A stretch of DNA of 56,700 nucleotides from a virus, in IMG/VR virus record IMGVR_UViG_3300037153_000087, positions 1-56,700 of that record. The stretch is one strand, 5' to 3'. Within the stretch, counting starts at the first letter, position 1, and every line of letters begins with the position of its first letter. The position numbers and the translations under genes are program-made. Below are positions 1 through 56,700 of the stretch, in pieces. The notes under the pieces are model-generated. The model did no database searches and was not told where the DNA came from. It saw only the letters and a program-made list of their open reading frames with translations.

Positions 1-37
1 GTCTTTGCCCCTTCCGGACTCCCCCCGTGGGGATACC
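1..37. other. left genome end, cos-like terminus
   Basis: The first bases (GTCTTT, then CGGAC at 15-19 and TGGGGAT at 28-34) reappear in inverted order at the right end of the window (56664-56700). Joining the two ends creates the 12-bp palindrome AAAGACGTCTTT. This fits a terminase cleavage site, and the HNH gene lies just inside it. Overhang length cannot be read from the sequence. Confidence 0.45.
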
Positions 38-47
38 CCCCCTTCCC

Positions 48-320
48 CTACCATGCCCTACTCGTCCTTCGGTCCTGCGACGCGCGACCTGCCTTGCTGT
101 TACACCTGAAGTGCGAACCAGCAGCGTTGTCGATGTCGTAGATCAGCTCGGGGTGCGTGTCTACGGACTTGATGTGCTCCAGGCTCCATGACATCGGGTC
201 TGGGTGCTCCAGGTCGGGGTCGATATCGAGTTCGCATCGATAGCAAACCCAAGCGCGTTCGAGTTGCTTAACTCGTACCACAAAGTTATGGTATGCAGTA
301 GTAGTGCGTGGTCCAGTCAT
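48..320 (-). CDS. small HNH endonuclease next to the genome end
   Basis: A 90-residue protein with an HNH layout: CxxC near residue 25, then HIKSV, a downstream N, and a late HFRCN motif, matching the Cys-rich zinc-bound HNH nucleases that tailed phages use with the terminase to cut cos DNA. The start at 320 is chosen because its ATG overlaps the stop of the upstream small membrane gene; a longer open frame upstream lacks family similarity. Nuclease role and link to packaging are inferred from family and position near the end opposite the terminase genes. Confidence 0.7.
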   Translation of the reverse strand: MTGPRTTTAYHNFVVRVKQLERAWVCYRCELDIDPDLEHPDPMSWSLEHIKSVDTHPELIYDIDNAAGSHFRCNSKAGRASQDRRTSRAW

Positions 321-454
321 TTGCCCACCGCCATTGCCCACACGATGATTGACGGCGCGACGTACAGCATGAAGAACAGGATGGTCAGGGCAACCAGGGT
401 ACGCAGTACAATGTGGATCAGTATCCACTCCAGTACCCGCCCTACGATACCCAC
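317..454 (-). CDS. 45-residue single-pass membrane protein
   Basis: GTG-started frame with a strongly hydrophobic segment covering roughly residues 8-38 (VLRTLVALTILFFMLY and following). A purine-rich ribosome site (GGAGCGAGG) precedes the GTG. It ends in an ATGA overlap with the HNH gene, so the two are probably translationally coupled. No family recognised; a small holin-like or inner-membrane role is possible but unsupported. Confidence 0.5.
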   Translation of the reverse strand: MGIVGRVLEWILIHIVLRTLVALTILFFMLYVAPSIIVWAMAVGK

Positions 455-493
455 GAGAACCTCGCTCCGTTATGGCCTGGTCTGTATATGCCA

Positions 494-529
494 GTGGGGG
501 TGATCCGGTTTCCCAGACCACCCCCACCC
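494..529 (-). terminator. GC-rich hairpin, probable terminator
   Basis: GTGGGGGTG pairs with CACCCCCAC around a loop of about 17 bases. It separates the 91-residue gene upstream from the small membrane and HNH genes downstream. The 454-643 interval otherwise holds only a weak promoter-like pair near 600-630. Confidence 0.4.
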
Positions 530-643
530 GACAGGAGCACCCTCATGCTCGCACTTCCCCCAGGGAGTAGGCCGAACCCCCTATTGGCCGCGCACCCCCA
601 TCTTAACACGGCACCTTACCCTATAGCAAGACGCTTCTTACCG

Positions 644-919
644 TTACGGTCTTACCGGTATGCTGATTCGGTGGACCGCCACGTGACCCCCGTTCGGACT
701 GGTGTCCATGGGGTCGGGCACGAAATACCGCTGCCCGTCCTTCAACGCGAAGATCTCGACCACGATCTCGTTGCTGTAGATACTGATCTCGCGTAGATGT
801 TCGTAGTCCAGGCCCAGGTCCTTGATGAACGCGAGCAGCTTGGCCCGTTCCACCTGGTCGACCACCCCAGGGATGAACAGACCCTCTTGCGTGTCCGACC
901 CTGGCAGATGCTGGGTCAT
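644..919 (-). CDS. hypothetical protein, 91 residues
   Basis: Starts at an ATG preceded by AGGAGGAAACC. No family recognised. The sequence is acidic in its first half and ends with a beta-rich stretch (ISIYSNEIVVEIFALKDGQRYF) in the style of small actinophage accessory proteins. It follows the membrane gene 1030-1323 on the same strand after about 110 bases with no clear gene. Confidence 0.6.
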   Translation of the reverse strand: MTQHLPGSDTQEGLFIPGVVDQVERAKLLAFIKDLGLDYEHLREISIYSNEIVVEIFALKDGQRYFVPDPMDTSPNGGHVAVHRISIPVRP

Positions 920-1029
920 GGTTTCCTCCTCAGGGGGAGTGGCGTATCCGCCCTCGGGCGTCCGCACGGGTGATATGTTCGTCGTCGGCACCCCGTGATA
1001 CGGGCTTGCCCAGGCTCCATCGGCGAGGC

Positions 1030-1323
1030 TCACAGCGGATACCTTTCGCTGAGGTTGTCTACCTTGTTGTTGATCTGGTCGATCTTGGCCTCGATGCGCT
1101 CCTGGTCCTTGGCCTCGACCTTGAAGATCAGGTGTTTCGCGCCCAGCAGGAGTATGGCCTGGAACACGAGTTGCAGCCATTCGCTCTGCCAGTTCTCGAA
1201 CGTGGCCGCCCAGAACTCCTGCCACCCGGTTTCGGGAACCATGGTCAGCATCTGGCCGATCCACGATCCAGCGAACAGGGCTGCCAGCACCCAGACCGCA
1301 CCCCACCTGCGCAGGTGGTTCAC
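1030..1323 (-). CDS. DUF6766-like membrane protein
   Basis: 97 residues with two membrane spans (about 9-27 and 50-65) and a charged coiled-coil tail (KVEAKDQERIEAKIDQINNK). The segment GSWIGQ followed by ATFENWQSEWLQ resembles the actinobacterial DUF6766 family of unknown function. GTG at 1323 overlaps the stop of the upstream papain-like gene and has GAGGGGTGG in front of it. A two-span protein with a coiled-coil tail could also be a holin-type lysis protein. Confidence 0.6.
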   Translation of the reverse strand: MNHLRRWGAVWVLAALFAGSWIGQMLTMVPETGWQEFWAATFENWQSEWLQLVFQAILLLGAKHLIFKVEAKDQERIEAKIDQINNKVDNLSERYPL

Positions 1324-1871
1324 GCGTTCCACCCCTCTTCGATGATGAACTCGTCCCAGTGACCTGGAGTCGTGAACCGGGTGAACGCGTTGCCTCCCGG
1401 ATTCGGAAGGCCGACCTTCTCGTAGGCCCAGTCCGCGAAGCTGCTACAGACCACCGCTCCGGGAACCGCGTTGTCAGGCCACTCCTCGGCTGCCCGCAGT
1501 CTGATGTGCGTCGCCTGCCTGGCTGCCTCGGCTATCGCCTCCCAGTCATACGCGGTGTCGACCAGGCTTTCTGCGGCCTTGGCTATCAGGAACCGTTGCT
1601 CGTCGGTCTTCGGCTGGAGGTTGTTCGCGTTGGTCAGCGGCTGGTTCAATCGCTCGCCTACGTCGCACCAACCGGTACCAGAGGGCCTTCCCTCGATACC
1701 AACCCATCTTCCAGTGGCTGGGTCTTGGTGATGGACTATGATCACGTGGTTGCAGAACGCGGGGAGGTTCATCAACCTCGCGCCCAGCCGGATTCCCCAC
1801 GAAATCCACCACTTGCCCTCGCGCGTGACCAGCACGTCGCCGACCCCGATCATTCCTTTGAACCTCGGCAT
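1320..1871 (-). CDS. permuted papain-like (YiiX/NlpC-type) hydrolase
   Basis: 183 residues. The order GDVLVTR, then CNHVIIVH (candidate His), IEGRPSG, and a late VCSSFADWAYE (candidate Cys) matches circularly permuted NlpC/P60-type papain-fold enzymes such as YiiX, which cut amide bonds in peptidoglycan or lipids. ATG at 1871 has GAAGGGA seven bases upstream. No signal peptide is seen. It may act on the host envelope; the substrate is unknown. Confidence 0.65.
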   Translation of the reverse strand: MPRFKGMIGVGDVLVTREGKWWISWGIRLGARLMNLPAFCNHVIIVHHQDPATGRWVGIEGRPSGTGWCDVGERLNQPLTNANNLQPKTDEQRFLIAKAAESLVDTAYDWEAIAEAARQATHIRLRAAEEWPDNAVPGAVVCSSFADWAYEKVGLPNPGGNAFTRFTTPGHWDEFIIEEGWNA

Positions 1872-2043
1872 AGAGATTCCCTTCGACCATCGCCTCTCGG
1901 ATGGCCTTGCCTAGACCTGGAATAGTGTCGGTCGCCCAGTCTACGCCGATGACCTGAGGACACCAGCGTTCATGGTCGAGCCCGATCACGCCACCCTCCC
2001 CGAGAACAACCTCGCCTCGGCAGAGTGTGCATTTCATGCTCAT
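1546..2043 (-). CDS. zinc-knuckle protein whose frame overlaps the papain-like gene
   Basis: Good ribosome site (GGAGGTCAAC) and a convincing N-terminus: MSMKCTLCRGE, then WCPQ, giving a CxxC...C zinc knuckle in the first 30 residues. The convincing part ends near residue 60. After that the frame runs without a stop through the papain-like gene in another frame, with an Arg/Pro-rich composition typical of out-of-frame reading. Either the stop has been lost, a frameshift separates this from the next gene, or a +1 shift makes a zinc-finger/papain fusion. Confidence 0.4.
   Translation of the reverse strand: MSMKCTLCRGEVVLGEGGVIGLDHERWCPQVIGVDWATDTIPGLGKAIREAMVEGNLYAEVQRNDRGRRRAGHARGQVVDFVGNPAGREVDEPPRVLQPRDHSPSPRPSHWKMGWYRGKALWYRLVRRRRAIEPAADQREQPPAEDRRATVPDSQGRRKPGRHRV
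1989..2007 (+). repeat. dispersed CGCCACCCTCCCC repeat
   Basis: CGCCACCCTCCCC followed by GAGAAC; member of the genome-wide motif discussed in the findings. Confidence 0.6.
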
Positions 2044-2063
2044 GTTGACCTCCGGACACAGAC

Positions 2064-2098
2064 GAGCCCCCCGACGTCCTCCCAGCGTCGAGGGGCTC
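2064..2098 (-). terminator. terminator after the lamin-tail gene
   Basis: GAGCCCC pairs with GGGGCTC, continued inside by CGACG/CGTCG. It lies just downstream of the secreted protein gene on the minus strand. Confidence 0.65.
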
Positions 2099-2114
2099 GC
2101 ATCCGTGATGGCTT

Positions 2115-2663
2115 TTACGAGCAGCTCAGCGGACCGATCTTCTCGCGGAAGGAGGTGTACTGAACGTAGCTCTTGGTCTTGCCGTCAGCCGACTTCAGGC
2201 TCAGCGTGTCGCCGCTGTTGTTGAAGTGGTGGGTCGTGTTGCGGTAGATGGCCGCACTCGTGTTGGTCGGCTGGGTGTCGGTGCCCGTACCGTTGTACAG
2301 GTAGACGCTCGACATGGGCGGCATCTGGAACGTACCGTCGCCAGCCTTGAACGGACTGCCAGCCGGGAGGGTCGCACCCTGGAGCTTGAAGGTGTGGGGG
2401 AAGTTGTCCTGGACCCACCAGCCCTCGACGTTGACCGGAGCCGCACCCGTGTTGACGAGCCGCAGGAACTCGGCGTTGCGGTTGCCGTTGGTGTCGGTGC
2501 CAGGCGCGTTGTGACCGTACTCGTAGATCACGACGTCGCAGTTCGCGGCGAGGGACGCGTTGGCCGTCGAGCCGGAGCCCAGGGCGAACAGAGACGCTGC
2601 CATGAGCATGAACGCAGCAGCGGCTGACCAGAAAACCCGCTTCATGTTAGCGGTCTTGAACAT
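2115..2663 (-). CDS. secreted lamin-tail-domain protein
   Basis: 182 residues. N-terminal signal peptide with basic start (MFKTANMKR), hydrophobic core at about 11-28 and a likely cleavage after ANA near residue 36. The mature part has the lamin-tail (LTD) pattern: NAEFLRLVNTG, VEGWWVQD, then GDGTF, SSVYLYNGTG and SGDTLSLKSADG. LTD domains are small Ig-like folds found in secreted bacterial proteins. ATG 2663 follows GGAGGCACG; an ATG at 2645 is the alternative. It stands alone between two terminators with its own promoter. A secreted, non-virion role is inferred. Confidence 0.75.
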   Translation of the reverse strand: MFKTANMKRVFWSAAAAFMLMAASLFALGSGSTANASLAANCDVVIYEYGHNAPGTDTNGNRNAEFLRLVNTGAAPVNVEGWWVQDNFPHTFKLQGATLPAGSPFKAGDGTFQMPPMSSVYLYNGTGTDTQPTNTSAAIYRNTTHHFNNSGDTLSLKSADGKTKSYVQYTSFREKIGPLSCS

Positions 2664-2697
2664 CGTGCCTCCGTAGTAGGTGTCCTGTGTACACTCT

Positions 2698-2727
2698 AGT
2701 AGAGCATGGGGCGTGTCGGACAGTCAA
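2698..2727 (-). promoter_or_regulatory. promoter of the lamin-tail gene
   Basis: TTGACT-N18-TCTACT reading leftward, directly downstream of a terminator stem. The -35 region reads TTGACTGTCCGACA, a relaxed form of the dyad seen in other promoters here. Confidence 0.5.
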
Positions 2728-2768
2728 GAGCCCCCACCCTGCCCTGTTCGGGTTTGGTGTGGGGGCTC
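2728..2768 (-). terminator. terminator after the GHDA-motif gene
   Basis: GAGCCCCCAC pairs perfectly with GTGGGGGCTC. Its downstream arm abuts the -35 box of the next promoter. Confidence 0.75.
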
Positions 2769-2786
2769 AAGCCGCAGGTCTCTGGC

Positions 2787-3296
2787 TCAGCCAGCCTGCT
2801 CGGTCTTCGCGGCGTTGTCAGCCTTGACCTTCGCGGCCTCGTCGCGAGCGAACTGGAGCTGACGCTCCTTCTCCGCCTTCGCGGCCTCGCGGTCGGCGGT
2901 CGCCTTGGCCTTGCGCTCCGCCTTGGCGGTCTCGCGCTGGATCGCGGCGCGCAGCTTGCCCTGCAGAAGCGCGGACCCGCCCTTGGCCTTCATGTCCTCG
3001 ACGGCCTGGTCGGCGGTCAGGTTGCCCGCGACGACCTCGCGCGTCAGGTGACCGGTCAGCTTGGCGTCGTGACCCGGAGCGAAGGTGCCCTTGCTCATTC
3101 CGCCGTTGCAGCCGTTGTCGCCGGGAACGGCGCACGCGCAGGCGGTGGCCTGCTTCGGAGCGGCCTTCGCGCGGGGGGCCTTCTCGGCCTTGGGGGCGGT
3201 CTGGCCCTCGGGGGCCTCGACCTTGGGGGCGGAAGCCGGAGCCTCGGCCTTGGCACCCTGCTTCATCTGCCGGATCTGCTCGCGAACGTTGCTCAT
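2787..3296 (-). CDS. GHDA-motif protein, copy 1
   Basis: 169 residues. Ala/Pro/Lys-rich N-terminal 50 residues, then a Cys cluster (CACAVPGDNGC) followed by TFAPGHDAKLTGHL and a Lys/Ala/Glu-rich helical tail (REAAKAEKERQLQF). The CxC...C...GHDA block is shared with the proteins at 8360-8824 and 35397-36116, so it is one of three paralogues. A zinc-binding nucleic-acid or protein contact is suggested by the Cys/His spacing only. It has the same promoter, leader hairpin and ribosome-site layout as its paralogues. Confidence 0.75.
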   Translation of the reverse strand: MSNVREQIRQMKQGAKAEAPASAPKVEAPEGQTAPKAEKAPRAKAAPKQATACACAVPGDNGCNGGMSKGTFAPGHDAKLTGHLTREVVAGNLTADQAVEDMKAKGGSALLQGKLRAAIQRETAKAERKAKATADREAAKAEKERQLQFARDEAAKVKADNAAKTEQAG

Positions 3297-3314
3297 CTCA
3301 GGTCCTCCTAGTCG

Positions 3315-3331
3315 GGAGGGCGGCTTGCCCT
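3315..3331 (-). other. 5'-UTR hairpin of GHDA copy 1
   Basis: GAGGGC pairs with GCCCTC around five bases, between the -10 box and the AGGAGG ribosome site. Confidence 0.5.
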
Positions 3332-3341
3332 CGTAATTACT

Positions 3342-3370
3342 ATTTTATCATGCCTGGGGCTTGGACGCAA
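3342..3370 (-). promoter_or_regulatory. promoter of GHDA copy 1
   Basis: TTGCGT-N17-TAAAAT reading leftward, with TGA just before the -10 box and an A/T-rich run after it. It overlaps the 3' end of the upstream gene. Confidence 0.65.
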
Positions 3371-3707
3371 CCCCGTTGCTACGCGTAGCCTGGGCGTACG
3401 CGCCGTGACGAGGGTTCCAGGCCGCGAGGTTGATGTCGAGGATGTCGGTCAGGATCTCCTCGACGGTCGGCACGTGGGCCTTGTCCGCCTCGCGCACGTG
3501 AATAACGTGCGTCTCGGGTCGCCTGTCCGTGCCGATGTAGTTGGTGTACACCCGGAACTCAAGGTGCGCGTAGCTGAACCGGATCGTGTCCCCGAGCGGG
3601 CTGGCCCACTCGTCGTGTCGAATCGCCGTCCAGCTACGTCGCTCCAGCTCCGCCTTGACCTCTGCGATGCGCGTGACGTACTCGTCGATGCGCTGTCCCG
3701 TAATCAT
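3348..3707 (-). CDS. hypothetical protein, 119 residues
   Basis: No family recognised. Starts MITGQRIDEYVTRIAEVKAE, a helix, followed by beta-like segments (IRFSYAHLEFRVYTNY). ATG 3707 follows GGGAAG; a GTG at 3755 overlapping the upstream stop is the alternative start. It lies directly downstream of the Cro-like gene and is probably co-transcribed with it. Confidence 0.6.
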   Translation of the reverse strand: MITGQRIDEYVTRIAEVKAELERRSWTAIRHDEWASPLGDTIRFSYAHLEFRVYTNYIGTDRRPETHVIHVREADKAHVPTVEEILTDILDINLAAWNPRHGAYAQATRSNGVASKPQA

Positions 3708-3751
3708 CTTCCCAGGGAAGCACGCCCAGGGTCTCCACACAAGACCCCTGG

Positions 3752-3982
3752 TCACGCGGGGACCACGTCAAGGAAAACGTTCGCTCGCAGGTACGCGCCG
3801 AACAACTCGGCATCGCTGGCCGCGTCGTTGAACGCCTTCATCGTCTCCAGGTCCTTGTCGAACTCGAACGCCTTCATGATCCGCTCGCGCAGGTCCACGC
3901 CAGGCCGACGTGCACCGCTCCTCAGACGGGAAGCCATCGACTCGGAGCAGCCCACGATCAACCCAAACTCTTCGTTAGTCAT
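3752..3982 (-). CDS. Cro/C1-type HTH regulator
   Basis: 76 residues with a helix-turn-helix at about 5-30: EEFGLIVGCSESMASRLRSG, the Cro/C1 (HTH_3) pattern. ATG 3982 is preferred because GGGAGG lies eight bases upstream; the GTG at 3991 lies inside that site. Its own promoter carries a degenerate copy of the dyad found over most -35 boxes here, so it is the best candidate for the shared repressor. Temperate-type control is inferred; no integrase is present. Confidence 0.7.
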   Translation of the reverse strand: MTNEEFGLIVGCSESMASRLRSGARRPGVDLRERIMKAFEFDKDLETMKAFNDAASDAELFGAYLRANVFLDVVPA

Positions 3983-4026
3983 CTTGGTCACCTCCCGGTA
4001 TCTCCACCACTATCTCCTGGGTAAAA

Positions 4027-4056
4027 ATTCTATCACGAAGTGTGCCTCTCTGTCAA
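4027..4056 (-). promoter_or_regulatory. promoter of the Cro-like gene
   Basis: TTGACA-N18-TAGAAT reading leftward, with TGA directly before the -10 box. The -35 region reads TTGACAGAGAGGCAC, matching the first half of the common dyad. Confidence 0.75.
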
Positions 4057-4107
4057 CCCCCGAGTAACCTTGCACCCGCCTTCACCGCGTGCTTTCCTGG
4101 AGGCATG

Positions 4108-4806
4108 ATGCATAAAGCGCACGTCCTCACGGGGGTTGCCGGAGTCACGACCTTCGCTGCCCTGGGCGACTTCACACCGACCGCGTTCGCCCTCGCCCTG
4201 ACTTCCGTTCCCGGCTTCACGCTCCTGCCCGACATCGACCACGCGCGTTCCATGGTCTCCTCCACTTACGGATTCCTCACGCGCGGGTTCTCCCTCCTCC
4301 TGGGTCACCGACGCGAGACGCACTCGTTCCCTGGAATCGCCGTGATCGGCCTCGCCACCTGGTTCGCCACGCTGTTCCTGGACAACATCGTCGCGCAGGT
4401 CTGGCTCGTCCTCCTCCTTACGCTCGGGTGGGCAGCGCTCCTGCGTACGGTCGGAATCAAGGGCTGGTTCGCCGACCTGCTGCCCGTGTCGGCTGCTGTG
4501 ATCGTGGTCTGTTACCGAGACGAGTGGATGGCGGCTGGTGGAGCCCCCTACCCCATCGAGTTCTTGCCCGTAGCCGTCGTCGTCGGCATGCTCCTTCACG
4601 TGGCTGGCGACTGCCTGACCAACTCGGGCTGCCCGCTGTGGTGGCCGTTCTCCAAGAAGCGAACCGCGTTCAGCTTCCGTCTGCGTCGCAAGGGCAAGAA
4701 GCGCTCGATCAAGACCAACTCGCGCTTCGAGCATCGCGTGGTCGTTCCCCTGCTCTGGCTCACGTCGATCGGCACGACTATATTGTGGGTTTCCGGTCTG
4801 GCATGA
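4108..4806 (+). CDS. YdjM-like membrane-bound metal-dependent hydrolase
   Basis: 232 residues with about five hydrophobic segments. Conserved polar motifs between them match the YdjM/PF04307 family: PDIDHARS, HRRETHS, then LHVAGDCLTNSG and CPLWWPF, offering His and Asp metal ligands. The Lys/Arg-rich loop RLRRKGKKR near residue 195 should face the cytoplasm. ATG 4108 sits four bases after GGAGG; ATG 4105 is possible but too close. Family members are inner-membrane proteins of unclear substrate. Divergent from the regulator gene. Confidence 0.75.
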   Translation: MHKAHVLTGVAGVTTFAALGDFTPTAFALALTSVPGFTLLPDIDHARSMVSSTYGFLTRGFSLLLGHRRETHSFPGIAVIGLATWFATLFLDNIVAQVWLVLLLTLGWAALLRTVGIKGWFADLLPVSAAVIVVCYRDEWMAAGGAPYPIEFLPVAVVVGMLLHVAGDCLTNSGCPLWWPFSKKRTAFSFRLRRKGKKRSIKTNSRFEHRVVVPLLWLTSIGTTILWVSGLA

Positions 4807-4812
4807 TAAAAT
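4783..4812 (+). promoter_or_regulatory. class II promoter before the zinc-ribbon gene
   Basis: TTGTGG-N18-TAAAAT, with TGA before the -10 box and AAAAG after it; the -35 box lies inside the upstream gene's end. A short GGGGA/TCCCC hairpin follows at 4829-4841, then AAGGAGCTCGAA and ATG. Confidence 0.55.
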
Positions 4813-4860
4813 AAAAGTACAACGAAGCGGGGAGCCTCCCCCAAACCGAAGGAGCTCGAA

Positions 4861-5259
4861 ATGGCCGTCATCATCAACAAGTACGCGGGTCGCTGCGACA
4901 ACTGCCAGAACCGCGTCGGCAAGGGTGAGGGCGTCGCCAAGCGCAAGGCTGGCAAGTGGATCGTCCTCTGCGCCAAGGACGCAGGCGAGACGCACGGCGC
5001 GCGGAACCCCTGGAAGCCCGCGCACAAGACCGCTGCTCTGGACTACGCCGAGACCCCGTACGAGGCGAGCCGCGAGCTGGCTCTGGTCGACCACGAGTAC
5101 GCGCACTCCGACGAGATGAGCGAGCCCTGCGAGTGCGGTGGGACGATGTGGTACAAGGCGACCGTGGGTGCGCCGATCTGCCCTGACTGCCGTCGCATGG
5201 TGGTCTACAAGTGGACCGGTGTCGGCACCGAGTTCACCCGCAGGATCGTGCAGCTCTGA
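4861..5259 (+). CDS. two-zinc-ribbon protein
   Basis: 132 residues. First Cys set: CDNC (12-15) with a later C near 40. Second set: CECGG and CPDC near 90-110. The layout suggests two zinc ribbons joined by a charged linker. No family function is recognised; DNA or RNA polymerase contacts are common for such phage proteins but unproven here. It has a strong-looking promoter and leader hairpin and is closed by a GNRA-loop terminator. Confidence 0.65.
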   Translation: MAVIINKYAGRCDNCQNRVGKGEGVAKRKAGKWIVLCAKDAGETHGARNPWKPAHKTAALDYAETPYEASRELALVDHEYAHSDEMSEPCECGGTMWYKATVGAPICPDCRRMVVYKWTGVGTEFTRRIVQL

Positions 5260-5267
5260 TCTTCCCC

Positions 5268-5297
5268 GAGGGGACTGGCCGAAAGGCTGGTCCCCTC
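5268..5297 (+). terminator. terminator with GAAA loop
   Basis: GAGGGGAC/GTCCCCTC outer stem and GGCC/GGC-type inner stem closed by GAAA, followed by CTCTG. It separates the zinc-ribbon gene from purB. Confidence 0.75.
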
Positions 5298-5305
5298 CTC
5301 TGTGC

Positions 5306-5335
5306 TTGACACCCGGTCAACTCTCATGATAGAAT
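5306..5335 (+). promoter_or_regulatory. promoter of purB
   Basis: TTGACA-N18-TAGAAT with TGA before the -10 box. TTGACACCCGGTCAA is a perfect TTGAC-N5-GTCAA dyad over the -35 box. Confidence 0.85.
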
Positions 5336-5354
5336 CCGCTCCCAGGAGGTGCTC

Positions 5355-6764
5355 ATGCTAGAGCGTTACACGTTGGAGCCCGTTGGCTCCTATTGGACCC
5401 GCGCTGCTCAATACGATCTGTGGCGCGAGGTCGAGATCTACGCTGCTAAGGTCAAGGGTGCGCCTGACGGCATCCTACGTGCGTTGGTCGACACCCCGGT
5501 TCCCGCAATCGAGGCGATCGAAGCCGAGGAGCGACTCGTGCGTCACGATGTGGTCGCGTTCCTGAACATGTGGCGTGAGAACATGTCGGTCGACGTCGCT
5601 GCCTGGGTCCACAAGGGTATGACCTCGTCGGACCTGGTCGACACCGCCAACGCGCTTCGGCTGGCAGCGGTCACGGACGAGATCCTCACCCAAGCGGGCA
5701 AGCTGGAGTACCTGCTGGCCAAGCACGCTATCCACCACTGGAAGACTCCGAGGGTAGCGAGAACCCACGGGCAGAACGCCCAGGCCAGTAGCTGGGGCTA
5801 TCGCGTGGCAGACTTCACGATAGCCCTGGAGCGCGTCATCAGCATACTTCGGTACGCCAGGGCAGACGCCTGCGTGGCCAAGATCTCAGGACCGGTCGGC
5901 GACTACCGAGATTCGAGTCTCGCGATGGAGGTCGCGTTCGGTCGCGACATGGGCCTCGAAGCCGCGTTCAGTGCGACCCAGGTCGTCAGTCGGGATCGGC
6001 TGGCTACCCTCATGTTCGCTCTGTCGCAGGTAGCGACCGTCATCGAAGCGATCGCCCTGGAGGTTCGACTCTCCTCGCATTCGCAGGTCGGCGAGCTGAG
6101 CGAGGGATTCGGCGAGCAGCAGGCAGGCTCGTCGGCCATGCCGCACAAACAGAACCCGATCATCAGCGAGCAGCTTACCGGCCTCGCCAAGATCGTTCGC
6201 GCCCAGGTGGTTCCGATCCAGGAGGGGGTGGCGCTCTGGCACGAGCGCGACATCTCGCATTCCTCTGTCGAGCGGATCGCCGTGCAGACGGCTACCGTCG
6301 TCACGCACTTCATGTTGGTTCGGTGCATCGAGCTGTTCCAGGGCCTGAACGTCCACACCGAGATCATGCAAGCCAACCTCGACTCTGCGCGCGACGCCAC
6401 CCTCTCCGCGAGAATCAAAGACCACCTGATTGAGGAGGGCCTGCACCCGAACACGGCGTGGGACGTCGTCCGCGAGGCTGCCTCGATCCCGCACCCCGAC
6501 CTGATCGCCAAGACCAATCAGGTCCTGCACCAGCACGGGTACGGCGTTCGGGTTCCCTACTTCAATGACGAGCCGACTCCTCACCATGAGCACGTGCTCA
6601 AGCACATGAACACGCTGCGTCGCAGGCACGAGCCGAGAACCGTCTATTTCGTCCCCCGGATGGCCGACCTCGACGGACCGACACAGGAGGAGCTGGCCAA
6701 GGGTATCAGCCTTGACGAGTTCCTGCGCGACATCCAGATGGGGGATGGCGATGGGGGGAACTGA
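5355..6764 (+). CDS. purB: adenylosuccinate lyase (PurB), phage-encoded
   Basis: 469 residues, close to full bacterial PurB length. Family motifs are intact: HKGMTSSD (86-93), ARTHGQNAQ (135-143), and the flexible catalytic loop SSAMPHKQNP near 259-268. PurB removes fumarate from adenylosuccinate. With PurZ present, the likely phage substrate is N6-succino-2-amino-dAMP, yielding 2-amino-dAMP (dZMP). Published Z-DNA phages are generally described as using the host enzyme, so a dedicated copy is unusual. ATG 5355 lies five bases after AGGAGG. The gene is about 24 kb from purZ but under the same promoter type. Confidence 0.93.
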   Translation: MLERYTLEPVGSYWTRAAQYDLWREVEIYAAKVKGAPDGILRALVDTPVPAIEAIEAEERLVRHDVVAFLNMWRENMSVDVAAWVHKGMTSSDLVDTANALRLAAVTDEILTQAGKLEYLLAKHAIHHWKTPRVARTHGQNAQASSWGYRVADFTIALERVISILRYARADACVAKISGPVGDYRDSSLAMEVAFGRDMGLEAAFSATQVVSRDRLATLMFALSQVATVIEAIALEVRLSSHSQVGELSEGFGEQQAGSSAMPHKQNPIISEQLTGLAKIVRAQVVPIQEGVALWHERDISHSSVERIAVQTATVVTHFMLVRCIELFQGLNVHTEIMQANLDSARDATLSARIKDHLIEEGLHPNTAWDVVREAASIPHPDLIAKTNQVLHQHGYGVRVPYFNDEPTPHHEHVLKHMNTLRRRHEPRTVYFVPRMADLDGPTQEELAKGISLDEFLRDIQMGDGDGGN

Positions 6765-7095
6765 CGGACCGCGCAAGCTGGCCATGGAGTCGGCTGCTCT
6801 GCGCTACGGTCAGTTCGAGGCCGAGCGTCGGTTCGTGGGTGGCCCGTTGGACGGACAGGTTAAGGACCTCCCCCCCTCGCAAGACCGGTTCTACGTGGTG
6901 GACGTCGACCAGGCCATGGCCTATCTGTTCCCCGAGGGAACGGACCGTCCGACCGATTCCGGCCCACGATCGGGCACGTACGAGCTGTGGATGAACTACA
7001 GACGCGAGCGAGTCATGCGGTGGCTGGGCTGGGACGACGAGCGCGCCTACAACCTGTTCGTAGCCGACAACGCGTCTCCGGACGCCAACGATTAA
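6751..7095 (+). CDS. hypothetical protein, 114 residues
   Basis: Overlaps the end of purB; the start at 6751 has GGGGG six bases upstream, with ATG 6745 as alternative. No family recognised. The central FVGGPLDGQVKDLP resembles a short motif seen in small actinobacterial proteins of unknown role. It is probably translated with purB. Confidence 0.65.
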   Translation: MGGTDGPRKLAMESAALRYGQFEAERRFVGGPLDGQVKDLPPSQDRFYVVDVDQAMAYLFPEGTDRPTDSGPRSGTYELWMNYRRERVMRWLGWDDERAYNLFVADNASPDAND

Positions 7096-7107
7096 GGAGG
7101 TACCCTC

Positions 7108-7401
7108 ATGCTCGTGGATATCATCGTCTGCCTGATCTCGGCAGCCATCGGGTTCTGGATCGGTCAGAGCTGGGCCAAGGCTCGACGCGTGATTCAGGAC
7201 TCGACCATCAAGCCCGTCAGGTACCGACTCCTGGAGATCACCTACTACGACCAGCACAAGGTCCAGGAGCTGCACCGGTTCCTCTGGGCGCACGAGTACG
7301 ACGACTGGGAGGACGCCCAGGCCGAGGCCAAGAAGCGCACCGACGAGGACACCCTCAAGAATACGTTCAACCACGAATACGTCGTAGTGGAGGCACCATG
7401 A
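7108..7401 (+). CDS. membrane-anchored hypothetical protein
   Basis: 97 residues with an N-terminal hydrophobic segment (DIIVCLISAAIGFWIGQ, about 4-20) and a soluble acidic C-terminal part. Strong ribosome site AAGGAGGTACCCTC. No family recognised. It forms the purB operon with its neighbours and overlaps the next start by four bases. Confidence 0.7.
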   Translation: MLVDIIVCLISAAIGFWIGQSWAKARRVIQDSTIKPVRYRLLEITYYDQHKVQELHRFLWAHEYDDWEDAQAEAKKRTDEDTLKNTFNHEYVVVEAP

Positions 7402-7832
7402 ACAGTTTCGAACCCGAGACCAGCGACCTGATCATACGGACGCTCGAAGCCCGCAAGTACACCCTGCGTCAGGTGCTGAGCCAGCAGGTCCTCGACCACT
7501 TGGGGATCGACGTCGCGACCGATCATCTTTACGACCGGATCGCCGTTACTCTGGCCATGACCATGTACGGCGAGCGGACTGCCAAGGCCGAGGCCGAAGA
7601 GACCATGGCGTTTCCGACCACATGGTGGCAGCACCTCAAGCTCCAGTATGCGCCCGAGTGGTTCAAGGCGCGCTGGCCCGTCAAGACCGACACGTGGCGT
7701 CTCAAGGTCGTGGCCGACCAGTGGCGGATGTACGCCAACATGGAGAAGCCGCTGCCCGAGGCTCAATGGGGCAGGCCGTTCCAGACCGTTGACCCGCGCA
7801 CCTACTCGGCTTGGGAACCTTACGGTCCCTGA
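7398..7832 (+). CDS. hypothetical protein, 144 residues
   Basis: ATGA overlap with the preceding gene indicates coupled translation. The middle region (WWQHLKLQYAPEWFKARWPVK) is Trp-rich and resembles a segment of unknown function common in phage proteins. No catalytic motif is visible. It is the last gene of the purB operon before a terminator/promoter hairpin. Confidence 0.7.
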   Translation: MNSFEPETSDLIIRTLEARKYTLRQVLSQQVLDHLGIDVATDHLYDRIAVTLAMTMYGERTAKAEAEETMAFPTTWWQHLKLQYAPEWFKARWPVKTDTWRLKVVADQWRMYANMEKPLPEAQWGRPFQTVDPRTYSAWEPYGP

Positions 7833-7835
7833 CCT

Positions 7836-7883
7836 CGTGCCCCTGGGTCGCTACTTGACTCGGGGGCACGCCCGTGTTTTGCT
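7836..7883 (+). promoter_or_regulatory. terminator hairpin enclosing a -35 box
   Basis: CGTGCCCC (7836-7843) pairs with GGGGCACG (7863-7870). TTGACT (7855-7860) lies in the loop and TTTGCT (7878-7883) is 17 bases further on. The next ATG (7890) lies at the expected transcription start. Confidence 0.55.
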
Positions 7884-7889
7884 GGAATT

Positions 7890-8066
7890 ATGCAGGTAAA
7901 CAACTTCTCAGACCCCCGCATCGCAAAGATCCAGGCTCGCCTCGACCTGCTCGATGACGAGAACGCCGACCGACACGGCGCGTCGCCTGGATACGCGCTG
8001 GAGGACATCCAGCGAATCATCAACGGCGAAGAGCCCCTCTCGACCAAGGAGAATCAGAAGTCATGA
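7890..8066 (+). CDS. hypothetical protein, 58 residues, probably leaderless
   Basis: Begins MQVNNFSDPRIAKIQARLDLL, a helical, charged small protein. There is no ribosome site; the ATG is six bases after the proposed -10 box, as in leaderless actinobacterial transcripts. The stop overlaps the next ATG. No family recognised. Confidence 0.6.
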   Translation: MQVNNFSDPRIAKIQARLDLLDDENADRHGASPGYALEDIQRIINGEEPLSTKENQKS

Positions 8067-8221
8067 CCTGGGAGTACAAGGTCGCGTCGAAGACCAACCG
8101 AGACGGCCATTTCGAGGAGTGGCTGAACCTGTTCGGTCGCGAGGACTGGGAGCTGGTCCAGTACAACGTCAGCTCGTCGGGCACCGTGATCACGGCCACG
8201 TTCAAGCGCAAGAAGAGGTAA
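8063..8221 (+). CDS. DUF4177-like small protein
   Basis: 52 residues. The pattern WEYKV, then EEWLNLFGREDWELVQY and a final TFKRKK matches the DUF4177 family (small beta-alpha-beta proteins of unknown function). It is coupled to the preceding gene by an ATGA overlap. Confidence 0.7.
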   Translation: MTWEYKVASKTNRDGHFEEWLNLFGREDWELVQYNVSSSGTVITATFKRKKR

Positions 8222-8263
8222 CCGGGAAAGCGCCTTCAAAACTGTTATCAGCCCGTTATAAAC

Positions 8264-8310
8264 GAGCCCCCCTTCGAACATTGCGTTGGGGGGCTCTCGC
8301 ATGATTTAAT
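8264..8310 (+). promoter_or_regulatory. composite terminator-promoter before GHDA copy 2
   Basis: GAGCCCCCC (8264-8272) pairs with GGGGGGCTC (8288-8296). The -35 TTGCGT (8281-8286) is in the loop and the right arm fills the spacer to the -10 TTTAAT (8305-8310, 18-base spacer). Confidence 0.75.
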
Positions 8311-8322
8311 AAAATTACGAAC

Positions 8323-8340
8323 GAGGGGGGGCCTCCCCCG
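8323..8340 (+). other. 5'-UTR hairpin of GHDA copy 2
   Basis: GGGGG pairs with CCCCC around a five-base loop shortly after the promoter; the site AGAAGGAGCCGAAA follows. Confidence 0.6.
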
Positions 8341-8359
8341 AAACCAGAAGGAGCCGAAA

Positions 8360-8824
8360 ATGTCGAAGACCCAGAAGACCGCCAAGACCCTCCGCCCCTG
8401 CGCTTGCAGCACCTTCACCGCCTACAACATCGAGGGCGACGTCGAGTTCACCACCTGCTGCAACGCCCAGACCACCCGCACCTTCGCTCCTGGCCACGAC
8501 GCTCGCCTCAAGGGTCACCTGATCCGCTGGGCCGTCCTGGGCTACGAGATCCGGGTCGGGGACGTCACCAAGGACGCGGTCTCCTGGGCCTCCTCGTTCG
8601 GCTTCGGCTACATGGTCGCCGCTGGCATCAAGCGCTCCGCCCTCCGCGCGGAGGCCAAGGCCAACAAGATCGCCAAGCGGATCAACAAGAAGGTCGAGCA
8701 GGCTCCGGTCGTCAAGGCCAAGGTCGGGCGCTGGATCTACGAGGGCACCCTCCTCGACGGCACCTTCACCTACCTGGACAAGAAGCTGAACGCCCAGCAC
8801 ACCACCAAGTTCACGGTCCTCTAG
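8360..8824 (+). CDS. GHDA-motif protein, copy 2
   Basis: 154 residues. Cys pairs CAC (14-16) and CC (34-35) precede FAPGHDARLKGHLIRW, the block shared with the proteins at 2787-3296 and 35397-36116. A basic helical segment (EAKANKIAKRINKKVEQ) follows, and a C-terminal VGRWIYEGTLLDGTFTYLDKK repeats the end of copy 3. A metal-binding core with basic helix is suggested; the function is unknown. Its strong composite promoter implies high expression. Confidence 0.8.
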   Translation: MSKTQKTAKTLRPCACSTFTAYNIEGDVEFTTCCNAQTTRTFAPGHDARLKGHLIRWAVLGYEIRVGDVTKDAVSWASSFGFGYMVAAGIKRSALRAEAKANKIAKRINKKVEQAPVVKAKVGRWIYEGTLLDGTFTYLDKKLNAQHTTKFTVL

Positions 8825-8830
8825 TCGGGT

Positions 8831-8848
8831 CGGGGGGCTTCGGCCCCC
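8831..8848 (+). terminator. TTCG-loop terminator
   Basis: GGGGGGC-TTCG-GCCCCCC perfect hairpin after GHDA copy 2. Confidence 0.7.
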
Positions 8849-8861
8849 CTCCCCTTCCTAC

Positions 8862-8890
8862 TTGACACGCTGGCAAGCCTGTGGTTTAAT
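8862..8890 (+). promoter_or_regulatory. class II promoter before the 57-residue gene
   Basis: TTGACA-N17-TTTAAT, then an A/T-rich run. TTGACACGCTGGCAA is a near-perfect dyad. A leader hairpin (GGGGGGC/GCCTCCC) follows at 8901-8920. Confidence 0.75.
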
Positions 8891-8936
8891 TGAAATTACA
8901 GGGGGGCGCTGGGCCTCCCGCAGAGAGGAGCTTCCC

Positions 8937-9110
8937 TTGAAGATCGTCAAAGTCACCGTCCTCGTCGAGGTTGACGACGCCTGCACCGACCCCGTAGAGG
9001 TCGCGCTGAACCTGCTCGACGAGCTGACCGAGAGCGCCAACAAGGGCGGCACCGACGAGCACGTCCTGGGCGTCGGGTTCGAGAACAAGGGCGAGGTCGT
9101 CGACTCGTAG
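8937..9110 (+). CDS. hypothetical protein, 57 residues, TTG start
   Basis: The TTG at 8937 lies six bases after GAGAGGAG and begins MKIVKVTVLVEVDD. The fold looks alpha/beta and ends with LGVGFENKGEVVDS. No family recognised. It is a single-gene unit between its own promoter and a TTCG-loop hairpin. Confidence 0.65.
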   Translation: MKIVKVTVLVEVDDACTDPVEVALNLLDELTESANKGGTDEHVLGVGFENKGEVVDS

Positions 9111-9117
9111 TCAACCG

Positions 9118-9133
9118 GGGGCTTCGGCCCCCC
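9118..9133 (+). terminator. TTCG-loop hairpin
   Basis: GGGGGC-TTCG-GCCCCC after the 57-residue gene; read-through to the lipoprotein gene is possible because no other promoter is seen. Confidence 0.6.
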
Positions 9134-9153
9134 TATCCTCCCAAGGAGAGCAA

Positions 9154-9516
9154 ATGCTCGACCTGATCTGGAAAGTCCGAGGGTTCGTGCTGGCCTGCCT
9201 GGCTGGCGCGCTGGTCGCCCTGCTCGTCTCGTGTGGCGCTGGGGGCAACCCTGGTCCGACCGACGAGCCCAAGCCGGAGTGCACCCCCGGCAAGATCGTC
9301 GAGATCGTGGACTCGACCAAGAAGGAAGCCGAGGCTGGCAACGCGGTGGCGTTCAAGCTGACACAGTGCGGAACCCGCAAGCTCAAGCGTCAGCCGATCT
9401 CCGAGGAGGTCTGGCTCAACAACGCGAACTGCGACGTCGGTAGGTTCTACCCCAAGTGCGTCAACGACTGGGGCGAGCCGGGCATCCGACTCCCGTCCGA
9501 CCCTGCTGAAGGCTGA
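9154..9516 (+). CDS. phage lipoprotein
   Basis: 120 residues. Lipoprotein signal: basic start, hydrophobic core FVLACLAGALVALLVSC with lipobox LVSC, modified Cys at 27. The mature part has four further Cys residues, probably two disulfides. Phage lipoproteins often block superinfection at the cell surface, but that role is inference here. Starts after CCAAGGAG. Confidence 0.7.
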   Translation: MLDLIWKVRGFVLACLAGALVALLVSCGAGGNPGPTDEPKPECTPGKIVEIVDSTKKEAEAGNAVAFKLTQCGTRKLKRQPISEEVWLNNANCDVGRFYPKCVNDWGEPGIRLPSDPAEG

Positions 9517-9521
9517 ACCCT

Positions 9522-9569
9522 CGTGCCCCCGTGTTGCGACTTGACACGGGGGCACGCTTGTGGTTTAAT
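9522..9569 (+). promoter_or_regulatory. composite terminator-promoter, 13-bp perfect stem
   Basis: CGTGCCCCCGTGT (9522-9534) pairs perfectly with ACACGGGGGCACG (9544-9556). TTGACA (9541-9546) spans loop and stem, and TTTAAT (9564-9569) follows with a 17-base spacer. Confidence 0.8.
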
Positions 9570-9617
9570 TGTAATTAGAGGGGGCCGCTGGGGTCCCCCC
9601 TTCCGAAGGAGCCGGAA

Positions 9618-9794
9618 ATGGCCAAGATCGACACCTCCCGCTACGTCGCCTCACACGGCAGCGAGCCCAAGCCGGGTCAGTTCGGCCAGTGGATCCTCGA
9701 AAACGCGAGCGGGTCGCGCTCGATCTCCCGTACCTGCTACTGGCGTCAGCTCAAGGCGATGAAGCTCGAATTCGAGTGGTTCCTCAAGCCGTAA
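9618..9794 (+). CDS. hypothetical protein, 58 residues
   Basis: Starts after GAAGGAGCCGGAA, the standard module ribosome site. Begins MAKIDTSRYVASHGSEPKP and ends in an aromatic, charged stretch (FEWFLKP). No family recognised. Its stop codon touches the start of a dispersed repeat copy. Confidence 0.65.
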   Translation: MAKIDTSRYVASHGSEPKPGQFGQWILENASGSRSISRTCYWRQLKAMKLEFEWFLKP

Positions 9795-9815
9795 CGCCAC
9801 CCTCCCCACGAGAAG
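9794..9815 (+). repeat. dispersed CGCCACCCTCCCC repeat
   Basis: Intergenic copy: ACGCCACCCTCCCC followed by ACGAGAAG. Confidence 0.7.
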
Positions 9816-9829
9816 ACAGGAGTCACCCA

Positions 9830-10021
9830 ATGCCTCGCCTGGACCGACCCCGGTACGAGCCGGAATACCGCGAATACGAGCTTCGGGTCGTGGTTCGCGT
9901 GCACCGGTCGATGCCGGAAGACAACGACCCCGCGCTGGTGGTCGAGCTGCTCAAGGACATCCGTCACCTGGCGTCTGGCGACGTCGTTACAATCGAAGCA
10001 AACCGAAAGGTCGAAGACTGA
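9830..10021 (+). CDS. hypothetical protein, 63 residues
   Basis: Starts MPRLDRPRYEPEYREYELRV, with beta strand VVVRVHRS and helix LVVELLKDIRHL. GGAG lies about eight bases upstream. Its stop overlaps the next start (TGATG). No family recognised. Confidence 0.6.
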   Translation: MPRLDRPRYEPEYREYELRVVVRVHRSMPEDNDPALVVELLKDIRHLASGDVVTIEANRKVED

Positions 10022-10413
10022 TGGCAACCTTCCGCTTCTCCGTCGAGATCGGCACCGACGACGACCAGGTCGACCCGGCTGTCGCCGAGTCCCGGATCCG
10101 CGCGCTGCGCGAGTGGCTGATGCAGGCCCCCGTGCGCGACCTGGGCACCCTGTTCGTGTCGGACGTCGAGATCAACCCGACCGCCGTCAGCGACCCGCAC
10201 CCCGTGATGGTCACCCAAGCCGGGTTCGGGCTGTTGAAGCCCGAGAACGTCGCCAAGGCCCTGTTCACCGTCTGGGGTTACTGCCCCAAGGTCGAATCGA
10301 TCACCCCCGCGTCGAACGGCGTGTGGCTGGTCCCGGTCCCCCTCAACATCCTCGCGTCCGAGCAGTACGAGTGGATCGGACCTGACAGCATCCGGGTGAT
10401 GGTCTCCTCCTAG
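10021..10413 (+). CDS. hypothetical protein, 130 residues
   Basis: Starts MATFRFSVEIGTDDDQ; one possible helix, EWLMQAP, then beta-rich segments. No family recognised. It is the second gene of a two-gene unit closed by the hairpin that holds the next promoter. Confidence 0.65.
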   Translation: MATFRFSVEIGTDDDQVDPAVAESRIRALREWLMQAPVRDLGTLFVSDVEINPTAVSDPHPVMVTQAGFGLLKPENVAKALFTVWGYCPKVESITPASNGVWLVPVPLNILASEQYEWIGPDSIRVMVSS

Positions 10414-10420
10414 CCCCCAA

Positions 10421-10479
10421 CTTGCCCCCGTGCCAGGCCCATTAGGGTACTTGACACGGGGGCAAGTCTGTGATTTAAT
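10421..10479 (+). promoter_or_regulatory. composite terminator-promoter, 12-bp perfect stem
   Basis: CTTGCCCCCGTG (10421-10432) pairs with CACGGGGGCAAG (10455-10466). TTGACA (10451-10456) enters the right arm; TTTAAT (10474-10479) has a 17-base spacer. Confidence 0.8.
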
Positions 10480-10529
10480 GGAATTAGAGCGAGGGGGGCG
10501 GTTCCCCCTCCCGAGTCAAGGAGCTTCAA

Positions 10530-10910
10530 ATGGCCTCTCGCATCGCGACCCTCACCCTCCGCGTGAAGTACGACACGGACACGGTCCTGAACCCCGCGCA
10601 CCTGATCGGTGGGACGATCGACGAGATCCTGAGCTGGAACGCCGAGACCGACAACAAGCGGCTCGGCATCCGGTTCGAGTGCAGCGACGCCGAGTACGAG
10701 GACGCTGCCCAGGCCGCTCGGCGCGAGGCCCTGATGCTGACCGGTCTCTACCTCGACGCTGCCGCCGCTGGCGACTGCACCTCGCTCACCGACCTGGTAT
10801 TCGAGGCGGTCAAGACCTGGTGCGCGGAGGAGGGCCTCGACGACACGTTCAAGGCGTTCCTGACGCTCCAGCGCGAGGCGATGGCCGCTGGCTTCGGCCA
10901 GACCAAGTAG
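10530..10910 (+). CDS. hypothetical protein, 126 residues
   Basis: Starts after CAAGGAGCTTCAA. Begins MASRIATLTLRVKYDTDT (beta), followed by a mainly helical body (AAQAARREALMLTGLYLDAAA). No family recognised. It is the first gene after a composite promoter, closed partly by the hairpin at 10918-10943. Confidence 0.65.
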   Translation: MASRIATLTLRVKYDTDTVLNPAHLIGGTIDEILSWNAETDNKRLGIRFECSDAEYEDAAQAARREALMLTGLYLDAAAAGDCTSLTDLVFEAVKTWCAEEGLDDTFKAFLTLQREAMAAGFGQTK

Positions 10911-10917
10911 GCAACAC

Positions 10918-10943
10918 GGGGGGTGTCCGACCTGGGCACCCCC
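10918..10943 (+). terminator. GC-rich hairpin
   Basis: GGGGGGTG pairs with CACCCCCT around an 11-base loop between two genes. Confidence 0.5.
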
Positions 10944-10970
10944 TCCCCCTTCTATCAAGGCGAGGACAAC

Positions 10971-11111
10971 ATGCCGAAGGTGACGATCACCTACACCAAG
11001 GAATCCGGCAAGGCGACGTCGGTCCGCGTGGTCCCCGAGGCCGAGGCGCGCGAACTCGAAGACCTCCCGTTCACGAGCAACGACGTCGTGTCGGTGAAGG
11101 TCGAGGGCTGA
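10971..11111 (+). CDS. hypothetical protein, 46 residues
   Basis: Small beta-rich protein MPKVTITYTKESGKA... ending VVSVKVEG. Preceded by GGCGAGGACAAC. No family recognised. The next GTG follows after three bases. Confidence 0.55.
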   Translation: MPKVTITYTKESGKATSVRVVPEAEARELEDLPFTSNDVVSVKVEG

Positions 11112-11114
11112 GCC

Positions 11115-11360
11115 GTGAGCACCTACGGAACCAAGGGTGGCGACGGTGCAAGCCTGAACCCCGGCAGGCCGATCAAGCACACCCAGCCCGTGTGCGGCAA
11201 CATCACGTATGTCCAGGGTCAGATTAGGTGTGGCGCGTGCGGGTCGAGCACCCCCATCAAGGGGCGCGAAGGCCAGGAGATTAAGGGCGCGCGAGTCACG
11301 TGCGGGACCTGTAAGACCGTCAACATCTGGACCCTCCTCCGGTTCATTCCCAACAACTAG
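11115..11360 (+). CDS. zinc-ribbon protein, 81 residues
   Basis: GTG start. Contains CGNITYV, then CGACG (near 39-43) and CGTC (near 63-66), a four-Cys zinc-ribbon layout in the C-terminal two-thirds. No enzyme domain is attached. It may contact nucleic acid or a host protein; function unknown. Confidence 0.6.
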   Translation: MSTYGTKGGDGASLNPGRPIKHTQPVCGNITYVQGQIRCGACGSSTPIKGREGQEIKGARVTCGTCKTVNIWTLLRFIPNN

Positions 11361-11375
11361 AAAGGCACTCCTCCC

Positions 11376-11552
11376 ATGACGCGCAGCCAGGCAAACCGCC
11401 TCATCGCCGCAAAGCGCGGAGGCGCGATCCTGAAGGCTCCGAACGGGCTCCAGGTCGCCCACAAGCCGAGGTTCACCAACGACGACCACCCGTGGGAAGA
11501 CGAGAACGGGCACCGTTGGGAGTCGAAGCGGATCGTGGCGCGAGTCCCGTAG
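11376..11552 (+). CDS. hypothetical protein, 58 residues
   Basis: Basic protein beginning MTRSQANRLIAAKRGGAILK and ending RWESKRIVARVP. Preceded by AAAGGCACTCCTCCC. A compact basic fold is expected; no family recognised. It lies just before a composite terminator-promoter. Confidence 0.55.
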   Translation: MTRSQANRLIAAKRGGAILKAPNGLQVAHKPRFTNDDHPWEDENGHRWESKRIVARVP

Positions 11553-11574
11553 CCGTTATCAAGCCGTGATCTCC

Positions 11575-11621
11575 GGACCCCCGCGTTGAACTTGACGTCG
11601 GGGGTCCAAACATGATTTAAT
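11575..11621 (+). promoter_or_regulatory. composite terminator-promoter
   Basis: GGACCCCCG (11575-11583) pairs with CGGGGGTCC (11599-11607). TTGACG (11592-11597) is in the loop; TTTAAT (11616-11621) follows after 18 bases. A GGGGG/CCCCC leader hairpin lies at about 11636-11650. Confidence 0.8.
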
Positions 11622-11668
11622 AAAATTACGAACGAGGGGGGCGGTCCCCCAGACGAGAGGAGCTCGAA

Positions 11669-11806
11669 ATGCTGAAGGGCAAGTGCATCCGCGAGGGTTG
11701 TGGCGAGGTTGTCGACTTCGGTGACATCGAGGTCGTCGGCGAGGGTTTCGTCTGCAGCCTGATCTGCGAGGGCATCGTCAACGGGACGATCGAGGTCGTC
11801 AACTAG
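11669..11806 (+). CDS. 45-residue four-Cys protein
   Basis: Begins MLKGKCIREGCGEVVDFGD; Cys at 6, 11, 33 and 37 could bind one zinc. Module ribosome site AGAGGAGCTCGAA. The C-terminal half is hydrophobic and acidic. No family recognised. Confidence 0.6.
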   Translation: MLKGKCIREGCGEVVDFGDIEVVGEGFVCSLICEGIVNGTIEVVN

Positions 11807-11818
11807 CCCCCCCAAGAG

Positions 11819-11864
11819 GCCCCCTCCGGAAACATTGACGGAGGGGGCCTTCGCATGATTTAAT
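11819..11864 (+). promoter_or_regulatory. composite terminator-promoter, 11-bp stem
   Basis: GGCCCCCTCCG (11819-11829) pairs with CGGAGGGGGCC (11839-11849). TTGACG (11835-11840) spans loop and right arm; TTTAAT (11859-11864) follows after 18 bases. A GGGGGGC/GCCCCCC leader hairpin follows. Confidence 0.8.
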
Positions 11865-11912
11865 TTTATTAGAGGGGGGCGGTCGGCCCCCCCGCCCTCG
11901 AAGGAGCTCGAA

Positions 11913-12164
11913 ATGCAGAACTTCCACCGTCCCGTTTCCCTCGTCGGCAACGCGCGCTTCGCTCGCCTGCACCGCGAGGACGTCGGGCACTGGGTCTTCA
12001 AGCACATCGAAACGGGCGTCGGCTTCGAGTTCGACGGCCAGTACGGCGAGGCGATGGCCGCCCTGGAGATGGACTTCTTCGAGCAGGGCCTGCCCGAGGG
12101 CGTGTACGAGCTGGACCTCCGCGATGACCGCGTCAAGGACCCCACGAACCTTTACGACATCTGA
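11913..12164 (+). CDS. hypothetical protein, 83 residues
   Basis: Starts after GAAGGAGCTCGAA. Acidic and aromatic protein (FEFDGQYGEAMAALEMDFFEQ). No family recognised. It is the last of the short-gene modules and ends at a bidirectional terminator facing the FtsK-like gene. Confidence 0.65.
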   Translation: MQNFHRPVSLVGNARFARLHREDVGHWVFKHIETGVGFEFDGQYGEAMAALEMDFFEQGLPEGVYELDLRDDRVKDPTNLYDI

Positions 12165-12172
12165 GCACAGAA

Positions 12173-12205
12173 GAGCCCCCGACTCCGATTCAGGAGCGGG
12201 GGCTC
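12173..12205. terminator. bidirectional terminator between converging genes
   Basis: GAGCCCCCG pairs perfectly with CGGGGGCTC between the rightward short genes and the leftward FtsK-like gene. Confidence 0.7.
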
Positions 12206-12211
12206 AGCTAT

Positions 12212-12309
12212 GTAGCCAGGGGGGTAGCCATCCCCATCGCCCAGGCGTCCGCCGAATGCCTACGGAAACCCTGCGGGCTAGGGGGGTGGCTATACTGCGG
12301 GCTACCCCC
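12212..12309. repeat. GTAGCC repeat cluster downstream of the FtsK-like gene
   Basis: GTAGCCA occurs at 12212-12218 and 12224-12230; inverted copies TGGCTA (12287-12292) and GGGCTAC (12299-12305) follow. CTGCGGGCTA is repeated directly at 12271-12280 and 12295-12304. Runs of G flank three copies. In Streptomyces plasmids TraB binds short repeats (clt) near its own gene; this is a candidate analogue. Confidence 0.4.
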
Positions 12310-12326
12310 TCTGACCGGCCAGGCTG

Positions 12327-14090
12327 TCATTCCGGAGGGCTCACGAGCGGCACCAGCTCTCTGGGGTCCGGAGTGGCCAGACGGTAGGTACCCGCCTGGT
12401 CATCCCGGATGATCTCGATCCCCTTCCGGTTGCGCAGCCGCTTGATGGCGTCGTAAACCTGCTTGGTCTCCAGCCGAAGACCCGTTTCGATCTCCTGCCG
12501 AGTGACCTCGTCCCGGTGCCGGAGCAGGTTCAGAACCCGAGTGTCAACCGTCAGCGGAACGCCACCCTCCCCCCAGGGAGAACCATCAAGCCCGACCTTG
12601 TAGTCGGCCAGCCTGGCGACCTCGCTGGCCAGGTCGGAGTCACTGATGTACGGTGCCTTCCGGGGGATCGGCTTGCGGTATTCCTCGTTGCGGATCAGGT
12701 ACTCGCCAGGCCCAGCCAGCAACGTGTTGGGGTCCCAGCCCTTAGACTTCCAGTCCTGGCCGAACGCGTATTGCGCGTGGGCTGCCTCCTCCAGCCGCGT
12801 GCAGATCCGGTTCTTGTAGTTGGTCCGGCTGTCCGTGCTCCCGCCGAAGGCCGCAGCGCTGGGTGCCTGGGTCGCCTCTAGCAGGTAGACGCCGAACGCG
12901 CGATAGAGCCGCGACGCCTCCGCGTTCAGCTCCGGCAACGTCGGTAGACCGTCTACCTTCCACTTCTTCGAGGTCAGCTCGGCCATCTCGTCGACCACCA
13001 GTAGGATGTACGGGCCAAACTCCTCGTCCCAGCTCCGGATACCCTCCCGGTTCATGATCTCCGACCGCCTGTCGGTCTCCTGGTCGAGCCAGTCGAAAAC
13101 GTCGCGAGCCTGGTACCCGTCCTTGGCCAGGGTGACCATCAGCGGGCTGACCGGAGCCAGCTCCACCCCCTTCTTCATGTCGATCCCCAACACCGCCATA
13201 CCCCGCTGGACCGCAGCGAGAATGAACTGGTTGGTGATGTTCGACTTGCCGTTGCCGCTCGTCCCGAGGACCAGCGTGTGACGGTCGAGCAGCTTCACGA
13301 GCGTGGCCGCGTCGTCCTCGTCGGGACCGAGGTAGACGGGGTCGGACAGGTCTCCAGCCGTGTCGGGCACGTACGCGATGACGCTCTCGAACGTGCGCTT
13401 AGCGGTGTACTTGACGATGAGCTGGTTGTCGGCCACACCGTCTTCGAGCGCGTACTTGCCAGTCCCCGCGAGGGCACCCGCGACCCTGCCCCAGTTGAGC
13501 CGGAGCTTGGCCCGATCGAGGCCAGGAGGGCAGGCGAGAACCATGCGGTAGCCGTTCTTGATCGGCTCCACGAACACGCCCAGAAGCTCCTGCTTGAACA
13601 GCTCCCAGACCGCCGTACGGATGGCCGTCTCCTCCTGCGTGTGACCCGTCAGCATGGGCTGGTACTCGGGCGTGAGCCGCTTTTCGAGCGTGAGCAGCGC
13701 GGTTTGCGCGCGGATCTCGCCGATGGCGTAGCGCTGGAGCTTGATCTTCTTGTCGAGGTCCTTCGTGGACGAGTGGTGCTCGAACCACAACCGCATCCCG
13801 AACGCGCTGGCCGAAGCTGCCAGCCAGGCCCAGAGGCTGACCACATCGACACCGAACCAGGTCACCGCCCCCGCATAGGCGAAAGCTCCGGCAAACCCGA
13901 ATGCGACTGGCCAACCCTTCTTAAACCCGATATAGGTGGCTCCAGCCGCAGCCGCGTACCCCAACATGGCCATGCCCTCCGGATTCGGAGAGTTGATGTG
14001 CATGGCGAGACCCGCCGACAGGATGAGTGTCGACGGGCCAATGGAGTACCCGACCCTCTTCAGGGCCTGGAACCTCGCCTCTCTGGTCAC
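12327..14090 (-). CDS. FtsK/SpoIIIE (TraB-like) DNA translocase
   Basis: 587 residues. N-terminal membrane region with about four hydrophobic segments (15-105), a linker, then an FtsK/SpoIIIE ATPase with Walker A LGTSGNGKSN near 277-285 and Walker B ILLVVDEMAEL near 361-371. The C-terminal winged helix (about 510-570: TRQEIETGLRLETKQVYDAIKRL) resembles FtsK-gamma and the DNA-reading domain of Streptomyces TraB. Such enzymes pump double-stranded DNA across membranes or septa in a sequence-oriented way. Starts four bases inside the Spd-like gene. A DNA-spreading role between hyphal compartments is inferred. Confidence 0.88.
   Translation of the reverse strand: MTREARFQALKRVGYSIGPSTLILSAGLAMHINSPNPEGMAMLGYAAAAGATYIGFKKGWPVAFGFAGAFAYAGAVTWFGVDVVSLWAWLAASASAFGMRLWFEHHSSTKDLDKKIKLQRYAIGEIRAQTALLTLEKRLTPEYQPMLTGHTQEETAIRTAVWELFKQELLGVFVEPIKNGYRMVLACPPGLDRAKLRLNWGRVAGALAGTGKYALEDGVADNQLIVKYTAKRTFESVIAYVPDTAGDLSDPVYLGPDEDDAATLVKLLDRHTLVLGTSGNGKSNITNQFILAAVQRGMAVLGIDMKKGVELAPVSPLMVTLAKDGYQARDVFDWLDQETDRRSEIMNREGIRSWDEEFGPYILLVVDEMAELTSKKWKVDGLPTLPELNAEASRLYRAFGVYLLEATQAPSAAAFGGSTDSRTNYKNRICTRLEEAAHAQYAFGQDWKSKGWDPNTLLAGPGEYLIRNEEYRKPIPRKAPYISDSDLASEVARLADYKVGLDGSPWGEGGVPLTVDTRVLNLLRHRDEVTRQEIETGLRLETKQVYDAIKRLRNRKGIEIIRDDQAGTYRLATPDPRELVPLVSPPE
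12558..12584 (+). repeat. dispersed CGCCACCCTCCCC repeat, fullest copy
   Basis: ACGCCACCCTCCCCCC followed by AGGGAGAACC, inside the FtsK-like gene; its complement contains GGGGAGGG. Confidence 0.75.
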
Positions 14091-14983
14091 GGCGTGTTGA
14101 CACCGCCCTTCTTGATCTCACGTCGGATGGCCGCCTCCAGCGACCCCCGGTTGACGTCCGGACGCTCGGTCACGATCGTGTTGAAAACCAAGTCCTTGGG
14201 AGCACCCTGGGCGAGCAGCTCGCGAACACGCTCGGCCATGCTCGGCGAGCTGCTCGAGCCGTTCGAGCCCGTGTTCGGGCCGGTGAGAACGCTGGTGTTC
14301 GGCTGCTCGACGAGCTGCTCGGTGTGCTCGTTCGAGCTGCTCGCGAGCTGCTCGGCACCCCACACGTCGCGCCTGCTCGCCTCGATCGCGAGCTTGAGGG
14401 CAACCGCCTGGTCGTCGGCCATGGCCACCTTGCGCAGGACCTCCGCGACAGCGAGCTGAGCGTGGGCCTTGCTGACCACCGCATTGACCCAAGCCTCGTG
14501 CTCAGGGTCGAGGTCCCGGTCGACGAACTTCATGATCGCGAGCCACAGGACCTTGGCGAACAGGCTGACAGCGGCACCGACGACGGCCAACGGGATGTTG
14601 TCAAGCACCACCCCATGCCAGCCGATGAAGAACATCGTGACGACGAGCAGAGCCCAGCCGAGGTTGCGCGGGAACCCGCGCTTCTTGGGGTCGAAGCGTG
14701 CCTTCCACTCCAGGATGAGGCAGATCGCCCAACTGATGTCGAACAGGAGAGCAGCCAGGAACCCGACGCCTCCGCCGAGAAGTTGGCCGATACTGACGGT
14801 CGACCAGGTGATCGCGATGAGCGTGAGGATGCCGACCAGACCGAACGCAAGACGCGTGGCCAGCTCGTCCCAGTTGCGCGGGATGATGGGGATCTTCTCG
14901 GTCTCCGTGACCATGACGGTCTCGGTACGGTCACCGATCGTAACTTCCTTGGGTACCTGCACGGTACGGACGTTGAACTTCAT
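14087..14983 (-). CDS. Spd/DUF2637-like membrane protein
   Basis: 298 residues. Cytoplasmic start, four membrane spans between about 40 and 160 (VGILTLIAITW, FLAALLFDISWAICLIL, ALLVVTMFFIG, VGAAVSLFAKVLWLAI), then a soluble tail with a Ser/Gly linker and a final helical domain (SMAERVRELLAQGAPKDLVF). Its layout matches Streptomyces plasmid Spd (spread) proteins and DUF2637, which accompany TraB translocases. It overlaps the FtsK-like start by four bases and shares its promoter. Confidence 0.65.
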   Translation of the reverse strand: MKFNVRTVQVPKEVTIGDRTETVMVTETEKIPIIPRNWDELATRLAFGLVGILTLIAITWSTVSIGQLLGGGVGFLAALLFDISWAICLILEWKARFDPKKRGFPRNLGWALLVVTMFFIGWHGVVLDNIPLAVVGAAVSLFAKVLWLAIMKFVDRDLDPEHEAWVNAVVSKAHAQLAVAEVLRKVAMADDQAVALKLAIEASRRDVWGAEQLASSSNEHTEQLVEQPNTSVLTGPNTGSNGSSSSPSMAERVRELLAQGAPKDLVFNTIVTERPDVNRGSLEAAIRREIKKGGVNTP

Positions 14984-15037
14984 GAGGACCTCGCCTGTCG
15001 CTTGGCCAGCAACTCCGTTGCTGGGAGGGAAGAACCT

Positions 15038-15067
15038 ATCTTATCATGGGATCTGTCCGCGTGTCAA
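15038..15067 (-). promoter_or_regulatory. promoter of the Spd-ftsK unit
   Basis: TTGACA-N18-TAAGAT reading leftward with TGA before the -10 box. It faces a divergent promoter 56 bases away. Confidence 0.8.
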
Positions 15068-15123
15068 GTATTAACTACGGACCGTTACGGTGTGACGGGA
15101 GTGACTACGCGTCGTAGCAGGAC

Positions 15124-15153
15124 TTGCCAGGGTGTCACGCCTCATGATAAGAT
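15124..15153 (+). promoter_or_regulatory. divergent promoter of the 15-18 kb operon
   Basis: TTGCCA-N18-TAAGAT. TTGCCAGGGTGTCA carries the common dyad over the -35 box. Confidence 0.75.
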
Positions 15154-15184
15154 CGTAGCACAACGACAGAAAGGGGCTCCTACG

Positions 15185-15544
15185 ATGGGACGTCCTCAGA
15201 CCAAGGCCCGACTGCTCGCGTTCTTCGACAAGCGGATCGGCCAGGTCGTCACCCTCGACGAACTCCAGCGCGAGTTCCCCGACCTGACCTCGGACCAGCT
15301 CCGGGTGGGCGTCGGCAACCTGCGCAACTCCCCCTCGAACGAGTCGGGTGGATTCGACATGAAGACCTCTCTTCAGGTCGTCGCCCGTGGGAACGCCTGG
15401 ACCTGGCGACCCGTTCAGGCCCTCACCGCCACCTCCCCCCAGGAAAGCCAGAAGCGTTGCTTCGAGGAGGTCGGCCAGACCCGCGACGGGTCGATGATCA
15501 TCCAGGCCGACGACGGCACGCTGTGGAAGGCGGTTGAGCTGTGA
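15185..15544 (+). CDS. winged-helix-like regulator candidate
   Basis: 119 residues. The N-terminal half (TKARLLAFFDKRIGQVVTLDELQREFPDLTSDQLRVGVGNLRN, written here in part as LDELQREFPDLTSDQ) looks like a winged helix; the C-terminal part (MIIQADDGTLWKAVEL) is beta-rich. It is the first gene of its operon and divergent from the Spd-ftsK pair, the usual place of a transfer-gene repressor. ATG 15185 follows AAAGGGG. Confidence 0.6.
   Translation: MGRPQTKARLLAFFDKRIGQVVTLDELQREFPDLTSDQLRVGVGNLRNSPSNESGGFDMKTSLQVVARGNAWTWRPVQALTATSPQESQKRCFEEVGQTRDGSMIIQADDGTLWKAVEL
15426..15447 (+). repeat. dispersed repeat copy
   Basis: CGCCACCTCCCCCC followed by AGGAAAG, inside the regulator gene. Confidence 0.65.
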
Positions 15545-15879
15545 GACTGCGGACCCTGTCCGCGACGCTGGTGGCTGGCGCGTTTGCGCTGGCCGCCTGC
15601 GGCGGACCCTCGACCGGGACCGTGACCGACAAGCGCTACTCGCCCGGTTACGTGATCTACCACCCCGGACACTTCACGACGGTCTGCGCGTCGTTCAACG
15701 CCAAGGGCATGTGCACCTCGCGCTACCAGGTGTGGACGGCTGGCTGGACCCAATGGGTTCCCGACTCCTGGAAGCTCCAACTTCGCAATGGCGAGGATGA
15801 GGGCTGGACGTCGGTACCCGAATCGAACTGGCAGGCTTGCACGGTCGGCCAGACTTACGACGGAGGTCGATGTGGCTAG
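15541..15879 (+). CDS. lipoprotein, 112 residues
   Basis: GTG start overlapping the previous stop. Lipoprotein signal RLRTLSATLVAGAFALAAC with lipobox LAAC at about 17-20, then a Cys- and Trp-containing mature domain. It is the second predicted lipoprotein in the window. Surface exclusion is a possible role; no family recognised. Confidence 0.75.
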   Translation: MRLRTLSATLVAGAFALAACGGPSTGTVTDKRYSPGYVIYHPGHFTTVCASFNAKGMCTSRYQVWTAGWTQWVPDSWKLQLRNGEDEGWTSVPESNWQACTVGQTYDGGRCG

Positions 15880-16243
15880 GAGTCGGCGCGAGGTCGAGCA
15901 GCAGATTCGCGACCTCCAGAAATACCTCGAAGGTCTGCCCCCGCGACCCGACGAGCCGTGCAAGGGTTGGCGCGACGACAACCCGCTGAGCCCGATGTGT
16001 GTGCGGTTCAAGCTCCGACCCGGCAAGGATCGGTCGGTGTACCAGTACGTGGCGATGCGCGTCCGAGAACTCTGGTGGGTCACGGGCGACACCGCTCCGA
16101 GTGAGATCAACTGGGAGCAGCTCTGGGACTGGATCGAGCGTTGCGGGGGCCTGGTCGACGGTCCGATGGAATACTCGACCAACTGGACCTCCGTCACCTA
16201 CTCGACGACCGAGCCTCCCCCCGACGTAACCGTCTACAAGTAA
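15872..16243 (+). CDS. hypothetical protein, 123 residues
   Basis: The GTG at 15872 lies six bases after GGAGG and overlaps the lipoprotein end. Begins ARSRREVEQQIRDLQKYLEG (helical), followed by a Trp-rich segment (VRELWWVTGDTAP, NWEQLWDWIERCGG). No family recognised. Probably coupled to the lipoprotein. Confidence 0.6.
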   Translation: MARSRREVEQQIRDLQKYLEGLPPRPDEPCKGWRDDNPLSPMCVRFKLRPGKDRSVYQYVAMRVRELWWVTGDTAPSEINWEQLWDWIERCGGLVDGPMEYSTNWTSVTYSTTEPPPDVTVYK

Positions 16244-16256
16244 CCGAGGAGTCATC

Positions 16257-16487
16257 GTGACCTTCCGTTCCTCCCGCAAGGCCGACACCGGTCTGTTCCT
16301 GTCTGTAATCCTGCTGGCGGGTGCCTGGGCGTTGTCCGCCTGGGTGCTGATGCTGGTCATCGGCAACTTCCACCACGCTGGGTTCCCCTTCCCCGCGATC
16401 GGGTTCTGGCAGACCTTCTGGGCCATGACCCCCCTGTACATCGGCAGTACGATCGTCGGAGTCGTCAAGGGCTTGTCCGGACGGTAG
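16257..16487 (+). CDS. two-span membrane protein
   Basis: 76 residues, GTG start after CGAGGAG. Hydrophobic segments at about 12-35 (LFLSVILLAGAWALSAWVLML) and 48-70 (FWQTFWAMTPLYIGSTIVGVV). No family recognised; operon neighbours include a lipoprotein, so an envelope role is likely. Confidence 0.65.
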   Translation: MTFRSSRKADTGLFLSVILLAGAWALSAWVLMLVIGNFHHAGFPFPAIGFWQTFWAMTPLYIGSTIVGVVKGLSGR

Positions 16488-16496
16488 CACCAGCTT

Positions 16497-16530
16497 GGCG
16501 GATCCTCCCGATCGGGGGCGAGGGTCCGCC
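16497..16530 (+). terminator. hairpin between operon segments
   Basis: GGCGGATCCTC pairs with GAGGGTCCGCC (one mismatch). Confidence 0.5.
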
Positions 16531-16558
16531 TTACTGGCGAGATCGAAAGGAGTTCGAC

Positions 16559-16693
16559 ATGGCGCACAAGACCTGCCGGAGCCGAGGCTGCAAGTGCGTG
16601 TGGTACTATGCCGGATGGACCGGTGCGCGCAAGACCTGGAAGTGCGCGCGTTGCCCGCGTCACACGTTCAAGGCACCCCGAGGAGTCAAGTGA
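16559..16693 (+). CDS. 44-residue Cys-rich protein
   Basis: MAHKTCRSRGCKCVWYYAG, then KCARCPRH: five Cys and one His, a probable zinc finger with basic tail. Starts after AAAGGAG; its stop overlaps the GTG of the Cas4-like gene, so the two may act together. Confidence 0.65.
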   Translation: MAHKTCRSRGCKCVWYYAGWTGARKTWKCARCPRHTFKAPRGVK

Positions 16694-17640
16694 CTGAGCA
16701 CATCATCAGCCCGTCCGAACTCGACGTCATGCGGCAATGCCCGTTGAGGCATCAACTGCTATACGGCGAGCGCTGGACCAAACCGGTCAAGGACGAGTCG
16801 CACCCGCTCGCGTTCGGCACTCTCTGGCACAGCGTGCTGGAGGCCCATTACCGCTCGATCAAGCTGGAGCAGGACAAGGCCCAGCGCGACATGGGCGGAT
16901 GGAAGAACTTCGACCGGTCGGTCGCCAGGGTGTTCGCCCAGCGCAACGCGCTGGCCGTGATCAGCGAGGTCGAAGACGCCGAGGTGGCCGAGCTGCTGGC
17001 CTGGATGTACGACGGTCACGTCGAGAAGTGGGGGATCGACCCCGAATGGCAGATCGTCGCCATCGAACACCTGGGCGTCGTAGACCTGCCCGGTCCCCCT
17101 GGCGTGACCACCGAGCTGACGTTCAAGCTCAAGTTCCGCATGGACATGATCATCAAGTGGGACGGTCGGCTGTGGATCGTCGACAACAAGAGCTGCAAGA
17201 ACCTTCCGAATCGGCTGGAGCTTGACCTCGACGACCAGTTCGGGCTGTACCACTGGGCTGGCAACGAGATGGGGCTGAACGTGTTCGGCACCATGCACAA
17301 CGCTGCCCGCAAGACGATGCTCAAGGGCGACGTGACTGGGGAGAATCCCAGCGCGCTGGATAACCGGTTCCGCAGGACTCCGCTTACGCGCGGAAAAGTG
17401 GAGCTGGAGACCATCGCGCTGGAAGCCTGGCAGGAGGCCATGGCACGTTACCAGGGCCTGGAGAACATCGAGGCACTGAAGGCGAACGGGCTGCGCATCG
17501 AAGCACAACGCCACCCCTCCCCCATGACCTGCGGCTGGAAATGCGACTTCACCGAGGCGTGCATCGCTGGCCGCAAGGGGGTCGACTTGCGCGGGTATAT
17601 CCAGCGCAAGGGCTACAAGCAGGACTTCACAAGGCACTAG
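16690..17640 (+). CDS. Cas4/RecB-like PD-(D/E)XK exonuclease
   Basis: 316 residues. ISPSELDVMRQCPLRHQLLY holds the first Cys (17), FRMDMIIKWDG and IVDNKS form the PD-(D/E)XK core near 152-170, and CGWKCDFTEAC near 279-290 supplies the remaining Cys. This is the Cas4 pattern with an iron-sulfur cluster. Such phage enzymes resect DNA ends for recombination with a Sak4-type annealing ATPase, which is encoded 2 kb downstream. GTG start overlaps the previous stop. Confidence 0.85.
   Translation: MTEHIISPSELDVMRQCPLRHQLLYGERWTKPVKDESHPLAFGTLWHSVLEAHYRSIKLEQDKAQRDMGGWKNFDRSVARVFAQRNALAVISEVEDAEVAELLAWMYDGHVEKWGIDPEWQIVAIEHLGVVDLPGPPGVTTELTFKLKFRMDMIIKWDGRLWIVDNKSCKNLPNRLELDLDDQFGLYHWAGNEMGLNVFGTMHNAARKTMLKGDVTGENPSALDNRFRRTPLTRGKVELETIALEAWQEAMARYQGLENIEALKANGLRIEAQRHPSPMTCGWKCDFTEACIAGRKGVDLRGYIQRKGYKQDFTRH
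17507..17529 (+). repeat. dispersed repeat copy
   Basis: CGCCACCCCTCCCCC followed by ATGACC, inside the Cas4-like gene. Confidence 0.55.
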
Positions 17641-17647
17641 GAGAGAC

Positions 17648-17890
17648 ATGCGCATCCTCATGATCTGGCTGCTCGCCTCGCTGTTCATGGCGAAGAGCAG
17701 TTACAGCAACAGTCAGGGCAACTGCGTTGACGTGTGGGTCGACTCGGACGGGATGGTCAACGTGGCCAACACCCGCCAGGAGGGCGACCCCAACAGGCCG
17801 ATCGTCAAGTACACCGAGGACGAGTGGCTGGCGTTCACGCAGGGCTGCCACAACCACGAGTTCGAGTACCGGAACCTGGAGAGGCGATGA
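17648..17890 (+). CDS. DUF397 protein
   Basis: 80 residues. KSSYSNSQGNCVDVWV, then VANTRQEGDPNRPIVKYTEDEW and FTQGCHNHEFE match DUF397, a small family abundant in Streptomyces and relatives, where members pair with HTH regulators (WhiJ/BldB-type loci). The start at 17648 has GGAGAG and adds a hydrophobic leader (MRILMIWLLASLF); ATG 17687 would give the bare DUF397 domain but lacks a ribosome site. Confidence 0.75.
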   Translation: MRILMIWLLASLFMAKSSYSNSQGNCVDVWVDSDGMVNVANTRQEGDPNRPIVKYTEDEWLAFTQGCHNHEFEYRNLERR

Positions 17891-18198
17891 CACCCGAGGA
17901 GATGCAGGCAGGCGAGATCCTGCCACAGGTCGGCGAGGTGGCTGCGCATATCGGCAGACAGTACGAGTGCACAAGCGTCGAGTGGGATCGCGAGGACGAC
18001 GAAATCGTCGTCACCTACCGGAGGAGGTACGCCGACTCGCACGGCGAACCCTTGCCCGACCCTTTCAAGCGGGGGTTCCTGGGCATGAGCACGACGGCAA
18101 TGATCTTTGACGAGGCTGCCACCTGGCGCGACGCGTCCGTGTACGAGTTCCCGAAGCGGGACAACCCGCCTGAGTGGGGGAACCGGGACGGTGGCTGA
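17887..18198 (+). CDS. hypothetical protein, 103 residues
   Basis: ATGA overlap with the DUF397 gene. Acidic; contains VEWDREDDEIVVTYRRRYAD. No family recognised. Probably translationally coupled to its neighbours. Confidence 0.6.
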   Translation: MTPEEMQAGEILPQVGEVAAHIGRQYECTSVEWDREDDEIVVTYRRRYADSHGEPLPDPFKRGFLGMSTTAMIFDEAATWRDASVYEFPKRDNPPEWGNRDGG

Positions 18199-18412
18199 AA
18201 TCAAGTACAAGATCCTGTTCTACAAGGATCGACCCTGGTACACCCGACAGTACGACGTCAAGATGTCGGCGGAGGGCTTCATGGTCCCCGATTCGGTGTG
18301 GCTGGCGAGCTTCTGGACCGTCAAGGGAGCGCGCAAGTTCGTCGAACGACAGGCCAAGAAGCGTGACTTCAAGGTGATCGAAGACGCCGTACTCCAGCAC
18401 AAAGAGCAGTGA
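18191..18412 (+). CDS. hypothetical protein, 73 residues
   Basis: GTG start inside the end of the previous gene. Begins MAEIKYKILFYKDRPWYTRQ, later a helical basic part (KGARKFVERQAKKRDFKVI). No family recognised. Last gene before a terminator. Confidence 0.6.
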   Translation: MAEIKYKILFYKDRPWYTRQYDVKMSAEGFMVPDSVWLASFWTVKGARKFVERQAKKRDFKVIEDAVLQHKEQ

Positions 18413-18415
18413 ACC

Positions 18416-18444
18416 CGACCCCCTGCCGTCAAGGTGGGGGGTCG
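18416..18444 (+). terminator. operon terminator
   Basis: CGACCCCC pairs with GGGGGTCG, followed by ATTCAT. Confidence 0.7.
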
Positions 18445-18452
18445 ATTCATAC

Positions 18453-18482
18453 TTGACAACTGGTCACCCGCTATGATAGGAT
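18453..18482 (+). promoter_or_regulatory. promoter of the 18.5-20.3 kb operon
   Basis: TTGACA-N18-TAGGAT with TGA before the -10 box; TTGACAACTGGTCA carries the dyad. The ATG of the first gene is eight bases from the -10 box. Confidence 0.85.
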
Positions 18483-18489
18483 AGGTGGT

Positions 18490-18633
18490 ATGGACGACAC
18501 TTGCCCGGTGAACCCTTACACGAACGAGCACTACTGGCTGAACGTAGACGCGTTCCTGGTGTGCATGTTCTGCGAGGCCGAGCAGCCGATCCGCAGTGTC
18601 GAAACCGTAGAGGTGAAAGGAGGTATCCTTTGA
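18490..18633 (+). CDS. 47-residue CxxC protein, probably leaderless
   Basis: Begins MDDTCPVNPYTNEHYWLNV and contains CMFC. The ATG coincides with the expected transcription start, so the message is likely leaderless. The end encodes an AAGGAGGT ribosome site for the following TTG-started gene. Confidence 0.6.
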   Translation: MDDTCPVNPYTNEHYWLNVDAFLVCMFCEAEQPIRSVETVEVKGGIL

Positions 18634-18920
18634 ATCAAGAACGGAAGGGCTGGCGCTCGCGGGGTTCGACCCATCGCAAGGTGATCGTCCTCGCGGGTGA
18701 CCACGCCCAGTTCCTGAAGTTCTGTCGGGATCGCAAGATCCGGCACGACACGGCGATCCACGCCAAGTCGCCTGCGGACATCAGAGGTCAGGAGTACGTC
18801 CAGGTCTACAAGACTGGGACGTGGTACCTGATGGACCGCGAGACGCTGGCGGAGATCGTGGACGCGATTCGGGCCGTTGACCAAGTCGGCATAGCCGAAG
18901 AAGAGGACTACGCCCTGTGA
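18630..18920 (+). CDS. hypothetical protein, 96 residues, TTG start
   Basis: The TTG at 18630 lies five bases after AAGGAGGT and overlaps the previous stop. Contains VIVLAGDHAQFLKFCRDRKI and a following DIRGQEYVQVYKTGTWYLM, an alpha/beta pattern. No family recognised, although position in the recombination operon suggests a DNA-linked role. Confidence 0.65.
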   Translation: MNQERKGWRSRGSTHRKVIVLAGDHAQFLKFCRDRKIRHDTAIHAKSPADIRGQEYVQVYKTGTWYLMDRETLAEIVDAIRAVDQVGIAEEEDYAL

Positions 18921-19489
18921 AGATCTACATCAACGAACAGGACCTCGTTCATCGAGGCGAGTGGGAGGTCAGTAGCGAGCCGATCGATGTGACGCCGCTC
19001 CAGGTCGTCAAGCCCGACATGCGCTGGAGCCACGTCGACTCGAAGGGTCACTACCACGCGTTCAGCGACAACAAGGAGGAGCAGCTCCCGACCCTGCGAC
19101 GCGAGAACCTCACCCACGAGCACAGCGAAGACCTGGGTGACGACGAGGTCGAAGTGTGGACCTCGATCGAGGTGGTGTACCACTGCCACCTGTGCGACGA
19201 GAAGATCGAACCCAAGTGGGACGTCAGTACCCCTACCCACCGAATCATGGCACCTGGTAGGCTGTCCTGGCGGGTGGGCGTGCGCGCGATCGGCTCGAAT
19301 TGCGGGCTGCTCAGCCAGCTCAACGGCCAGGAGGTGTCGGTGCGGGTCGAGGACGACGAGCAGACCCTGTTCGGCATCGGCCTGTTCCGGGTCAGTGCTG
19401 GCGAGGGGGGCGACGGTCCTGTCAGGCTGTTCGGCGACGTGTACGGCAGGGGTCCCCTTGGCGTACGGAACAAGAAGGGCAACAGATGA
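18917..19489 (+). CDS. hypothetical protein, 190 residues
   Basis: GTG start overlapping the previous stop. Beta-rich, with a CHLC knuckle near 95 and a C-terminal VGVRAIGSNCGLLSQLNGQEVSV. No family recognised. It lies directly before the Sak4-like ATPase and overlaps it by four bases, so a part in recombination is possible. Confidence 0.6.
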   Translation: MKIYINEQDLVHRGEWEVSSEPIDVTPLQVVKPDMRWSHVDSKGHYHAFSDNKEEQLPTLRRENLTHEHSEDLGDDEVEVWTSIEVVYHCHLCDEKIEPKWDVSTPTHRIMAPGRLSWRVGVRAIGSNCGLLSQLNGQEVSVRVEDDEQTLFGIGLFRVSAGEGGDGPVRLFGDVYGRGPLGVRNKKGNR

Positions 19490-20340
19490 GCCTGGCTGAC
19501 GAGAACGAGGTCGTGCGAGCCGTGTTCTACGGCAGGTACGGTACGGGCAAGACGACGGCAGCCGCTCACGCGGCTCATCTCGGCAAGATGGTCTACATCG
19601 ACGCCGAGAAGCGGCTCAAGGGCGGACCGCTGCGCAGGCTGGGGGTGCCGATCGACAACATCGAGCCCTTCCGCACGATCCAGCACGAGGCCCTGGAGAA
19701 GCTGATCTGGGACATCAAGGGTCGGCTGCACGACGAGCCTGGCAGCGTCGCTGCGATCGGGCTGGATGGTGTCGACGAGACCACCAAGCTGCTGGTCGGC
19801 GAGGTGCTCAACGAGAACACCGAGAAGCTGATGGCCCGAGCCGAGAAGCGTGGCGAGGTCGTCGAGGTCAACCCCTATCAGGTCGATATCGACATGTGGG
19901 GCGAGATGACCGAGCAGTTCAGGCGGTTCCTCAGGCACACGAAGGACCTCGACTGCCACCTGGTGTTCACCAGCCACGAGCGTCGAGTGCAGGACGACGA
20001 CGGCACCGTGAGCTACGGACCCGCTGCCACGCCTGCGGTCCAGGCCGACCTGATGAGCTATGTGGACGTGGTCGGCCACACATACATCGACGCGGGGTAC
20101 TACGTCGCCAGGTTCGCGCCTGGGACCAAGTACGAGGCCAAGGACACGTTCGGCGTTCTGCCTGCGGTCATGGCCAACCCCACCATGGATCGAGTCGTCG
20201 CCTACGTCAGGGAAGAGCTGACGGCGGAGACCGACCCGGTTCAGCAGGAGTACCTCACCCACAGAGCTGAAGTGGCCGCGAAGGCCAAGGACGCAATCGT
20301 GGCGTCCGGAGGTGAACGCAGGCGCAGAACCAGGGCTTGA
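19486..20340 (+). CDS. Sak4-like RecA-fold annealing ATPase
   Basis: 284 residues. Walker A GRYGTGKTT (16-24), Walker B IGLDGVDE (91-98), and a later VFTSHERR resembling the sensor region of RecA-like phage ATPases (Sak4/AAA_24). These proteins promote single-strand annealing together with a phage SSB. Neighbours fit: Cas4-like nuclease upstream, SSB-like protein downstream. ATG 19486 overlaps the previous stop. Confidence 0.8.
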   Translation: MSLADENEVVRAVFYGRYGTGKTTAAAHAAHLGKMVYIDAEKRLKGGPLRRLGVPIDNIEPFRTIQHEALEKLIWDIKGRLHDEPGSVAAIGLDGVDETTKLLVGEVLNENTEKLMARAEKRGEVVEVNPYQVDIDMWGEMTEQFRRFLRHTKDLDCHLVFTSHERRVQDDDGTVSYGPAATPAVQADLMSYVDVVGHTYIDAGYYVARFAPGTKYEAKDTFGVLPAVMANPTMDRVVAYVREELTAETDPVQQEYLTHRAEVAAKAKDAIVASGGERRRRTRA

Positions 20341-20366
20341 CAGCCTGGCAAGTCCTATGATAAGCT
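20337..20366 (+). promoter_or_regulatory. promoter of the SSB-like gene
   Basis: TTGACA-N18-TAAGCT with TGA before the -10 box. TTGACAGCCTGGCAA and most of the spacer are identical to the promoters at 25963 and 30626. Confidence 0.85.
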
Positions 20367-20424
20367 GCTAGAGCATTCCCACTCCGGGGGTGTGGCATCC
20401 GCCGAAAATAACAAGGGAGAAGAG

Positions 20425-20931
20425 ATGCCGAAGCTCAACCCGACCAAGGCCGCTGAAGTCCGCAAGGCGGGTGAGGAGGGCAGCAAGTTCGTCCTCCTGC
20501 CCGTGGGCCTCTACGTCGTCAAGCTCATGGACGTCGAGTCCAAGGAGTCCTCGAAGGGCGACCCGATGTGGGTCTGGACCTTCGAGACCGTCCGGTTCCT
20601 CGACGGCGAGCCCAAGAACGACAAGGGCGAGGTCGTCAACGTCTCCGGCAAGGAGATCCGGTACTACACCGTCATCAAGGACACCACGCTGTGGGACCTG
20701 GACCGCGTGTTCGGTGCCTTCGGTGTGGAGCCGGACACCGACACCGACGAGCTGATGGGCGACGAGATCGTCGTCATGGTCGAGCAGGAGCCGATCACGC
20801 GAGGCAAGTCCAAGGGCAAGATGGGCAACTCCATCTCCGACCTGATGAGCCTGGCGGACGGCGAGGCCAAGGCCAACGACGACGAGTACGAGTCGGTCGA
20901 CGGGGGTTCCACCGAGGAGCCCCCTTTCTAG
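20425..20931 (+). CDS. SSB-like single-strand DNA-binding protein
   Basis: 168 residues. An OB-like beta-rich body (FVLLPVGLYVVKLMDVES, then MWVWTFETVRFLDG) resembles DUF669/Sak4-associated SSBs. The acidic tail ends EEPPF, imitating the DDDIPF tip of bacterial SSB that recruits repair partners. ATG 20425 follows GGGAGAAG. It probably coats single strands for the Sak4-like ATPase, primase-polymerase and polymerase. Confidence 0.75.
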   Translation: MPKLNPTKAAEVRKAGEEGSKFVLLPVGLYVVKLMDVESKESSKGDPMWVWTFETVRFLDGEPKNDKGEVVNVSGKEIRYYTVIKDTTLWDLDRVFGAFGVEPDTDTDELMGDEIVVMVEQEPITRGKSKGKMGNSISDLMSLADGEAKANDDEYESVDGGSTEEPPF

Positions 20932-20985
20932 AAGAACCCGGTCACGGTTACTGGGAGTCCGGTGACTACTGACCCCTAACCCCTG

Positions 20986-21022
20986 CCCCTGCGTCCATCA
21001 CCACCCCCGGACGCAGGGGCAG
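20986..21022 (+). terminator. terminator after the SSB-like gene
   Basis: CTGCCCCTGCGTCC pairs with GGACGCAGGGGCAG, a 14-bp perfect stem. Confidence 0.75.
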
Positions 21023-21045
21023 GTCCGTCTTAAAAGGTAGAGAGG

Positions 21046-23736
21046 ATGCTACTCTTGAGTAATCACGCGGAAGCCATTAGGAGGCTCCAAGATGAATGGG
21101 GATTCGTCCCTCTGCCCTGCGCACCAGGCGAGAAGCACCCTTACGTAAACTGGACCGACTACCGCGACACGCCACCCTCCCCCGAGGAAACAACCCTCTG
21201 GTTCGAGGACCCGGAAACTGGGGCCTGGACGATCACCGGTCCGATCAGCGGCTGGGCGGTTCTGGACACAGACAACGAGGCTGGCGAGGCCCTGTGGCGC
21301 GAGCGACTGGGCGACCTGCTCGAACAGACCGCCTGCGTCCGGACTCGGCGAGGCTACCACTACTTCTTCAAGGTGCCACACGACCGACCGTTCCCCCGAT
21401 GGACCTGGGAGCAGGACCCCGAGGCGATCGAGCGCGATGCGCACTTCGACGTGCTGGGCAACGGCTACGGCGTGATGATCCCGCCAAGCCCGTTCCCCGA
21501 TGGACCCGCCAACGACGGACGGGAAATCTATGAGTGGGTGCGGGGGCCTGAGTGCGCGCTGGACGCTCCAGCATCGTTGCGGAAGCCGTCCAAGGGCCTC
21601 CAGCGGCCTGCCCGATCAGCGGAGGCCGCGAGCGGTCGGAGCACCCTGGCTGGACTGCTGACGAATCGACCGGACGAGGGCAACCGGAACAACTGGCACA
21701 ACAAGGTCGCTGGCCACATGGCCAAGGTGATCCCGTTCGAGGACGGGTTCCTGGCGCTGGCCTCGATCGTCAACGACTCGCTCAATAACCCGATGGACGA
21801 GGGCGAGCTGCTCAAGACCTGGCGTCAAGCTTGGACCACCGAGCATGACAAGGGCAAGATGGGCAACGAGGACACCGGTTGGTTGTCGACGGACGGTAAG
21901 CGCATCTACACGGTGATTCGGGCCAAAGACGAGGAGGACCGCAACACGTACCTGCCTTACCCGTGGCTGAACGGGGACATCCGGGTCATCGGCGTTAACG
22001 AGGACGAGACCGGAGGCAGGGCGTACATGGTCGAGATCGTCCGGGAGCGTGGTGAACCGGTGCAGGACGTCGTTAAGCCGTCGATCCTGGCGACAGCAGC
22101 CGACCGCTGGCTCGGTGGGTTCGGTATGTCGGTGATGACACCGCCTGTGGGCAAGGTCGATGTGGCTGGGAGGGCTGGCACCGGGAATCGGCTGATCCGG
22201 TTCTTCGAGGCTCAGGAACCGCCGAGGTTCCGAGTCGTGCAGTGCCTGGGCTGGAACCACGAGTACCAGGTGTTCCTGACGAACACGGGCGTCATCCTTG
22301 GCGTGCCTGGGGAAGCCGAGCTGAGCAAGTTCGATGGCGTGAGGCCCAACCCCGAGATCGCAGAGAACGACCTGGTCAGTGTACGGTACGGGTTCGAGGC
22401 CAGCGAGGACGAGGCCATCGCCGTGCTGAAGGAGGTCATGCGGTTCCACTACGAGGAGTTCACGGCTGTGTTCGCGAGCTTCTGCGTGGCGAGCGTCTTG
22501 AAGGGGCAGATGGAACCGCTGACCAACGTCTGGCCGTACCCGATCGTCGAAGCACCCTCCGGCTCGTCCAAGTCGCACGGATTCATTCCAATGATCCAGC
22601 AGCTCATTGGCCGAAGGGGCAAGGCGGGCACGTTCACCAAGGCCGCTGCCCGCGACGCGCTGGGAGCCCACAGGTGTCTGCCCGAGTGGATTGACGACCC
22701 GGACGACCTTAACAACGTCAAGGAGCTGCTCCGGCTCTGCGCGTCCGAGGGAACCTCGAAGAGGAAGGGCGGCATCGACTTCCGGAAGAACATCGTCACC
22801 GAGCTGGTGTCAACGCCGATCATCACGGCGGAGTCGGTGGGGCTGCTCGACCAGAAGGCGTACATGGACCGAGCGATCGCTCTGACGCTGCGCAACCCGC
22901 AGACCCGAATGTCGCTCCACGACCCGAGCAAGCCCCAGATCGACGACATTGACGATCTGCGCTCCAAGTACGGCGGAGACCTCTCGTGCCTGGCTGGGCA
23001 CGTGGTGAGCCTCATCCTCCAGCGGCGTTCTCTGGTGACCGCCGAGCGGTTCCGGCAGTACCGTGCTGGGCACCCAGGCAGGCACGCGGACAAGTTGGCC
23101 ATCTTGAAGATGGGCGCGTTCGTGCTGGCCGACATCCTGGGTCCCGACTTCCAGTGGGTCGTCGATAACGTCGAAGCGTGGATCGCCGAACAGGAGTACG
23201 ACCCGAACGCGAACAGGCTGACGCGTCGGCTCATTCCCGACGCCATCACACTGTTGGGCGTGCACGACGTTCCCAAGCACTGGGAGGGCAACGCGCCCAG
23301 CCCCGTGCTCGTACGGAAAGACAAGGACGGGAACGAAGCGATCTGGGTCAACACTCGGCACCTGGCACTTTGGTGGTACGCGCACACGAAGGGTCGGATC
23401 GAGGAGCGGACCGACACCGAGGACGCGTTGACGCAGCAGGCCGACGCCCTAGGCATGAAGGGTCGGAAGGCTGGCGAGCAGGGCGTCGACTTCATCAAGG
23501 TCAACTATCAGTCGATCGAGGGACGACGCACCAACGCGATCTATCGGCGACTGCCGGACATGGTTTCGGAACGGCTGCTGGACGGGTTGCTGGCGGAGGA
23601 CACCCCCAGGTCACAGGGTGCCTCACGGGGGGCCTCGCGCGGAGGACGGGGGGGTCCTCAGCCCCAGAATGGCAGTAAACCAAGGTTGGATGCTGACACC
23701 GTGTCACGGATCAGAACCCAGCGGAGCACCCCCTGA
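21046..23736 (+). CDS. primase-polymerase with ATPase/helicase domain
   Basis: 896 residues. The N-terminal 200 residues form an archaeo-eukaryotic primase-polymerase: VLDTDNE (Asp 74 and 76), RRGYHYFF (His 105) and HFDVLGNG (Asp 135). A later ATPase domain has a degenerate P-loop (APSGSSKS, near 505-512) within a DUF927/VirE-like context and a long C-terminal part. Such fusions prime and unwind DNA at phage and plasmid origins. ATG 21046 follows AAAAGG by eight bases. The GAGGAC repeats begin in its 3' end. Confidence 0.85.
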   Translation: MLLLSNHAEAIRRLQDEWGFVPLPCAPGEKHPYVNWTDYRDTPPSPEETTLWFEDPETGAWTITGPISGWAVLDTDNEAGEALWRERLGDLLEQTACVRTRRGYHYFFKVPHDRPFPRWTWEQDPEAIERDAHFDVLGNGYGVMIPPSPFPDGPANDGREIYEWVRGPECALDAPASLRKPSKGLQRPARSAEAASGRSTLAGLLTNRPDEGNRNNWHNKVAGHMAKVIPFEDGFLALASIVNDSLNNPMDEGELLKTWRQAWTTEHDKGKMGNEDTGWLSTDGKRIYTVIRAKDEEDRNTYLPYPWLNGDIRVIGVNEDETGGRAYMVEIVRERGEPVQDVVKPSILATAADRWLGGFGMSVMTPPVGKVDVAGRAGTGNRLIRFFEAQEPPRFRVVQCLGWNHEYQVFLTNTGVILGVPGEAELSKFDGVRPNPEIAENDLVSVRYGFEASEDEAIAVLKEVMRFHYEEFTAVFASFCVASVLKGQMEPLTNVWPYPIVEAPSGSSKSHGFIPMIQQLIGRRGKAGTFTKAAARDALGAHRCLPEWIDDPDDLNNVKELLRLCASEGTSKRKGGIDFRKNIVTELVSTPIITAESVGLLDQKAYMDRAIALTLRNPQTRMSLHDPSKPQIDDIDDLRSKYGGDLSCLAGHVVSLILQRRSLVTAERFRQYRAGHPGRHADKLAILKMGAFVLADILGPDFQWVVDNVEAWIAEQEYDPNANRLTRRLIPDAITLLGVHDVPKHWEGNAPSPVLVRKDKDGNEAIWVNTRHLALWWYAHTKGRIEERTDTEDALTQQADALGMKGRKAGEQGVDFIKVNYQSIEGRRTNAIYRRLPDMVSERLLDGLLAEDTPRSQGASRGASRGGRGGPQPQNGSKPRLDADTVSRIRTQRSTP
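21169..21191 (+). repeat. dispersed CGCCACCCTCCCC repeat
   Basis: ACGCCACCCTCCCCC followed by GAGGAAAC, inside the primase-polymerase gene. Confidence 0.7.
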
Positions 23737-23914
23737 GGCCCCCTGGAGGACAGCCTGAGGACCCAGGGGTGTAAATACTCCCTCCCAAGTGAGAAATAGA
23801 TGAGGACATGAGGACCCCTGTAGTGTGTGGTGGTCGTGCGTACGCAGGCACACATACGGGCGCACACGGGCACGTGCACGCGAGGCGCTGCTCTCCGGGG
23901 GTCCTCGCGTCCTC
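23596..23914. repeat. GAGGAC repeat cluster, candidate replication origin
   Basis: GAGGAC occurs at 23596, 23642, 23746, 23757, 23802 and 23810, and inverted (GTCCTC) at 23654, 23901 and 23909. Pairs are 8 or 11 bp apart. The gene-free stretch 23737-23928 also holds an A/T-richer patch (GTAAATACT, GAGAAATAGATG) and alternating purine-pyrimidine tracts at about 23830-23880. Position between primase-polymerase and helicase genes fits an origin. Unproven. Confidence 0.45.
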
Positions 23915-23928
23915 ACCCCCGTTCGGGC

Positions 23929-23958
23929 TTGACAAAGTGTCACCTCCCATGATAGGAT
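23929..23958 (+). promoter_or_regulatory. promoter of the helicase gene
   Basis: TTGACA-N18-TAGGAT with TGA before the -10 box; TTGACAAAGTGTCA is a perfect TGACA-N3-TGTCA dyad. Confidence 0.88.
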
Positions 23959-23987
23959 CGTGGGCAGACCGACGACAGGAGGCTACG

Positions 23988-25703
23988 GTGGGTGTTTTCG
24001 AGGACGTGCTGGCTGGACTGGGCTACGCGCCCAGGCCACAGCAGACGGAGCTGGTCCGCGTGGCCCGAGAGACCATGCGGGGAGGGCAGCGATTCGTGCA
24101 GGCAGGCACAGGCACCGGTAAGTCCTACGCCGTGTTGTCGGTGGCCCTGGAGCACGCGCGCCAGACGGGCATGCCAAGCGTGGTCATCTGCCCGAACAAC
24201 ACGCTGATCGACCAGTACGTCACCAAGGACGCTCCCGCCGTGAATGGCATCGCTGGCGGCAAGTTCGTCCACATCAAGGGACGGAACCGCTACGTCTGCG
24301 CCGACAGTGCAGCGCTCATCTTCAAGAAGCGCGACGGGGTTCAGGCTCTGTTCCTGGGCTGGGCAGCCCAGGGCGGTGGCTTCCTGGAGTGGGCCAAGCT
24401 CGGACTCGACGAGTCGTATGCGTGCCCTGGGTCGGACGTCTGCGACGGCGAGCTTTGCGGCGCGATCATGGCCCGAATGGCAGCGGTTGACGCCGACGTG
24501 ATCATCACCAACGCGCACGTCCTGATGTGGGACTACCTCATCGGGATCTACACGGCGGGTGCGGCTGGTCTGCTGCCCGAATACGGCGCGCTGTTCGTTG
24601 ACGAGTGTCACGAGCTGGAGTCGGTCGGCAGGGGCTGCCTGTCCGACGAGATCACCTCGAAGAGCCCGGTTGCGGACGAGGTCCCCCGGCTCAAGGAGTG
24701 GATGGCCGAGGTCGGACGCAACATGGTCAAGGAGGGTAGGCGCGAGCAGGCCCTTGAACAGAGCCTGGCCATCCAGCAGATGGCTGCCGAGGCGACCCGC
24801 ATGGCCGTCGACCTCGAATACTCGTACGGCGACGAGATCCCCAAGACGGTCAAGCGTCAGATCAAGCGGCTCCGCAAGTTCGCCGATATCGCGACCAACG
24901 ACTCGCCGTTCCACGTGTCGATAGTGGAGGCTTTTGACTCTCCTGGGGAGGGTGGCGCTCGCGCGCTGGACAAGGTTCAACTTCGACGCGTCTGCGTGGA
25001 TGCGTCCAGCCAGTTCGCCGAGATCCTGACCGCGCAACCGACTGTGCTCGTGTCCGGAACGATTCCGGGGTCCGACCGTCGTCGGCTGGGCCTGCCCAAG
25101 GTCCGGATTGCCGACGTTGGCCACCCGTTCGACTACTCCAAGTCGACGCTGGTCGTCAGTCGCTACAGCCCCAAGGAGTCAACCGACATCGTGCACCGAG
25201 TCAACTCGGCGGTTCGGGCGATTAACCAGACCAAGGGCGGCACGCTGCTCCTGTTCACGAGCTGGGCTGACCTGGAGACCGTGACCCCCCTCATCGCCGA
25301 GCGGCTCGACGCGGGAATCGACGTTTACGCGCAGTCGAAGGACGAACCCGCCACCCTCCCCGAGGACGTCGAAGCCTTCCGGCAGGACGGCAACGCGGTG
25401 TTGGCTGGAGTGCGGAGCCTATTCACGGGCCTGGACATCCCAGGGCCTGCGCTGCGACAGGTCATTCTGTGGAAGCTGCCGTACGCAGTTCCGACCATCG
25501 AGGTCAAGGCGATTCAGGACCGGTTCGGCAGGGCGGTGTACCGGGACCAGATGACCATGACGCTGGTTCAGGCTGTTGGTCGGCTTATTCGGACGACCGA
25601 CGACGAGGGACGCATATTGATCATGGACTGCCGAGCCGCGAAACTGCGCTGGGCAGACGACCGGATGGCGTACCACCTCGACGAGTTCAGGAGGCAGCGG
25701 TGA
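23988..25703 (+). CDS. DinG/XPD-like DNA helicase
   Basis: 571 residues. Walker A AGTGTGKS (39-46), a Cys cluster (RYVCADS near 103, then YACPGSDVCDGELCG near 145-159) for an iron-sulfur cluster, DECH box near 204-207, and C-terminal motifs LVQAVGRLIRTTDD. This is the DinG/XPD superfamily 2 pattern: 5'-3' unwinding of single-strand-tailed or structured DNA. The GTG at 23988 follows AGGAGG; the frame extends upstream through the repeat region but without family similarity. Confidence 0.85.
   Translation: MGVFEDVLAGLGYAPRPQQTELVRVARETMRGGQRFVQAGTGTGKSYAVLSVALEHARQTGMPSVVICPNNTLIDQYVTKDAPAVNGIAGGKFVHIKGRNRYVCADSAALIFKKRDGVQALFLGWAAQGGGFLEWAKLGLDESYACPGSDVCDGELCGAIMARMAAVDADVIITNAHVLMWDYLIGIYTAGAAGLLPEYGALFVDECHELESVGRGCLSDEITSKSPVADEVPRLKEWMAEVGRNMVKEGRREQALEQSLAIQQMAAEATRMAVDLEYSYGDEIPKTVKRQIKRLRKFADIATNDSPFHVSIVEAFDSPGEGGARALDKVQLRRVCVDASSQFAEILTAQPTVLVSGTIPGSDRRRLGLPKVRIADVGHPFDYSKSTLVVSRYSPKESTDIVHRVNSAVRAINQTKGGTLLLFTSWADLETVTPLIAERLDAGIDVYAQSKDEPATLPEDVEAFRQDGNAVLAGVRSLFTGLDIPGPALRQVILWKLPYAVPTIEVKAIQDRFGRAVYRDQMTMTLVQAVGRLIRTTDDEGRILIMDCRAAKLRWADDRMAYHLDEFRRQR
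24938..24958 (-). repeat. dispersed repeat copy, minus orientation
   Basis: Plus strand CTCTCCT then GGGGAGGGTGGCGC, inside the helicase gene. Confidence 0.7.
25348..25366 (+). repeat. dispersed repeat copy
   Basis: CCGCCACCCTCCCC followed by GAGGA, inside the helicase gene. Confidence 0.7.
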
Positions 25704-25948
25704 GCAGAACGTTCTACTATCGGCAGGTTCAGCCTCCCCCCGAGGGGGAGTACATTGACCTCGCCCTGGGTGTGGCCATCCAGAAGGAGGGAGGTGCCGA
25801 CTGGGGCGAGTCGGTCGTCATCAAGAAGGGCGACTGGATGCACGCGTTCGTCAAGGGCCTGGCCGCGTCGGGCACGATGGAAGGCGCGCAGGAGTTGGCC
25901 GACGCCATCGAGCGGCTCGAAACGATTCAGGTCTACGTACGGTTCTGA
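25700..25948 (+). CDS. hypothetical protein, 82 residues
   Basis: GTG start overlapping the helicase stop. Contains YIDLALGVAIQKEGG, WMHAFVKGLAASG and a final helix AQELADAIERLETIQV. No family recognised; co-translated with the helicase. Confidence 0.6.
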   Translation: MSRTFYYRQVQPPPEGEYIDLALGVAIQKEGGADWGESVVIKKGDWMHAFVKGLAASGTMEGAQELADAIERLETIQVYVRF

Positions 25949-25962
25949 GCCCGTTACGGTAC

Positions 25963-25992
25963 TTGACAGCCTGGCAAGTCCTATGATAGGAT
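25963..25992 (+). promoter_or_regulatory. promoter of the two small genes at 26 kb
   Basis: TTGACA-N18-TAGGAT with TGA before the -10 box, followed by a GGGGC/GCCCC leader hairpin at about 26002-26016. Confidence 0.85.
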
Positions 25993-26038
25993 CGTAGTAG
26001 TGGGGGCGGAGAGCCCCCTAGGCGAGAGGATTCCTCCC

Positions 26039-26209
26039 ATGACCAACGAGCCGATCACCAAGGACAGCACCGACGCCGAGCTGCGCGACGCCTACAACCG
26101 TGGCGTCCGGATCTCGACCCTGATGCGCCTGACGGGCAAGAGCTACCAGGACATCCAGGGTCGGCTCCAGCGGATCGGTGCGCGGATGCGGACGGGGGAC
26201 AAGCGCTAA
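26039..26209 (+). CDS. 56-residue HTH-like protein
   Basis: MTNEPITKDSTDAELRDAYN, then STLMRLTGKSYQDIQGRLQR, which looks like a small helix-turn-helix (trihelical) DNA-binding fold. Starts after GAGAGGATT. Overlaps the next start by one base. A small regulator or DNA-binding accessory; unproven. Confidence 0.6.
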   Translation: MTNEPITKDSTDAELRDAYNRGVRISTLMRLTGKSYQDIQGRLQRIGARMRTGDKR

Positions 26210-26466
26210 TGGCGAAGAACTACCACACCCCCAACATGGGCAGCAGCCCGCTCGACGGCATCGCCAACGCGTCGGCTGCGATTCAGGCCCTGTGGAAGAA
26301 GATCAAGGGCAAGAAGCCGCTCAGCCCGACCGAGTTCGCGAAGGCCAAGGCCAACGCGATGATCACGTCGGCTGCCGAGTCGGCTGGGATCACGCTCGGG
26401 ATGTGCAAGCATCGTGGTACCAAGCGCGGTTCGAAGTGCGGCGGCTGCGGTAGTAAGATCTGGTAG
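26209..26466 (+). CDS. 85-residue basic zinc-type protein
   Basis: Helical basic middle (LWKKIKGKKPLSPTEFAKAKA) and a Cys/His tail CKHRG...KCGGCG that may bind zinc. TAATG overlap with the preceding gene. No family recognised. Confidence 0.6.
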   Translation: MAKNYHTPNMGSSPLDGIANASAAIQALWKKIKGKKPLSPTEFAKAKANAMITSAAESAGITLGMCKHRGTKRGSKCGGCGSKIW

Positions 26467-26496
26467 TTGACGGAGCGTCAACCACCGTGATAGGAT
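26467..26496 (+). promoter_or_regulatory. promoter of the DNA polymerase gene
   Basis: TTGACG-N18-TAGGAT; TTGACGGAGCGTCAA is a perfect 15-bp dyad. A leader hairpin GAGCCCC/GGGGCTC (about 26505-26531) sits before the ribosome site. Confidence 0.85.
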
Positions 26497-26551
26497 CTCG
26501 TAATGAGCCCCTCGCCCAGTAGGGTGGGGGGCTCCACCAATTGGAGGATAC

Positions 26552-28591
26552 GTGAGACTGCGTGACCTGCCGGACGGCTACCCGATCGAGGTGGACACCG
26601 AGACCTCAAATCTATACGTCGACGCTGGTGGCCGAATCGCGGCGGTCAGCTTCGCGTTCCGGGTGCCAGACGCCCAAGGCGAATCCGACCCAAGCCAGCC
26701 GCTGGTCTGGAAGGCGGTATCGTTCGACCAGGGCGTCGACCACCTCCCGCTCGGGGACAAGACCCTCAACGACCGGACGATCAAGCGTCTATCGAAGTGG
26801 CCCGACTGGGCACTGGACGAGGACGCCAGGAACCTCCCCCCTGAGAAGTACGTCGAGCTGACCAAGGAGTTCAGCCGACTGCGGATCTGCTGGCACAACG
26901 CCAAGTTCGACCTGTCGATGTTCAGGGCTGGCCTCCGAGGCGAGGAGGCTGCAACGGCGATCGACCTGGAGGACAACACCTACTGGGACACCCAACTGGC
27001 GCAGAATGTGATCGACCCGCGTTGGGGAGTCGCCCTCAAGCCGACCGCTGTCCGGCTGCACCTGGGTGCCGAGCTGGGCGTCAAGGAGGGCATGGAGGAC
27101 GACGAGGCCGAGGCCCTTAAGCCGTGGCTCGGACCGAAGTCGGGCAAGAACGCCGACCCCCGGTACGACCTGGTCCCCTGGTCGATCATGGGTCCCTACG
27201 CCAAGATGGACGCTGCCCTGACGATCCTGCTCCGTGAACACCAGTGGGAGCTGCTGGCCGAGCAGTACGCGTTCGTCATGCACCACATCTCCCGCGAGAC
27301 GGACCTCATGAAGGTTCTGTATCGCATGGAGGGGCGTGGCGTCGGCTTCGACGTGCCGTTGGCGATTCAGATGCAAGAGCTGATCGAGGAGGAGCGCAAG
27401 CGCACAGCCGCCACCCTCCCCTTCGAACCGACCCCCAACAAGGCGCGCGTCTACTTCTTCGGCGACCCCCCGGACGGGCTGGGCCACGACAAGTACGACG
27501 ACAAGCTGACCGAGAAGAAGCGCGAGCCCCAGGTCGACGACGAGGTCATCAGTCGGCTGGCAGCGGAGGAGTGGGAAGGTCGGCGCATCGCGCAGATCTA
27601 CCAGCGACACGAAGCCCTGAAGAGCGCCAACGCGAAGTGGTACGGAGCCTGGCCGTACATGGCTGGGCCTGACGGCAGGCTGCGTACGAACCACAAGCAG
27701 AATGGCACCGTTAGTGGTCGGCTGAGCGTCGAGCGGATCCAGCTCCAGGCGATCCCCCAGCCGTACCAGATGCCCAAGGTGGACGGGCTGGTCGGCGTGC
27801 GCGACCTGTTCATCGAGACTGAGAAATGCTCGTGCGGGTGTGGCGTCCTGGAGATGTGGGAGTTCGACGTAAGCCAGGCCGAGATTCGGATCGCGACGGC
27901 ACGAGCCCAATGCAGGCCGATGCTCGAAGGCTTCTACCGAGGCGACGACTCGCACAGCATCGCCTGCCGACTGATGTTCGGCGCGGTGTTCGACAAGGAC
28001 GGGTTCGGGGGCAACGAGGAGGCACACCCGGACTGGGACGAGTTCCGCCAGGTGTCGAAACGCTGCAACCTGGGCATTCTGTACGGCGCAGGCGTCAAGA
28101 TCATCCGTGAGCAGATCATGAAGTTCACGGGGGTCGTCTACCCGATGCGCCAGGTGGGGATCTGGGTCAACCAGTGGAACGAAGCGTTCCCCCAGATGGG
28201 CGAGCGGCTGGAGCTGATGAGCCGGATGGCCCAGCGCCAGGGGTTCGTCAAGCTGATCAACGGCAGGCAGCGCTGGTTCAGTCCGTACGAGGACCTGCAC
28301 AAGGCGTTCAACCAGGAGGTGCAGGGGTCGCTGGCCGAGGTCATGAAGGAGATCATGATCGAGGTCGAGAACGAGTTCCCGAACGCGCTGCTCCTCCAGA
28401 TTCACGACTCGATCATCCTGCGGCTGAGCCGCTGCCAGCTCGCAGCCGGAGCGTCCGACCGCGTGAGCAAGATTATGGCCACGCGATTCGAGGAGGCGTT
28501 CGTTAGCAGGTGGAAGGACAGCGGCAAGCTGGTCCGGGTGCCGTTCCGCTCGGACGCCAAGAGGTTCGGTCGCAAGGAGGCAGCGGCGTGA
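26552..28591 (+). CDS. family A DNA polymerase with proofreading domain (DpoZ candidate)
   Basis: 679 residues. Exonuclease motifs: VDTET (Asp15, Glu17), CWHNAKFD near 112-119, YAKMD near 215-219. Polymerase motif A EFDVSQAEIR near 437, motif B KRCNLGILYG near 504-513, motif C QIHDSI near 616 (HDS instead of the usual HDE). A Cys cluster CSCGC precedes motif A. PolA-type DpoZ enzymes in Z-DNA phages prefer dZTP over dATP; the company of purZ supports that role. GTG 26552 follows GGAGGAT. Confidence 0.9.
   Translation: MRLRDLPDGYPIEVDTETSNLYVDAGGRIAAVSFAFRVPDAQGESDPSQPLVWKAVSFDQGVDHLPLGDKTLNDRTIKRLSKWPDWALDEDARNLPPEKYVELTKEFSRLRICWHNAKFDLSMFRAGLRGEEAATAIDLEDNTYWDTQLAQNVIDPRWGVALKPTAVRLHLGAELGVKEGMEDDEAEALKPWLGPKSGKNADPRYDLVPWSIMGPYAKMDAALTILLREHQWELLAEQYAFVMHHISRETDLMKVLYRMEGRGVGFDVPLAIQMQELIEEERKRTAATLPFEPTPNKARVYFFGDPPDGLGHDKYDDKLTEKKREPQVDDEVISRLAAEEWEGRRIAQIYQRHEALKSANAKWYGAWPYMAGPDGRLRTNHKQNGTVSGRLSVERIQLQAIPQPYQMPKVDGLVGVRDLFIETEKCSCGCGVLEMWEFDVSQAEIRIATARAQCRPMLEGFYRGDDSHSIACRLMFGAVFDKDGFGGNEEAHPDWDEFRQVSKRCNLGILYGAGVKIIREQIMKFTGVVYPMRQVGIWVNQWNEAFPQMGERLELMSRMAQRQGFVKLINGRQRWFSPYEDLHKAFNQEVQGSLAEVMKEIMIEVENEFPNALLLQIHDSIILRLSRCQLAAGASDRVSKIMATRFEEAFVSRWKDSGKLVRVPFRSDAKRFGRKEAAA
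27408..27428 (+). repeat. dispersed repeat copy
   Basis: CCGCCACCCTCCCC followed by TTCGAAC, inside the polymerase gene. Confidence 0.65.
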
Positions 28592-28734
28592 AAGAGGTAA
28601 GCATCGCGGTCTGGTTCGCCATCAGCACCATGTGCGTGATCCTGACCATCATCGGGGTCGTGCACGACATGTCGGACGGCAAGGCTGACGGAATGCGATA
28701 CGTGAACGGATGTGAGACCAGTGAGAGCAGATAA
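28588..28734 (+). CDS. 48-residue single-span membrane protein
   Basis: MKEVSIAVWFAISTMCVILT and onward forms one membrane span (about 5-26) with a short polar tail. GTG overlaps the polymerase stop. No family recognised. Confidence 0.6.
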   Translation: MKEVSIAVWFAISTMCVILTIIGVVHDMSDGKADGMRYVNGCETSESR

Positions 28735-28918
28735 GCACGCGCACGAGCGTAATCTGCTCATGACCAGAGCACAGTCCCGAGTGTTCGAGGTGCTGCTCGC
28801 GTACAACATGTCAGACCTCGAATTTCTCAAGGTGCTGACCGAGGTCCAGCGGATGCTGGTCGGTCGCATGGTAGCACGTGAACACAAGGAGGTCAGCGAT
28901 GGACAACCACCCGAATGA
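28721..28918 (+). CDS. hypothetical protein, 65 residues
   Basis: Helical protein (MTRAQSRVFEVLLAYNMSDLE). The start is uncertain: GTG 28712, GTG 28721 and ATG 28760 are all in frame and none has a strong ribosome site. No family recognised. Confidence 0.5.
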   Translation: MRADKHAHERNLLMTRAQSRVFEVLLAYNMSDLEFLKVLTEVQRMLVGRMVAREHKEVSDGQPPE

Positions 28919-29066
28919 GCCGCTCGACGTTAGGACGATGGCGATCATGGCCCACGAATACTTCACGAGCATGAAGGCCGCTGGGTTCACGATCCGACAG
29001 TCGCTCTACCTGACAGCGTGCATGCTGACTGGCGGACCGAAGGTCACGCCCGAGGAGGAGGACTAG
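28899..29066 (+). CDS. hypothetical protein, 55 residues
   Basis: Starts after AAGGAGGTCAGCG. MAIMAHEYFTSMKAAGFTIRQS suggests two helices. No family recognised. Its TAG overlaps the next GTG. Confidence 0.6.
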   Translation: MDNHPNEPLDVRTMAIMAHEYFTSMKAAGFTIRQSLYLTACMLTGGPKVTPEEED

Positions 29067-29209
29067 TGCGGCCAATCGAATGTCAGGCGTGCCCTGACGG
29101 GAACCGGAGCAAGTTCAACTTCACGAACAAGGGCCTGGCCAACATGGTCGGACACCTGGTCAAGAAGCACGGATTCACGTTCTTGCTCGCAGTCAAGTCG
29201 GTAGTCTAG
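29066..29209 (+). CDS. 47-residue C2H2-type zinc finger
   Basis: CQACPDGNRSKFNFTNKG followed by GHLVKKHGF gives two Cys and two His in zinc-finger spacing. Coupled to the previous gene. Probably nucleic-acid binding; no family recognised. Confidence 0.6.
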   Translation: MRPIECQACPDGNRSKFNFTNKGLANMVGHLVKKHGFTFLLAVKSVV

Positions 29210-29225
29210 TTCGTGACCGAGAAGG

Positions 29226-29816
29226 GTGTCGAACCTCGTGAGTGACGAAAAGTGGGACGGGCCACCTGAACAGGACCCGTTTTGGCATGAGCTGGAGGAG
29301 CGCAACACGGGCGAGTTCTGGAAGGTCGAGCCAGGCGAGCACGAGGAGCCGACCGCACTGGAGAAGGTGCTCGACACGGTCACTATTCCAGCGGTCACGG
29401 AAAAGCGATCGCACCGCCACAGGGCGCGTGGTGCCAGGCGTGGGCGCGCGTGGGTCTCCGCGCTGGTCGTAGCGATCACTGCGGGCAGTCTCGGAGCGGT
29501 GGCCTGGGGCAGTAGGCAGCCATACGCCACCTCCCCCACAGGGAACGCCCGAACCCAGGTCACTCACACGGTGACGGTCACCCCCTCACCGAGCGTGATG
29601 CCTGTTCCAGGTCCGATCGTGACCAAGTGGCGTACGCGCACTAAGCCAGGTCCGACCAAGACCGTGACCGAGACGCCCGAGCCGCAGGTCAGCGTGTCGA
29701 CCCAGCGGATAACCGAGGAGCCCGAGATCGTGGTCAGCGTCAAACCGGGTCCGACCGTGACGGTCACAGTGACGGAGGAGGCAGACGATGGTTTCCCTTT
29801 CCCAGACGGAGAGTGA
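29226..29816 (+). CDS. single-span protein with Pro/Thr-rich outer part
   Basis: 196 residues. Acidic N-terminal 55 residues, basic patch (RSHRHRARGARRGRAW), one membrane span (about 75-93, SALVVAITAGSLGAVAW), then an extracellular Pro/Thr/Val-rich stalk with repeated TVTVT and PGPT units. Type II topology is expected. GTG 29226 is used; GTG 29238 is possible. No family recognised. Confidence 0.6.
   Translation: MSNLVSDEKWDGPPEQDPFWHELEERNTGEFWKVEPGEHEEPTALEKVLDTVTIPAVTEKRSHRHRARGARRGRAWVSALVVAITAGSLGAVAWGSRQPYATSPTGNARTQVTHTVTVTPSPSVMPVPGPIVTKWRTRTKPGPTKTVTETPEPQVSVSTQRITEEPEIVVSVKPGPTVTVTVTEEADDGFPFPDGE
29524..29546 (+). repeat. dispersed repeat copy
   Basis: ACGCCACCTCCCCC followed by ACAGGGAAC. 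Confidence 0.65.
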
Positions 29817-30381
29817 GGGATCGACGTCCCCCATCCTCAATTTCCTCTCCATCGACCCAGGGGACATACACCAGGGCACCGCGTACTTCGAGATCGATAT
29901 CGCGTACAACGCCGAGACCCGGACGGGCGACCCCTCGCTCATCTGCCACTGGACTCGCGACCTCACCAGAGCCAAGCTCCTCACCCTCGTGGAGGAGGCC
30001 AACATCGACGCCCTCGTCGTCGAAAAGTACGTGCTGTACCCGTGGATGGCGAGGGAGCAGGGTTACTCCGACTTCCCAACCGTCAAGGTAATCGGGGTGC
30101 TGGAGTACATCGCCGAGGTGCGCGGAATCCCGATCTTCATCCAGGGTGCCGACATCAAGAAGAAGTCGAGGCGCATCGGGGAGAGGTCGGGGTTCCCTGG
30201 CGCTATCCGGATGATCGGCACCGGTCAGGGTCGATATCGAGGCTGGGACTATCACGGTCCCAGTCAGCACGAGCGGGATGCGACCGCTCACGGCGTGTGG
30301 TGGGCCTTCCGTCACCCGGCAAGCGTAATTCGAAACAAGGACCTGCACAAGCAGTGCAAGTTGGTTAGGAGGATGGGTTAA
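29788..30381 (+). CDS. RuvC-like Holliday junction resolvase
   Basis: 197 residues with RNase-H-fold acidic residues: SIDPGDIHQG (Asp23), LVVEKY (Glu79) and HERDATAHG (Asp164, His168). This is the RuvC pattern; phage versions resolve branched DNA before packaging. ATG 29788 follows CGGAGGAGG. It overlaps the membrane-protein gene by 29 bases. Confidence 0.8.
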   Translation: MVSLSQTESEGSTSPILNFLSIDPGDIHQGTAYFEIDIAYNAETRTGDPSLICHWTRDLTRAKLLTLVEEANIDALVVEKYVLYPWMAREQGYSDFPTVKVIGVLEYIAEVRGIPIFIQGADIKKKSRRIGERSGFPGAIRMIGTGQGRYRGWDYHGPSQHERDATAHGVWWAFRHPASVIRNKDLHKQCKLVRRMG

Positions 30382-30629
30382 TGGAAGTTGGAGCCAAGGA
30401 CACGTTGGGTCGAGTGCTGAGGATCATCCGGAACCGTAAGGTCCTGGTCAGGAGCCAGCAGACTCACAGCATCGCGGTGTGCGAAACCGAAGGGTGCGGC
30501 TGGTCGCTGGAGGGCAAGAACGCGATGGGCGTCGGCAGCCAGCACGCAGCGTCGAAGTGCCACAAGGTGAACGTGCGGCGCGAGGTGCAGACTGAGTACG
30601 ACGGCGAGACGCCCAACGTCCGGGCTTGA
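30381..30629 (+). CDS. 82-residue zinc-finger-like protein
   Basis: CETEGCGWSLEG...GSQHAASKCHKV gives C-x4-C...H...C-H zinc ligands. Overlaps the resolvase stop by one base. No family recognised; may be a DNA-binding partner. Confidence 0.6.
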   Translation: MEVGAKDTLGRVLRIIRNRKVLVRSQQTHSIAVCETEGCGWSLEGKNAMGVGSQHAASKCHKVNVRREVQTEYDGETPNVRA

Positions 30630-30655
30630 CAGCCTGGCAGATCCTATGATAAGCT
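30626..30655 (+). promoter_or_regulatory. promoter of purZ
   Basis: TTGACA-N18-TAAGCT with TGA before the -10 box; nearly identical to the promoters at 20337 and 25963. The -35 overlaps the end of the upstream gene. Confidence 0.88.
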
Positions 30656-30685
30656 ACGAGGACTCTACGACAGGAGGCACTCACA

Positions 30686-31828
30686 ATGGGTGGTAAGATC
30701 AGCGTCGTCGTCGGCGGACAGTTCGGGTCGGAGGCCAAGGGCGCGGTTGCCGGGTTCCTCTCGTCCGACCGCAACTGGTGGACCCGTCCGGCTCGACAGA
30801 CGGTCTGCGTGAGGGTCGGTGGCCCGAACGCTGGACACACGGTCTACGGGAGCTGCCCGAGCGACTGCGACGAGGGCGGAACCCCGGCTCACGAGCTGGG
30901 TCACCCCTGGCGACTCCGCCAGATCCCGGTCGCTGCCGTCACCAACCCGGAGTCCCAGCTCCTCATCGCGGCTGGCTCCGAGGTGGACATGTCGGTCCTC
31001 CGGGAGGAGTGGCGTCAGCTCAACAGCGCGGGTTACCAGCTCAGGGGTCGGCTCAACATCGACTACAGCGCGACCCTGCTGGAGGAGCGGCACATCACGC
31101 AGGAGCAGGGCGACGGGCTCAACGGTAGGATCGGCTCGACGGCCAAGGGCATCGGAGCCGCGAGGGCAGACCGAATCTGGCGCAAGGCGAGCATCATGCG
31201 CAGCCAGTACGACGTCATGAGGGCGATGGGTATCCTGCTCGTCGACTCGACCACCATGCTGACGATGCGGCTCGAAGCGCAGAACCACGTGATCATCGAG
31301 GGCACCCAGGGCTACGGGCTGGGCCTGCACACCGAGTTCTATCCGCAGGTCACGAGCGGCAACTGCCGAGCCATCGACTTCCTGGCGCAGTGCGGCATCA
31401 GCCCCTGGTCGGCGATGGTGACCGACCTCGACGTGTGGGTGGTCGCCAGGACCTACCCGATCCGGGTCGCTGGCAACAGCGGTCCGCTGGCCGACGAGAC
31501 CTCGTGGGAAGAGCTGGGTCTGGAGCCCGAACAGACCACCGTCACCAAGAAGACTCGGCGAGTCGGCGGATGGGACGGCGAGCTGGTTCGACGCGCGGTG
31601 TGGGCGAACGGCGGAGGCTGGAACGACCATGTCAAGATCGCGCTGATGATGGCCGACTACAAGATCCCTGGGCTCAAGGGGATCCGCGACAGCAACGACA
31701 TCAACAACCAGGATTACGATGCTCTCCAGAAGCTGGTACGCGAGGTCGAGGGGCAGACCGACGCCCGTGTGGGCCTGGTCGGAACTGGCCCGACGTCCAT
31801 TCTCGATCTTCGCGGCTGGAACCTCTGA
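30686..31828 (+). CDS. purZ: PurZ, aminodeoxyadenylosuccinate synthetase
   Basis: 380 residues of the adenylosuccinate synthetase fold. VVVGGQFGSEAKG has Ser15 where PurA has its catalytic Asp (Asp13 in E. coli), the signature change of PurZ, which joins Asp to dGMP rather than to IMP. Other parts are kept: GGPNAGHTV (His51), IGSTAKGIGAA, EGTQGYGLGLHTEFYPQVTS in altered form, and YPIRVAGNSGP. It starts the 2-aminoadenine pathway. ATG follows ACAGGAGG. The next gene overlaps its stop. Confidence 0.93.
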   Translation: MGGKISVVVGGQFGSEAKGAVAGFLSSDRNWWTRPARQTVCVRVGGPNAGHTVYGSCPSDCDEGGTPAHELGHPWRLRQIPVAAVTNPESQLLIAAGSEVDMSVLREEWRQLNSAGYQLRGRLNIDYSATLLEERHITQEQGDGLNGRIGSTAKGIGAARADRIWRKASIMRSQYDVMRAMGILLVDSTTMLTMRLEAQNHVIIEGTQGYGLGLHTEFYPQVTSGNCRAIDFLAQCGISPWSAMVTDLDVWVVARTYPIRVAGNSGPLADETSWEELGLEPEQTTVTKKTRRVGGWDGELVRRAVWANGGGWNDHVKIALMMADYKIPGLKGIRDSNDINNQDYDALQKLVREVEGQTDARVGLVGTGPTSILDLRGWNL

Positions 31829-31926
31829 TGGGCAAGCAGGTGCAGGTCAAGAAGCAAGGCAAGAAGCCCAAGCCTGCGACCGACATCGACCGGCGCAGCC
31901 CGAGCGGCAAGGAGCACAAGAACTGA
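31828..31926 (+). CDS. 32-residue basic peptide between purZ and mazZ
   Basis: MGKQVQVKKQGKKPKPATD and a short polar tail; nine Lys. TGATG overlaps at both ends couple it to purZ and to the MazZ-like gene. It may be a real peptide or mainly a translational bridge. Confidence 0.5.
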   Translation: MGKQVQVKKQGKKPKPATDIDRRSPSGKEHKN

Positions 31927-32312
31927 TGAACAAGCTCAAGCGCGAGCAGCTCGCTACGGAGCTGGCCACCTGGTGGCAGCTCAAGGCGAGCGACGAGACC
32001 GACATGGTGGTCGGCAAGGCAGTCGAGTACGGAGGCGAGGGAGCGGCCATCGACCTGCTGGACATCGGCTACGCGATGGCACTCGCGATCGGTCGGGAGG
32101 TCGACGACGAGGAGGCCACCGAGCTGGGGATCTACTTCTACATGGTCGGCAAGATGGCCAGGTGGAAGGCCGCAGTGACCGAGGGCAGGCGCGTCAGCGA
32201 CGACACGATCCTCGACATCGGCATCTACTGCCGGATGGCCCAGCGTAACCGCGAAGTCGGTGGCTGGCCGTTCGGTCCGAAGCCCCCGACGACGGAGATC
32301 GTCAAGCCGTAA
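31926..32312 (+). CDS. MazG-like nucleotide pyrophosphohydrolase (MazZ candidate)
   Basis: 128 residues, all-helical. KAVEYG (Glu34), LLDIGYA (Asp46), EEATELGIYFYMVGKMARW (Glu62-66, Lys76, Arg79) and DDTILDIGIYCRMAQR (Asp92, 93, 97) give the metal-binding pattern of all-alpha NTP pyrophosphatases. In Z-DNA phages MazZ converts (d)GTP to (d)GMP, the PurZ substrate. Co-transcribed with purZ. A general dNTP-sanitising role is the alternative. Confidence 0.7.
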   Translation: MNKLKREQLATELATWWQLKASDETDMVVGKAVEYGGEGAAIDLLDIGYAMALAIGREVDDEEATELGIYFYMVGKMARWKAAVTEGRRVSDDTILDIGIYCRMAQRNREVGGWPFGPKPPTTEIVKP

Positions 32313-32314
32313 TC

Positions 32315-32345
32315 GGGTCGGGGGTCGAAAGGCCCCCACCCCTTT
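32315..32345 (+). terminator. terminator after the purZ-mazZ unit
   Basis: GGGGG and CCCCC pair around TCGAAAGG, extended by GGGT/ACCC, then TTTCATAT. Confidence 0.65.
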
Positions 32346-32366
32346 CATATCTAAGGAGAAACCCCC

Positions 32367-33260
32367 ATGATCGTGTACTTCGCTGAGCCGATCGACCAGG
32401 ACCAGGCCAATTACGTCGAGATCGAGTTCCGGACCACCATGCAGAACCACCTCCTGCGGACCGGTGCCAGCGTCTACCGTCCGGCAACCGCCTGGAACCT
32501 GGCGAGCATCGACCGTCACACGAGCGCGGTGGCCGAGAAGGTCAACCGAACCGCGCTGGCCGAGGCCGACCTCCTGGTCGCGCGCCTGCCCGAGGGGACC
32601 GCCAGCGTCGGCGTTCCGATGGAGATCGAGTACGCGACCCGCGTGCTGGGGATTCCCGCGATCGTGGTCGGCGTGGGAGGCGTGGCGCTCCAGGCCAACC
32701 CGATGGTCTGGCTGGTCGACGGGCGCAACATCGGCAAGTTCGACCGGATGTACGAGATGGTCGCACGCGAGAAGGCCAACGACGTCAAGCCGCTGTACCA
32801 CGTGGGCAGCCTCAACCCGAGGTCCTACCCTGGCGACGCGGGCATCGATCTGGTGGCCAACGCCGACACGGTCATCCCGGCTCACGGGACGGCGAGGGTC
32901 CCGACCGGTAACCACTTCCAGTTCCCTCAGGGAGTGTGGGGCTGGATCGTCGCGAGGTCGAGCACGTTCGAGACCTACGGCGTGCAGATCCTGCCGGGCA
33001 TCATCGACGAGGGTTACACGGGCGAGCTGTTCGCGAACGCGCTGAACGAGTCGGACCAGCCGAGGCTGATCAAGGCGGGTAGCCGACTCTGCCAGATCAT
33101 CCTGTTCGAGAACAAGACGGCGCAGTACGCGCCGATCCAGGTCGACAAGATCGAGGAGCGCGACCGAGGCAGCAACGGGTTCGGGTCGACCGGTGCCAAC
33201 GGTCATTTCCTGAGCAACGGTCCCGACTCGATCAAGGTCATGACTGGGGAAATCTCCTAA
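32367..33260 (+). CDS. deoxyribosyltransferase-like domain fused to dUTPase
   Basis: 297 residues. Residues 1-135 resemble nucleoside 2-deoxyribosyltransferase/DNPH1-like folds: YFAEPID, ADLLVARLPEGTASVG, and MEIEYA with candidate Glu86/88. Residues 145-280 hold all five dUTPase motifs: GDAGIDL (156), ARSS (196), GIIDEGYTGEL (211), GSRLCQI (238) and RGSNGFGSTG (267). The dUTPase part keeps uracil out of DNA. The first domain may cleave or exchange bases of deoxynucleotides. Starts after AAGGAGAAACCCCC. Confidence 0.8.
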   Translation: MIVYFAEPIDQDQANYVEIEFRTTMQNHLLRTGASVYRPATAWNLASIDRHTSAVAEKVNRTALAEADLLVARLPEGTASVGVPMEIEYATRVLGIPAIVVGVGGVALQANPMVWLVDGRNIGKFDRMYEMVAREKANDVKPLYHVGSLNPRSYPGDAGIDLVANADTVIPAHGTARVPTGNHFQFPQGVWGWIVARSSTFETYGVQILPGIIDEGYTGELFANALNESDQPRLIKAGSRLCQIILFENKTAQYAPIQVDKIEERDRGSNGFGSTGANGHFLSNGPDSIKVMTGEIS

Positions 33261-33270
33261 CGAGCGCGCA

Positions 33271-33293
33271 ACGCCACCGCCCCCAGGGAAGAC
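33271..33293 (+). repeat. dispersed repeat copy
   Basis: Intergenic: ACGCCACCGCCCCC followed by AGGGAAGAC. Confidence 0.65.
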
Positions 33294-33322
33294 AATACTA
33301 CCCCCCAGGTTAGTAGTCGGGG

Positions 33323-33344
33323 TATACTGGGTGCGGTAGCTACC
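33323..33344 (+). promoter_or_regulatory. possible promoter and palindrome before the 98-residue gene
   Basis: TATACT (33323-33328) without a clear -35 box, followed by GGTAGCTACC (33335-33344). A similar TATACTG...GCTACC pair lies at 12291-12306. Confidence 0.35.
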
Positions 33345-33362
33345 AGCGCACAAGGAGTTAGC

Positions 33363-33659
33363 ATGGCTCATGCAGTCGTGGCCTACCGGGACGGCAAGTC
33401 CCCGCTGGCCAAGTTCGTCACGCTGGACAAGGACGAGGCCGACAGGGTCTGCGAGGAGGGCAACCAGGGCGGTTCGACCTACTACAAGGTCGAGGACTAC
33501 AACCCGGACGTTCACACCGGGCAGCCGAAGATGACCCCCGAGGCCGAAGCGGAGATCGGACCGATGGCGATCGCCGCTGGTCAGCTCAACCGCATCAAGC
33601 AGGGGTACACGCACCCTGGTGCCGAGGTCGGCGACCCGCCGAAGGACGACGACAAGTAA
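33363..33659 (+). CDS. hypothetical protein, 98 residues
   Basis: Begins MAHAVVAYRDGKSPLAKFVT, followed by an acidic tail ending PPKDDDK. Strong AAGGAG site. No family recognised. Isolated between an unusual promoter region and a terminator. Confidence 0.65.
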   Translation: MAHAVVAYRDGKSPLAKFVTLDKDEADRVCEEGNQGGSTYYKVEDYNPDVHTGQPKMTPEAEAEIGPMAIAAGQLNRIKQGYTHPGAEVGDPPKDDDK

Positions 33660-33670
33660 ACCCCCGAACT

Positions 33671-33708
33671 GGAACCCCTGGCCTCTCCCCCGTGGGGCTG
33701 GGGGTTCC
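33671..33708 (+). terminator. terminator
   Basis: GGAACCCC pairs with GGGGTTCC, with an inner GGCC/GGGCT stem; followed by TCTGTGAG. Confidence 0.7.
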
Positions 33709-33726
33709 TCTGTGAGAGGAGTGGGC

Positions 33727-34257
33727 ATGGCAAGGACCGAACGACCTCGCAGGGACGAGCGCGCAGAGGAGCAAGCTCGACGCGAGCAGGAGCGGTTGGA
33801 CCGCGAACAGCGTCAAGCGGCGAGGCAGGCCGAGCGAGAAGAGAAGTTGCGTCAACGTCAGGCCAGGCAGCGGGAGCGTGCGTTGCGACCCGAGCGCGTT
33901 CGTAACGGCGACCGACCTGCCGAGCCTCGCAACGGCCAGATTATTCACGTGGTCGACGAGCGCAAATACCTGAGGTTCAACGATCAGCTCGACGAGCCCG
34001 GTTGGGAAGAGGTCGAGCGACACAGGCCCTGCGACAACTGGATCCGCAAGGGCGATCCGGTTGAGTTGAACGTTCACGAGTGCGTCAACGATCAGACACC
34101 GGTCGTGGTGTTCCAGTGCGAGCGCTGCCAGACCAAATACCGGGTGGCGCGCAACGAGGCCGACGCGTTCGCGTTCCGGTACAGAGACTGTCCGACCTGC
34201 GGAACCCCGTGGACCGAGGACATGCCGCGCGACGCGATCGCGAAGGATTTCAGGTGA
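33727..34257 (+). CDS. coiled-coil zinc-ribbon protein
   Basis: 176 residues. Residues 1-65 are a highly charged Arg/Glu/Gln coiled coil (RREQERLDREQRQAARQAER). The C-terminal half has CERCQTKY and CPTCGTPW, a four-Cys zinc ribbon. No family recognised. Possible RNA polymerase or nucleic-acid contact. Confidence 0.65.
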   Translation: MARTERPRRDERAEEQARREQERLDREQRQAARQAEREEKLRQRQARQRERALRPERVRNGDRPAEPRNGQIIHVVDERKYLRFNDQLDEPGWEEVERHRPCDNWIRKGDPVELNVHECVNDQTPVVVFQCERCQTKYRVARNEADAFAFRYRDCPTCGTPWTEDMPRDAIAKDFR

Positions 34258-34262
34258 TGGTC

Positions 34263-34288
34263 GGGGGGTTCCTCGTCAGGAACCCCCC
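34263..34288. terminator. bidirectional terminator
   Basis: GGGGGGTTCCT pairs perfectly with AGGAACCCCCC between converging genes. Confidence 0.8.
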
Positions 34289-34297
34289 TGAGTCGGG

Positions 34298-34426
34298 TTA
34301 GCGCTTCCGGCGACGCGAATTCGAGATCCGCGCTGCCTTGGACTTGGAGTAGCCCTTGCGCCTCAGGGCCTCATAGACCCGAGGACGCTTGATGGACCGA
34401 TACTTCTTGCCAGGCAAGGCGATCAC
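34298..34426 (-). CDS. DUF7218-like small basic protein
   Basis: 42 residues: LPGKKYRSIKRPRVYEALR, then KGYSKSKAARISN and a basic tail. This matches a short protein common in actinobacteria and their phages (DUF7218-like) of unknown role. GTG 34426 follows GGGAGGAG. It is a lone leftward gene between two rightward ones. Confidence 0.7.
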   Translation of the reverse strand: MIALPGKKYRSIKRPRVYEALRRKGYSKSKAARISNSRRRKR

Positions 34427-34492
34427 CTCCTCCCGACCTGTCCCCCAGTCTACCCTGCCCAGGCCAGCGGAAACAGCGGCTTATTACGGTAC

Positions 34493-34522
34493 TTGACAAG
34501 GGGGCACGTGCCATGATTGAAT
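34493..34522 (+). promoter_or_regulatory. promoter of the 246-residue gene
   Basis: TTGACA-N18-TTGAAT with TGA before the -10 box. TTACGGTAC precedes the -35 box, as at 25953. Confidence 0.75.
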
Positions 34523-34554
34523 AGTGGTACAAGGTTAAACAAAAGGAGCTCGAA

Positions 34555-35295
34555 ATGCCGAAGTACGACGCCACCGACCGCCAGCTCTCCTTCATCGTGA
34601 GCCTGGCCTGCGAGCGCGGTTTCACCTTCGCGGACAACAAGCTGACCCGAGGCGAGACGGTCATCGACCTCGCCAAGCAGAGCAAGCGCGGAGCGTCGAA
34701 CATCATCGGCTGGATGAAGGACGAGCCCAAGCAGGCGACCGCTCCTCAGGCCCCCAAGCGCTACGCGACCGAAAAGCAGGTCAGCTACCTGGTGTCGCTG
34801 GCCGACCGCGCTGGCTGGGAAGTCGAGGACACCAAGGTCACCAAGCCCGAGGGCACCGAGGTCGAGCTGACCAAGCTGGCCGTCGAGGTAGCGTCGGAGC
34901 TGATCACCGAGCTGAAGAACGCCCCTCGCGCGAGCTACGCGGCCAAGAAGAACGCCAACGTCAAGATCACGTCGGACGGCATGTACCGGATGGACGGGGT
35001 CGTGTACAAGGTTCAGGTCGCCGTTCACGGATCGGGCTACCTCTACGCCAAGCGGCTGGTCATCGACACCGAGGCCGTGACCGACGAGAACGGCAAGATC
35101 GTCAAGTCGGGCAGCGGGCACTTCGAGCGCGACCCCCAGGCGATCCTCAAGCTGCGCGACGAGCACCGACTGACCGTGGCGGACGCGAAGGCGTTCGGCG
35201 ACCTCTACGGAATGTGCGTGAGGTGCGCTGCCACCCTCACCGACGAAGAGAGCATCGGTCGCGGGATGGGTCCCGTCTGCGCGGGCAAGATCTAA
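34555..35295 (+). CDS. protein with two N-terminal repeats and a DUF6011-like zinc end
   Basis: 246 residues. Two repeats start TDRQLSFIVSLACERG (8) and TEKQVSYLVSLADRAG (70), a helical unit common in actinophage proteins. The middle is beta-rich (DGVVYKVQVAVHGSGYLYAK). The end, MCVRCAATLTDEESIGRGMG then VCAG, matches the DUF6011-type zinc knuckle. A nucleic-acid-binding role is possible. Module ribosome site AAAAGGAGCTCGAA. Confidence 0.7.
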   Translation: MPKYDATDRQLSFIVSLACERGFTFADNKLTRGETVIDLAKQSKRGASNIIGWMKDEPKQATAPQAPKRYATEKQVSYLVSLADRAGWEVEDTKVTKPEGTEVELTKLAVEVASELITELKNAPRASYAAKKNANVKITSDGMYRMDGVVYKVQVAVHGSGYLYAKRLVIDTEAVTDENGKIVKSGSGHFERDPQAILKLRDEHRLTVADAKAFGDLYGMCVRCAATLTDEESIGRGMGPVCAGKI

Positions 35296-35306
35296 AACGA
35301 GCCCAC

Positions 35307-35345
35307 GGGAGGGGGTTGCGTTGCCCCCTCCCCTCATGATAAAAT
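35307..35345 (+). promoter_or_regulatory. composite terminator-promoter before GHDA copy 3
   Basis: GGGAGGGGG (35307-35315) pairs with CCCCCTCCC (35324-35332). The loop is TTGCGTTG, so the -35 TTGCGT is exactly the loop; TAAAAT (35340-35345) follows with an 18-base spacer. A GGGGGG/CCCCCC leader hairpin follows. Confidence 0.8.
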
Positions 35346-35396
35346 AAAATTAAGCACGGGGGGTTCCGCCCCCCTCCTCCCCCGAAGGAGCCCAAA

Positions 35397-36116
35397 ATGG
35401 CCCGCAAGAACACCGCCAAGACGCCCTGCGAGTGCAGCCGCTACTCCGTCCTCATCAACATCCGCACCGGCAACGACGGCAACCTGGTCTGGGACCAGGA
35501 GCTGACCACCGGTTGCCCCAAGACGCTGACGGGCCGCGACTTCGCCCCCGGACACGACGCCAAGCTCAAGGGCTTCCTGATCCGCGCGGGCATCGAGGGT
35601 CACGAGGTCTGCGACGACCAGGGCATCAGCTGCACCGCCGAGGCGATGGCGGGTCGGTACGGGTTCGCCCACATGGTGCGCGAGGGCGTCGAGAACGGCA
35701 AGTTCAAGCGCGCCGAGGCTGCCGAGCGTCGCAAGGCTCGTGAGCACAAGGCCGAGCTGCGCAACGACCGCGAGAACGAGAAGGCTGAGCGCAAGCTGGC
35801 CAAGGCTGCCAAGGTGGTCGAGACCACGCACGACGGCAACTCGGCTCGTCAGGAGCGCGAGCTGGCCGCCCTGGTCGCAGCCGAAGAGGCCAAGTTCGCC
35901 GAGCAGCAGGCCGCGCAGGCCGACGAGCGTCCCGAGCCCGAGTGGGACGACGAGCCCCAGGCCGTGATCATCGAAGAGCCGATGCCCGAGAGCGTCGAGA
36001 TGGTCGAGGCCAAGGTTGGCCGCTGGACCTACCTGGGCGAGGTCCGCAACGGCTGGTTCGTCTACTCGGACCGCAAGGGCAACAAGAAGTCGACGCAGGA
36101 CTTCGAGCTGGTCTAA
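35397..36116 (+). CDS. GHDA-motif protein, copy 3
   Basis: 239 residues, the longest paralogue. CEC (11-13) and a later C precede FAPGHDAKLKGFLIRAG; then a long Lys/Glu/Ala-rich helix (RKAREHKAELRNDRENEKAE), an acidic linker, and a C-terminal VGRWTYLGEVRNGWFVYSDRKG shared with copy 2. Likely a metal-bound core plus beta-sheet end joined by a coiled coil. Function unknown. Closed by a 13-bp terminator. Confidence 0.8.
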   Translation: MARKNTAKTPCECSRYSVLINIRTGNDGNLVWDQELTTGCPKTLTGRDFAPGHDAKLKGFLIRAGIEGHEVCDDQGISCTAEAMAGRYGFAHMVREGVENGKFKRAEAAERRKAREHKAELRNDRENEKAERKLAKAAKVVETTHDGNSARQERELAALVAAEEAKFAEQQAAQADERPEPEWDDEPQAVIIEEPMPESVEMVEAKVGRWTYLGEVRNGWFVYSDRKGNKKSTQDFELV

Positions 36117-36127
36117 CCAGACACAGA

Positions 36128-36162
36128 GAGACCCCCCCTGGGACCTGGACAGGGGGGGTCTC
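36128..36162. terminator. bidirectional terminator between early and late arms
   Basis: GAGACCCCCCCTG pairs perfectly with CAGGGGGGGTCTC. The following 36163-36290 holds no convincing gene. Confidence 0.85.
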
Positions 36163-36291
36163 GGCTTGTGTGGGTGCCGCCCCCGAGGAGGCTACGAGAA
36201 CGGCACCCGGCTGGGCGGGTGTGCTAGTGCCGGAGCAGCGCCACAAGACGTTTCCGTCGTGTCCTCCTGGCTGCCCTAACCCACTCTGAGG

Positions 36292-36342
36292 ACGCCACCC
36301 GCCGTGTGGGGGCCTGGGTTCCCCCTGGGGAGGGTGGCGTCC
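36292..36342 (-). terminator. terminator at the end of the late operon
   Basis: GGACGCCACCC pairs with GGGTGGCGTCC just downstream of the holin gene; its right arm contains a dispersed repeat copy. Confidence 0.6.
36318..36342 (-). repeat. dispersed repeat copy, minus orientation
   Basis: Plus strand GGTTCCCCCT then GGGGAGGGTGGCGTCC; complement matches the fullest copy at 12558. Confidence 0.7.
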
Positions 36343-36345
36343 GGC

Positions 36346-36726
36346 TCATCGGTCCAGTCGATGCGTTGCGCGCGAGGTCGCGTTCTCCCAGGCGAGGACC
36401 TGACCGTCCTTGGGCGACACGCCGTTGCGGACCATCAGGCCGAGGATCATCGTGCCGAGGCCGACCAGTGCGGCTGCCAGCGACTCCGAGATCGGAAGGC
36501 CGAACATGGCCAGAGCCGTGAACGCGGTCCGAAGCGCACCGGTCAGGGCAGCGGGGGTCATCGGTCGGACCATGAACGCCTCGACAGCGGCGAACACCGC
36601 CGACGTGACGGTGAGGATCCAGGCAGCCATGTCGCCCGAGACCCCGAACACGGGAACGGCCACGACGACGGCGAGGATCGACTGCAGGGCAGCGAGCCAG
36701 GCGACTGGCTCCCACTTGAAGTTCAT
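36346..36726 (-). CDS. holin candidate
   Basis: 126 residues with three to four hydrophobic segments (about 7-28, 33-52, 66-82, 85-105) and a polar C-terminal tail. It lies directly after the endolysin gene in the late operon, the usual holin place. Its start follows AGGAGGCAAG. A holin would form the membrane lesion that releases the amidase. Other small membrane proteins at 37795 and 38127 are rivals. Confidence 0.7.
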   Translation of the reverse strand: MNFKWEPVAWLAALQSILAVVVAVPVFGVSGDMAAWILTVTSAVFAAVEAFMVRPMTPAALTGALRTAFTALAMFGLPISESLAAALVGLGTMILGLMVRNGVSPKDGQVLAWENATSRATHRLDR

Positions 36727-36734
36727 CTTGCCTC

Positions 36735-37772
36735 CTATTCGACGAACATCACGCTGACGCGTGCGTTCGTTACCTTCACCGGGCTGGCCGCGTGTGATCT
36801 GACACGCACCCGGAGCTTGCCGTTCTTGCGGAGGTTGCCCACCGCTGCGAAGTGGATCCGGTACGAGTCGGTCAGGATGTTCGGACCGATCTTGCCCGAC
36901 TCCATGAGCCTGTCGACGGGAGGGTTGACCGTCTTGTCGTAAACGTACTCCGCCGTGTCGCAGTCGATCACGTCGCCGAGCTGTGCCCCCTCGACGTCGG
37001 CACCGAACTCCAGCCAGTACAGGGTCGGCTCACCCTTGAGGATCGAGGGGTTCGCACCCTCGTCCGGGTGGACCTTGGTCGGGTCGGCGTACTCCGTGTC
37101 GAACAGCACATCGACCCACTCGTTGGGGTCGCATTCGGTCGGGCCTGCCTGGCTCGCTCCGAACGATGCGTAACCGATCACGTCTTCCTCCTGAGTGGGT
37201 GGTGCGGGCTTGGCTGGGGGCTTCGGCTGAGGCTTGGCCGCGTCCTTGGGGGGACGCTTGAGCGCTCCGCTCTTGACCATGTTGTAGACCGGAGTGCCAG
37301 GGCAGTCGGTGTACGTGAAGTCCCGATGACCGTAGACCGCCGACCGCAGCGAGTAGTCGTCCATCAGCCATTCACGAAGCCGAGCCCAGGCTCGTAGCGC
37401 GCCTTCGGTCGGCTGCTCGTTCGGACCGAGGCCGAATGTGCACGATACGTAACGGCTGTTACCGCCCTGGAGCTTGCCGGGTGTGGGGGCCTCCGCTGCC
37501 TGCTGATGGTTGACGCCACGACCTTCGAAGATGTAGTCGTGCGGGCACGCGAAGTAGGCGTATCCGACGTCGACCCAGCCCTGGTTCTTGTGCATGTTGC
37601 GGGTCGAGCGCCAGTACTCGAAGCACCCGTCGTGACCCTTGTCTCGGACCAGGTTACGGAGCCGGAACCCGGAGTCGTAGTGGGCGATCAAGCCCAGGTT
37701 GGTGGTTGCGCCTGCGGCTGGGGTTCTGCCCCAACCCAGTTCGCTTCGGCTTACGAACCTTGCGGGTGCCAT
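36735..37772 (-). CDS. endolysin, N-acetylmuramoyl-L-alanine amidase type
   Basis: 345 residues. The N-terminal 170 residues match the PGRP/Amidase_2 fold: IAHYDSG, VGYAYFACPHDYIFEGRG, and HRDFTYTDCPGTP with zinc His and Cys. A Pro/Lys-rich linker (about 180-200) leads to a C-terminal beta-rich domain, probably a wall-binding part, not recognised. It cuts the bond between muramic acid and peptide at lysis. Placed next to the holin. Confidence 0.85.
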   Translation of the reverse strand: MAPARFVSRSELGWGRTPAAGATTNLGLIAHYDSGFRLRNLVRDKGHDGCFEYWRSTRNMHKNQGWVDVGYAYFACPHDYIFEGRGVNHQQAAEAPTPGKLQGGNSRYVSCTFGLGPNEQPTEGALRAWARLREWLMDDYSLRSAVYGHRDFTYTDCPGTPVYNMVKSGALKRPPKDAAKPQPKPPAKPAPPTQEEDVIGYASFGASQAGPTECDPNEWVDVLFDTEYADPTKVHPDEGANPSILKGEPTLYWLEFGADVEGAQLGDVIDCDTAEYVYDKTVNPPVDRLMESGKIGPNILTDSYRIHFAAVGNLRKNGKLRVRVRSHAASPVKVTNARVSVMFVE

Positions 37773-37794
37773 GGGCTCCCTCCTTGGTTTGAGT

Positions 37795-38130
37795 TCAACG
37801 ATTGGCTTCGAGCTCCGCCACGCGATTAGCCAGACGCTGCCGCTCTCGCTTCTCTGTGGCGAGTTCGTCTTCGAGCTGTCGCCTTTTCGTCCGCTCGTCG
37901 TCGAGTTCAGCGCGCATCCGTCTGCGCTCCTCCTCGATCTCGGCTCGAAGCTCCTTAATCTCTGCCCTCAATCGATCGTTCATCTCGGACAGAGTCTTGA
38001 ACTCGAACGCCGACTGCTCCAGCTTCCCCGTGCGACGGTCGCGCAGGTAGTCGACGAGTGCTTTGACGATGCCGCCTCCCAGCAGGGCGACGACAACGGT
38101 ACCGATGGTCTGAATCCAGGTTGTGCTCAC
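37795..38130 (-). CDS. membrane protein with coiled coil (lysis accessory)
   Basis: 111 residues. One membrane span (about 7-27, IGTVVVALLGGGIVKAL) followed by a long charged coiled coil (about 45-110). The layout resembles holin-associated or spanin-like phage proteins. GTG start overlaps the stop of the upstream membrane gene. Confidence 0.65.
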   Translation of the reverse strand: MSTTWIQTIGTVVVALLGGGIVKALVDYLRDRRTGKLEQSAFEFKTLSEMNDRLRAEIKELRAEIEEERRRMRAELDDERTKRRQLEDELATEKRERQRLANRVAELEANR

Positions 38131-38564
38131 TGATCCCCCCTAAACCGGGAGGCGAAATCAACCCGCCTCAGGTAGGTCCCCGCTGCGATCGCCAAGAACG
38201 ATGTTCCAGCGAGGATACCCTGCGGACCAGCGACGATCACCAGAGCCACCGCGTACGCAGCGCACGATATGGACACGAGATACAGGCCCAAAATGAGGGC
38301 GGGCATCCGCGTGAGTACCAGATGACCATTGTTCTCCTTGATGCTGGTCAGACCCACCATCCAGGTTACACATCCGAGCAGCAAGCAAACCGACCAGAGC
38401 AGGGGTCCCCACCAGGGCAAGAACCTCATCAGCGAACTGGGCTGAGCCAGGCCGATGAGGGTGGATATCGAGCTGAACGTGCCCAGGAACGCGAACATGG
38501 CGTCCATTGGCGCGAGCCGAACCCACACCGGAAGTTTATGAACGAGTCGCGCCTGGAAGTTCAC
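38127..38564 (-). CDS. four-span membrane protein
   Basis: 145 residues with hydrophobic segments near 22-42, 50-70, 83-108 and 110-130. No family recognised. Position in the lysis region suggests a membrane-damage or control role; unproven. Confidence 0.65.
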   Translation of the reverse strand: MNFQARLVHKLPVWVRLAPMDAMFAFLGTFSSISTLIGLAQPSSLMRFLPWWGPLLWSVCLLLGCVTWMVGLTSIKENNGHLVLTRMPALILGLYLVSISCAAYAVALVIVAGPQGILAGTSFLAIAAGTYLRRVDFASRFRGDQ

Positions 38565-38579
38565 GGGTGTAATCCTTCC

Positions 38580-38852
38580 TTACTCGGAGGGAGTGGTCGG
38601 AGTGACGCCCTGACCGGTTTCCCACACTCGGTTGGCGCTGATGACCTCGAAGTTGTCGGAGTCGTTGACCAGGTCCACGAACGCCTGGAACGCCTCCTCC
38701 TGGTCCGCGACCGGAGCCAGGTCGCCGATGGTGAACTTGAACTGGCTGAACCAGAGCTGACCCGCCATCTCCGGGTTCTCGCTGCCCGTGTACCGGACGT
38801 TCAGCAGGAACGACGCGCCGATCGGGTAGCCCTCTTCGGTTTCGAATGGCAT
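38580..38852 (-). CDS. hypothetical late protein, 90 residues
   Basis: MPFETEEGYPIGASFLLNVRY and a mixed alpha/beta body. It follows the tail-tip genes and precedes the lysis genes. No family recognised; a minor virion component is possible. Confidence 0.6.
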   Translation of the reverse strand: MPFETEEGYPIGASFLLNVRYTGSENPEMAGQLWFSQFKFTIGDLAPVADQEEAFQAFVDLVNDSDNFEVISANRVWETGQGVTPTTPSE

Positions 38853-38861
38853 AACTACCTC

Positions 38862-39635
38862 CTACATTCCCGCGAAGACGCTGGCTGCTCCAAGGTCCTC
38901 GACGATCGTAAAGAAGTTGCCGTCAACGCGAGCGGTGATCGAGCCACCCGATGCCGCGTCGATCTTGGCAACCGACATGTTGATGTTTGCTATGGTCTCT
39001 GTCGACACAGCCGAAAAGAAGAACTGGAAGGTGAACGACTGGAAGTTGGTCGCTGGGCATCTAAAGTTGGAATCGCCCCCGAGCCGGGTGCCGTCTACCG
39101 ACCCGTTCCAGAGCTTGAACGATCCGCGCGTGTTGGCGACGCTGGACAGGCAGGAGATTTGGCCCGACACTCGATACGCCCGACCAGCGATGACCGGAGT
39201 GTTCTGAATGTTGCCGCTGATGATGTTGTTGTTGTCGGAGTTGTTGGTCGCTGTGGTGGTGTCGGTCGATCCCGAACCCAGCTTGCCATCAATGGCTCGC
39301 GATACGATGATTCCCCGAGCGGTGACGTCGTTGGTCGATGTCAGGCTGGCAACCGTGGCTGCTCCGGTCGAACTGAACGTGCCGTTGGCCGACAGGTTGC
39401 CGGGTACAGCCAGGTCGCTGCCCGAAACCCACGCGTCGATTGCGGAGCCCAACGCCACCCAGGTCGTGCCGTTGTACCACCGATACGCGTGCGTGTCGAT
39501 CTCGTAAATGAGCATGCCCTCGTGGGGGGCGAACGGGCGAGTTGTCGAGGACGCCACGATCACCCCCTGATCCATCAACATCTGGAGGTCACGCTGGCTG
39601 GGCGGTTCGCCCTGCCGGAAGATCTTGTAAGCCAT
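38862..39635 (-). CDS. minor tail protein with shared N-terminal domain
   Basis: 257 residues. The first 65 residues (MAYKIFRQGEPPSQRDLQML..., with EGMLIYEIDTHAYRWYNG) resemble the start of the adjacent 39635-40264 product; the rest is beta-rich (TVASLTSTNDVTARGI). The shared domain may attach to the tail tip while the ends vary for host binding. ATG 39635 overlaps the upstream stop. Confidence 0.7.
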   Translation of the reverse strand: MAYKIFRQGEPPSQRDLQMLMDQGVIVASSTTRPFAPHEGMLIYEIDTHAYRWYNGTTWVALGSAIDAWVSGSDLAVPGNLSANGTFSSTGAATVASLTSTNDVTARGIIVSRAIDGKLGSGSTDTTTATNNSDNNNIISGNIQNTPVIAGRAYRVSGQISCLSSVANTRGSFKLWNGSVDGTRLGGDSNFRCPATNFQSFTFQFFFSAVSTETIANINMSVAKIDAASGGSITARVDGNFFTIVEDLGAASVFAGM

Positions 39636-40264
39636 CAGCTCGTCGGACCCACCCTTCGCGCCCACAGCTCCGGCTGACGGTTGGCGTTCGTCATCTGGAG
39701 AGTGACACCGCTGTTCTGATACCCAGCCAGCTCGAAGTAATCACCAGCGCTGACGTTGATCATTCGGTGGAAACTCATTCGACCAGGAGGCCCAGAGCCC
39801 GAGTTCATGGACGACGATCGTCCGATCGGTGCGCCGTTCAGCAACAGGATTGCCTGACGCGCGCCGTTGATGTTGGCCTCGTACTCGATGACACCGCCGA
39901 CCTCGTACACGCCACCCATCCCAGAGGGAACAGTGAGCCTGCTCGGGTTGCCAGCCGTCCACATGTTGCGGATGTTCCACGCAGCCTGAGCGAACGAGAC
40001 CGTAGTTTGGACCGCCGAGCTGATCGACTGGTCGGAGGTTCGCTGAGCGCAGGCCGATGGCGGATTCAACACGGCGACTTCGCGCCAGCCTGAACCGTCG
40101 TAACCCATGTAGCGGTCGGTGTCGGTCTCGTAGCAGGTCATGCCCTCGGACGGCGACGCAGGTCGCGTACCGGAGGTGCAGGTAACGACCACCTGCTTCA
40201 TCAGATAGTTCTGAACGTCTGCGGAGGCCAACACCTCCTCTGTGGTAAAGACCTTGTAAGGCAC
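39635..40264 (-). CDS. minor tail protein, paralogous N-terminus
   Basis: 209 residues. N-terminal MPYKVFTTEEVLASADVQNY and EGMTCYETDTDRYMGYDGSGW correspond to the neighbour's first domain. The C-terminal half is a beta-sandwich-like region (YEVGGVIEYEANINGARQ). Probable receptor-contact protein. Confidence 0.7.
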   Translation of the reverse strand: MPYKVFTTEEVLASADVQNYLMKQVVVTCTSGTRPASPSEGMTCYETDTDRYMGYDGSGWREVAVLNPPSACAQRTSDQSISSAVQTTVSFAQAAWNIRNMWTAGNPSRLTVPSGMGGVYEVGGVIEYEANINGARQAILLLNGAPIGRSSSMNSGSGPPGRMSFHRMINVSAGDYFELAGYQNSGVTLQMTNANRQPELWARRVGPTS

Positions 40265-40280
40265 GCCACCCTCCCTAGAA
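40263..40280 (+). repeat. dispersed repeat copy
   Basis: ACGCCACCCTCCC followed by TAGAAT at the junction of two tail genes. Confidence 0.6.
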
Positions 40281-43200
40281 TGGAACTACTTCGCTGAACT
40301 TGTCAGCGGCTTGGAAGTGCCAGGTGGTCCGCCAGTGGACCTGCGCAACGTCGTGCGAGATCCCCCGGATGATCACGTTCTGGACGATCGGATCGCCTCC
40401 TCCTGGAGGTCGACGGATGATTTGGATCATGTCCCCGATCTGGCGCTCCAGCACCTGGGGGAACAGACGCCATGGGTCCTTGAGGACGTTGATGGTCATC
40501 GACACGAACCGCATCTCCGGCTTGCTGCCGAGCGCCAAGATCCAGTTCGCGTAGGCCAGGGCCTCGCCATCGGTCTCCAACAGCAGGTCCTCGCGATTGT
40601 GCGTCGCTAGCAGGAACTTAGCGATGCTGGCCGTGTCCTCGACCACCTGGACCTCGCCACCAGCTCGACCGATGCTGACTTTGTTGACCATCTGCTGAAC
40701 ACCGGTCGTGTGGTTAAGCTCCTCCCATGGCAGCTCCTGCGGGTTGAGGTGGTTGTCGCCGAAGATGGCTTGGGGGACCGTGGACCGCTCGTCTTCCAGG
40801 ATCGCATTCCGGTTCCGGAACACGAACCGACCCGACGAGTCCATGTAACCCTCACCAAGCTCGGAGTCGACCGCGTGAACCATCTCGCTCAACACAGTGC
40901 CCTCAAGGGTCGTCTCCTGAAGTGTACTGTCTCCGATCTCGATGAGCCGCAGGTCGTTCGGCCAGAACACGGTGTCGAGAATCCGGTTCAGTCGGCTACC
41001 AGTGTCCTCGCCTCCGCCCTGGGGGTTAGACGGCAGGCGGTCCACGTTCTCGAACACCTTGAACGCGTCGGTGGCTGTGACGTTGGTCTCGGACCACAAC
41101 GGACCGTTGCCCTCGTCCCAGTGAATCTCGAACTCGTCAACGAAACCTCGCCACATCGGGTAGCGCTTAACATTGTTGGTGAACGGTTCCGCCTGGCTGC
41201 CCTTGACCATCTGGATGCCGTCGAAGTAGGCGATGATGTCGCCCACCGAGTGACCGCCAGTCGTCCAGATCTGGATGTTCAGACCATAGACGACCTTGCC
41301 GGGCTGGACCGTGGCCGTAGCCTTGACCCGCTCCCAGCGGTCTGCCTGCCTGGGCTTGTCAATGAACCCGAACGCGGCTGCCTCGGCACCCAGCTCGTCG
41401 GTCGCCCTGAACAGGAACGAGCCAAACTCGTCGTAGGCCGACGAGGGTACGTACACCCAGGTACTGAAGGTGATCTCCTCACCCTCGGCTGCCGTGCCGA
41501 CCTCCCAGCTCGTGTTAGCCTGCACCAGGTGGAATGTGTTGTCGGACAGCTTCTGGAGTCGCATCGACCAGCGACCGTAGATGCTGTGGGTCGTCGACGA
41601 GGTCATGGTGGTCGAGCCGTCAGTGGTCCAACCGGTCAGCGACCCCTCTTCGATCGAGGGGTTCGGAACCATATTGGTCTCGCTGCCCCAAGTCGCCATG
41701 AACCGGATCGGTCGCATGGGCAAGACCTGAGTCTCACCCTCGCCAATGGCGTTCAGGGTGCGGGTGCCGATGACTCCGGTAGCGAATCCGTTCGAGTCAA
41801 GGTCGGCGTACTCGGCGAACCCGTTGGCAACCGTCCAAGATGCGAGCTGACCACCGTCCGCCACTCCCCCCGCGAAACGAATCTCGCAGTCATTCGGCGT
41901 CAGGGGGGTGATGCCAGGCGTGTCGATGATGGCTGTGTTCGTGACCAGATCGACCTCGACCACCGGAGCCGACGCAGCCGCAACGTCTCGGACGCAGATT
42001 ACGATCAGGACGGAGTCAGCCGAGCTGCTCTTGGTGAACCCGTAGGTTGAGGGCTCCGACCCACCCGCGTACTTACCCCAGATCTTGAGGTGGCCTCGGT
42101 TGGTGCCGTACGACTCGTCGACCAGCGCGGTTCCCCAGCTCGCGCCTCCGGTCGGCGTGTTCATCGACGAGGCCGAACCCCAGTCGCTCAGGTTGATCGC
42201 GATCAGGTAGTCGCCCGACGCCGTGTTGTCCGGCTTTGCCAGCGAGGCTGACGGGCCGTAATGCGCCGTTGCCGACACCGACCGAATCGTGGCTGGTCCA
42301 GTGGACGCGTGCGACCGAACCCCGATCGTGACCGCGAACGTACGGTTAAGGCCCTTGGTGCAAACGAAGGTTTCAGGCTCGGTGTCCGCCGAACCCGATC
42401 CCGTGACGTACGGACCGTCGAGGTTGGTGGGGTCGAAACGCCGATCCTCGTTGCGCAGGGTGCACGACGCCTCGCCAGCCTCGTACCTGATCAGGGGGCC
42501 TTCTACCTGCGTGGCTCCTTGCCGTGTGGAGACCGTGGAGAGGTACGCGGAAACGTCCTCGAAGATCTCCCCGCCTATAGATGGGCCACCGCCTGGCGCG
42601 AGCTTTCCGACGTCCAGCTTGCCGCGTTCCGGGTCATCCAGCACCAAGTACCCCTGAGCGGCTGCGTCAGTGATGAACCCGATCTCGCACTGGATGTGCG
42701 GCATTCGGGGGTCACTGGTGTCCCTCGGGGGAGGTGGCGGTGGTGGGGGAGGAGGTTGGCCGCCTCGGTGCGTCAGGTCGATCGCGAAGTCTTGTTCCAG
42801 CGCAATGTCGAGGTTGGCCTCGATCGGAATCGTGACTTCACCGACGATCGTGTTCGCCGCATCGACCTCTTGTGCCCACCCCAGGTTCGCCGATAGGCCC
42901 ATGTCGGGCGTGATGGTGTTGGCAGCGTCGACCTCCTCCGCCCAGCCCAGGTCGGCTTCGGTCGGGGGAGCTGACGCCGACTGGAGGTTAACCGTCAGGG
43001 CGAACCGGTTCGGGGTTGTCGCGGAGAAGGTGGCGTTGCTGCTCGCAGTGGCCGACCCAGACGCCAGTTGCCGGTAACCAGCGCGCTGGAGTGAGTATTG
43101 GTTAGACTGGACGCTGGTGGTCAGCGTGAACGAAGGCCCACCGCCGTTGGCGATAGCCGTGACCGTACGGCTGGCCGACCCGTGCATACCGAACGCGCAC

Positions 43201-43640
43201 CGGTACTCCAGGTCGTCGGCTGCCAGCGGAGTCGCACCAGGGGTAGGAACGGTGGTGGACGACGTAGTAAGGTTAAGCGCGCTGGCCGTGAACTGCGGGG
43301 TTGAGCTGGTGTCGACGTCCTGAGCGCAGATCGCTGTGTACGCGGTGTCAGCGCTGCTCTGCTTATTGAACCCCCAGGTGGAGGGCTCAGACCCGTTGGT
43401 GAACTTCCAGAACACACGGACCTTCATGCCGTCGTTAGACAGCGTGTACGACCCGCCGATGTTCCAGCTCGCGCCTGCGTTGGCCTGAGCTGTCATGTCG
43501 CCAACAACCCCGGTGTCCGAGTTCATGAACACCATAACGAACCGACCGGATACGTCGGCACCGGTCGGGCGTGTGACCGAGATGGTCGTCGACCCTTGGT
43601 TCGTTCCGGTCGTGTGGTTTACATGACTAGCCTGGGGCAT
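40275..43640 (-). CDS. large minor tail protein
   Basis: 1121 residues. Two copies of a beta domain (NGSEPSTWGFNKQSSADT near 90; GGSEPSTYGFTKSSSADS further on), two LGWAxEVDAANTI repeats near 233-262, a run of ten prolines near 300, then a carbohydrate-binding-like module (NPSIEEGSLTGWTTDG) and a tail-hub-like C-terminal part. Likely the tail-tip adhesin that contacts the cell wall. First gene after the 155-residue tail protein. Confidence 0.75.
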   Translation of the reverse strand: MPQASHVNHTTGTNQGSTTISVTRPTGADVSGRFVMVFMNSDTGVVGDMTAQANAGASWNIGGSYTLSNDGMKVRVFWKFTNGSEPSTWGFNKQSSADTAYTAICAQDVDTSSTPQFTASALNLTTSSTTVPTPGATPLAADDLEYRCAFGMHGSASRTVTAIANGGGPSFTLTTSVQSNQYSLQRAGYRQLASGSATASSNATFSATTPNRFALTVNLQSASAPPTEADLGWAEEVDAANTITPDMGLSANLGWAQEVDAANTIVGEVTIPIEANLDIALEQDFAIDLTHRGGQPPPPPPPPPPRDTSDPRMPHIQCEIGFITDAAAQGYLVLDDPERGKLDVGKLAPGGGPSIGGEIFEDVSAYLSTVSTRQGATQVEGPLIRYEAGEASCTLRNEDRRFDPTNLDGPYVTGSGSADTEPETFVCTKGLNRTFAVTIGVRSHASTGPATIRSVSATAHYGPSASLAKPDNTASGDYLIAINLSDWGSASSMNTPTGGASWGTALVDESYGTNRGHLKIWGKYAGGSEPSTYGFTKSSSADSVLIVICVRDVAAASAPVVEVDLVTNTAIIDTPGITPLTPNDCEIRFAGGVADGGQLASWTVANGFAEYADLDSNGFATGVIGTRTLNAIGEGETQVLPMRPIRFMATWGSETNMVPNPSIEEGSLTGWTTDGSTTMTSSTTHSIYGRWSMRLQKLSDNTFHLVQANTSWEVGTAAEGEEITFSTWVYVPSSAYDEFGSFLFRATDELGAEAAAFGFIDKPRQADRWERVKATATVQPGKVVYGLNIQIWTTGGHSVGDIIAYFDGIQMVKGSQAEPFTNNVKRYPMWRGFVDEFEIHWDEGNGPLWSETNVTATDAFKVFENVDRLPSNPQGGGEDTGSRLNRILDTVFWPNDLRLIEIGDSTLQETTLEGTVLSEMVHAVDSELGEGYMDSSGRFVFRNRNAILEDERSTVPQAIFGDNHLNPQELPWEELNHTTGVQQMVNKVSIGRAGGEVQVVEDTASIAKFLLATHNREDLLLETDGEALAYANWILALGSKPEMRFVSMTINVLKDPWRLFPQVLERQIGDMIQIIRRPPGGGDPIVQNVIIRGISHDVAQVHWRTTWHFQAADKFSEVVPF
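42719..42740 (-). repeat. dispersed repeat copy, minus orientation
   Basis: Plus strand TGTCCCTC then GGGGGAGGTGGCGG. Confidence 0.6.
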
Positions 43641-44107
43641 TAGGCACCTGCACCCTGCGTGGCCTTAGCCAGGCCCTCGGCGTGAACGTTCAGGTTGAGG
43701 TTCGTGCCGTTGGTGGTCACGGACAGGTCGTAGTGGAACAGAGGAATGATCGCCGAGTCGGCCGAGCCGGAATCCGGCTTATAGCAGACCAGAGCCTTGA
43801 CGAGCGCGTTGTTGGACGCGCCACCCGCGTTGCTGAACACGATGGGGGTGTTGGCCGTCAACTCGGCTTCGTTGTTGGTGTTGTCCTGGCTGGCCGACAC
43901 CCCGGACAGGGTCTGGCGAGCGTAGTTCGTGAAGTTGGCTTCGGTGTTGGCAGCCGTCCAGGCCGCAAGGGTGTTGTGGTCGTCCAAGGTGTCGTCGGCC
44001 TGAACCGAGTCCTTGAACAGCACGACGATCAACGAGTCGCTCGCTGCTGGCAGCCCAGCGTAATACCGCCAGATGCCCTTAGCGACGTTACAAACGCGAG
44101 TTGCCAT
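43640..44107 (-). CDS. minor tail protein, 155 residues
   Basis: Beta-rich sequence with LIVVLFKDSVQADDTLDDHNTL and a C-terminal LSVTTNGTNLNLNVH. Placed between the tape measure and the large tail protein. Its stop and start touch the neighbours. A tail-tip or tube-cap role is likely from position. Confidence 0.7.
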   Translation of the reverse strand: MATRVCNVAKGIWRYYAGLPAASDSLIVVLFKDSVQADDTLDDHNTLAAWTAANTEANFTNYARQTLSGVSASQDNTNNEAELTANTPIVFSNAGGASNNALVKALVCYKPDSGSADSAIIPLFHYDLSVTTNGTNLNLNVHAEGLAKATQGAGA

Positions 44108-47100
44108 TACTTGGTTCCCCTCCAGCGCTTACCGCTCTTAGACTCGTAAGCCACGATGTATTCGACGATCTCCTTGCCGACCTGACCCTTGGTAGTGCCC
44201 AACGGAACCTTCGGCTCGATGTAATAGGTGTTGCCTCCGCCGAGACCGGTGTCGAGCTGGTCCCGAGTGAATACGTATTCCGGCTCGCGCAGTCCGTTGT
44301 ACGCCAGAGTGTAACCAGGCTCCAGTACGCCACCGTTGTCGAACTTCAGACCGTATCGGCGAGTGAACAGCCCGTTGGTGGTTCCGCGAGCCGCTGCCCC
44401 CAGGACGACGCCAGCCGAACCGCGCGACTCGACGTTCATGTTGCCCAGGGTTCCCGCCATGTGGCCGACCCCCGCGTCCGTCACGCCGACCGTGAAGCCG
44501 GAGCGCAGGTTTCGAACCATTCCGTCCGGACCGCTGTTCGCGCCGAACGCGTGCGTGGAGTACAACCGGGAGTACGGGTTCCGACCTCTAATTACGTTCT
44601 GGATGGCGCTCATGAAGCCCGAGCAGTCGTACCCGCCAGGACCGACACCGCCCCACACGTAAGGCTTTCCGGCTTGTGCCTTCGCGAAGCGGGTGGCGGC
44701 TGCGACCCTGGGTCCTCCGACGCCCGACTCGACCTTGGACTCGATCCAGCCGACCACCTTGTCGGCGATCCACTTCGGAACCGCACTGATGATCTGCTTG
44801 ATGATACCGCCACCCGGAACCGCTGCTCCAAAGATCTTGTTGATGAGCGATCGGGCACCCTTGGCGACGTTGCCGATCGTGAAGTCCTTGACACCCTGGA
44901 TGAAGTCCCCGATGATACCGCCGAACGCGAAGTTGCCCGCGAATCCGGGAACGATTCCACCTCGTGCGAAGGCCAGACCCTCGCCCCCCAGTGCGTTGGG
45001 ACCGGTGAGCCAGCTCCGGACCGCTTTGGGGCCACCCGATCGGGCGATCGCGTTCGCGCTGTTGACGAACCCTCGACCGACCGCCTTGGTGAACTCGGGA
45101 CGGAAGATCGACTCACCAGGCGACACCGCAGCCAGGAGCTTGTCCTTACCAGGCGCGTAACCCGGCATGACACCACCCTGCGCGAACGTCGGCAGTGAGG
45201 GCAGTCTGGCCGAGATGCCGACGAACGAGGCCAGGTTGTCGACCAGCTTCTTGATGCCGTTGTTGTAGATCCCGATCACGAAGTTGACCGGAGTCTTGGC
45301 GATCGAGATTACCTTGTCCCAGATCCGCTTAATTCCGTCCACACCGGACTTGAACGCGTTCGGGATCGTCTGAGTGATCGTCTTGGCCAGGAAGTCGAAG
45401 ACTGGCTTGATGACCGAGTTCCACGCGGTCTTGATTACCGAGCCGACCTTGTTCATGATCGGCGCGACGATCGTGTTGTGGAACCACAGGAACCGGGGTC
45501 CCAGCGTGTTGAGCAGGAAGTTCTTGACCGCCTCGAACGCGGGCTTGATTACGTTGTTCCAGACGGTCTTGATGATGTTGCCGATAAGAGTGAAGTACGG
45601 CTTAACGATGTTGTTCCAGAGCCAGGTGATCACCGGGACCAGCACGGTCTTAATGAAGTTCCACAGGGCGGTGAACGCGGGCTTGATGACGTTCTCCCAC
45701 GCGAACTTGACCGCTGCCTGGATACCCTTCCATGCCGCCTGGACGATGTTCCTGAAGGTCTCCGAGTTGTTGTATGCGTAAACGATCGCCGCGACCAGCG
45801 CGGTAAGGATCGTGATGACCAGACCGATCGGGTTCGCCTTCATGGCCGCGTTCAGCAGCCACTGAGCCGCAGCCCAGAGCTTGGTGCCGATGGCCACTGC
45901 CTTGCTGGCAGCCTCGAAGATCAGCGTCTTCGCAGCCGAGCCAGCCGCAGCGAGTCCGGTCTTGAGATAGGCACCCGCCAGGCTCGACAGGTTGGTGACG
46001 AGCGTAACCGTGTGGCTGATGCCCGACGCCAAGGTCGAGCCGAAGTTTCGGACCGCTGCACCAGCCTTGGCCGCAGCCCCCGCGTTCTCGCCCAGCTTGG
46101 CGGTTCCACCGATCAGGCCCTGACCGAACTTAAAGGCCGCAGCCCCAGCTCCGACCATGCCCATGCTGACACCCTTAACGATGCCAATCAAACCGGACAG
46201 CTTGCCAGCGAGCGCCACCCCCACCAGGGAGAAAGCAATAAACTGGGTTGCCGCCCCTTGGACATCAGGAGGCAGAGCATTGATTAGCTTGACCAGCGCG
46301 CCCAGAGGACTGAGCAGCAGGGGCAGTACGTCGACGACATCGCGCAGGATCTGGTTCAAGAGGGCGAACGTCTGAGCAGCCTGCTGCTGGCCGCCAGCCG
46401 ACTGCGCCCACTGATTGAACTTGATGGTCATCTGTTCTAGCGAGTCCAGCACCCCGTCACCGGAGGTCTTGGCGTTGCTGAACACGGCGACCAGGCCCTG
46501 AATCGCGTTCTTGCCGATGGTACCGAGCTGGCTTAGTGTCTGGCCTGCCTTGGTGGCCCAGCCGGACAGCTTGCGGGCACCCTCCTCGGAGTTCAGGAAG
46601 GCAGCAGCGGCCTTGACGCCGTTTACCGCCCACATGCCCATGCGCTCCGCCAGGGGGGTACCTAGGTGCACAAGGTTTCCGATGGCCTTCAGAGCAGGCT
46701 GCACGACGGGTACGAACTGCGCCATGACCCGAGAGGTCATCTGGAACACGGAGTTGACTACGCCTCGGGCGAACGGGGTCTGGCCGAAAGCGAAGGCTTC
46801 CTTGGCTCCTGCGTTGAGGGAGGTGGCGACGTCGAGCATTCCGCGCTTGGCGGTTGGGAGGATGTTCTTGGCGAGCGGGTCGATCTCCTTGGCCAGACCA
46901 GCGAACGCCCGGTTCTGCGTGGCCTGCTGGATACCCTTAAGCTGGCCGATTACGCCCTTGGACTCCTTGACGAACGCCTGGGCGTTGGGGGCGAGCTTCT
47001 TCATCGCCTCTTCGAGCGCCTTAGCGTCGCCCTCGGCTACCGCCGACATCGCCTCGCCCATGCCCAGTAGGGCGACCTTAGTGACGAGCGAAGCGGTCTT

Positions 47101-47340
47101 GACTCCCGCCATTGCAGCGGGCAAAGCGACGATTGCGCCAGCCGCAGGAGCGACAGCAGCAGTGAGTGCCGTTGCCGCCCCAGCGACCGACCCGATGGCC
47201 GCAGCAGCCGCCCCACCCTTGGCGATCTTGGTGGTTACCGCGTCGAACTTCTCTGCGGCCTTGGCTGCGCGGTTGAAACCCCTCTCCATGGGAGTCAGGT
47301 CGACACCCAGACGGACCAGGAGGTTACGAATCGTCGCCAT
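44107..47340 (-). CDS. tape measure protein with NlpC/P60 domain
   Basis: 1077 residues; long helical and hydrophobic middle with repeated AWNxVIKPxF-type units ([17 protein letters not shown]), typical of siphovirus tape measures, which set tail length. Near residue 900, [18 protein letters not shown] (candidate Cys) and a later VGHMAGT (candidate His) form an NlpC/P60 peptidase domain, useful for local wall digestion on DNA entry. Follows the frameshifted chaperone genes. Confidence 0.9.
46211..46235 (+). repeat. dispersed repeat copy
   Basis: GCGCCACCCCCACC followed by AGGGAGAAAG, inside the tape measure gene. Confidence 0.65.
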
Positions 47341-47982
47341 CCTCGGAAACCTCCTCCTGACCCCACTTGGGAACGAACTGCTCTACGCCCTTGATCTTCT
47401 TGCGACCCTTAGGGCTGGACAGCATGTACGTGACTCGTTCAGCGATCAGAGCAGCGGCTCTGTCTAGTCTCTCGTAGGGGTCGATCGGTCCGTTCATCCG
47501 CTCGAACGCTTGCCATTCCGTAAGCTCCCGACTGTCGATCTTGCCGAGCAGCTCGTCGACCGTCATCCCCAGTGCGAGAGCTAGCTTGAAGTAGAACCGT
47601 CGCTCTGGTCGCTCTCGGAGTTTCCCGCCAGCTCCTCCATGTCCTCGTCGGTCATGCCGCTCAGCCGCTGCGCGACCGAGAACACCCGCTCCAGCGCAAC
47701 GGCTGACTTCTCGCCGAGCCGCATGACGTCGGACCGCTCGAAGATCGGTTGGAACTGCTCGTTTACGGCGCACAGGACGATGAGGCGAGCGCGCATGTTC
47801 TCCAGGTTGACATCCCGCTGACCGCTCTTCTTGGCCTTGGTCAGGGAGTCAGCCTCGAACTTGTCACGCTCGCGACCCGTTAGACCCTTCACACGGACCT
47901 CGCCACCCCACTCGGGGACGGACACATCCTCAAAGACGATGTCCTGTGCGCTGAAGATTTCCTGCTTACCCAGTAGTGCCAT
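47324..47982 (-). CDS. tail assembly chaperone fusion (G-T type) by -1 frameshift
   Basis: The downstream frame (to 47324) has no start of its own and continues the upstream chaperone in the -1 frame. The slip site GGGAAAC lies at 47626-47620 in the correct zero frame (GCG GGA AAC). Shifting gives ...[23 protein letters not shown] and a product of about 219 residues. This matches the lambda G/GT arrangement used to load the tape measure. Confidence 0.85.
47581..47982 (-). CDS. tail assembly chaperone (G type)
   Basis: 133 residues, ending [14 protein letters not shown]. Acidic C-terminus and position between the major tail protein and tape measure are typical. Produces the short chaperone; a share of ribosomes slip at GGGAAAC to make the longer form. 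Confidence 0.85.
   Translation of the reverse strand: MALLGKQEIFSAQDIVFEDVSVPEWGGEVRVKGLTGRERDKFEADSLTKAKKSGQRDVNLENMRARLIVLCAVNEQFQPIFERSDVMRLGEKSAVALERVFSVAQRLSGMTDEDMEELAGNSESDQSDGSTSS
47620..47626 (-). promoter_or_regulatory. -1 frameshift slippery site
   Basis: GGGAAAC (X XXY YYZ) in frame with the chaperone gene, 39 bases before its stop; the stop lies in the sequence CAAGCTAGC. Confidence 0.85.
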
Positions 47983-48033
47983 TGTGGTTTCCTCTCCGGG
48001 GGACCAGCCCCCACCCAGGTTGGAGAAGTTGAG

Positions 48034-48522
48034 CTACGCAGCCGGGATGGCAACGTCCTCGATCGGCTCCGATGTGACAGCGAACTGGACCGTGATCCGA
48101 GCCGCCTCGTCGTCCGTGCCGAACGCCTTCGACAGCGACGTGACCGTCACCGGGAAGATGTCCATCTTGTAGGTAGCCGTGTCGCCTCCACCCAGCCGAC
48201 CGATGTAGCCGTTGGTGCCACGCGGGAGCAACGCCCGAACGTCCACACCGTTGGCCGCCGCGTAGAACACCAGCGACGACTCGTCGGCGGTGATCCGACC
48301 CGCGATGGTCGAAGTGAAGCGGCTGTTGATGTCGGGGGTCTCGATCTGGTCGGAAGAGACCGTGAATCCGTCGACCTCAGCGATCTCGGGCGACAGGTCG
48401 GTACCCGCGTCCAGCTCCAGCCGAGTCGGAGCCTCGGGGTCGAGCAGGTCGGGGATCCAGTAGTACTTGGTTACGCCAGTCGGGAAATACCGATCGACGG
48501 TCTGAATGGCGGTGGCGACCAT
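48034..48522 (-). CDS. major tail protein
   Basis: 162 residues, beta-rich; starts MVATAIQTVDRYFPTGVTKYYW. Size and position directly before the tail chaperones match siphovirus tail-tube proteins. A DSSLVFYAAANGVDVRALLPRG segment fits the tube fold. Likely the most abundant tail component. Confidence 0.75.
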   Translation of the reverse strand: MVATAIQTVDRYFPTGVTKYYWIPDLLDPEAPTRLELDAGTDLSPEIAEVDGFTVSSDQIETPDINSRFTSTIAGRITADESSLVFYAAANGVDVRALLPRGTNGYIGRLGGGDTATYKMDIFPVTVTSLSKAFGTDDEAARITVQFAVTSEPIEDVAIPAA

Positions 48523-48773
48523 CAGCCCTCAGCCTCCTTCTTGTCCTCAGCCTTGGTACGGCTACGCGAGGTGCGGGTGGTCTTCCGCTCCTCCGATTCC
48601 TCCTGAGACTCCTCGGCCTTCTGGTCGGGAGTCGGCTCGCCAGGCTGAGGAGGCTCGTCGCCCTCGGGGACTTGCTCCCAGCCCGCGTTGATGTGGAAGG
48701 GCAGGGACGATTCGGCCACCTCGATGGGGTCCCGATCGTCCAGGTTCGGGTGTCGGATCCAGACCTTCTTCAC
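48522..48773 (-). CDS. hypothetical virion-region protein, 83 residues
   Basis: Starts MKKVWIRHPNLDDRDPIEV, with WEQVPEGD in the middle and a charged disordered tail (ESEERKTTRTSRSRTKAEDK). Short proteins of this layout occur in actinophage head-tail regions. Overlaps the major tail gene start by one base. Confidence 0.65.
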   Translation of the reverse strand: MKKVWIRHPNLDDRDPIEVAESSLPFHINAGWEQVPEGDEPPQPGEPTPDQKAEESQEESEERKTTRTSRSRTKAEDKKEAEG

Positions 48774-48775
48774 GG

Positions 48776-49111
48776 TCAGCCCCTCAGGCAGAGAACGGTC
48801 AGGTCACCAGCAGCGGAGTATGTGATGTTGGCCCGACCGCTCGCCGAGTTCCGGTACCGGTCGGTGACGGGAATGGCGAACAGGTCGGCGTTCGCGGGGA
48901 TGGTCACCACCCGATCCTGGATCGTCAGGTCGCCATCCACCGTCTCGGGCGTGGCAATGGTCACGGTCGGCGTGGTCGCCCCAGCGTTGCGGACGAGCAA
49001 CTTGACGTTCTTGCCCGTCTCGCAGGTGTCGCCACCTCCCGCAGCAGCAACGAACTTGTCGTCGAGCCGCAGACCGGTAAGCGTAGCCGCGTAGGTCTGT
49101 AGGTTGGCCAC
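48776..49111 (-). CDS. head-decoration or connector-like protein, 111 residues
   Basis: Beta-rich protein MANLQTYAATLTGLRLDDKF with PTVTIATPETVDGDLTIQDR. Similar small proteins occur in actinophage head-tail modules as structural or decoration proteins. No specific family assigned. Confidence 0.6.
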   Translation of the reverse strand: MANLQTYAATLTGLRLDDKFVAAAGGGDTCETGKNVKLLVRNAGATTPTVTIATPETVDGDLTIQDRVVTIPANADLFAIPVTDRYRNSASGRANITYSAAGDLTVLCLRG

Positions 49112-49119
49112 TGGTCCTC

Positions 49120-49551
49120 CTATCGAAACTTGAACTTACGGGTAGCGGCGTCGATTGCTCTGCCGATGTCGTTGTCAACGTCGTCTTGCCAGGGCTTGGC
49201 TGCCCTGAACAGGAACGGACGGGCTCGGTGGTTGACCCAGTTCTCTCGGTTGCCGAACACGGGCGACCGGAAGGTTCCCGGCCTGCCCTGGTTCTCCATC
49301 GGTCGGGCGTGTGGGGCCTTGTTCTTGTTGACCACCAGCGCGACATTCGGATTGCGCTTGGAAAACCCTACGCTGATCCTCGTGGCTCCAGGTATCCGGC
49401 TGCTCCACGCTGCGTTTCGACGGGCCTCCGCGAGCGGTCTCTGGGCACTCCTGCGCAGGACTGGCCGTAGCTCGCGCCGTACCTCGTTTGGGATCTTGCC
49501 CAGATCCTGCGCGAACCGCTTGAACTCTTGCTGACCAGTCCTCGGCATCAT
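49120..49551 (-). CDS. head-tail connector / tail completion (HK97 gp10-like)
   Basis: 143 residues. N-terminal helix (GQQEFKRFAQDLGKIPNEVRR), basic middle, and a final helix WQDDVDNDIGRAIDAATRK typical of the HK97 gp10-like family. It overlaps the next gene by four bases. Confidence 0.7.
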   Translation of the reverse strand: MMPRTGQQEFKRFAQDLGKIPNEVRRELRPVLRRSAQRPLAEARRNAAWSSRIPGATRISVGFSKRNPNVALVVNKNKAPHARPMENQGRPGTFRSPVFGNRENWVNHRARPFLFRAAKPWQDDVDNDIGRAIDAATRKFKFR

Positions 49552-50027
49552 CGCCTCCGCTTGGTGAAGGCGTCGACTCCGATGATGAACTGAACCGTTG
49601 CCACAGGTCCCTGGTTGGTCTGTTCCAGGACGACCGAATCCGACCGGATCGAGACCCGAGCCACGAGCCCATCGAGCAGCGGGTTTTCCTGGAGTGCGTC
49701 CGCGATCTCGTTGATGAACTCGTAGGCTCGGTCTAGCACCTGCTTCATGTCGTCGTCACCGCGCCAGGACGACGCCAGGCAGATGATCTCGTAAGACTCC
49801 CGATCGGGATCCGACGTGAGCTGCTCCCGCGTACGAGTCGACTCAATGGCCGCTTCGCCAGGATTGCCGGTGAACGCGATCGCGATAACGTCGTCGTCGG
49901 TGGTGGTCACGTTCGGACCGTACAGCACCTGCACAGGCTTGCCGTCCACACCCGATGTGGCCAGCGAGTCGCGCACCAGGTTGACCAGCTTGTCCACCAC
50001 TGCCGGAATCGTCGAAACTGATCTCAT
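49548..50027 (-). CDS. tail terminator-like protein
   Basis: 159 residues. Starts MRSVSTIPAVVDKLVNLVRD; DPDRESYEIICLASSWRGDDD and the late VSIRSDSVVLEQ resemble tail-terminator/neck proteins of siphoviruses. ATG 50027 has GGGTGGG before it and overlaps the preceding stop. Confidence 0.7.
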   Translation of the reverse strand: MRSVSTIPAVVDKLVNLVRDSLATSGVDGKPVQVLYGPNVTTTDDDVIAIAFTGNPGEAAIESTRTREQLTSDPDRESYEIICLASSWRGDDDMKQVLDRAYEFINEIADALQENPLLDGLVARVSIRSDSVVLEQTNQGPVATVQFIIGVDAFTKRRR

Positions 50028-50611
50028 CCCACCCACACATCCCGTCGGGGTCGCTTGTCGAGTCCGAGCGTCTGCCGAACCGAGTAGGGCAACGCCCAGC
50101 TCGACCCAGGCACGATGACGCCATCTTGACCGACCTGGGGACGACCCGCCTGGCTGTTCTGTTGCGATCCCTTCCACAGGTGCGCTGCCAGGTCCAGCGC
50201 TGCCATTGTGAAGTTCGCGGGGATCGGCTCGCGTCCGGCTCGGTACTCGAAGTTGACGCCCTGTGCTGGCCAATACAGGGAGTGGCGTACGATGCCCTCG
50301 ACCGATTCGAGGTACCAGCCATTCACGGGGTCGGCATATGTCGGAATGTCCAGACCGGTGTACCGGTCGACGACTCGCGTAATCTCGATGACGGGGGTGT
50401 GGCTCAGTATGATCGGCACGTCCCGACGCTCCTTGGGGTAGAACGTCTCGACCGCATCCACTGACGCCACCTCCCCCATGCGATCACGAATCATCTCACA
50501 CGACGCCTCAACGTAGAGAGTGAACTCATCGTCAGCGGTGGCCGACGACTTGTTCAGCTTGTCCTTGAGTTGAGCCGTCGTGATGAAGGGCTCAGGCGTT
50601 GTCAGGATCAT
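50024..50611 (-). CDS. head-tail connector (gp6-like)
   Basis: 195 residues. Starts MILTTPEPFITTAQLKDKL, with FTLYVEASCEMIRDRMG and later FTMAALDLAAHLWKG, the helical pattern of HK97 gp6-like adaptor proteins. Overlaps both neighbours, as usual in head-tail modules. Confidence 0.75.
   Translation of the reverse strand: MILTTPEPFITTAQLKDKLNKSSATADDEFTLYVEASCEMIRDRMGEVASVDAVETFYPKERRDVPIILSHTPVIEITRVVDRYTGLDIPTYADPVNGWYLESVEGIVRHSLYWPAQGVNFEYRAGREPIPANFTMAALDLAAHLWKGSQQNSQAGRPQVGQDGVIVPGSSWALPYSVRQTLGLDKRPRRDVWVG
50464..50482 (+). repeat. dispersed repeat copy
   Basis: ACGCCACCTCCCCC followed by ATGCG, inside the connector gene. Confidence 0.6.
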
Positions 50612-50945
50612 CGGGATCCACCAGCCCGAGCTGTCGCGCCTGCTCCTCCTCCGTCTGCTCCGGGGGCTTCTCGTCGGCCTTCTTCCGGGAGCGGCTCGCG
50701 CGCTTCGCGGGTTCGGTGCGGGTGCGTCGCTCGCCAGGCGCAGCGGTTGCCGCCTCGACGTTGGACTGCTGCCGCTCCTTGCGCTGGGACACGTGGACCT
50801 CGACGTCCTCGAAGTTCGCGGGGAATCGCTTGACGACCGGATCGCTGTCCTCGTACAGATCGCCCTGTCGGACGACCTGGGGAGTGACCCTGCCCTCGTT
50901 GTTGTTCATGATGCCGAATGACGTCTTCGCTCGCTTGATAGCCAC
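50592..50945 (-). CDS. hypothetical head-region protein, 117 residues
   Basis: Starts MAIKRAKTSFGIMNNNEGRV; SDPVVKRFPANFEDVEV followed by a charged, probably disordered tail (ERRTRTEPAKRASRSRKKAD). Proteins with this layout follow major capsid genes in many actinophages. Function unknown. Confidence 0.65.
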   Translation of the reverse strand: MAIKRAKTSFGIMNNNEGRVTPQVVRQGDLYEDSDPVVKRFPANFEDVEVHVSQRKERQQSNVEAATAAPGERRTRTEPAKRASRSRKKADEKPPEQTEEEQARQLGLVDPDDPDNA

Positions 50946-50980
50946 CTTAACCTCCGGTTAATGGGTTCGGGGTAAGGATT

Positions 50981-51014
50981 GGCGGGGGGAGTCGGTGGGC
51001 GAACTCCCCCCGCC
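50981..51014 (-). terminator. terminator after the major capsid gene
   Basis: GGCGGGGGGAGT pairs perfectly with ACTCCCCCCGCC. It would lower expression of the genes downstream of the capsid. Confidence 0.75.
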
Positions 51015-51021
51015 AGGCTTC

Positions 51022-52533
51022 TTAGACGGCGGTCTCGATGTTGAGCATCCGGAACGCGTTGTCGTTGATCGAGTCGGCACCGACCCGGTACCACGCGTAC
51101 CAGCCACGCTGACCGGTCGGACGGCGGTTCGCGCCCATGAGGTGCGGGATGAACTCGACGGTCATACCGATCCGGTCGGTGATGACGTAGTTCTCGAAGT
51201 CGCCGTAGATGAGGACGTAGTTGTCGCCAGCCGCAGCCGGGTTCCACGTGTCGTCCATGTTCTCGGCCTCGTAAGCCGGACGACCCAGGAGCTGGTTCGG
51301 CACGTCGGCACCGATGCGCTCCCAGAGGTTCGCGCCACCCGCCGTGTCGAACTGCCGGACCAGGTTGAAGATCGCCCGGTTGGCGACGTAGCTGGATCCG
51401 CTCCGGAAGTCGGTCGGCAGCGCACCGTCCAGGGCGTAGAGGTCGGCGATCGTGAACGCCTCACCCGCAGCCGTGACGATACTGATTCCGCCAGCGCTGG
51501 CCGCCAGTGCCGTTACGATACCGGTCGGCTGGTTGGTGCCCGTACCGACCGTCAGGGCCTCCGCCTCCAGCGTGTCCTTGCCACGCGCCAGCAGTCGACC
51601 GACCTCCGCCGTGACGTTGGCCGCGTCGCCCATCGCCTCGATCGAGATCGGCACGAAGCCGTTGGCCTTGTGGTTGGGGATCGCCAGCGGACCGAAGGTC
51701 GGCGTGTCGTCGGTGGTCTCTTCCTCTTCCGGACGCCAGTGCCACACGACGTCGCTCGCGCTGACGCCGTTCCAGACGTCGCCCGTGGCCACGACCTTGC
51801 GGGAGATCTGCCGGATCGGGTTGCGGGTGCCCGTGGAGGTCAGCACCAGAGTCGGGTCGAGCTGGAACGGCACCAGGTAGCCGCCCTCGGCGTCGGTCAG
51901 CGACATGGCCCGCTCCAGGGCGCGCTGCTCCTCGGGCGACACCAGGTGACCCCTGCCCATGGCGACCTTCTGCCACGCGCGGAGGTACTCGGGCGAGGAG
52001 GTGGCGAGCGCCATCCGAGCGATGGACCCGTCCTTGTCGTCGAACATCTCCAGCACGTGCGTGGCCGCCGCGCGGATCTTGTCGTTCGCACCGCTCATCT
52101 TCTCGACGGCGGAGATCGCCCGAGCGCGCAGTTCCTGCGTGACCTCCTCGCGGCTCCGGCTGAACGTCCGAACCTCGCTCAGGTCCCAGGGGTTGCGGAA
52201 TCGACCGCTGCGCACGTCGTCCGGGTTCAGCAGCGGGTCACGGTCGTAGTCGTTGCCGTAGTTGCTACCGGGCTCGACGCCCGAACCCCGCTCGGTGCGA
52301 AGGTTGAGAGCAGCGGGCACTCGCTCGGTGGCCTGGGCAGCGCCACGAACGCGAGCCAGAGCCGCGTTGCGCTCCAGCTTGCGGCGGTGAGCGTCGACCT
52401 CACCGAACTCGCGAGTCAGCTCGTCGAACTGCTGCTCCTGCTCGGCGGTCGGGTCTTCGATGGCACCGAGCCGCTCCAGCTCGGATGTGATGTCCTTCAG
52501 TCGGATGACTGACTGGCCGTGGCTGAGTTCCAT
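51022..52533 (-). CDS. major capsid protein, HK97 fold
   Basis: 503 residues. N-terminal coiled-coil scaffold (about 1-75, ITSELERLGAIEDPTAEQEQ), a flexible part, then the HK97 fold: LTDAEGGYLVPFQL, IPNHKANGFVPISIEA, RGKDTLEAEALTVGTG and a C-terminal ENYVITDRIGMTVEFIP. The scaffold part should be removed by the protease encoded just upstream; start and stop overlap with it. Confidence 0.93.
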   Translation of the reverse strand: MELSHGQSVIRLKDITSELERLGAIEDPTAEQEQQFDELTREFGEVDAHRRKLERNAALARVRGAAQATERVPAALNLRTERGSGVEPGSNYGNDYDRDPLLNPDDVRSGRFRNPWDLSEVRTFSRSREEVTQELRARAISAVEKMSGANDKIRAAATHVLEMFDDKDGSIARMALATSSPEYLRAWQKVAMGRGHLVSPEEQRALERAMSLTDAEGGYLVPFQLDPTLVLTSTGTRNPIRQISRKVVATGDVWNGVSASDVVWHWRPEEEETTDDTPTFGPLAIPNHKANGFVPISIEAMGDAANVTAEVGRLLARGKDTLEAEALTVGTGTNQPTGIVTALAASAGGISIVTAAGEAFTIADLYALDGALPTDFRSGSSYVANRAIFNLVRQFDTAGGANLWERIGADVPNQLLGRPAYEAENMDDTWNPAAAGDNYVLIYGDFENYVITDRIGMTVEFIPHLMGANRRPTGQRGWYAWYRVGADSINDNAFRMLNIETAV

Positions 52534-53477
52534 CAGCGCGTCTCCAATGGCTTGATCGAGTCGACCTGAGCGCGGAGCGCGACGAGGACCTCGGGGTCAA
52601 TCAGTCGCCGCTTCGGCTGCTTGGTCGTGTCTTCCGGTGTGGTCACGGTCGACGGGTGGTCATTGGAGACCGGCGCGTCCTTCGGCTCAGCTCGGGTGTC
52701 CTCGGGGGACGGCTCGACCTTTGCCTGCTGCCCTACGGGGGCTGCTGCACCCCATAGTACCACACTAGCGGTTTGCCTGCGAAGATCCTCGTCCTCCTCC
52801 AGCGTGTCGAGGATCGAGGTTGCATCGGTGGCCAGGCCCTGCTGGACCTTCCGACGAACGTCGGCGTTGCTCCGGATCAGTGACGCCACCTCCCTCGCGC
52901 GAACACCTACAGTCGTTTGCGTGTACGCGGGGAACACGACCGGACCCAGCTCGTGCAGCCGCAGCTCGATCAGTTCGCGCTTGAGGGGGCCTCGGTCGCC
53001 AGCGTCCCACAGAAGTTCGGCGATCTCGTACGGGTCCTTGAGTTCCTTGTCGCTGTTGTCGTACCACTTCTCCCGGACCACATCGAACCGGAAGCTCATG
53101 CCCTTGATGTTGCCCTCGGCGATGGCCATCCGGACGGGCTCAATCAGCCAGTTGTCCGACATGCGGGCTTCAGTGTACAGCCCCTCGTCGTCCTCGCGCA
53201 GTTCCCGAATCGAGGCGATGGGGATGCTCCCGATGAGGGGGTGGCGTCCGTGATCGAACTGCATGACGGGGGTCCGCTCGCGCAGTGTCTTGCGGAAGGC
53301 ACCCTTCCGAATCTCCTCCTGGAACGTGCCCTCCCACGAGTTGATCTCGGTCGGCTGGCCGAACACCGCGCCATAGCCGTTGAGGTTGAAGCCGTCGTTG
53401 GAGTCGTCGCGCTCGTCGTCAGATCGGACGAACCCGACCTCACGGCAGAGGTTGTCACGCGTCGGGGTTGTCGCCAT
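52533..53477 (-). CDS. prohead protease
   Basis: 314 residues. GYGAVFG, VMQFDHGRHPLIGS (candidate His) and GMSFRFDV (candidate Ser) match the HK97/U35 protease family; the C-terminal 100 residues are low-complexity. It matures the capsid. Overlaps the portal gene by 23 bases. Confidence 0.85.
   Translation of the reverse strand: MATTPTRDNLCREVGFVRSDDERDDSNDGFNLNGYGAVFGQPTEINSWEGTFQEEIRKGAFRKTLRERTPVMQFDHGRHPLIGSIPIASIRELREDDEGLYTEARMSDNWLIEPVRMAIAEGNIKGMSFRFDVVREKWYDNSDKELKDPYEIAELLWDAGDRGPLKRELIELRLHELGPVVFPAYTQTTVGVRAREVASLIRSNADVRRKVQQGLATDATSILDTLEEDEDLRRQTASVVLWGAAAPVGQQAKVEPSPEDTRAEPKDAPVSNDHPSTVTTPEDTTKQPKRRLIDPEVLVALRAQVDSIKPLETR
52883..52904 (+). repeat. dispersed repeat copy
   Basis: ACGCCACCTCCCTC followed by GCGCGAAC, inside the protease gene. 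Confidence 0.5.
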
Positions 53478-54828
53478 TACCAGTTCCCTCCTCGGTTGCC
53501 GGAGCCGTGTCCTCTTCAGCCCCCGGTTCTTGAAGCTGCACCGACAGCAGCCCAGTGTGCTTACCCTTCAGGATGCCCAGATCCTCGGATGTGACCGCCT
53601 CGACAACGGTGTCGGGGTCCCAACCTCCGTCGCCCAGTTCGCGGATGATACCCGCCTTGGTCTCCAGGATCTTGGCCATGTCGAGTGCATCCTCGCGCAG
53701 CGAGGGCACCGAGCTGGTGTCGTACCAGAGCCTTGAACCGTTGTCCGGCAACGGCAGGATCTCTTGAAGACTTCCGCACATGTTGGCCCACAGGTGAGCC
53801 ATCGTCCCGTCAGTGAACCTACGCCACGCGGCCTTGTAGTTGCCCGCGTTGAGGCTGGACCCCTGCAGACCCTCGCTGAATCCAGCGATGACCGGAGGCA
53901 CTCCAGCCGCTGCCGCCAGCCTCGTCTCACCTCGACCCATGATGTCCGTGAACGCCATGGCCTGGAAGTCGGAACCGACGATCGTGATGTCAGCGCCACC
54001 CCCCACCGTGAGAGTCTTATATGCGTTCTCGACTCCTCGGTGTTCGAGGTTCATCATCTCCTTGAACTTCTTGAACTGCTCGAAGCTGACCGCAGCGTCC
54101 ATGGCCACGACCATGTTGGGCGTCGCGCCGTTCTCGAAGAACTTGGTCTGGTGTGTCGACATGAGCTTGTCGTTGATCAACTGTCGGATGACCGGAGTGA
54201 TCCAGCTCATGCCTCGGTAGTTCGCCAGCGGGTCGGGGTAGGGCGCGAAGTGGCTGACCTCATCCGGCAGGAACGGTACGGGGTCGTCGTGGTACCCGAT
54301 ACCGCCTTCCCAGTACAGGTAGCCCACCCTCTTATACCCTACTATGCCACCCCGGAACCTTCTCGGCTCCAGGACGATCTCCACCCAGTCAGGCCGCAGC
54401 CGTACCAGCTCGTCCTCGACTCGCGTAACGTACCCGTTGCCCGTCAGGTCGGCGTCGACGATTTGGCCCATCAGCAGGTCTTGGGTGGTTCCGCCAGCGA
54501 ACGGTCGATCGAGGATGCGAAGGTCGGGCGTAACGAACGTCCCGGAGGGCTTACCCTGCCGGAGCCGCTGCCAGTTGAACATGATCGACGAGAACACGCT
54601 CATCCGGATGGCCATCAGGCTGAAGATCGGACCGTGTCCGCCGTACGCGGCTTGGGCGTAACCGGTCAGGCCCTGGGGCGTAGTCTCAACGTTTTGGCCC
54701 GCGAGCGTCTGCTGGTACGTGCCGTAGGCCATGAGATTGCCGACCATCGAAATGTAGTCGTCGATGGTTTGCATCTGGTACTGGCGCTCGGCGAGCTGTC
54801 GCTGCCTGACTCGCTCAAGGGCGTTCAC
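53455..54828 (-). CDS. portal protein, HK97 family
   Basis: 457 residues. HGPIFSLMAIRMSVFSSIMF, later NDKLMSTHQTKFFENGATPN and AAAAGVPPVIAGFSEGLQGSS match HK97-type portals, the ring through which DNA enters and leaves the head. GTG 54828 follows GGGGGGTG. Acidic disordered C-terminus (EEDTAPATEEGTGNG). Confidence 0.92.
   Translation of the reverse strand: MNALERVRQRQLAERQYQMQTIDDYISMVGNLMAYGTYQQTLAGQNVETTPQGLTGYAQAAYGGHGPIFSLMAIRMSVFSSIMFNWQRLRQGKPSGTFVTPDLRILDRPFAGGTTQDLLMGQIVDADLTGNGYVTRVEDELVRLRPDWVEIVLEPRRFRGGIVGYKRVGYLYWEGGIGYHDDPVPFLPDEVSHFAPYPDPLANYRGMSWITPVIRQLINDKLMSTHQTKFFENGATPNMVVAMDAAVSFEQFKKFKEMMNLEHRGVENAYKTLTVGGGADITIVGSDFQAMAFTDIMGRGETRLAAAAGVPPVIAGFSEGLQGSSLNAGNYKAAWRRFTDGTMAHLWANMCGSLQEILPLPDNGSRLWYDTSSVPSLREDALDMAKILETKAGIIRELGDGGWDPDTVVEAVTSEDLGILKGKHTGLLSVQLQEPGAEEDTAPATEEGTGNGDNPDA
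53992..54014 (+). repeat. dispersed repeat copy
   Basis: GCGCCACCCCCCACC followed by GTGAGAG, inside the portal gene. Confidence 0.6.
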
Positions 54829-54958
54829 TGGTCACCCCCCGAGCCGAGTCGACCCCGATCTGGTAGGCGGTTCGAATCCATCCCATTCCCATCTCGATCT
54901 TGGTCACCGCCCACCCGGTGAAGATGACGACGTTAAATAGCGCGCTGACGAGGATCAT
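54815..54958 (-). CDS. 47-residue membrane protein between terminase and portal
   Basis: MILVSALFNVVIFTGWAVTK forms one membrane span, followed by a short tail. ATGA overlap with the terminase stop and 14-base overlap with the portal start. Small membrane genes are uncommon at this spot; function unknown. Confidence 0.6.
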   Translation of the reverse strand: MILVSALFNVVIFTGWAVTKIEMGMGWIRTAYQIGVDSARGVTSERP

Positions 54959-56445
54959 TCCCAGCTTGCCCAGGGCTCCACTTCCTCGGCTGTCGTGTTG
55001 AACCCCAGCGCGCCCAGGGTTGCCGCGTATAGCGGACTGATGTCCTCGTCTGTAGTCCTGCGTGACCATGCCCAGGAGTCTCCAATCACTCGCTTGTCGG
55101 CTCCAGCAAGCGCGTAGGCCATCGCCTTGTCGCCCAGGTGGACCATCCTGCTGTATCGAACCGCGTCGTAGAACCAGCCACACCACTGACAGATCTCGGT
55201 GATGTTGGGCGTCAGGACGGGGATCTCACGTTCAAGCTCCCCTTCCTTGTAGAGTCGGGCGAGCCCCTTCCGGAGGCCAGGAACCAGCGAGCCAAGAGGT
55301 CCCTTACCGTCGATCACGAAACACTTCGGATTCCACTTGACGGCCAGCACCAGAGCGCGGTCAAGCATCCAGCCAGTGCCGGGTGAGTGGTCGGTGATCT
55401 CCAGAGTTTCCAAACCCCCCTGGTTCTTGCCCCAGGCACCGATAGCGCCATACGACTTTTCGGGAGTGCAGTCGAGCCCGAACGCCACCTCCCCCGTGAG
55501 AACACTATCCGAGTCAAGGCAGTCGTTCCACATCTGCTCCTTGATGACTCGCCATTTGTCCTGCGTCGCGTCGGGCCACTGATTGAGGTAGGCGCGTCGG
55601 AAGTCGGCGAGGTCCATTGACTCCTTGTCGTCCCGGATGGCCTGGATGTCGATGGTGTAGCCCAGCGCGGGCATGCACTCCCACCAAACCTCTTCATCCT
55701 CGGGGTCCGCGTCCTCGGGTGCCGACCACTCGAAGTAGGCCACACCAGTGTTGACCCCAGCCTCGCACCGCGCTCGACCCGCGTCTACCTTGGACTTCAG
55801 GAACACGCTCTTCTCGGTGCCAGCCGTCGACACGACCCACTGCTGAGGCATCGGCCTTGTGATCATCGCGGGCTTGAACGCCTGCTCCAGGCGGTTATCG
55901 ACCTGAGCGAACGCCTCGTCGATCACGCCTAGGTCGAGCGTTTCGCCGTGTCCAGCGGTTGATGTACTTGGGATCACGCCGTGTCGGCTGCCGTTTCGCC
56001 ACTTGATCGCCTCGTGTCCGAGCTGGAGCTTAACCCTGAAGTCGTTCTTGAACTTCGACTCGCGGAGGGTGGCGACGTGCTCCTCTTCCCACTTCAGACG
56101 GGCTGCGCCTCGCGTCTGTGCCGTGTAGAGGATGCGCTGCTTGGTGCCGAACCCCAGCGCGCGTTGAACCATCATACTCAGGAGGAGGGTCGTCTTGCCC
56201 GACTGCCTCGGGACCGTCAACACGACCTCGCGATAGACCAGCCGACCCGTATCGGGGTTGACCTCCAAGGCCACGTCGGCAACATAGCGCTGCCAGGGCA
56301 TCAGAGGTGTTCCCAGCTCCTCAGCGATGCGCGCTACTGCGGGTCCATAGGTCGGACGGCTTGGTGTCCTTCCAGTCGCCCACCTCGGGGGACAACTGCG
56401 GGGTTGAGATGTCACGCTGGAGGTCGCTTCGATCATCGTCGTCAT
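54955..56445 (-). CDS. terminase large subunit
   Basis: 496 residues. Walker A VPRQSGKTT (79-86), Walker B LGVIDEAFA (Asp176, Glu177), nuclease start VAFGLDCTPE near 310-320 and a late Asp-containing segment AMAYALAGADKRV. This is the ATPase-nuclease motor that packages and cuts DNA. ATG 56445 follows CAGGAGGCAGCGG. It overlaps the small subunit gene by 125 bases. Confidence 0.93.
   Translation of the reverse strand: MTTMIEATSSVTSQPRSCPPRWATGRTPSRPTYGPAVARIAEELGTPLMPWQRYVADVALEVNPDTGRLVYREVVLTVPRQSGKTTLLLSMMVQRALGFGTKQRILYTAQTRGAARLKWEEEHVATLRESKFKNDFRVKLQLGHEAIKWRNGSRHGVIPSTSTAGHGETLDLGVIDEAFAQVDNRLEQAFKPAMITRPMPQQWVVSTAGTEKSVFLKSKVDAGRARCEAGVNTGVAYFEWSAPEDADPEDEEVWWECMPALGYTIDIQAIRDDKESMDLADFRRAYLNQWPDATQDKWRVIKEQMWNDCLDSDSVLTGEVAFGLDCTPEKSYGAIGAWGKNQGGLETLEITDHSPGTGWMLDRALVLAVKWNPKCFVIDGKGPLGSLVPGLRKGLARLYKEGELEREIPVLTPNITEICQWCGWFYDAVRYSRMVHLGDKAMAYALAGADKRVIGDSWAWSRRTTDEDISPLYAATLGALGFNTTAEEVEPWASWE
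55480..55503 (+). repeat. dispersed repeat copy
   Basis: ACGCCACCTCCCCC followed by GTGAGAAC, inside the terminase gene. Confidence 0.7.
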
Positions 56446-56641
56446 CCGCTGCCTCCTGAATCCTGTTGAGGGTCTCCGTCAGTTGCTTGGCGACTGCGGC
56501 TGTTGCCATGCCCGCGTCGAGGTCGAGCTTGCTGGCCAGATTGTAGGCGACTTCGCAGAGTGATCGAACGAACGCGCCCTGTAGCTTGAGCTTGAGGATG
56601 TCGTTGCGTACCTGCGTCTCGATTGGGCCGTAATTACTCAC
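56321..56641 (-). CDS. terminase small subunit candidate
   Basis: 106 residues, first gene of the late arm. Helical N-terminus (RNDILKLKLQGAFVRSLCEVAYNLASK), an acidic patch and a polar tail. Small terminases bind cos/pac DNA; no clear HTH is seen, so the call rests on position and size. GTG 56641 has GGTGGG upstream; GTG 56650 is possible. Confidence 0.6.
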   Translation of the reverse strand: MSNYGPIETQVRNDILKLKLQGAFVRSLCEVAYNLASKLDLDAGMATAAVAKQLTETLNRIQEAADDDDDRSDLQRDISTPQLSPEVGDWKDTKPSDLWTRSSAHR

Positions 56642-56663
56642 AGTTCCCACCTAATCACGCGCT

Positions 56664-56700
56664 GTTGATCCCCCCATGGTCCGAAAAGAAAGAGAAAGAC
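56664..56700. other. right genome end, cos-like terminus
   Basis: Reverse complement begins GTCTTT and then has CGGAC and TGGGGGGAT, the same order as the left end. No gene lies between this end and the terminase small subunit. Confidence 0.45.

Follow-up and report, generated by a model that had tools for sequence, protein, structure and literature searches.

A tailed phage genome with a PurZ0-type gene set for predicted 2-aminoadenine DNA and a purZ-linked gene family without a name

The stretch of DNA analysed here (the window) covers the whole of an IMG/VR record of an uncultivated virus and has 56,700 bases. It belongs to a tailed phage. We consider it likely, with good confidence, that the window represents the whole or most of the genome and that this phage uses the PurZ0 route to make DNA with 2-aminoadenine (Z). 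Very probably, every adenine in the phage DNA would be replaced by 2-aminoadenine. The pathway is a version that has already been described, together with the phage's own PurB, and the phage joins the known PurZ0 Z-DNA phages, adding a deep branch within the PurZ0 group. The nearest known phages are the Streptomyces phages Galactica, Keanu and Hiyaa. Z-DNA phages provide a natural example of genomes with one of the four bases fully replaced. The lead of most interest is a PurZ0-linked gene family that has no name.

At the right of the window, the minus strand encodes a terminase, portal, head protease, major head protein, tape measure and endolysin. The plus strand carries a replication block with genes for a Sak4-like recombinase, an exonuclease, a prim-pol, a DinG-like helicase and the family A polymerase. 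Positions 12327–14090 (minus strand) encode an FtsK/SpoIIIE-like protein and adjoin positions 14087–14983 (minus strand), which encode a PHROG 35187 protein. No tRNAs or Rfam families were found in the window. A megablast comparison of positions 20000–44000 with the phage collection found no close relatives, and matches were limited to short purZ stretches. Features of the predicted pathway are listed in Table 1.

Table 1. Positions of the predicted pathway genes and of associated promoter-like sites in the window
Feature	Position	Strand	Basis
Promoter-like site upstream of purB	5306..5335	+	consensus match
Phage purB, adenylosuccinate lyase family	5355..6764	+	Lyase_1 6.1e-34; signature residues
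Promoter-like site upstream of polymerase gene group	25963..25992	+	consensus match
Promoter-like site, 1 mismatch, 55 nt before polymerase gene	26467..26496	+	consensus match
DpoZ-type family A DNA polymerase with 3'-5' exonuclease, 679 aa	26552..28591	+	NF038381; clade; motifs
Promoter-like site directly upstream of purZ	30626..30655	+	consensus match
purZ0, predicted 2-amino-deoxyadenylosuccinate synthetase, 380 aa	30686..31828	+	NF038379; 7vf6; tree
Putative 32-aa basic ORF, MGKQVQVKKQGKKPKPATDIDRRSPSGKEHKN	31828..31926	+	start/stop overlap with both neighbours
128-aa protein, PurZ0-linked family without a name, proposed dNTP pyrophosphohydrolase	31926..32312	+	linkage; hhalign; AlphaFold2
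dmtZ-dutZ fusion, 297 aa	32367..33260	+	Pfam dUTPase 5.3e-23; DmtZ residues; dUTPase motifs

The PurZ0 gene set

The window PurZ begins with MGGKISVVVGGQFGS15EAKG, where Ser15 is at the position of the catalytic Asp. A sequence-only reading of this DNA had reported this PurZ, and the coordinates of the gene are exactly 30686–31828. A PurZ is recognised by Ser or Gly replacing the catalytic Asp, and Ser15 aligns with Ser in 14 of 14 PurZ references. The protein passes the NCBIfam PurZ model NF038379 (E 1.2e-102, 343.1 bits vs a cut-off of 300), but it does not pass the NCBIfam PurA models (132 vs 395.6 bits). The solved structure closest in sequence is PDB 7vf6 (E 2.9e-80). A tree of 34 PurZ sequences places the window protein on the PurZ0 side, with a split of 100/100 from the PurZ of S-2L, SH-Ab 15497 and phiVC8. 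Identities are 45–56% to PurZ0 and 34–35% to classical PurZ. The tree split and the adjacent dutZ together assign the protein to the PurZ0 subgroup; dutZ is adjacent to purZ in all PurZ0 genomes described in PMC12884076. A search of IMG/VR with peptide patterns found no close relative of the window PurZ. Residues at about positions 55–75 form a Cys-containing insertion (YGSCPSDC...) that is present, among the aligned PurZ0, in the window and Streptomyces phages only. The deepest PurZ on the PurZ0 side are from loci L038 and L039 (34% identity), where the order is altered and dutZ sits between purZ and the gene of the 128-aa family.

We give hardly any weight to the explanation that the phage has normal DNA and that these genes are plain auxiliary genes of purine synthesis, serving to boost AMP. 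It would account for the homology to PurA and PurB, but not for the Ser in place of the PurA catalytic Asp, the match to the PurZ and not the PurA model, or the presence of dutZ, dmtZ and a PurZ0-clade polymerase along with purZ.

The dmtZ-dutZ fusion is preceded by a clear ribosome binding site. The sequence-only reading had named purZ, purB and a polymerase for the pathway, and these are present, but it missed this gene. The predicted layout is an N-terminal NDT-like dAMP hydrolase/transferase followed by a C-terminal dUTPase-like dATP/dGTP diphosphatase. The NDT part is weak in Pfam (E 0.027), so the DmtZ assignment rests on alignment with known DmtZ. In this alignment Y4, D10, P39, N60, E86 and W115 of the window protein correspond to Y6, D12, P57, N77, E103 and W124 of DmtZ from Gordonia phage Ghobes, i.e., the catalytic Tyr, Asn and Glu together with Asp12, Pro57 and Trp124 in Ghobes numbering. 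The six residues are conserved in 8 of 8 aligned sequences, and in Ghobes DmtZ they have been tested or modelled as important (PMC12884076). The DutZ part has the dUTPase motifs and an RSS[TA] motif that aligns with other DutZ, and it is fused to DmtZ. DmtZ and DutZ enzymes have been shown to hydrolyse dATP and dGTP, convert dAMP to adenine and transfer deoxyribose phosphate to the Z base in work on Arthrobacter phage Wayne, where the two are fused, and on Ghobes, where they are separate (PMC12884076).

The phage PurB, claimed earlier, matches Lyase_1 and has the GSSAMPHKQNP signature with conserved RTHGQ and TSSD motifs. An alternative GTG start at position 5349 would add two codons. The protein shares 46% identity with the PurB of Hiyaa-type phages; Gordonia PurB represents a separate lineage. 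Of 30 virus records with a gene of the 128-aa family, many of them fragments, 15 encode a PurB-like lyase. In PMC12884076 this step is assigned to host enzymes and PurB is not mentioned in the main text. The expected reaction of the window PurB is from dSMP to dZMP.

The PolA-type polymerase, also claimed earlier, has intact exonuclease and polymerase motifs. Its best NCBIfam match is NF038381 DpoZ_2 at 275 bits; this is below the cut-off of 350, so the protein is not placed in DpoZ by the NCBIfam measure. NCBIfam DpoZ_2 and the DpoZ-1 of PurZ0 phages in PMC12884076 are separate namings. A tree places the polymerase in the clade of PurZ0 phages with support of 100/99, apart from the DpoZ of SH-Ab and phiVC8 and from an outgroup of five PolA of phages chosen as non-Z. 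The window protein has its own deep branch, with a best identity of 37%. This deep branch and the score below the DpoZ cut-off would be consistent with a phage that makes dZTP but replaces adenine only partly because a DpoZ-like polymerase discriminates poorly. The clade support argues against partial replacement, as does the presence of DutZ and DmtZ, which would clear dATP and dAMP, and we regard it as improbable.

PurZ0, the PurZ0-clade polymerase, DmtZ-DutZ and PurB lend good support to the earlier proposal that the phage carries Z-DNA. The route named for it (PurZ with MazZ/DatZ and DpoZ) was the wrong branch, because DatZ, MazZ, DUF550 and DUF5664 were not detectable in the window by tblastn, profile or Pfam search and the PurZ0 set of PMC12884076 is present instead. 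The Pfam search for DUF5664 is weak by itself, as it gave no match in any control genome either. The description of the pathway as complete was too strong: no kinases for the conversion of dZMP to dZTP were found in the window, and these must therefore be the host's.

In the proposed pathway, DutZ, probably with the 128-aa protein, would convert dATP and dGTP to dAMP and dGMP, which would remove dATP and feed PurZ0. PurZ0 would combine dGMP and aspartate to give N6-succino-2-amino-dAMP (dSMP), the phage PurB would release fumarate from dSMP to yield dZMP, and host kinases would produce dZTP. DmtZ would convert dAMP to adenine or move its deoxyribose phosphate to a free Z base, and the phage family A polymerase would prefer Z opposite T. 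Other groups have demonstrated the DutZ, DmtZ and PurZ reactions in relatives (PMC12884076, PMC8342488). What the genome establishes directly is that the genes are present and syntenic, that they fall in the stated families and that catalytic residues are conserved. We infer that the proteins act as they do in relatives and that virion DNA would have Z in place of A. The earlier reading proposed that such DNA would resist many restriction enzymes and CRISPR nucleases; the protection provided by Z has been described as partial (PMC12884076).

The gene family downstream of purZ

The reading frame that ends at position 32312 is open from 31719, which is inside purZ. Codon composition and start-stop overlaps favor a start at 31926, giving 128 aa, over one at 31719. 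The purZ stop TGA (31826–31828) overlaps an ATG at 31828, and the TGA at 31924–31926 overlaps the ATG at 31926. The 128-aa gene had been described as directly following purZ, but the putative 32-aa ORF intervenes.

Searches of Pfam, NCBIfam and PHROGs with the 128-aa protein gave nothing at E<=1, and the family is not mentioned in the text of PMC12884076. Relatives are present in 31 phage records (18 Microbacterium, 6 Gordonia, 5 Streptomyces, 1 Curtobacterium and 1 Micrococcus). A search for PurZ gave the same counts for Microbacterium, Gordonia and Streptomyces, and the Curtobacterium and Micrococcus phages also have purZ. No Arthrobacter record has a gene of this family, though 105 carry PurZ. 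The order purZ, 128-aa family gene, dutZ (with dmtZ where present) is shared by phages of all five of the former host genera. A comparison of 35 contigs, obtained from two IMG/VR scans and one genome-contig scan (24 + 10 new + 1), shows purZ just upstream of the family gene in 34, the exception being truncated by the contig edge. In the same contigs dutZ is nearby in 35, DmtZ in 25 and DUF5664 in none. Independent cases of linkage number fewer than 35, because the set includes a few duplicates and known phages (L038/L039, L052/L053, L035 Hiyaa, L036 Ghobes); 44 further IMG/VR loci, noted with DUF1599, lie outside this neighbourhood check. The family has so far been seen only beside purZ and is tied to PurZ, as read from a pattern search that favors close relatives and could miss remote homologues outside PurZ phages.

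In Streptomyces phages (L005:10113–11465, L002:13133–14080 and L006:10119–11378) the 128-aa domain is preceded, in the same protein, by an N-terminal part that is rich in Cys/His pairs and is possibly zinc-binding. A purZ, 128-aa family, dmtZ, dutZ block is also present in L045 (CAIOKD010000330.1), a 14.6-kb contig binned in a Verrucomicrobia MAG, which is probably a phage contig in that bin.

Profile-profile comparison indicates that the 128-aa family is a distant relative of Pfam DUF1599 (PF07659), termed "Nucleotide modification associated domain 1" (Nmad1). The hhalign score is 38.9 (P 2.5e-6), compared with 20.2 or less for 200 column-shuffled profiles and 16.2 for a reversed profile, and a second alignment pair gives P 1.1e-5. 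By direct Pfam search the window protein has no DUF1599 match at E<=1. The matched block pairs GK..R...(S)DDT..DI..Y of the 128-aa family with DK..R...EDTL.DL.NY of DUF1599, and the K..[DE]YG, GK/DK..R and [DE]DT..D..Y motifs are conserved in both. A literature search found no paper on the activity of DUF1599/Nmad1.

The AlphaFold2 model of the 128-aa protein (pLDDT 89) displays four helices, and models of the family and of DUF1599 have an identical four-helix order. The 128-aa model has no significant match in the PDB (iMazG gives Z 4.1 at rmsd 11), and no significant solved structure was found for the family by sequence or Foldseek. Matches of the DUF1599 model to the PDB are also not significant; the top hit is AF_0060 (Z 7.6), and Z values of 4–5 are reached by several MazG-superfamily proteins. 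AF_0060 is classed with the all-alpha NTP pyrophosphatases. DUF6378 is another candidate for the nearest family: in BFVD, DUF6378 proteins are listed for the 128-aa model with a probability of 0.99 but an E value of about 0.1. The DUF6378 profile, from two sequences only, gives P 0.009 against the 128-aa family, and DUF6378 has no match in 289 whole genomes.

Residues K31, E66, K76, R79, D93 and D97 are invariant in the 128-aa family, match conserved DUF1599 positions and resemble a site for metal and phosphate. The classical ExxE/ExxD spacing is absent. On the basis of the distant DUF1599 kinship, the resemblance of the DUF1599 model to AF_0060 and the MazG superfamily, and the gene linkage, the 128-aa protein is proposed to be a dNTP pyrophosphohydrolase, the probable substrates being dATP/dGTP or another dNTP.

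The proposal that the 128-aa protein is MazZ was rejected. The family scores 14.6 by hhalign against 12 MazZ-1 sequences, where the reversed control scores 15.2, and the MazZ counterparts of phiVC8 and SH-Ab (MazZ-2/DUF550) give no homology signal. These values, the failure to detect any of the DatZ/MazZ-type genes and the position of PurZ on the PurZ0 side make it very improbable that the pathway is of the classical DatZ/MazZ type with the 128-aa protein as MazZ, a dGTP pyrophosphohydrolase, even though the gene follows purZ, like mazZ in S-2L, and the fold predicted for the distantly related DUF1599 resembles MazG-superfamily structures. The earlier term "MazG-like" does not hold as kinship to S-2L MazZ by profile; it is possible only at the level of the superfamily, which is recognised by the MazG-HisE fold, because MazG-superfamily structures are listed for the predicted fold of DUF1599.

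A rather unlikely alternative, although one of appreciable weight, accepts the Z pathway but gives the 128-aa protein a role other than that of a nucleotide-pool enzyme, as a partner of PurZ0, as a regulator or as an actor on the polymerase or Z-DNA. The long N-terminal extensions often fused to the family, the missing ExxE/ExxD spacing and the lack of a solved relative by Foldseek would all be consistent with such a role, as would the restriction of the family to PurZ phages, whose DutZ already provides dATP and dGTP hydrolysis. Against it, the invariant residues resemble a metal/phosphate site and match DUF1599, and in Wayne the same slot is held by an active dNTP hydrolase, DUF5664-1 (PMC12884076).

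We assign about even weight to the combined proposal that the 128-aa protein represents an unrecognised family dedicated to Z-DNA, an Nmad1-related dNTP pyrophosphohydrolase (most likely of dATP and/or dGTP) that replaces DUF5664-1/MazZ in PurZ0 phages other than those of Arthrobacter, and that the phage PurB frees many of these phages from host PurB. If the protein is a pool enzyme, it would complete the PurZ0 pathway outside Arthrobacter phages and provide a first testable function near the Nmad1 families.

Promoter-like sites and repeats

A promoter-like site, TTGACA-N15-TGATAnnnT, is present in 11 copies in the window (<=1 mismatch), compared with 0.08 expected by shuffling. The near-identical sites are of the extended -10 type and are found at positions 4027–4056 and at 5306, 15038, 15124, 18453, 20337, 23929, 25963, 26467, 30626 and 34493. 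The purB gene, purZ and the polymerase group thus appear to have one shared putative promoter class, which fits joint expression. The spacers of the 11 sites also have letters in common, which may point to a bound repressor.

A second promoter-like repeat, ACTTGACACGGGGGCACGCTTGTGGTTTAAT, is found in the left arm at positions 8860, 9539 and 10449 (also 7853). The 13-nt motif CGCCACCNYCCCC has 14 copies vs 0.04 expected by shuffling, mostly on one strand, and is located both within and between genes (positions 1989, 9795, 12560, 15427, 21170, 24945, 25349, 27409, 29525, 33272, 36327, 42727, 50465 and 55483).

Comparison with known Z-DNA phages

Z-DNA is proven in cyanophage S-2L, vibriophage phiVC8 and acinetophage SH-Ab 15497. 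These phages have a classical PurZ, which shares the Asp-to-Ser change with the window PurZ at the 34–35% identity given above, but they carry DatZ with MazZ/DUF550 where the window has DutZ/DmtZ. The replication enzymes also differ: the polymerases of SH-Ab and phiVC8 are in a different clade, and S-2L has a PrimPol.

Arthrobacter phage Wayne (PMC12884076) has a PurZ0 and a DmtZ-DutZ fusion, like the window, but its purZ is followed by DUF5664-1. Neither PurB nor a gene of the 128-aa family was detected in Arthrobacter phages. Ghobes, a characterised PurZ0 phage (PMC12884076), is similar to the window in having PurZ0, DutZ, DmtZ, PurB and a PurZ0-clade polymerase, and its gene 51, which follows purZ, is a homologue of the window 128-aa protein. 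It differs in that DmtZ and DutZ are separate genes and PurB is of another lineage (33% identity).

The Hiyaavirus phages of Streptomyces (Galactica, Hiyaa, Keanu and Spocter) share with the window PurZ0 (53–56% identity), the fused DmtZ-DutZ, PurB and a family A polymerase. Their genomes are 81–83 kb and have no near-identical DNA. The protein encoded after purZ has the same domain at its C-terminus; in Hiyaavirus this domain forms the end of a 315–450-aa protein, whereas in the window it stands alone.
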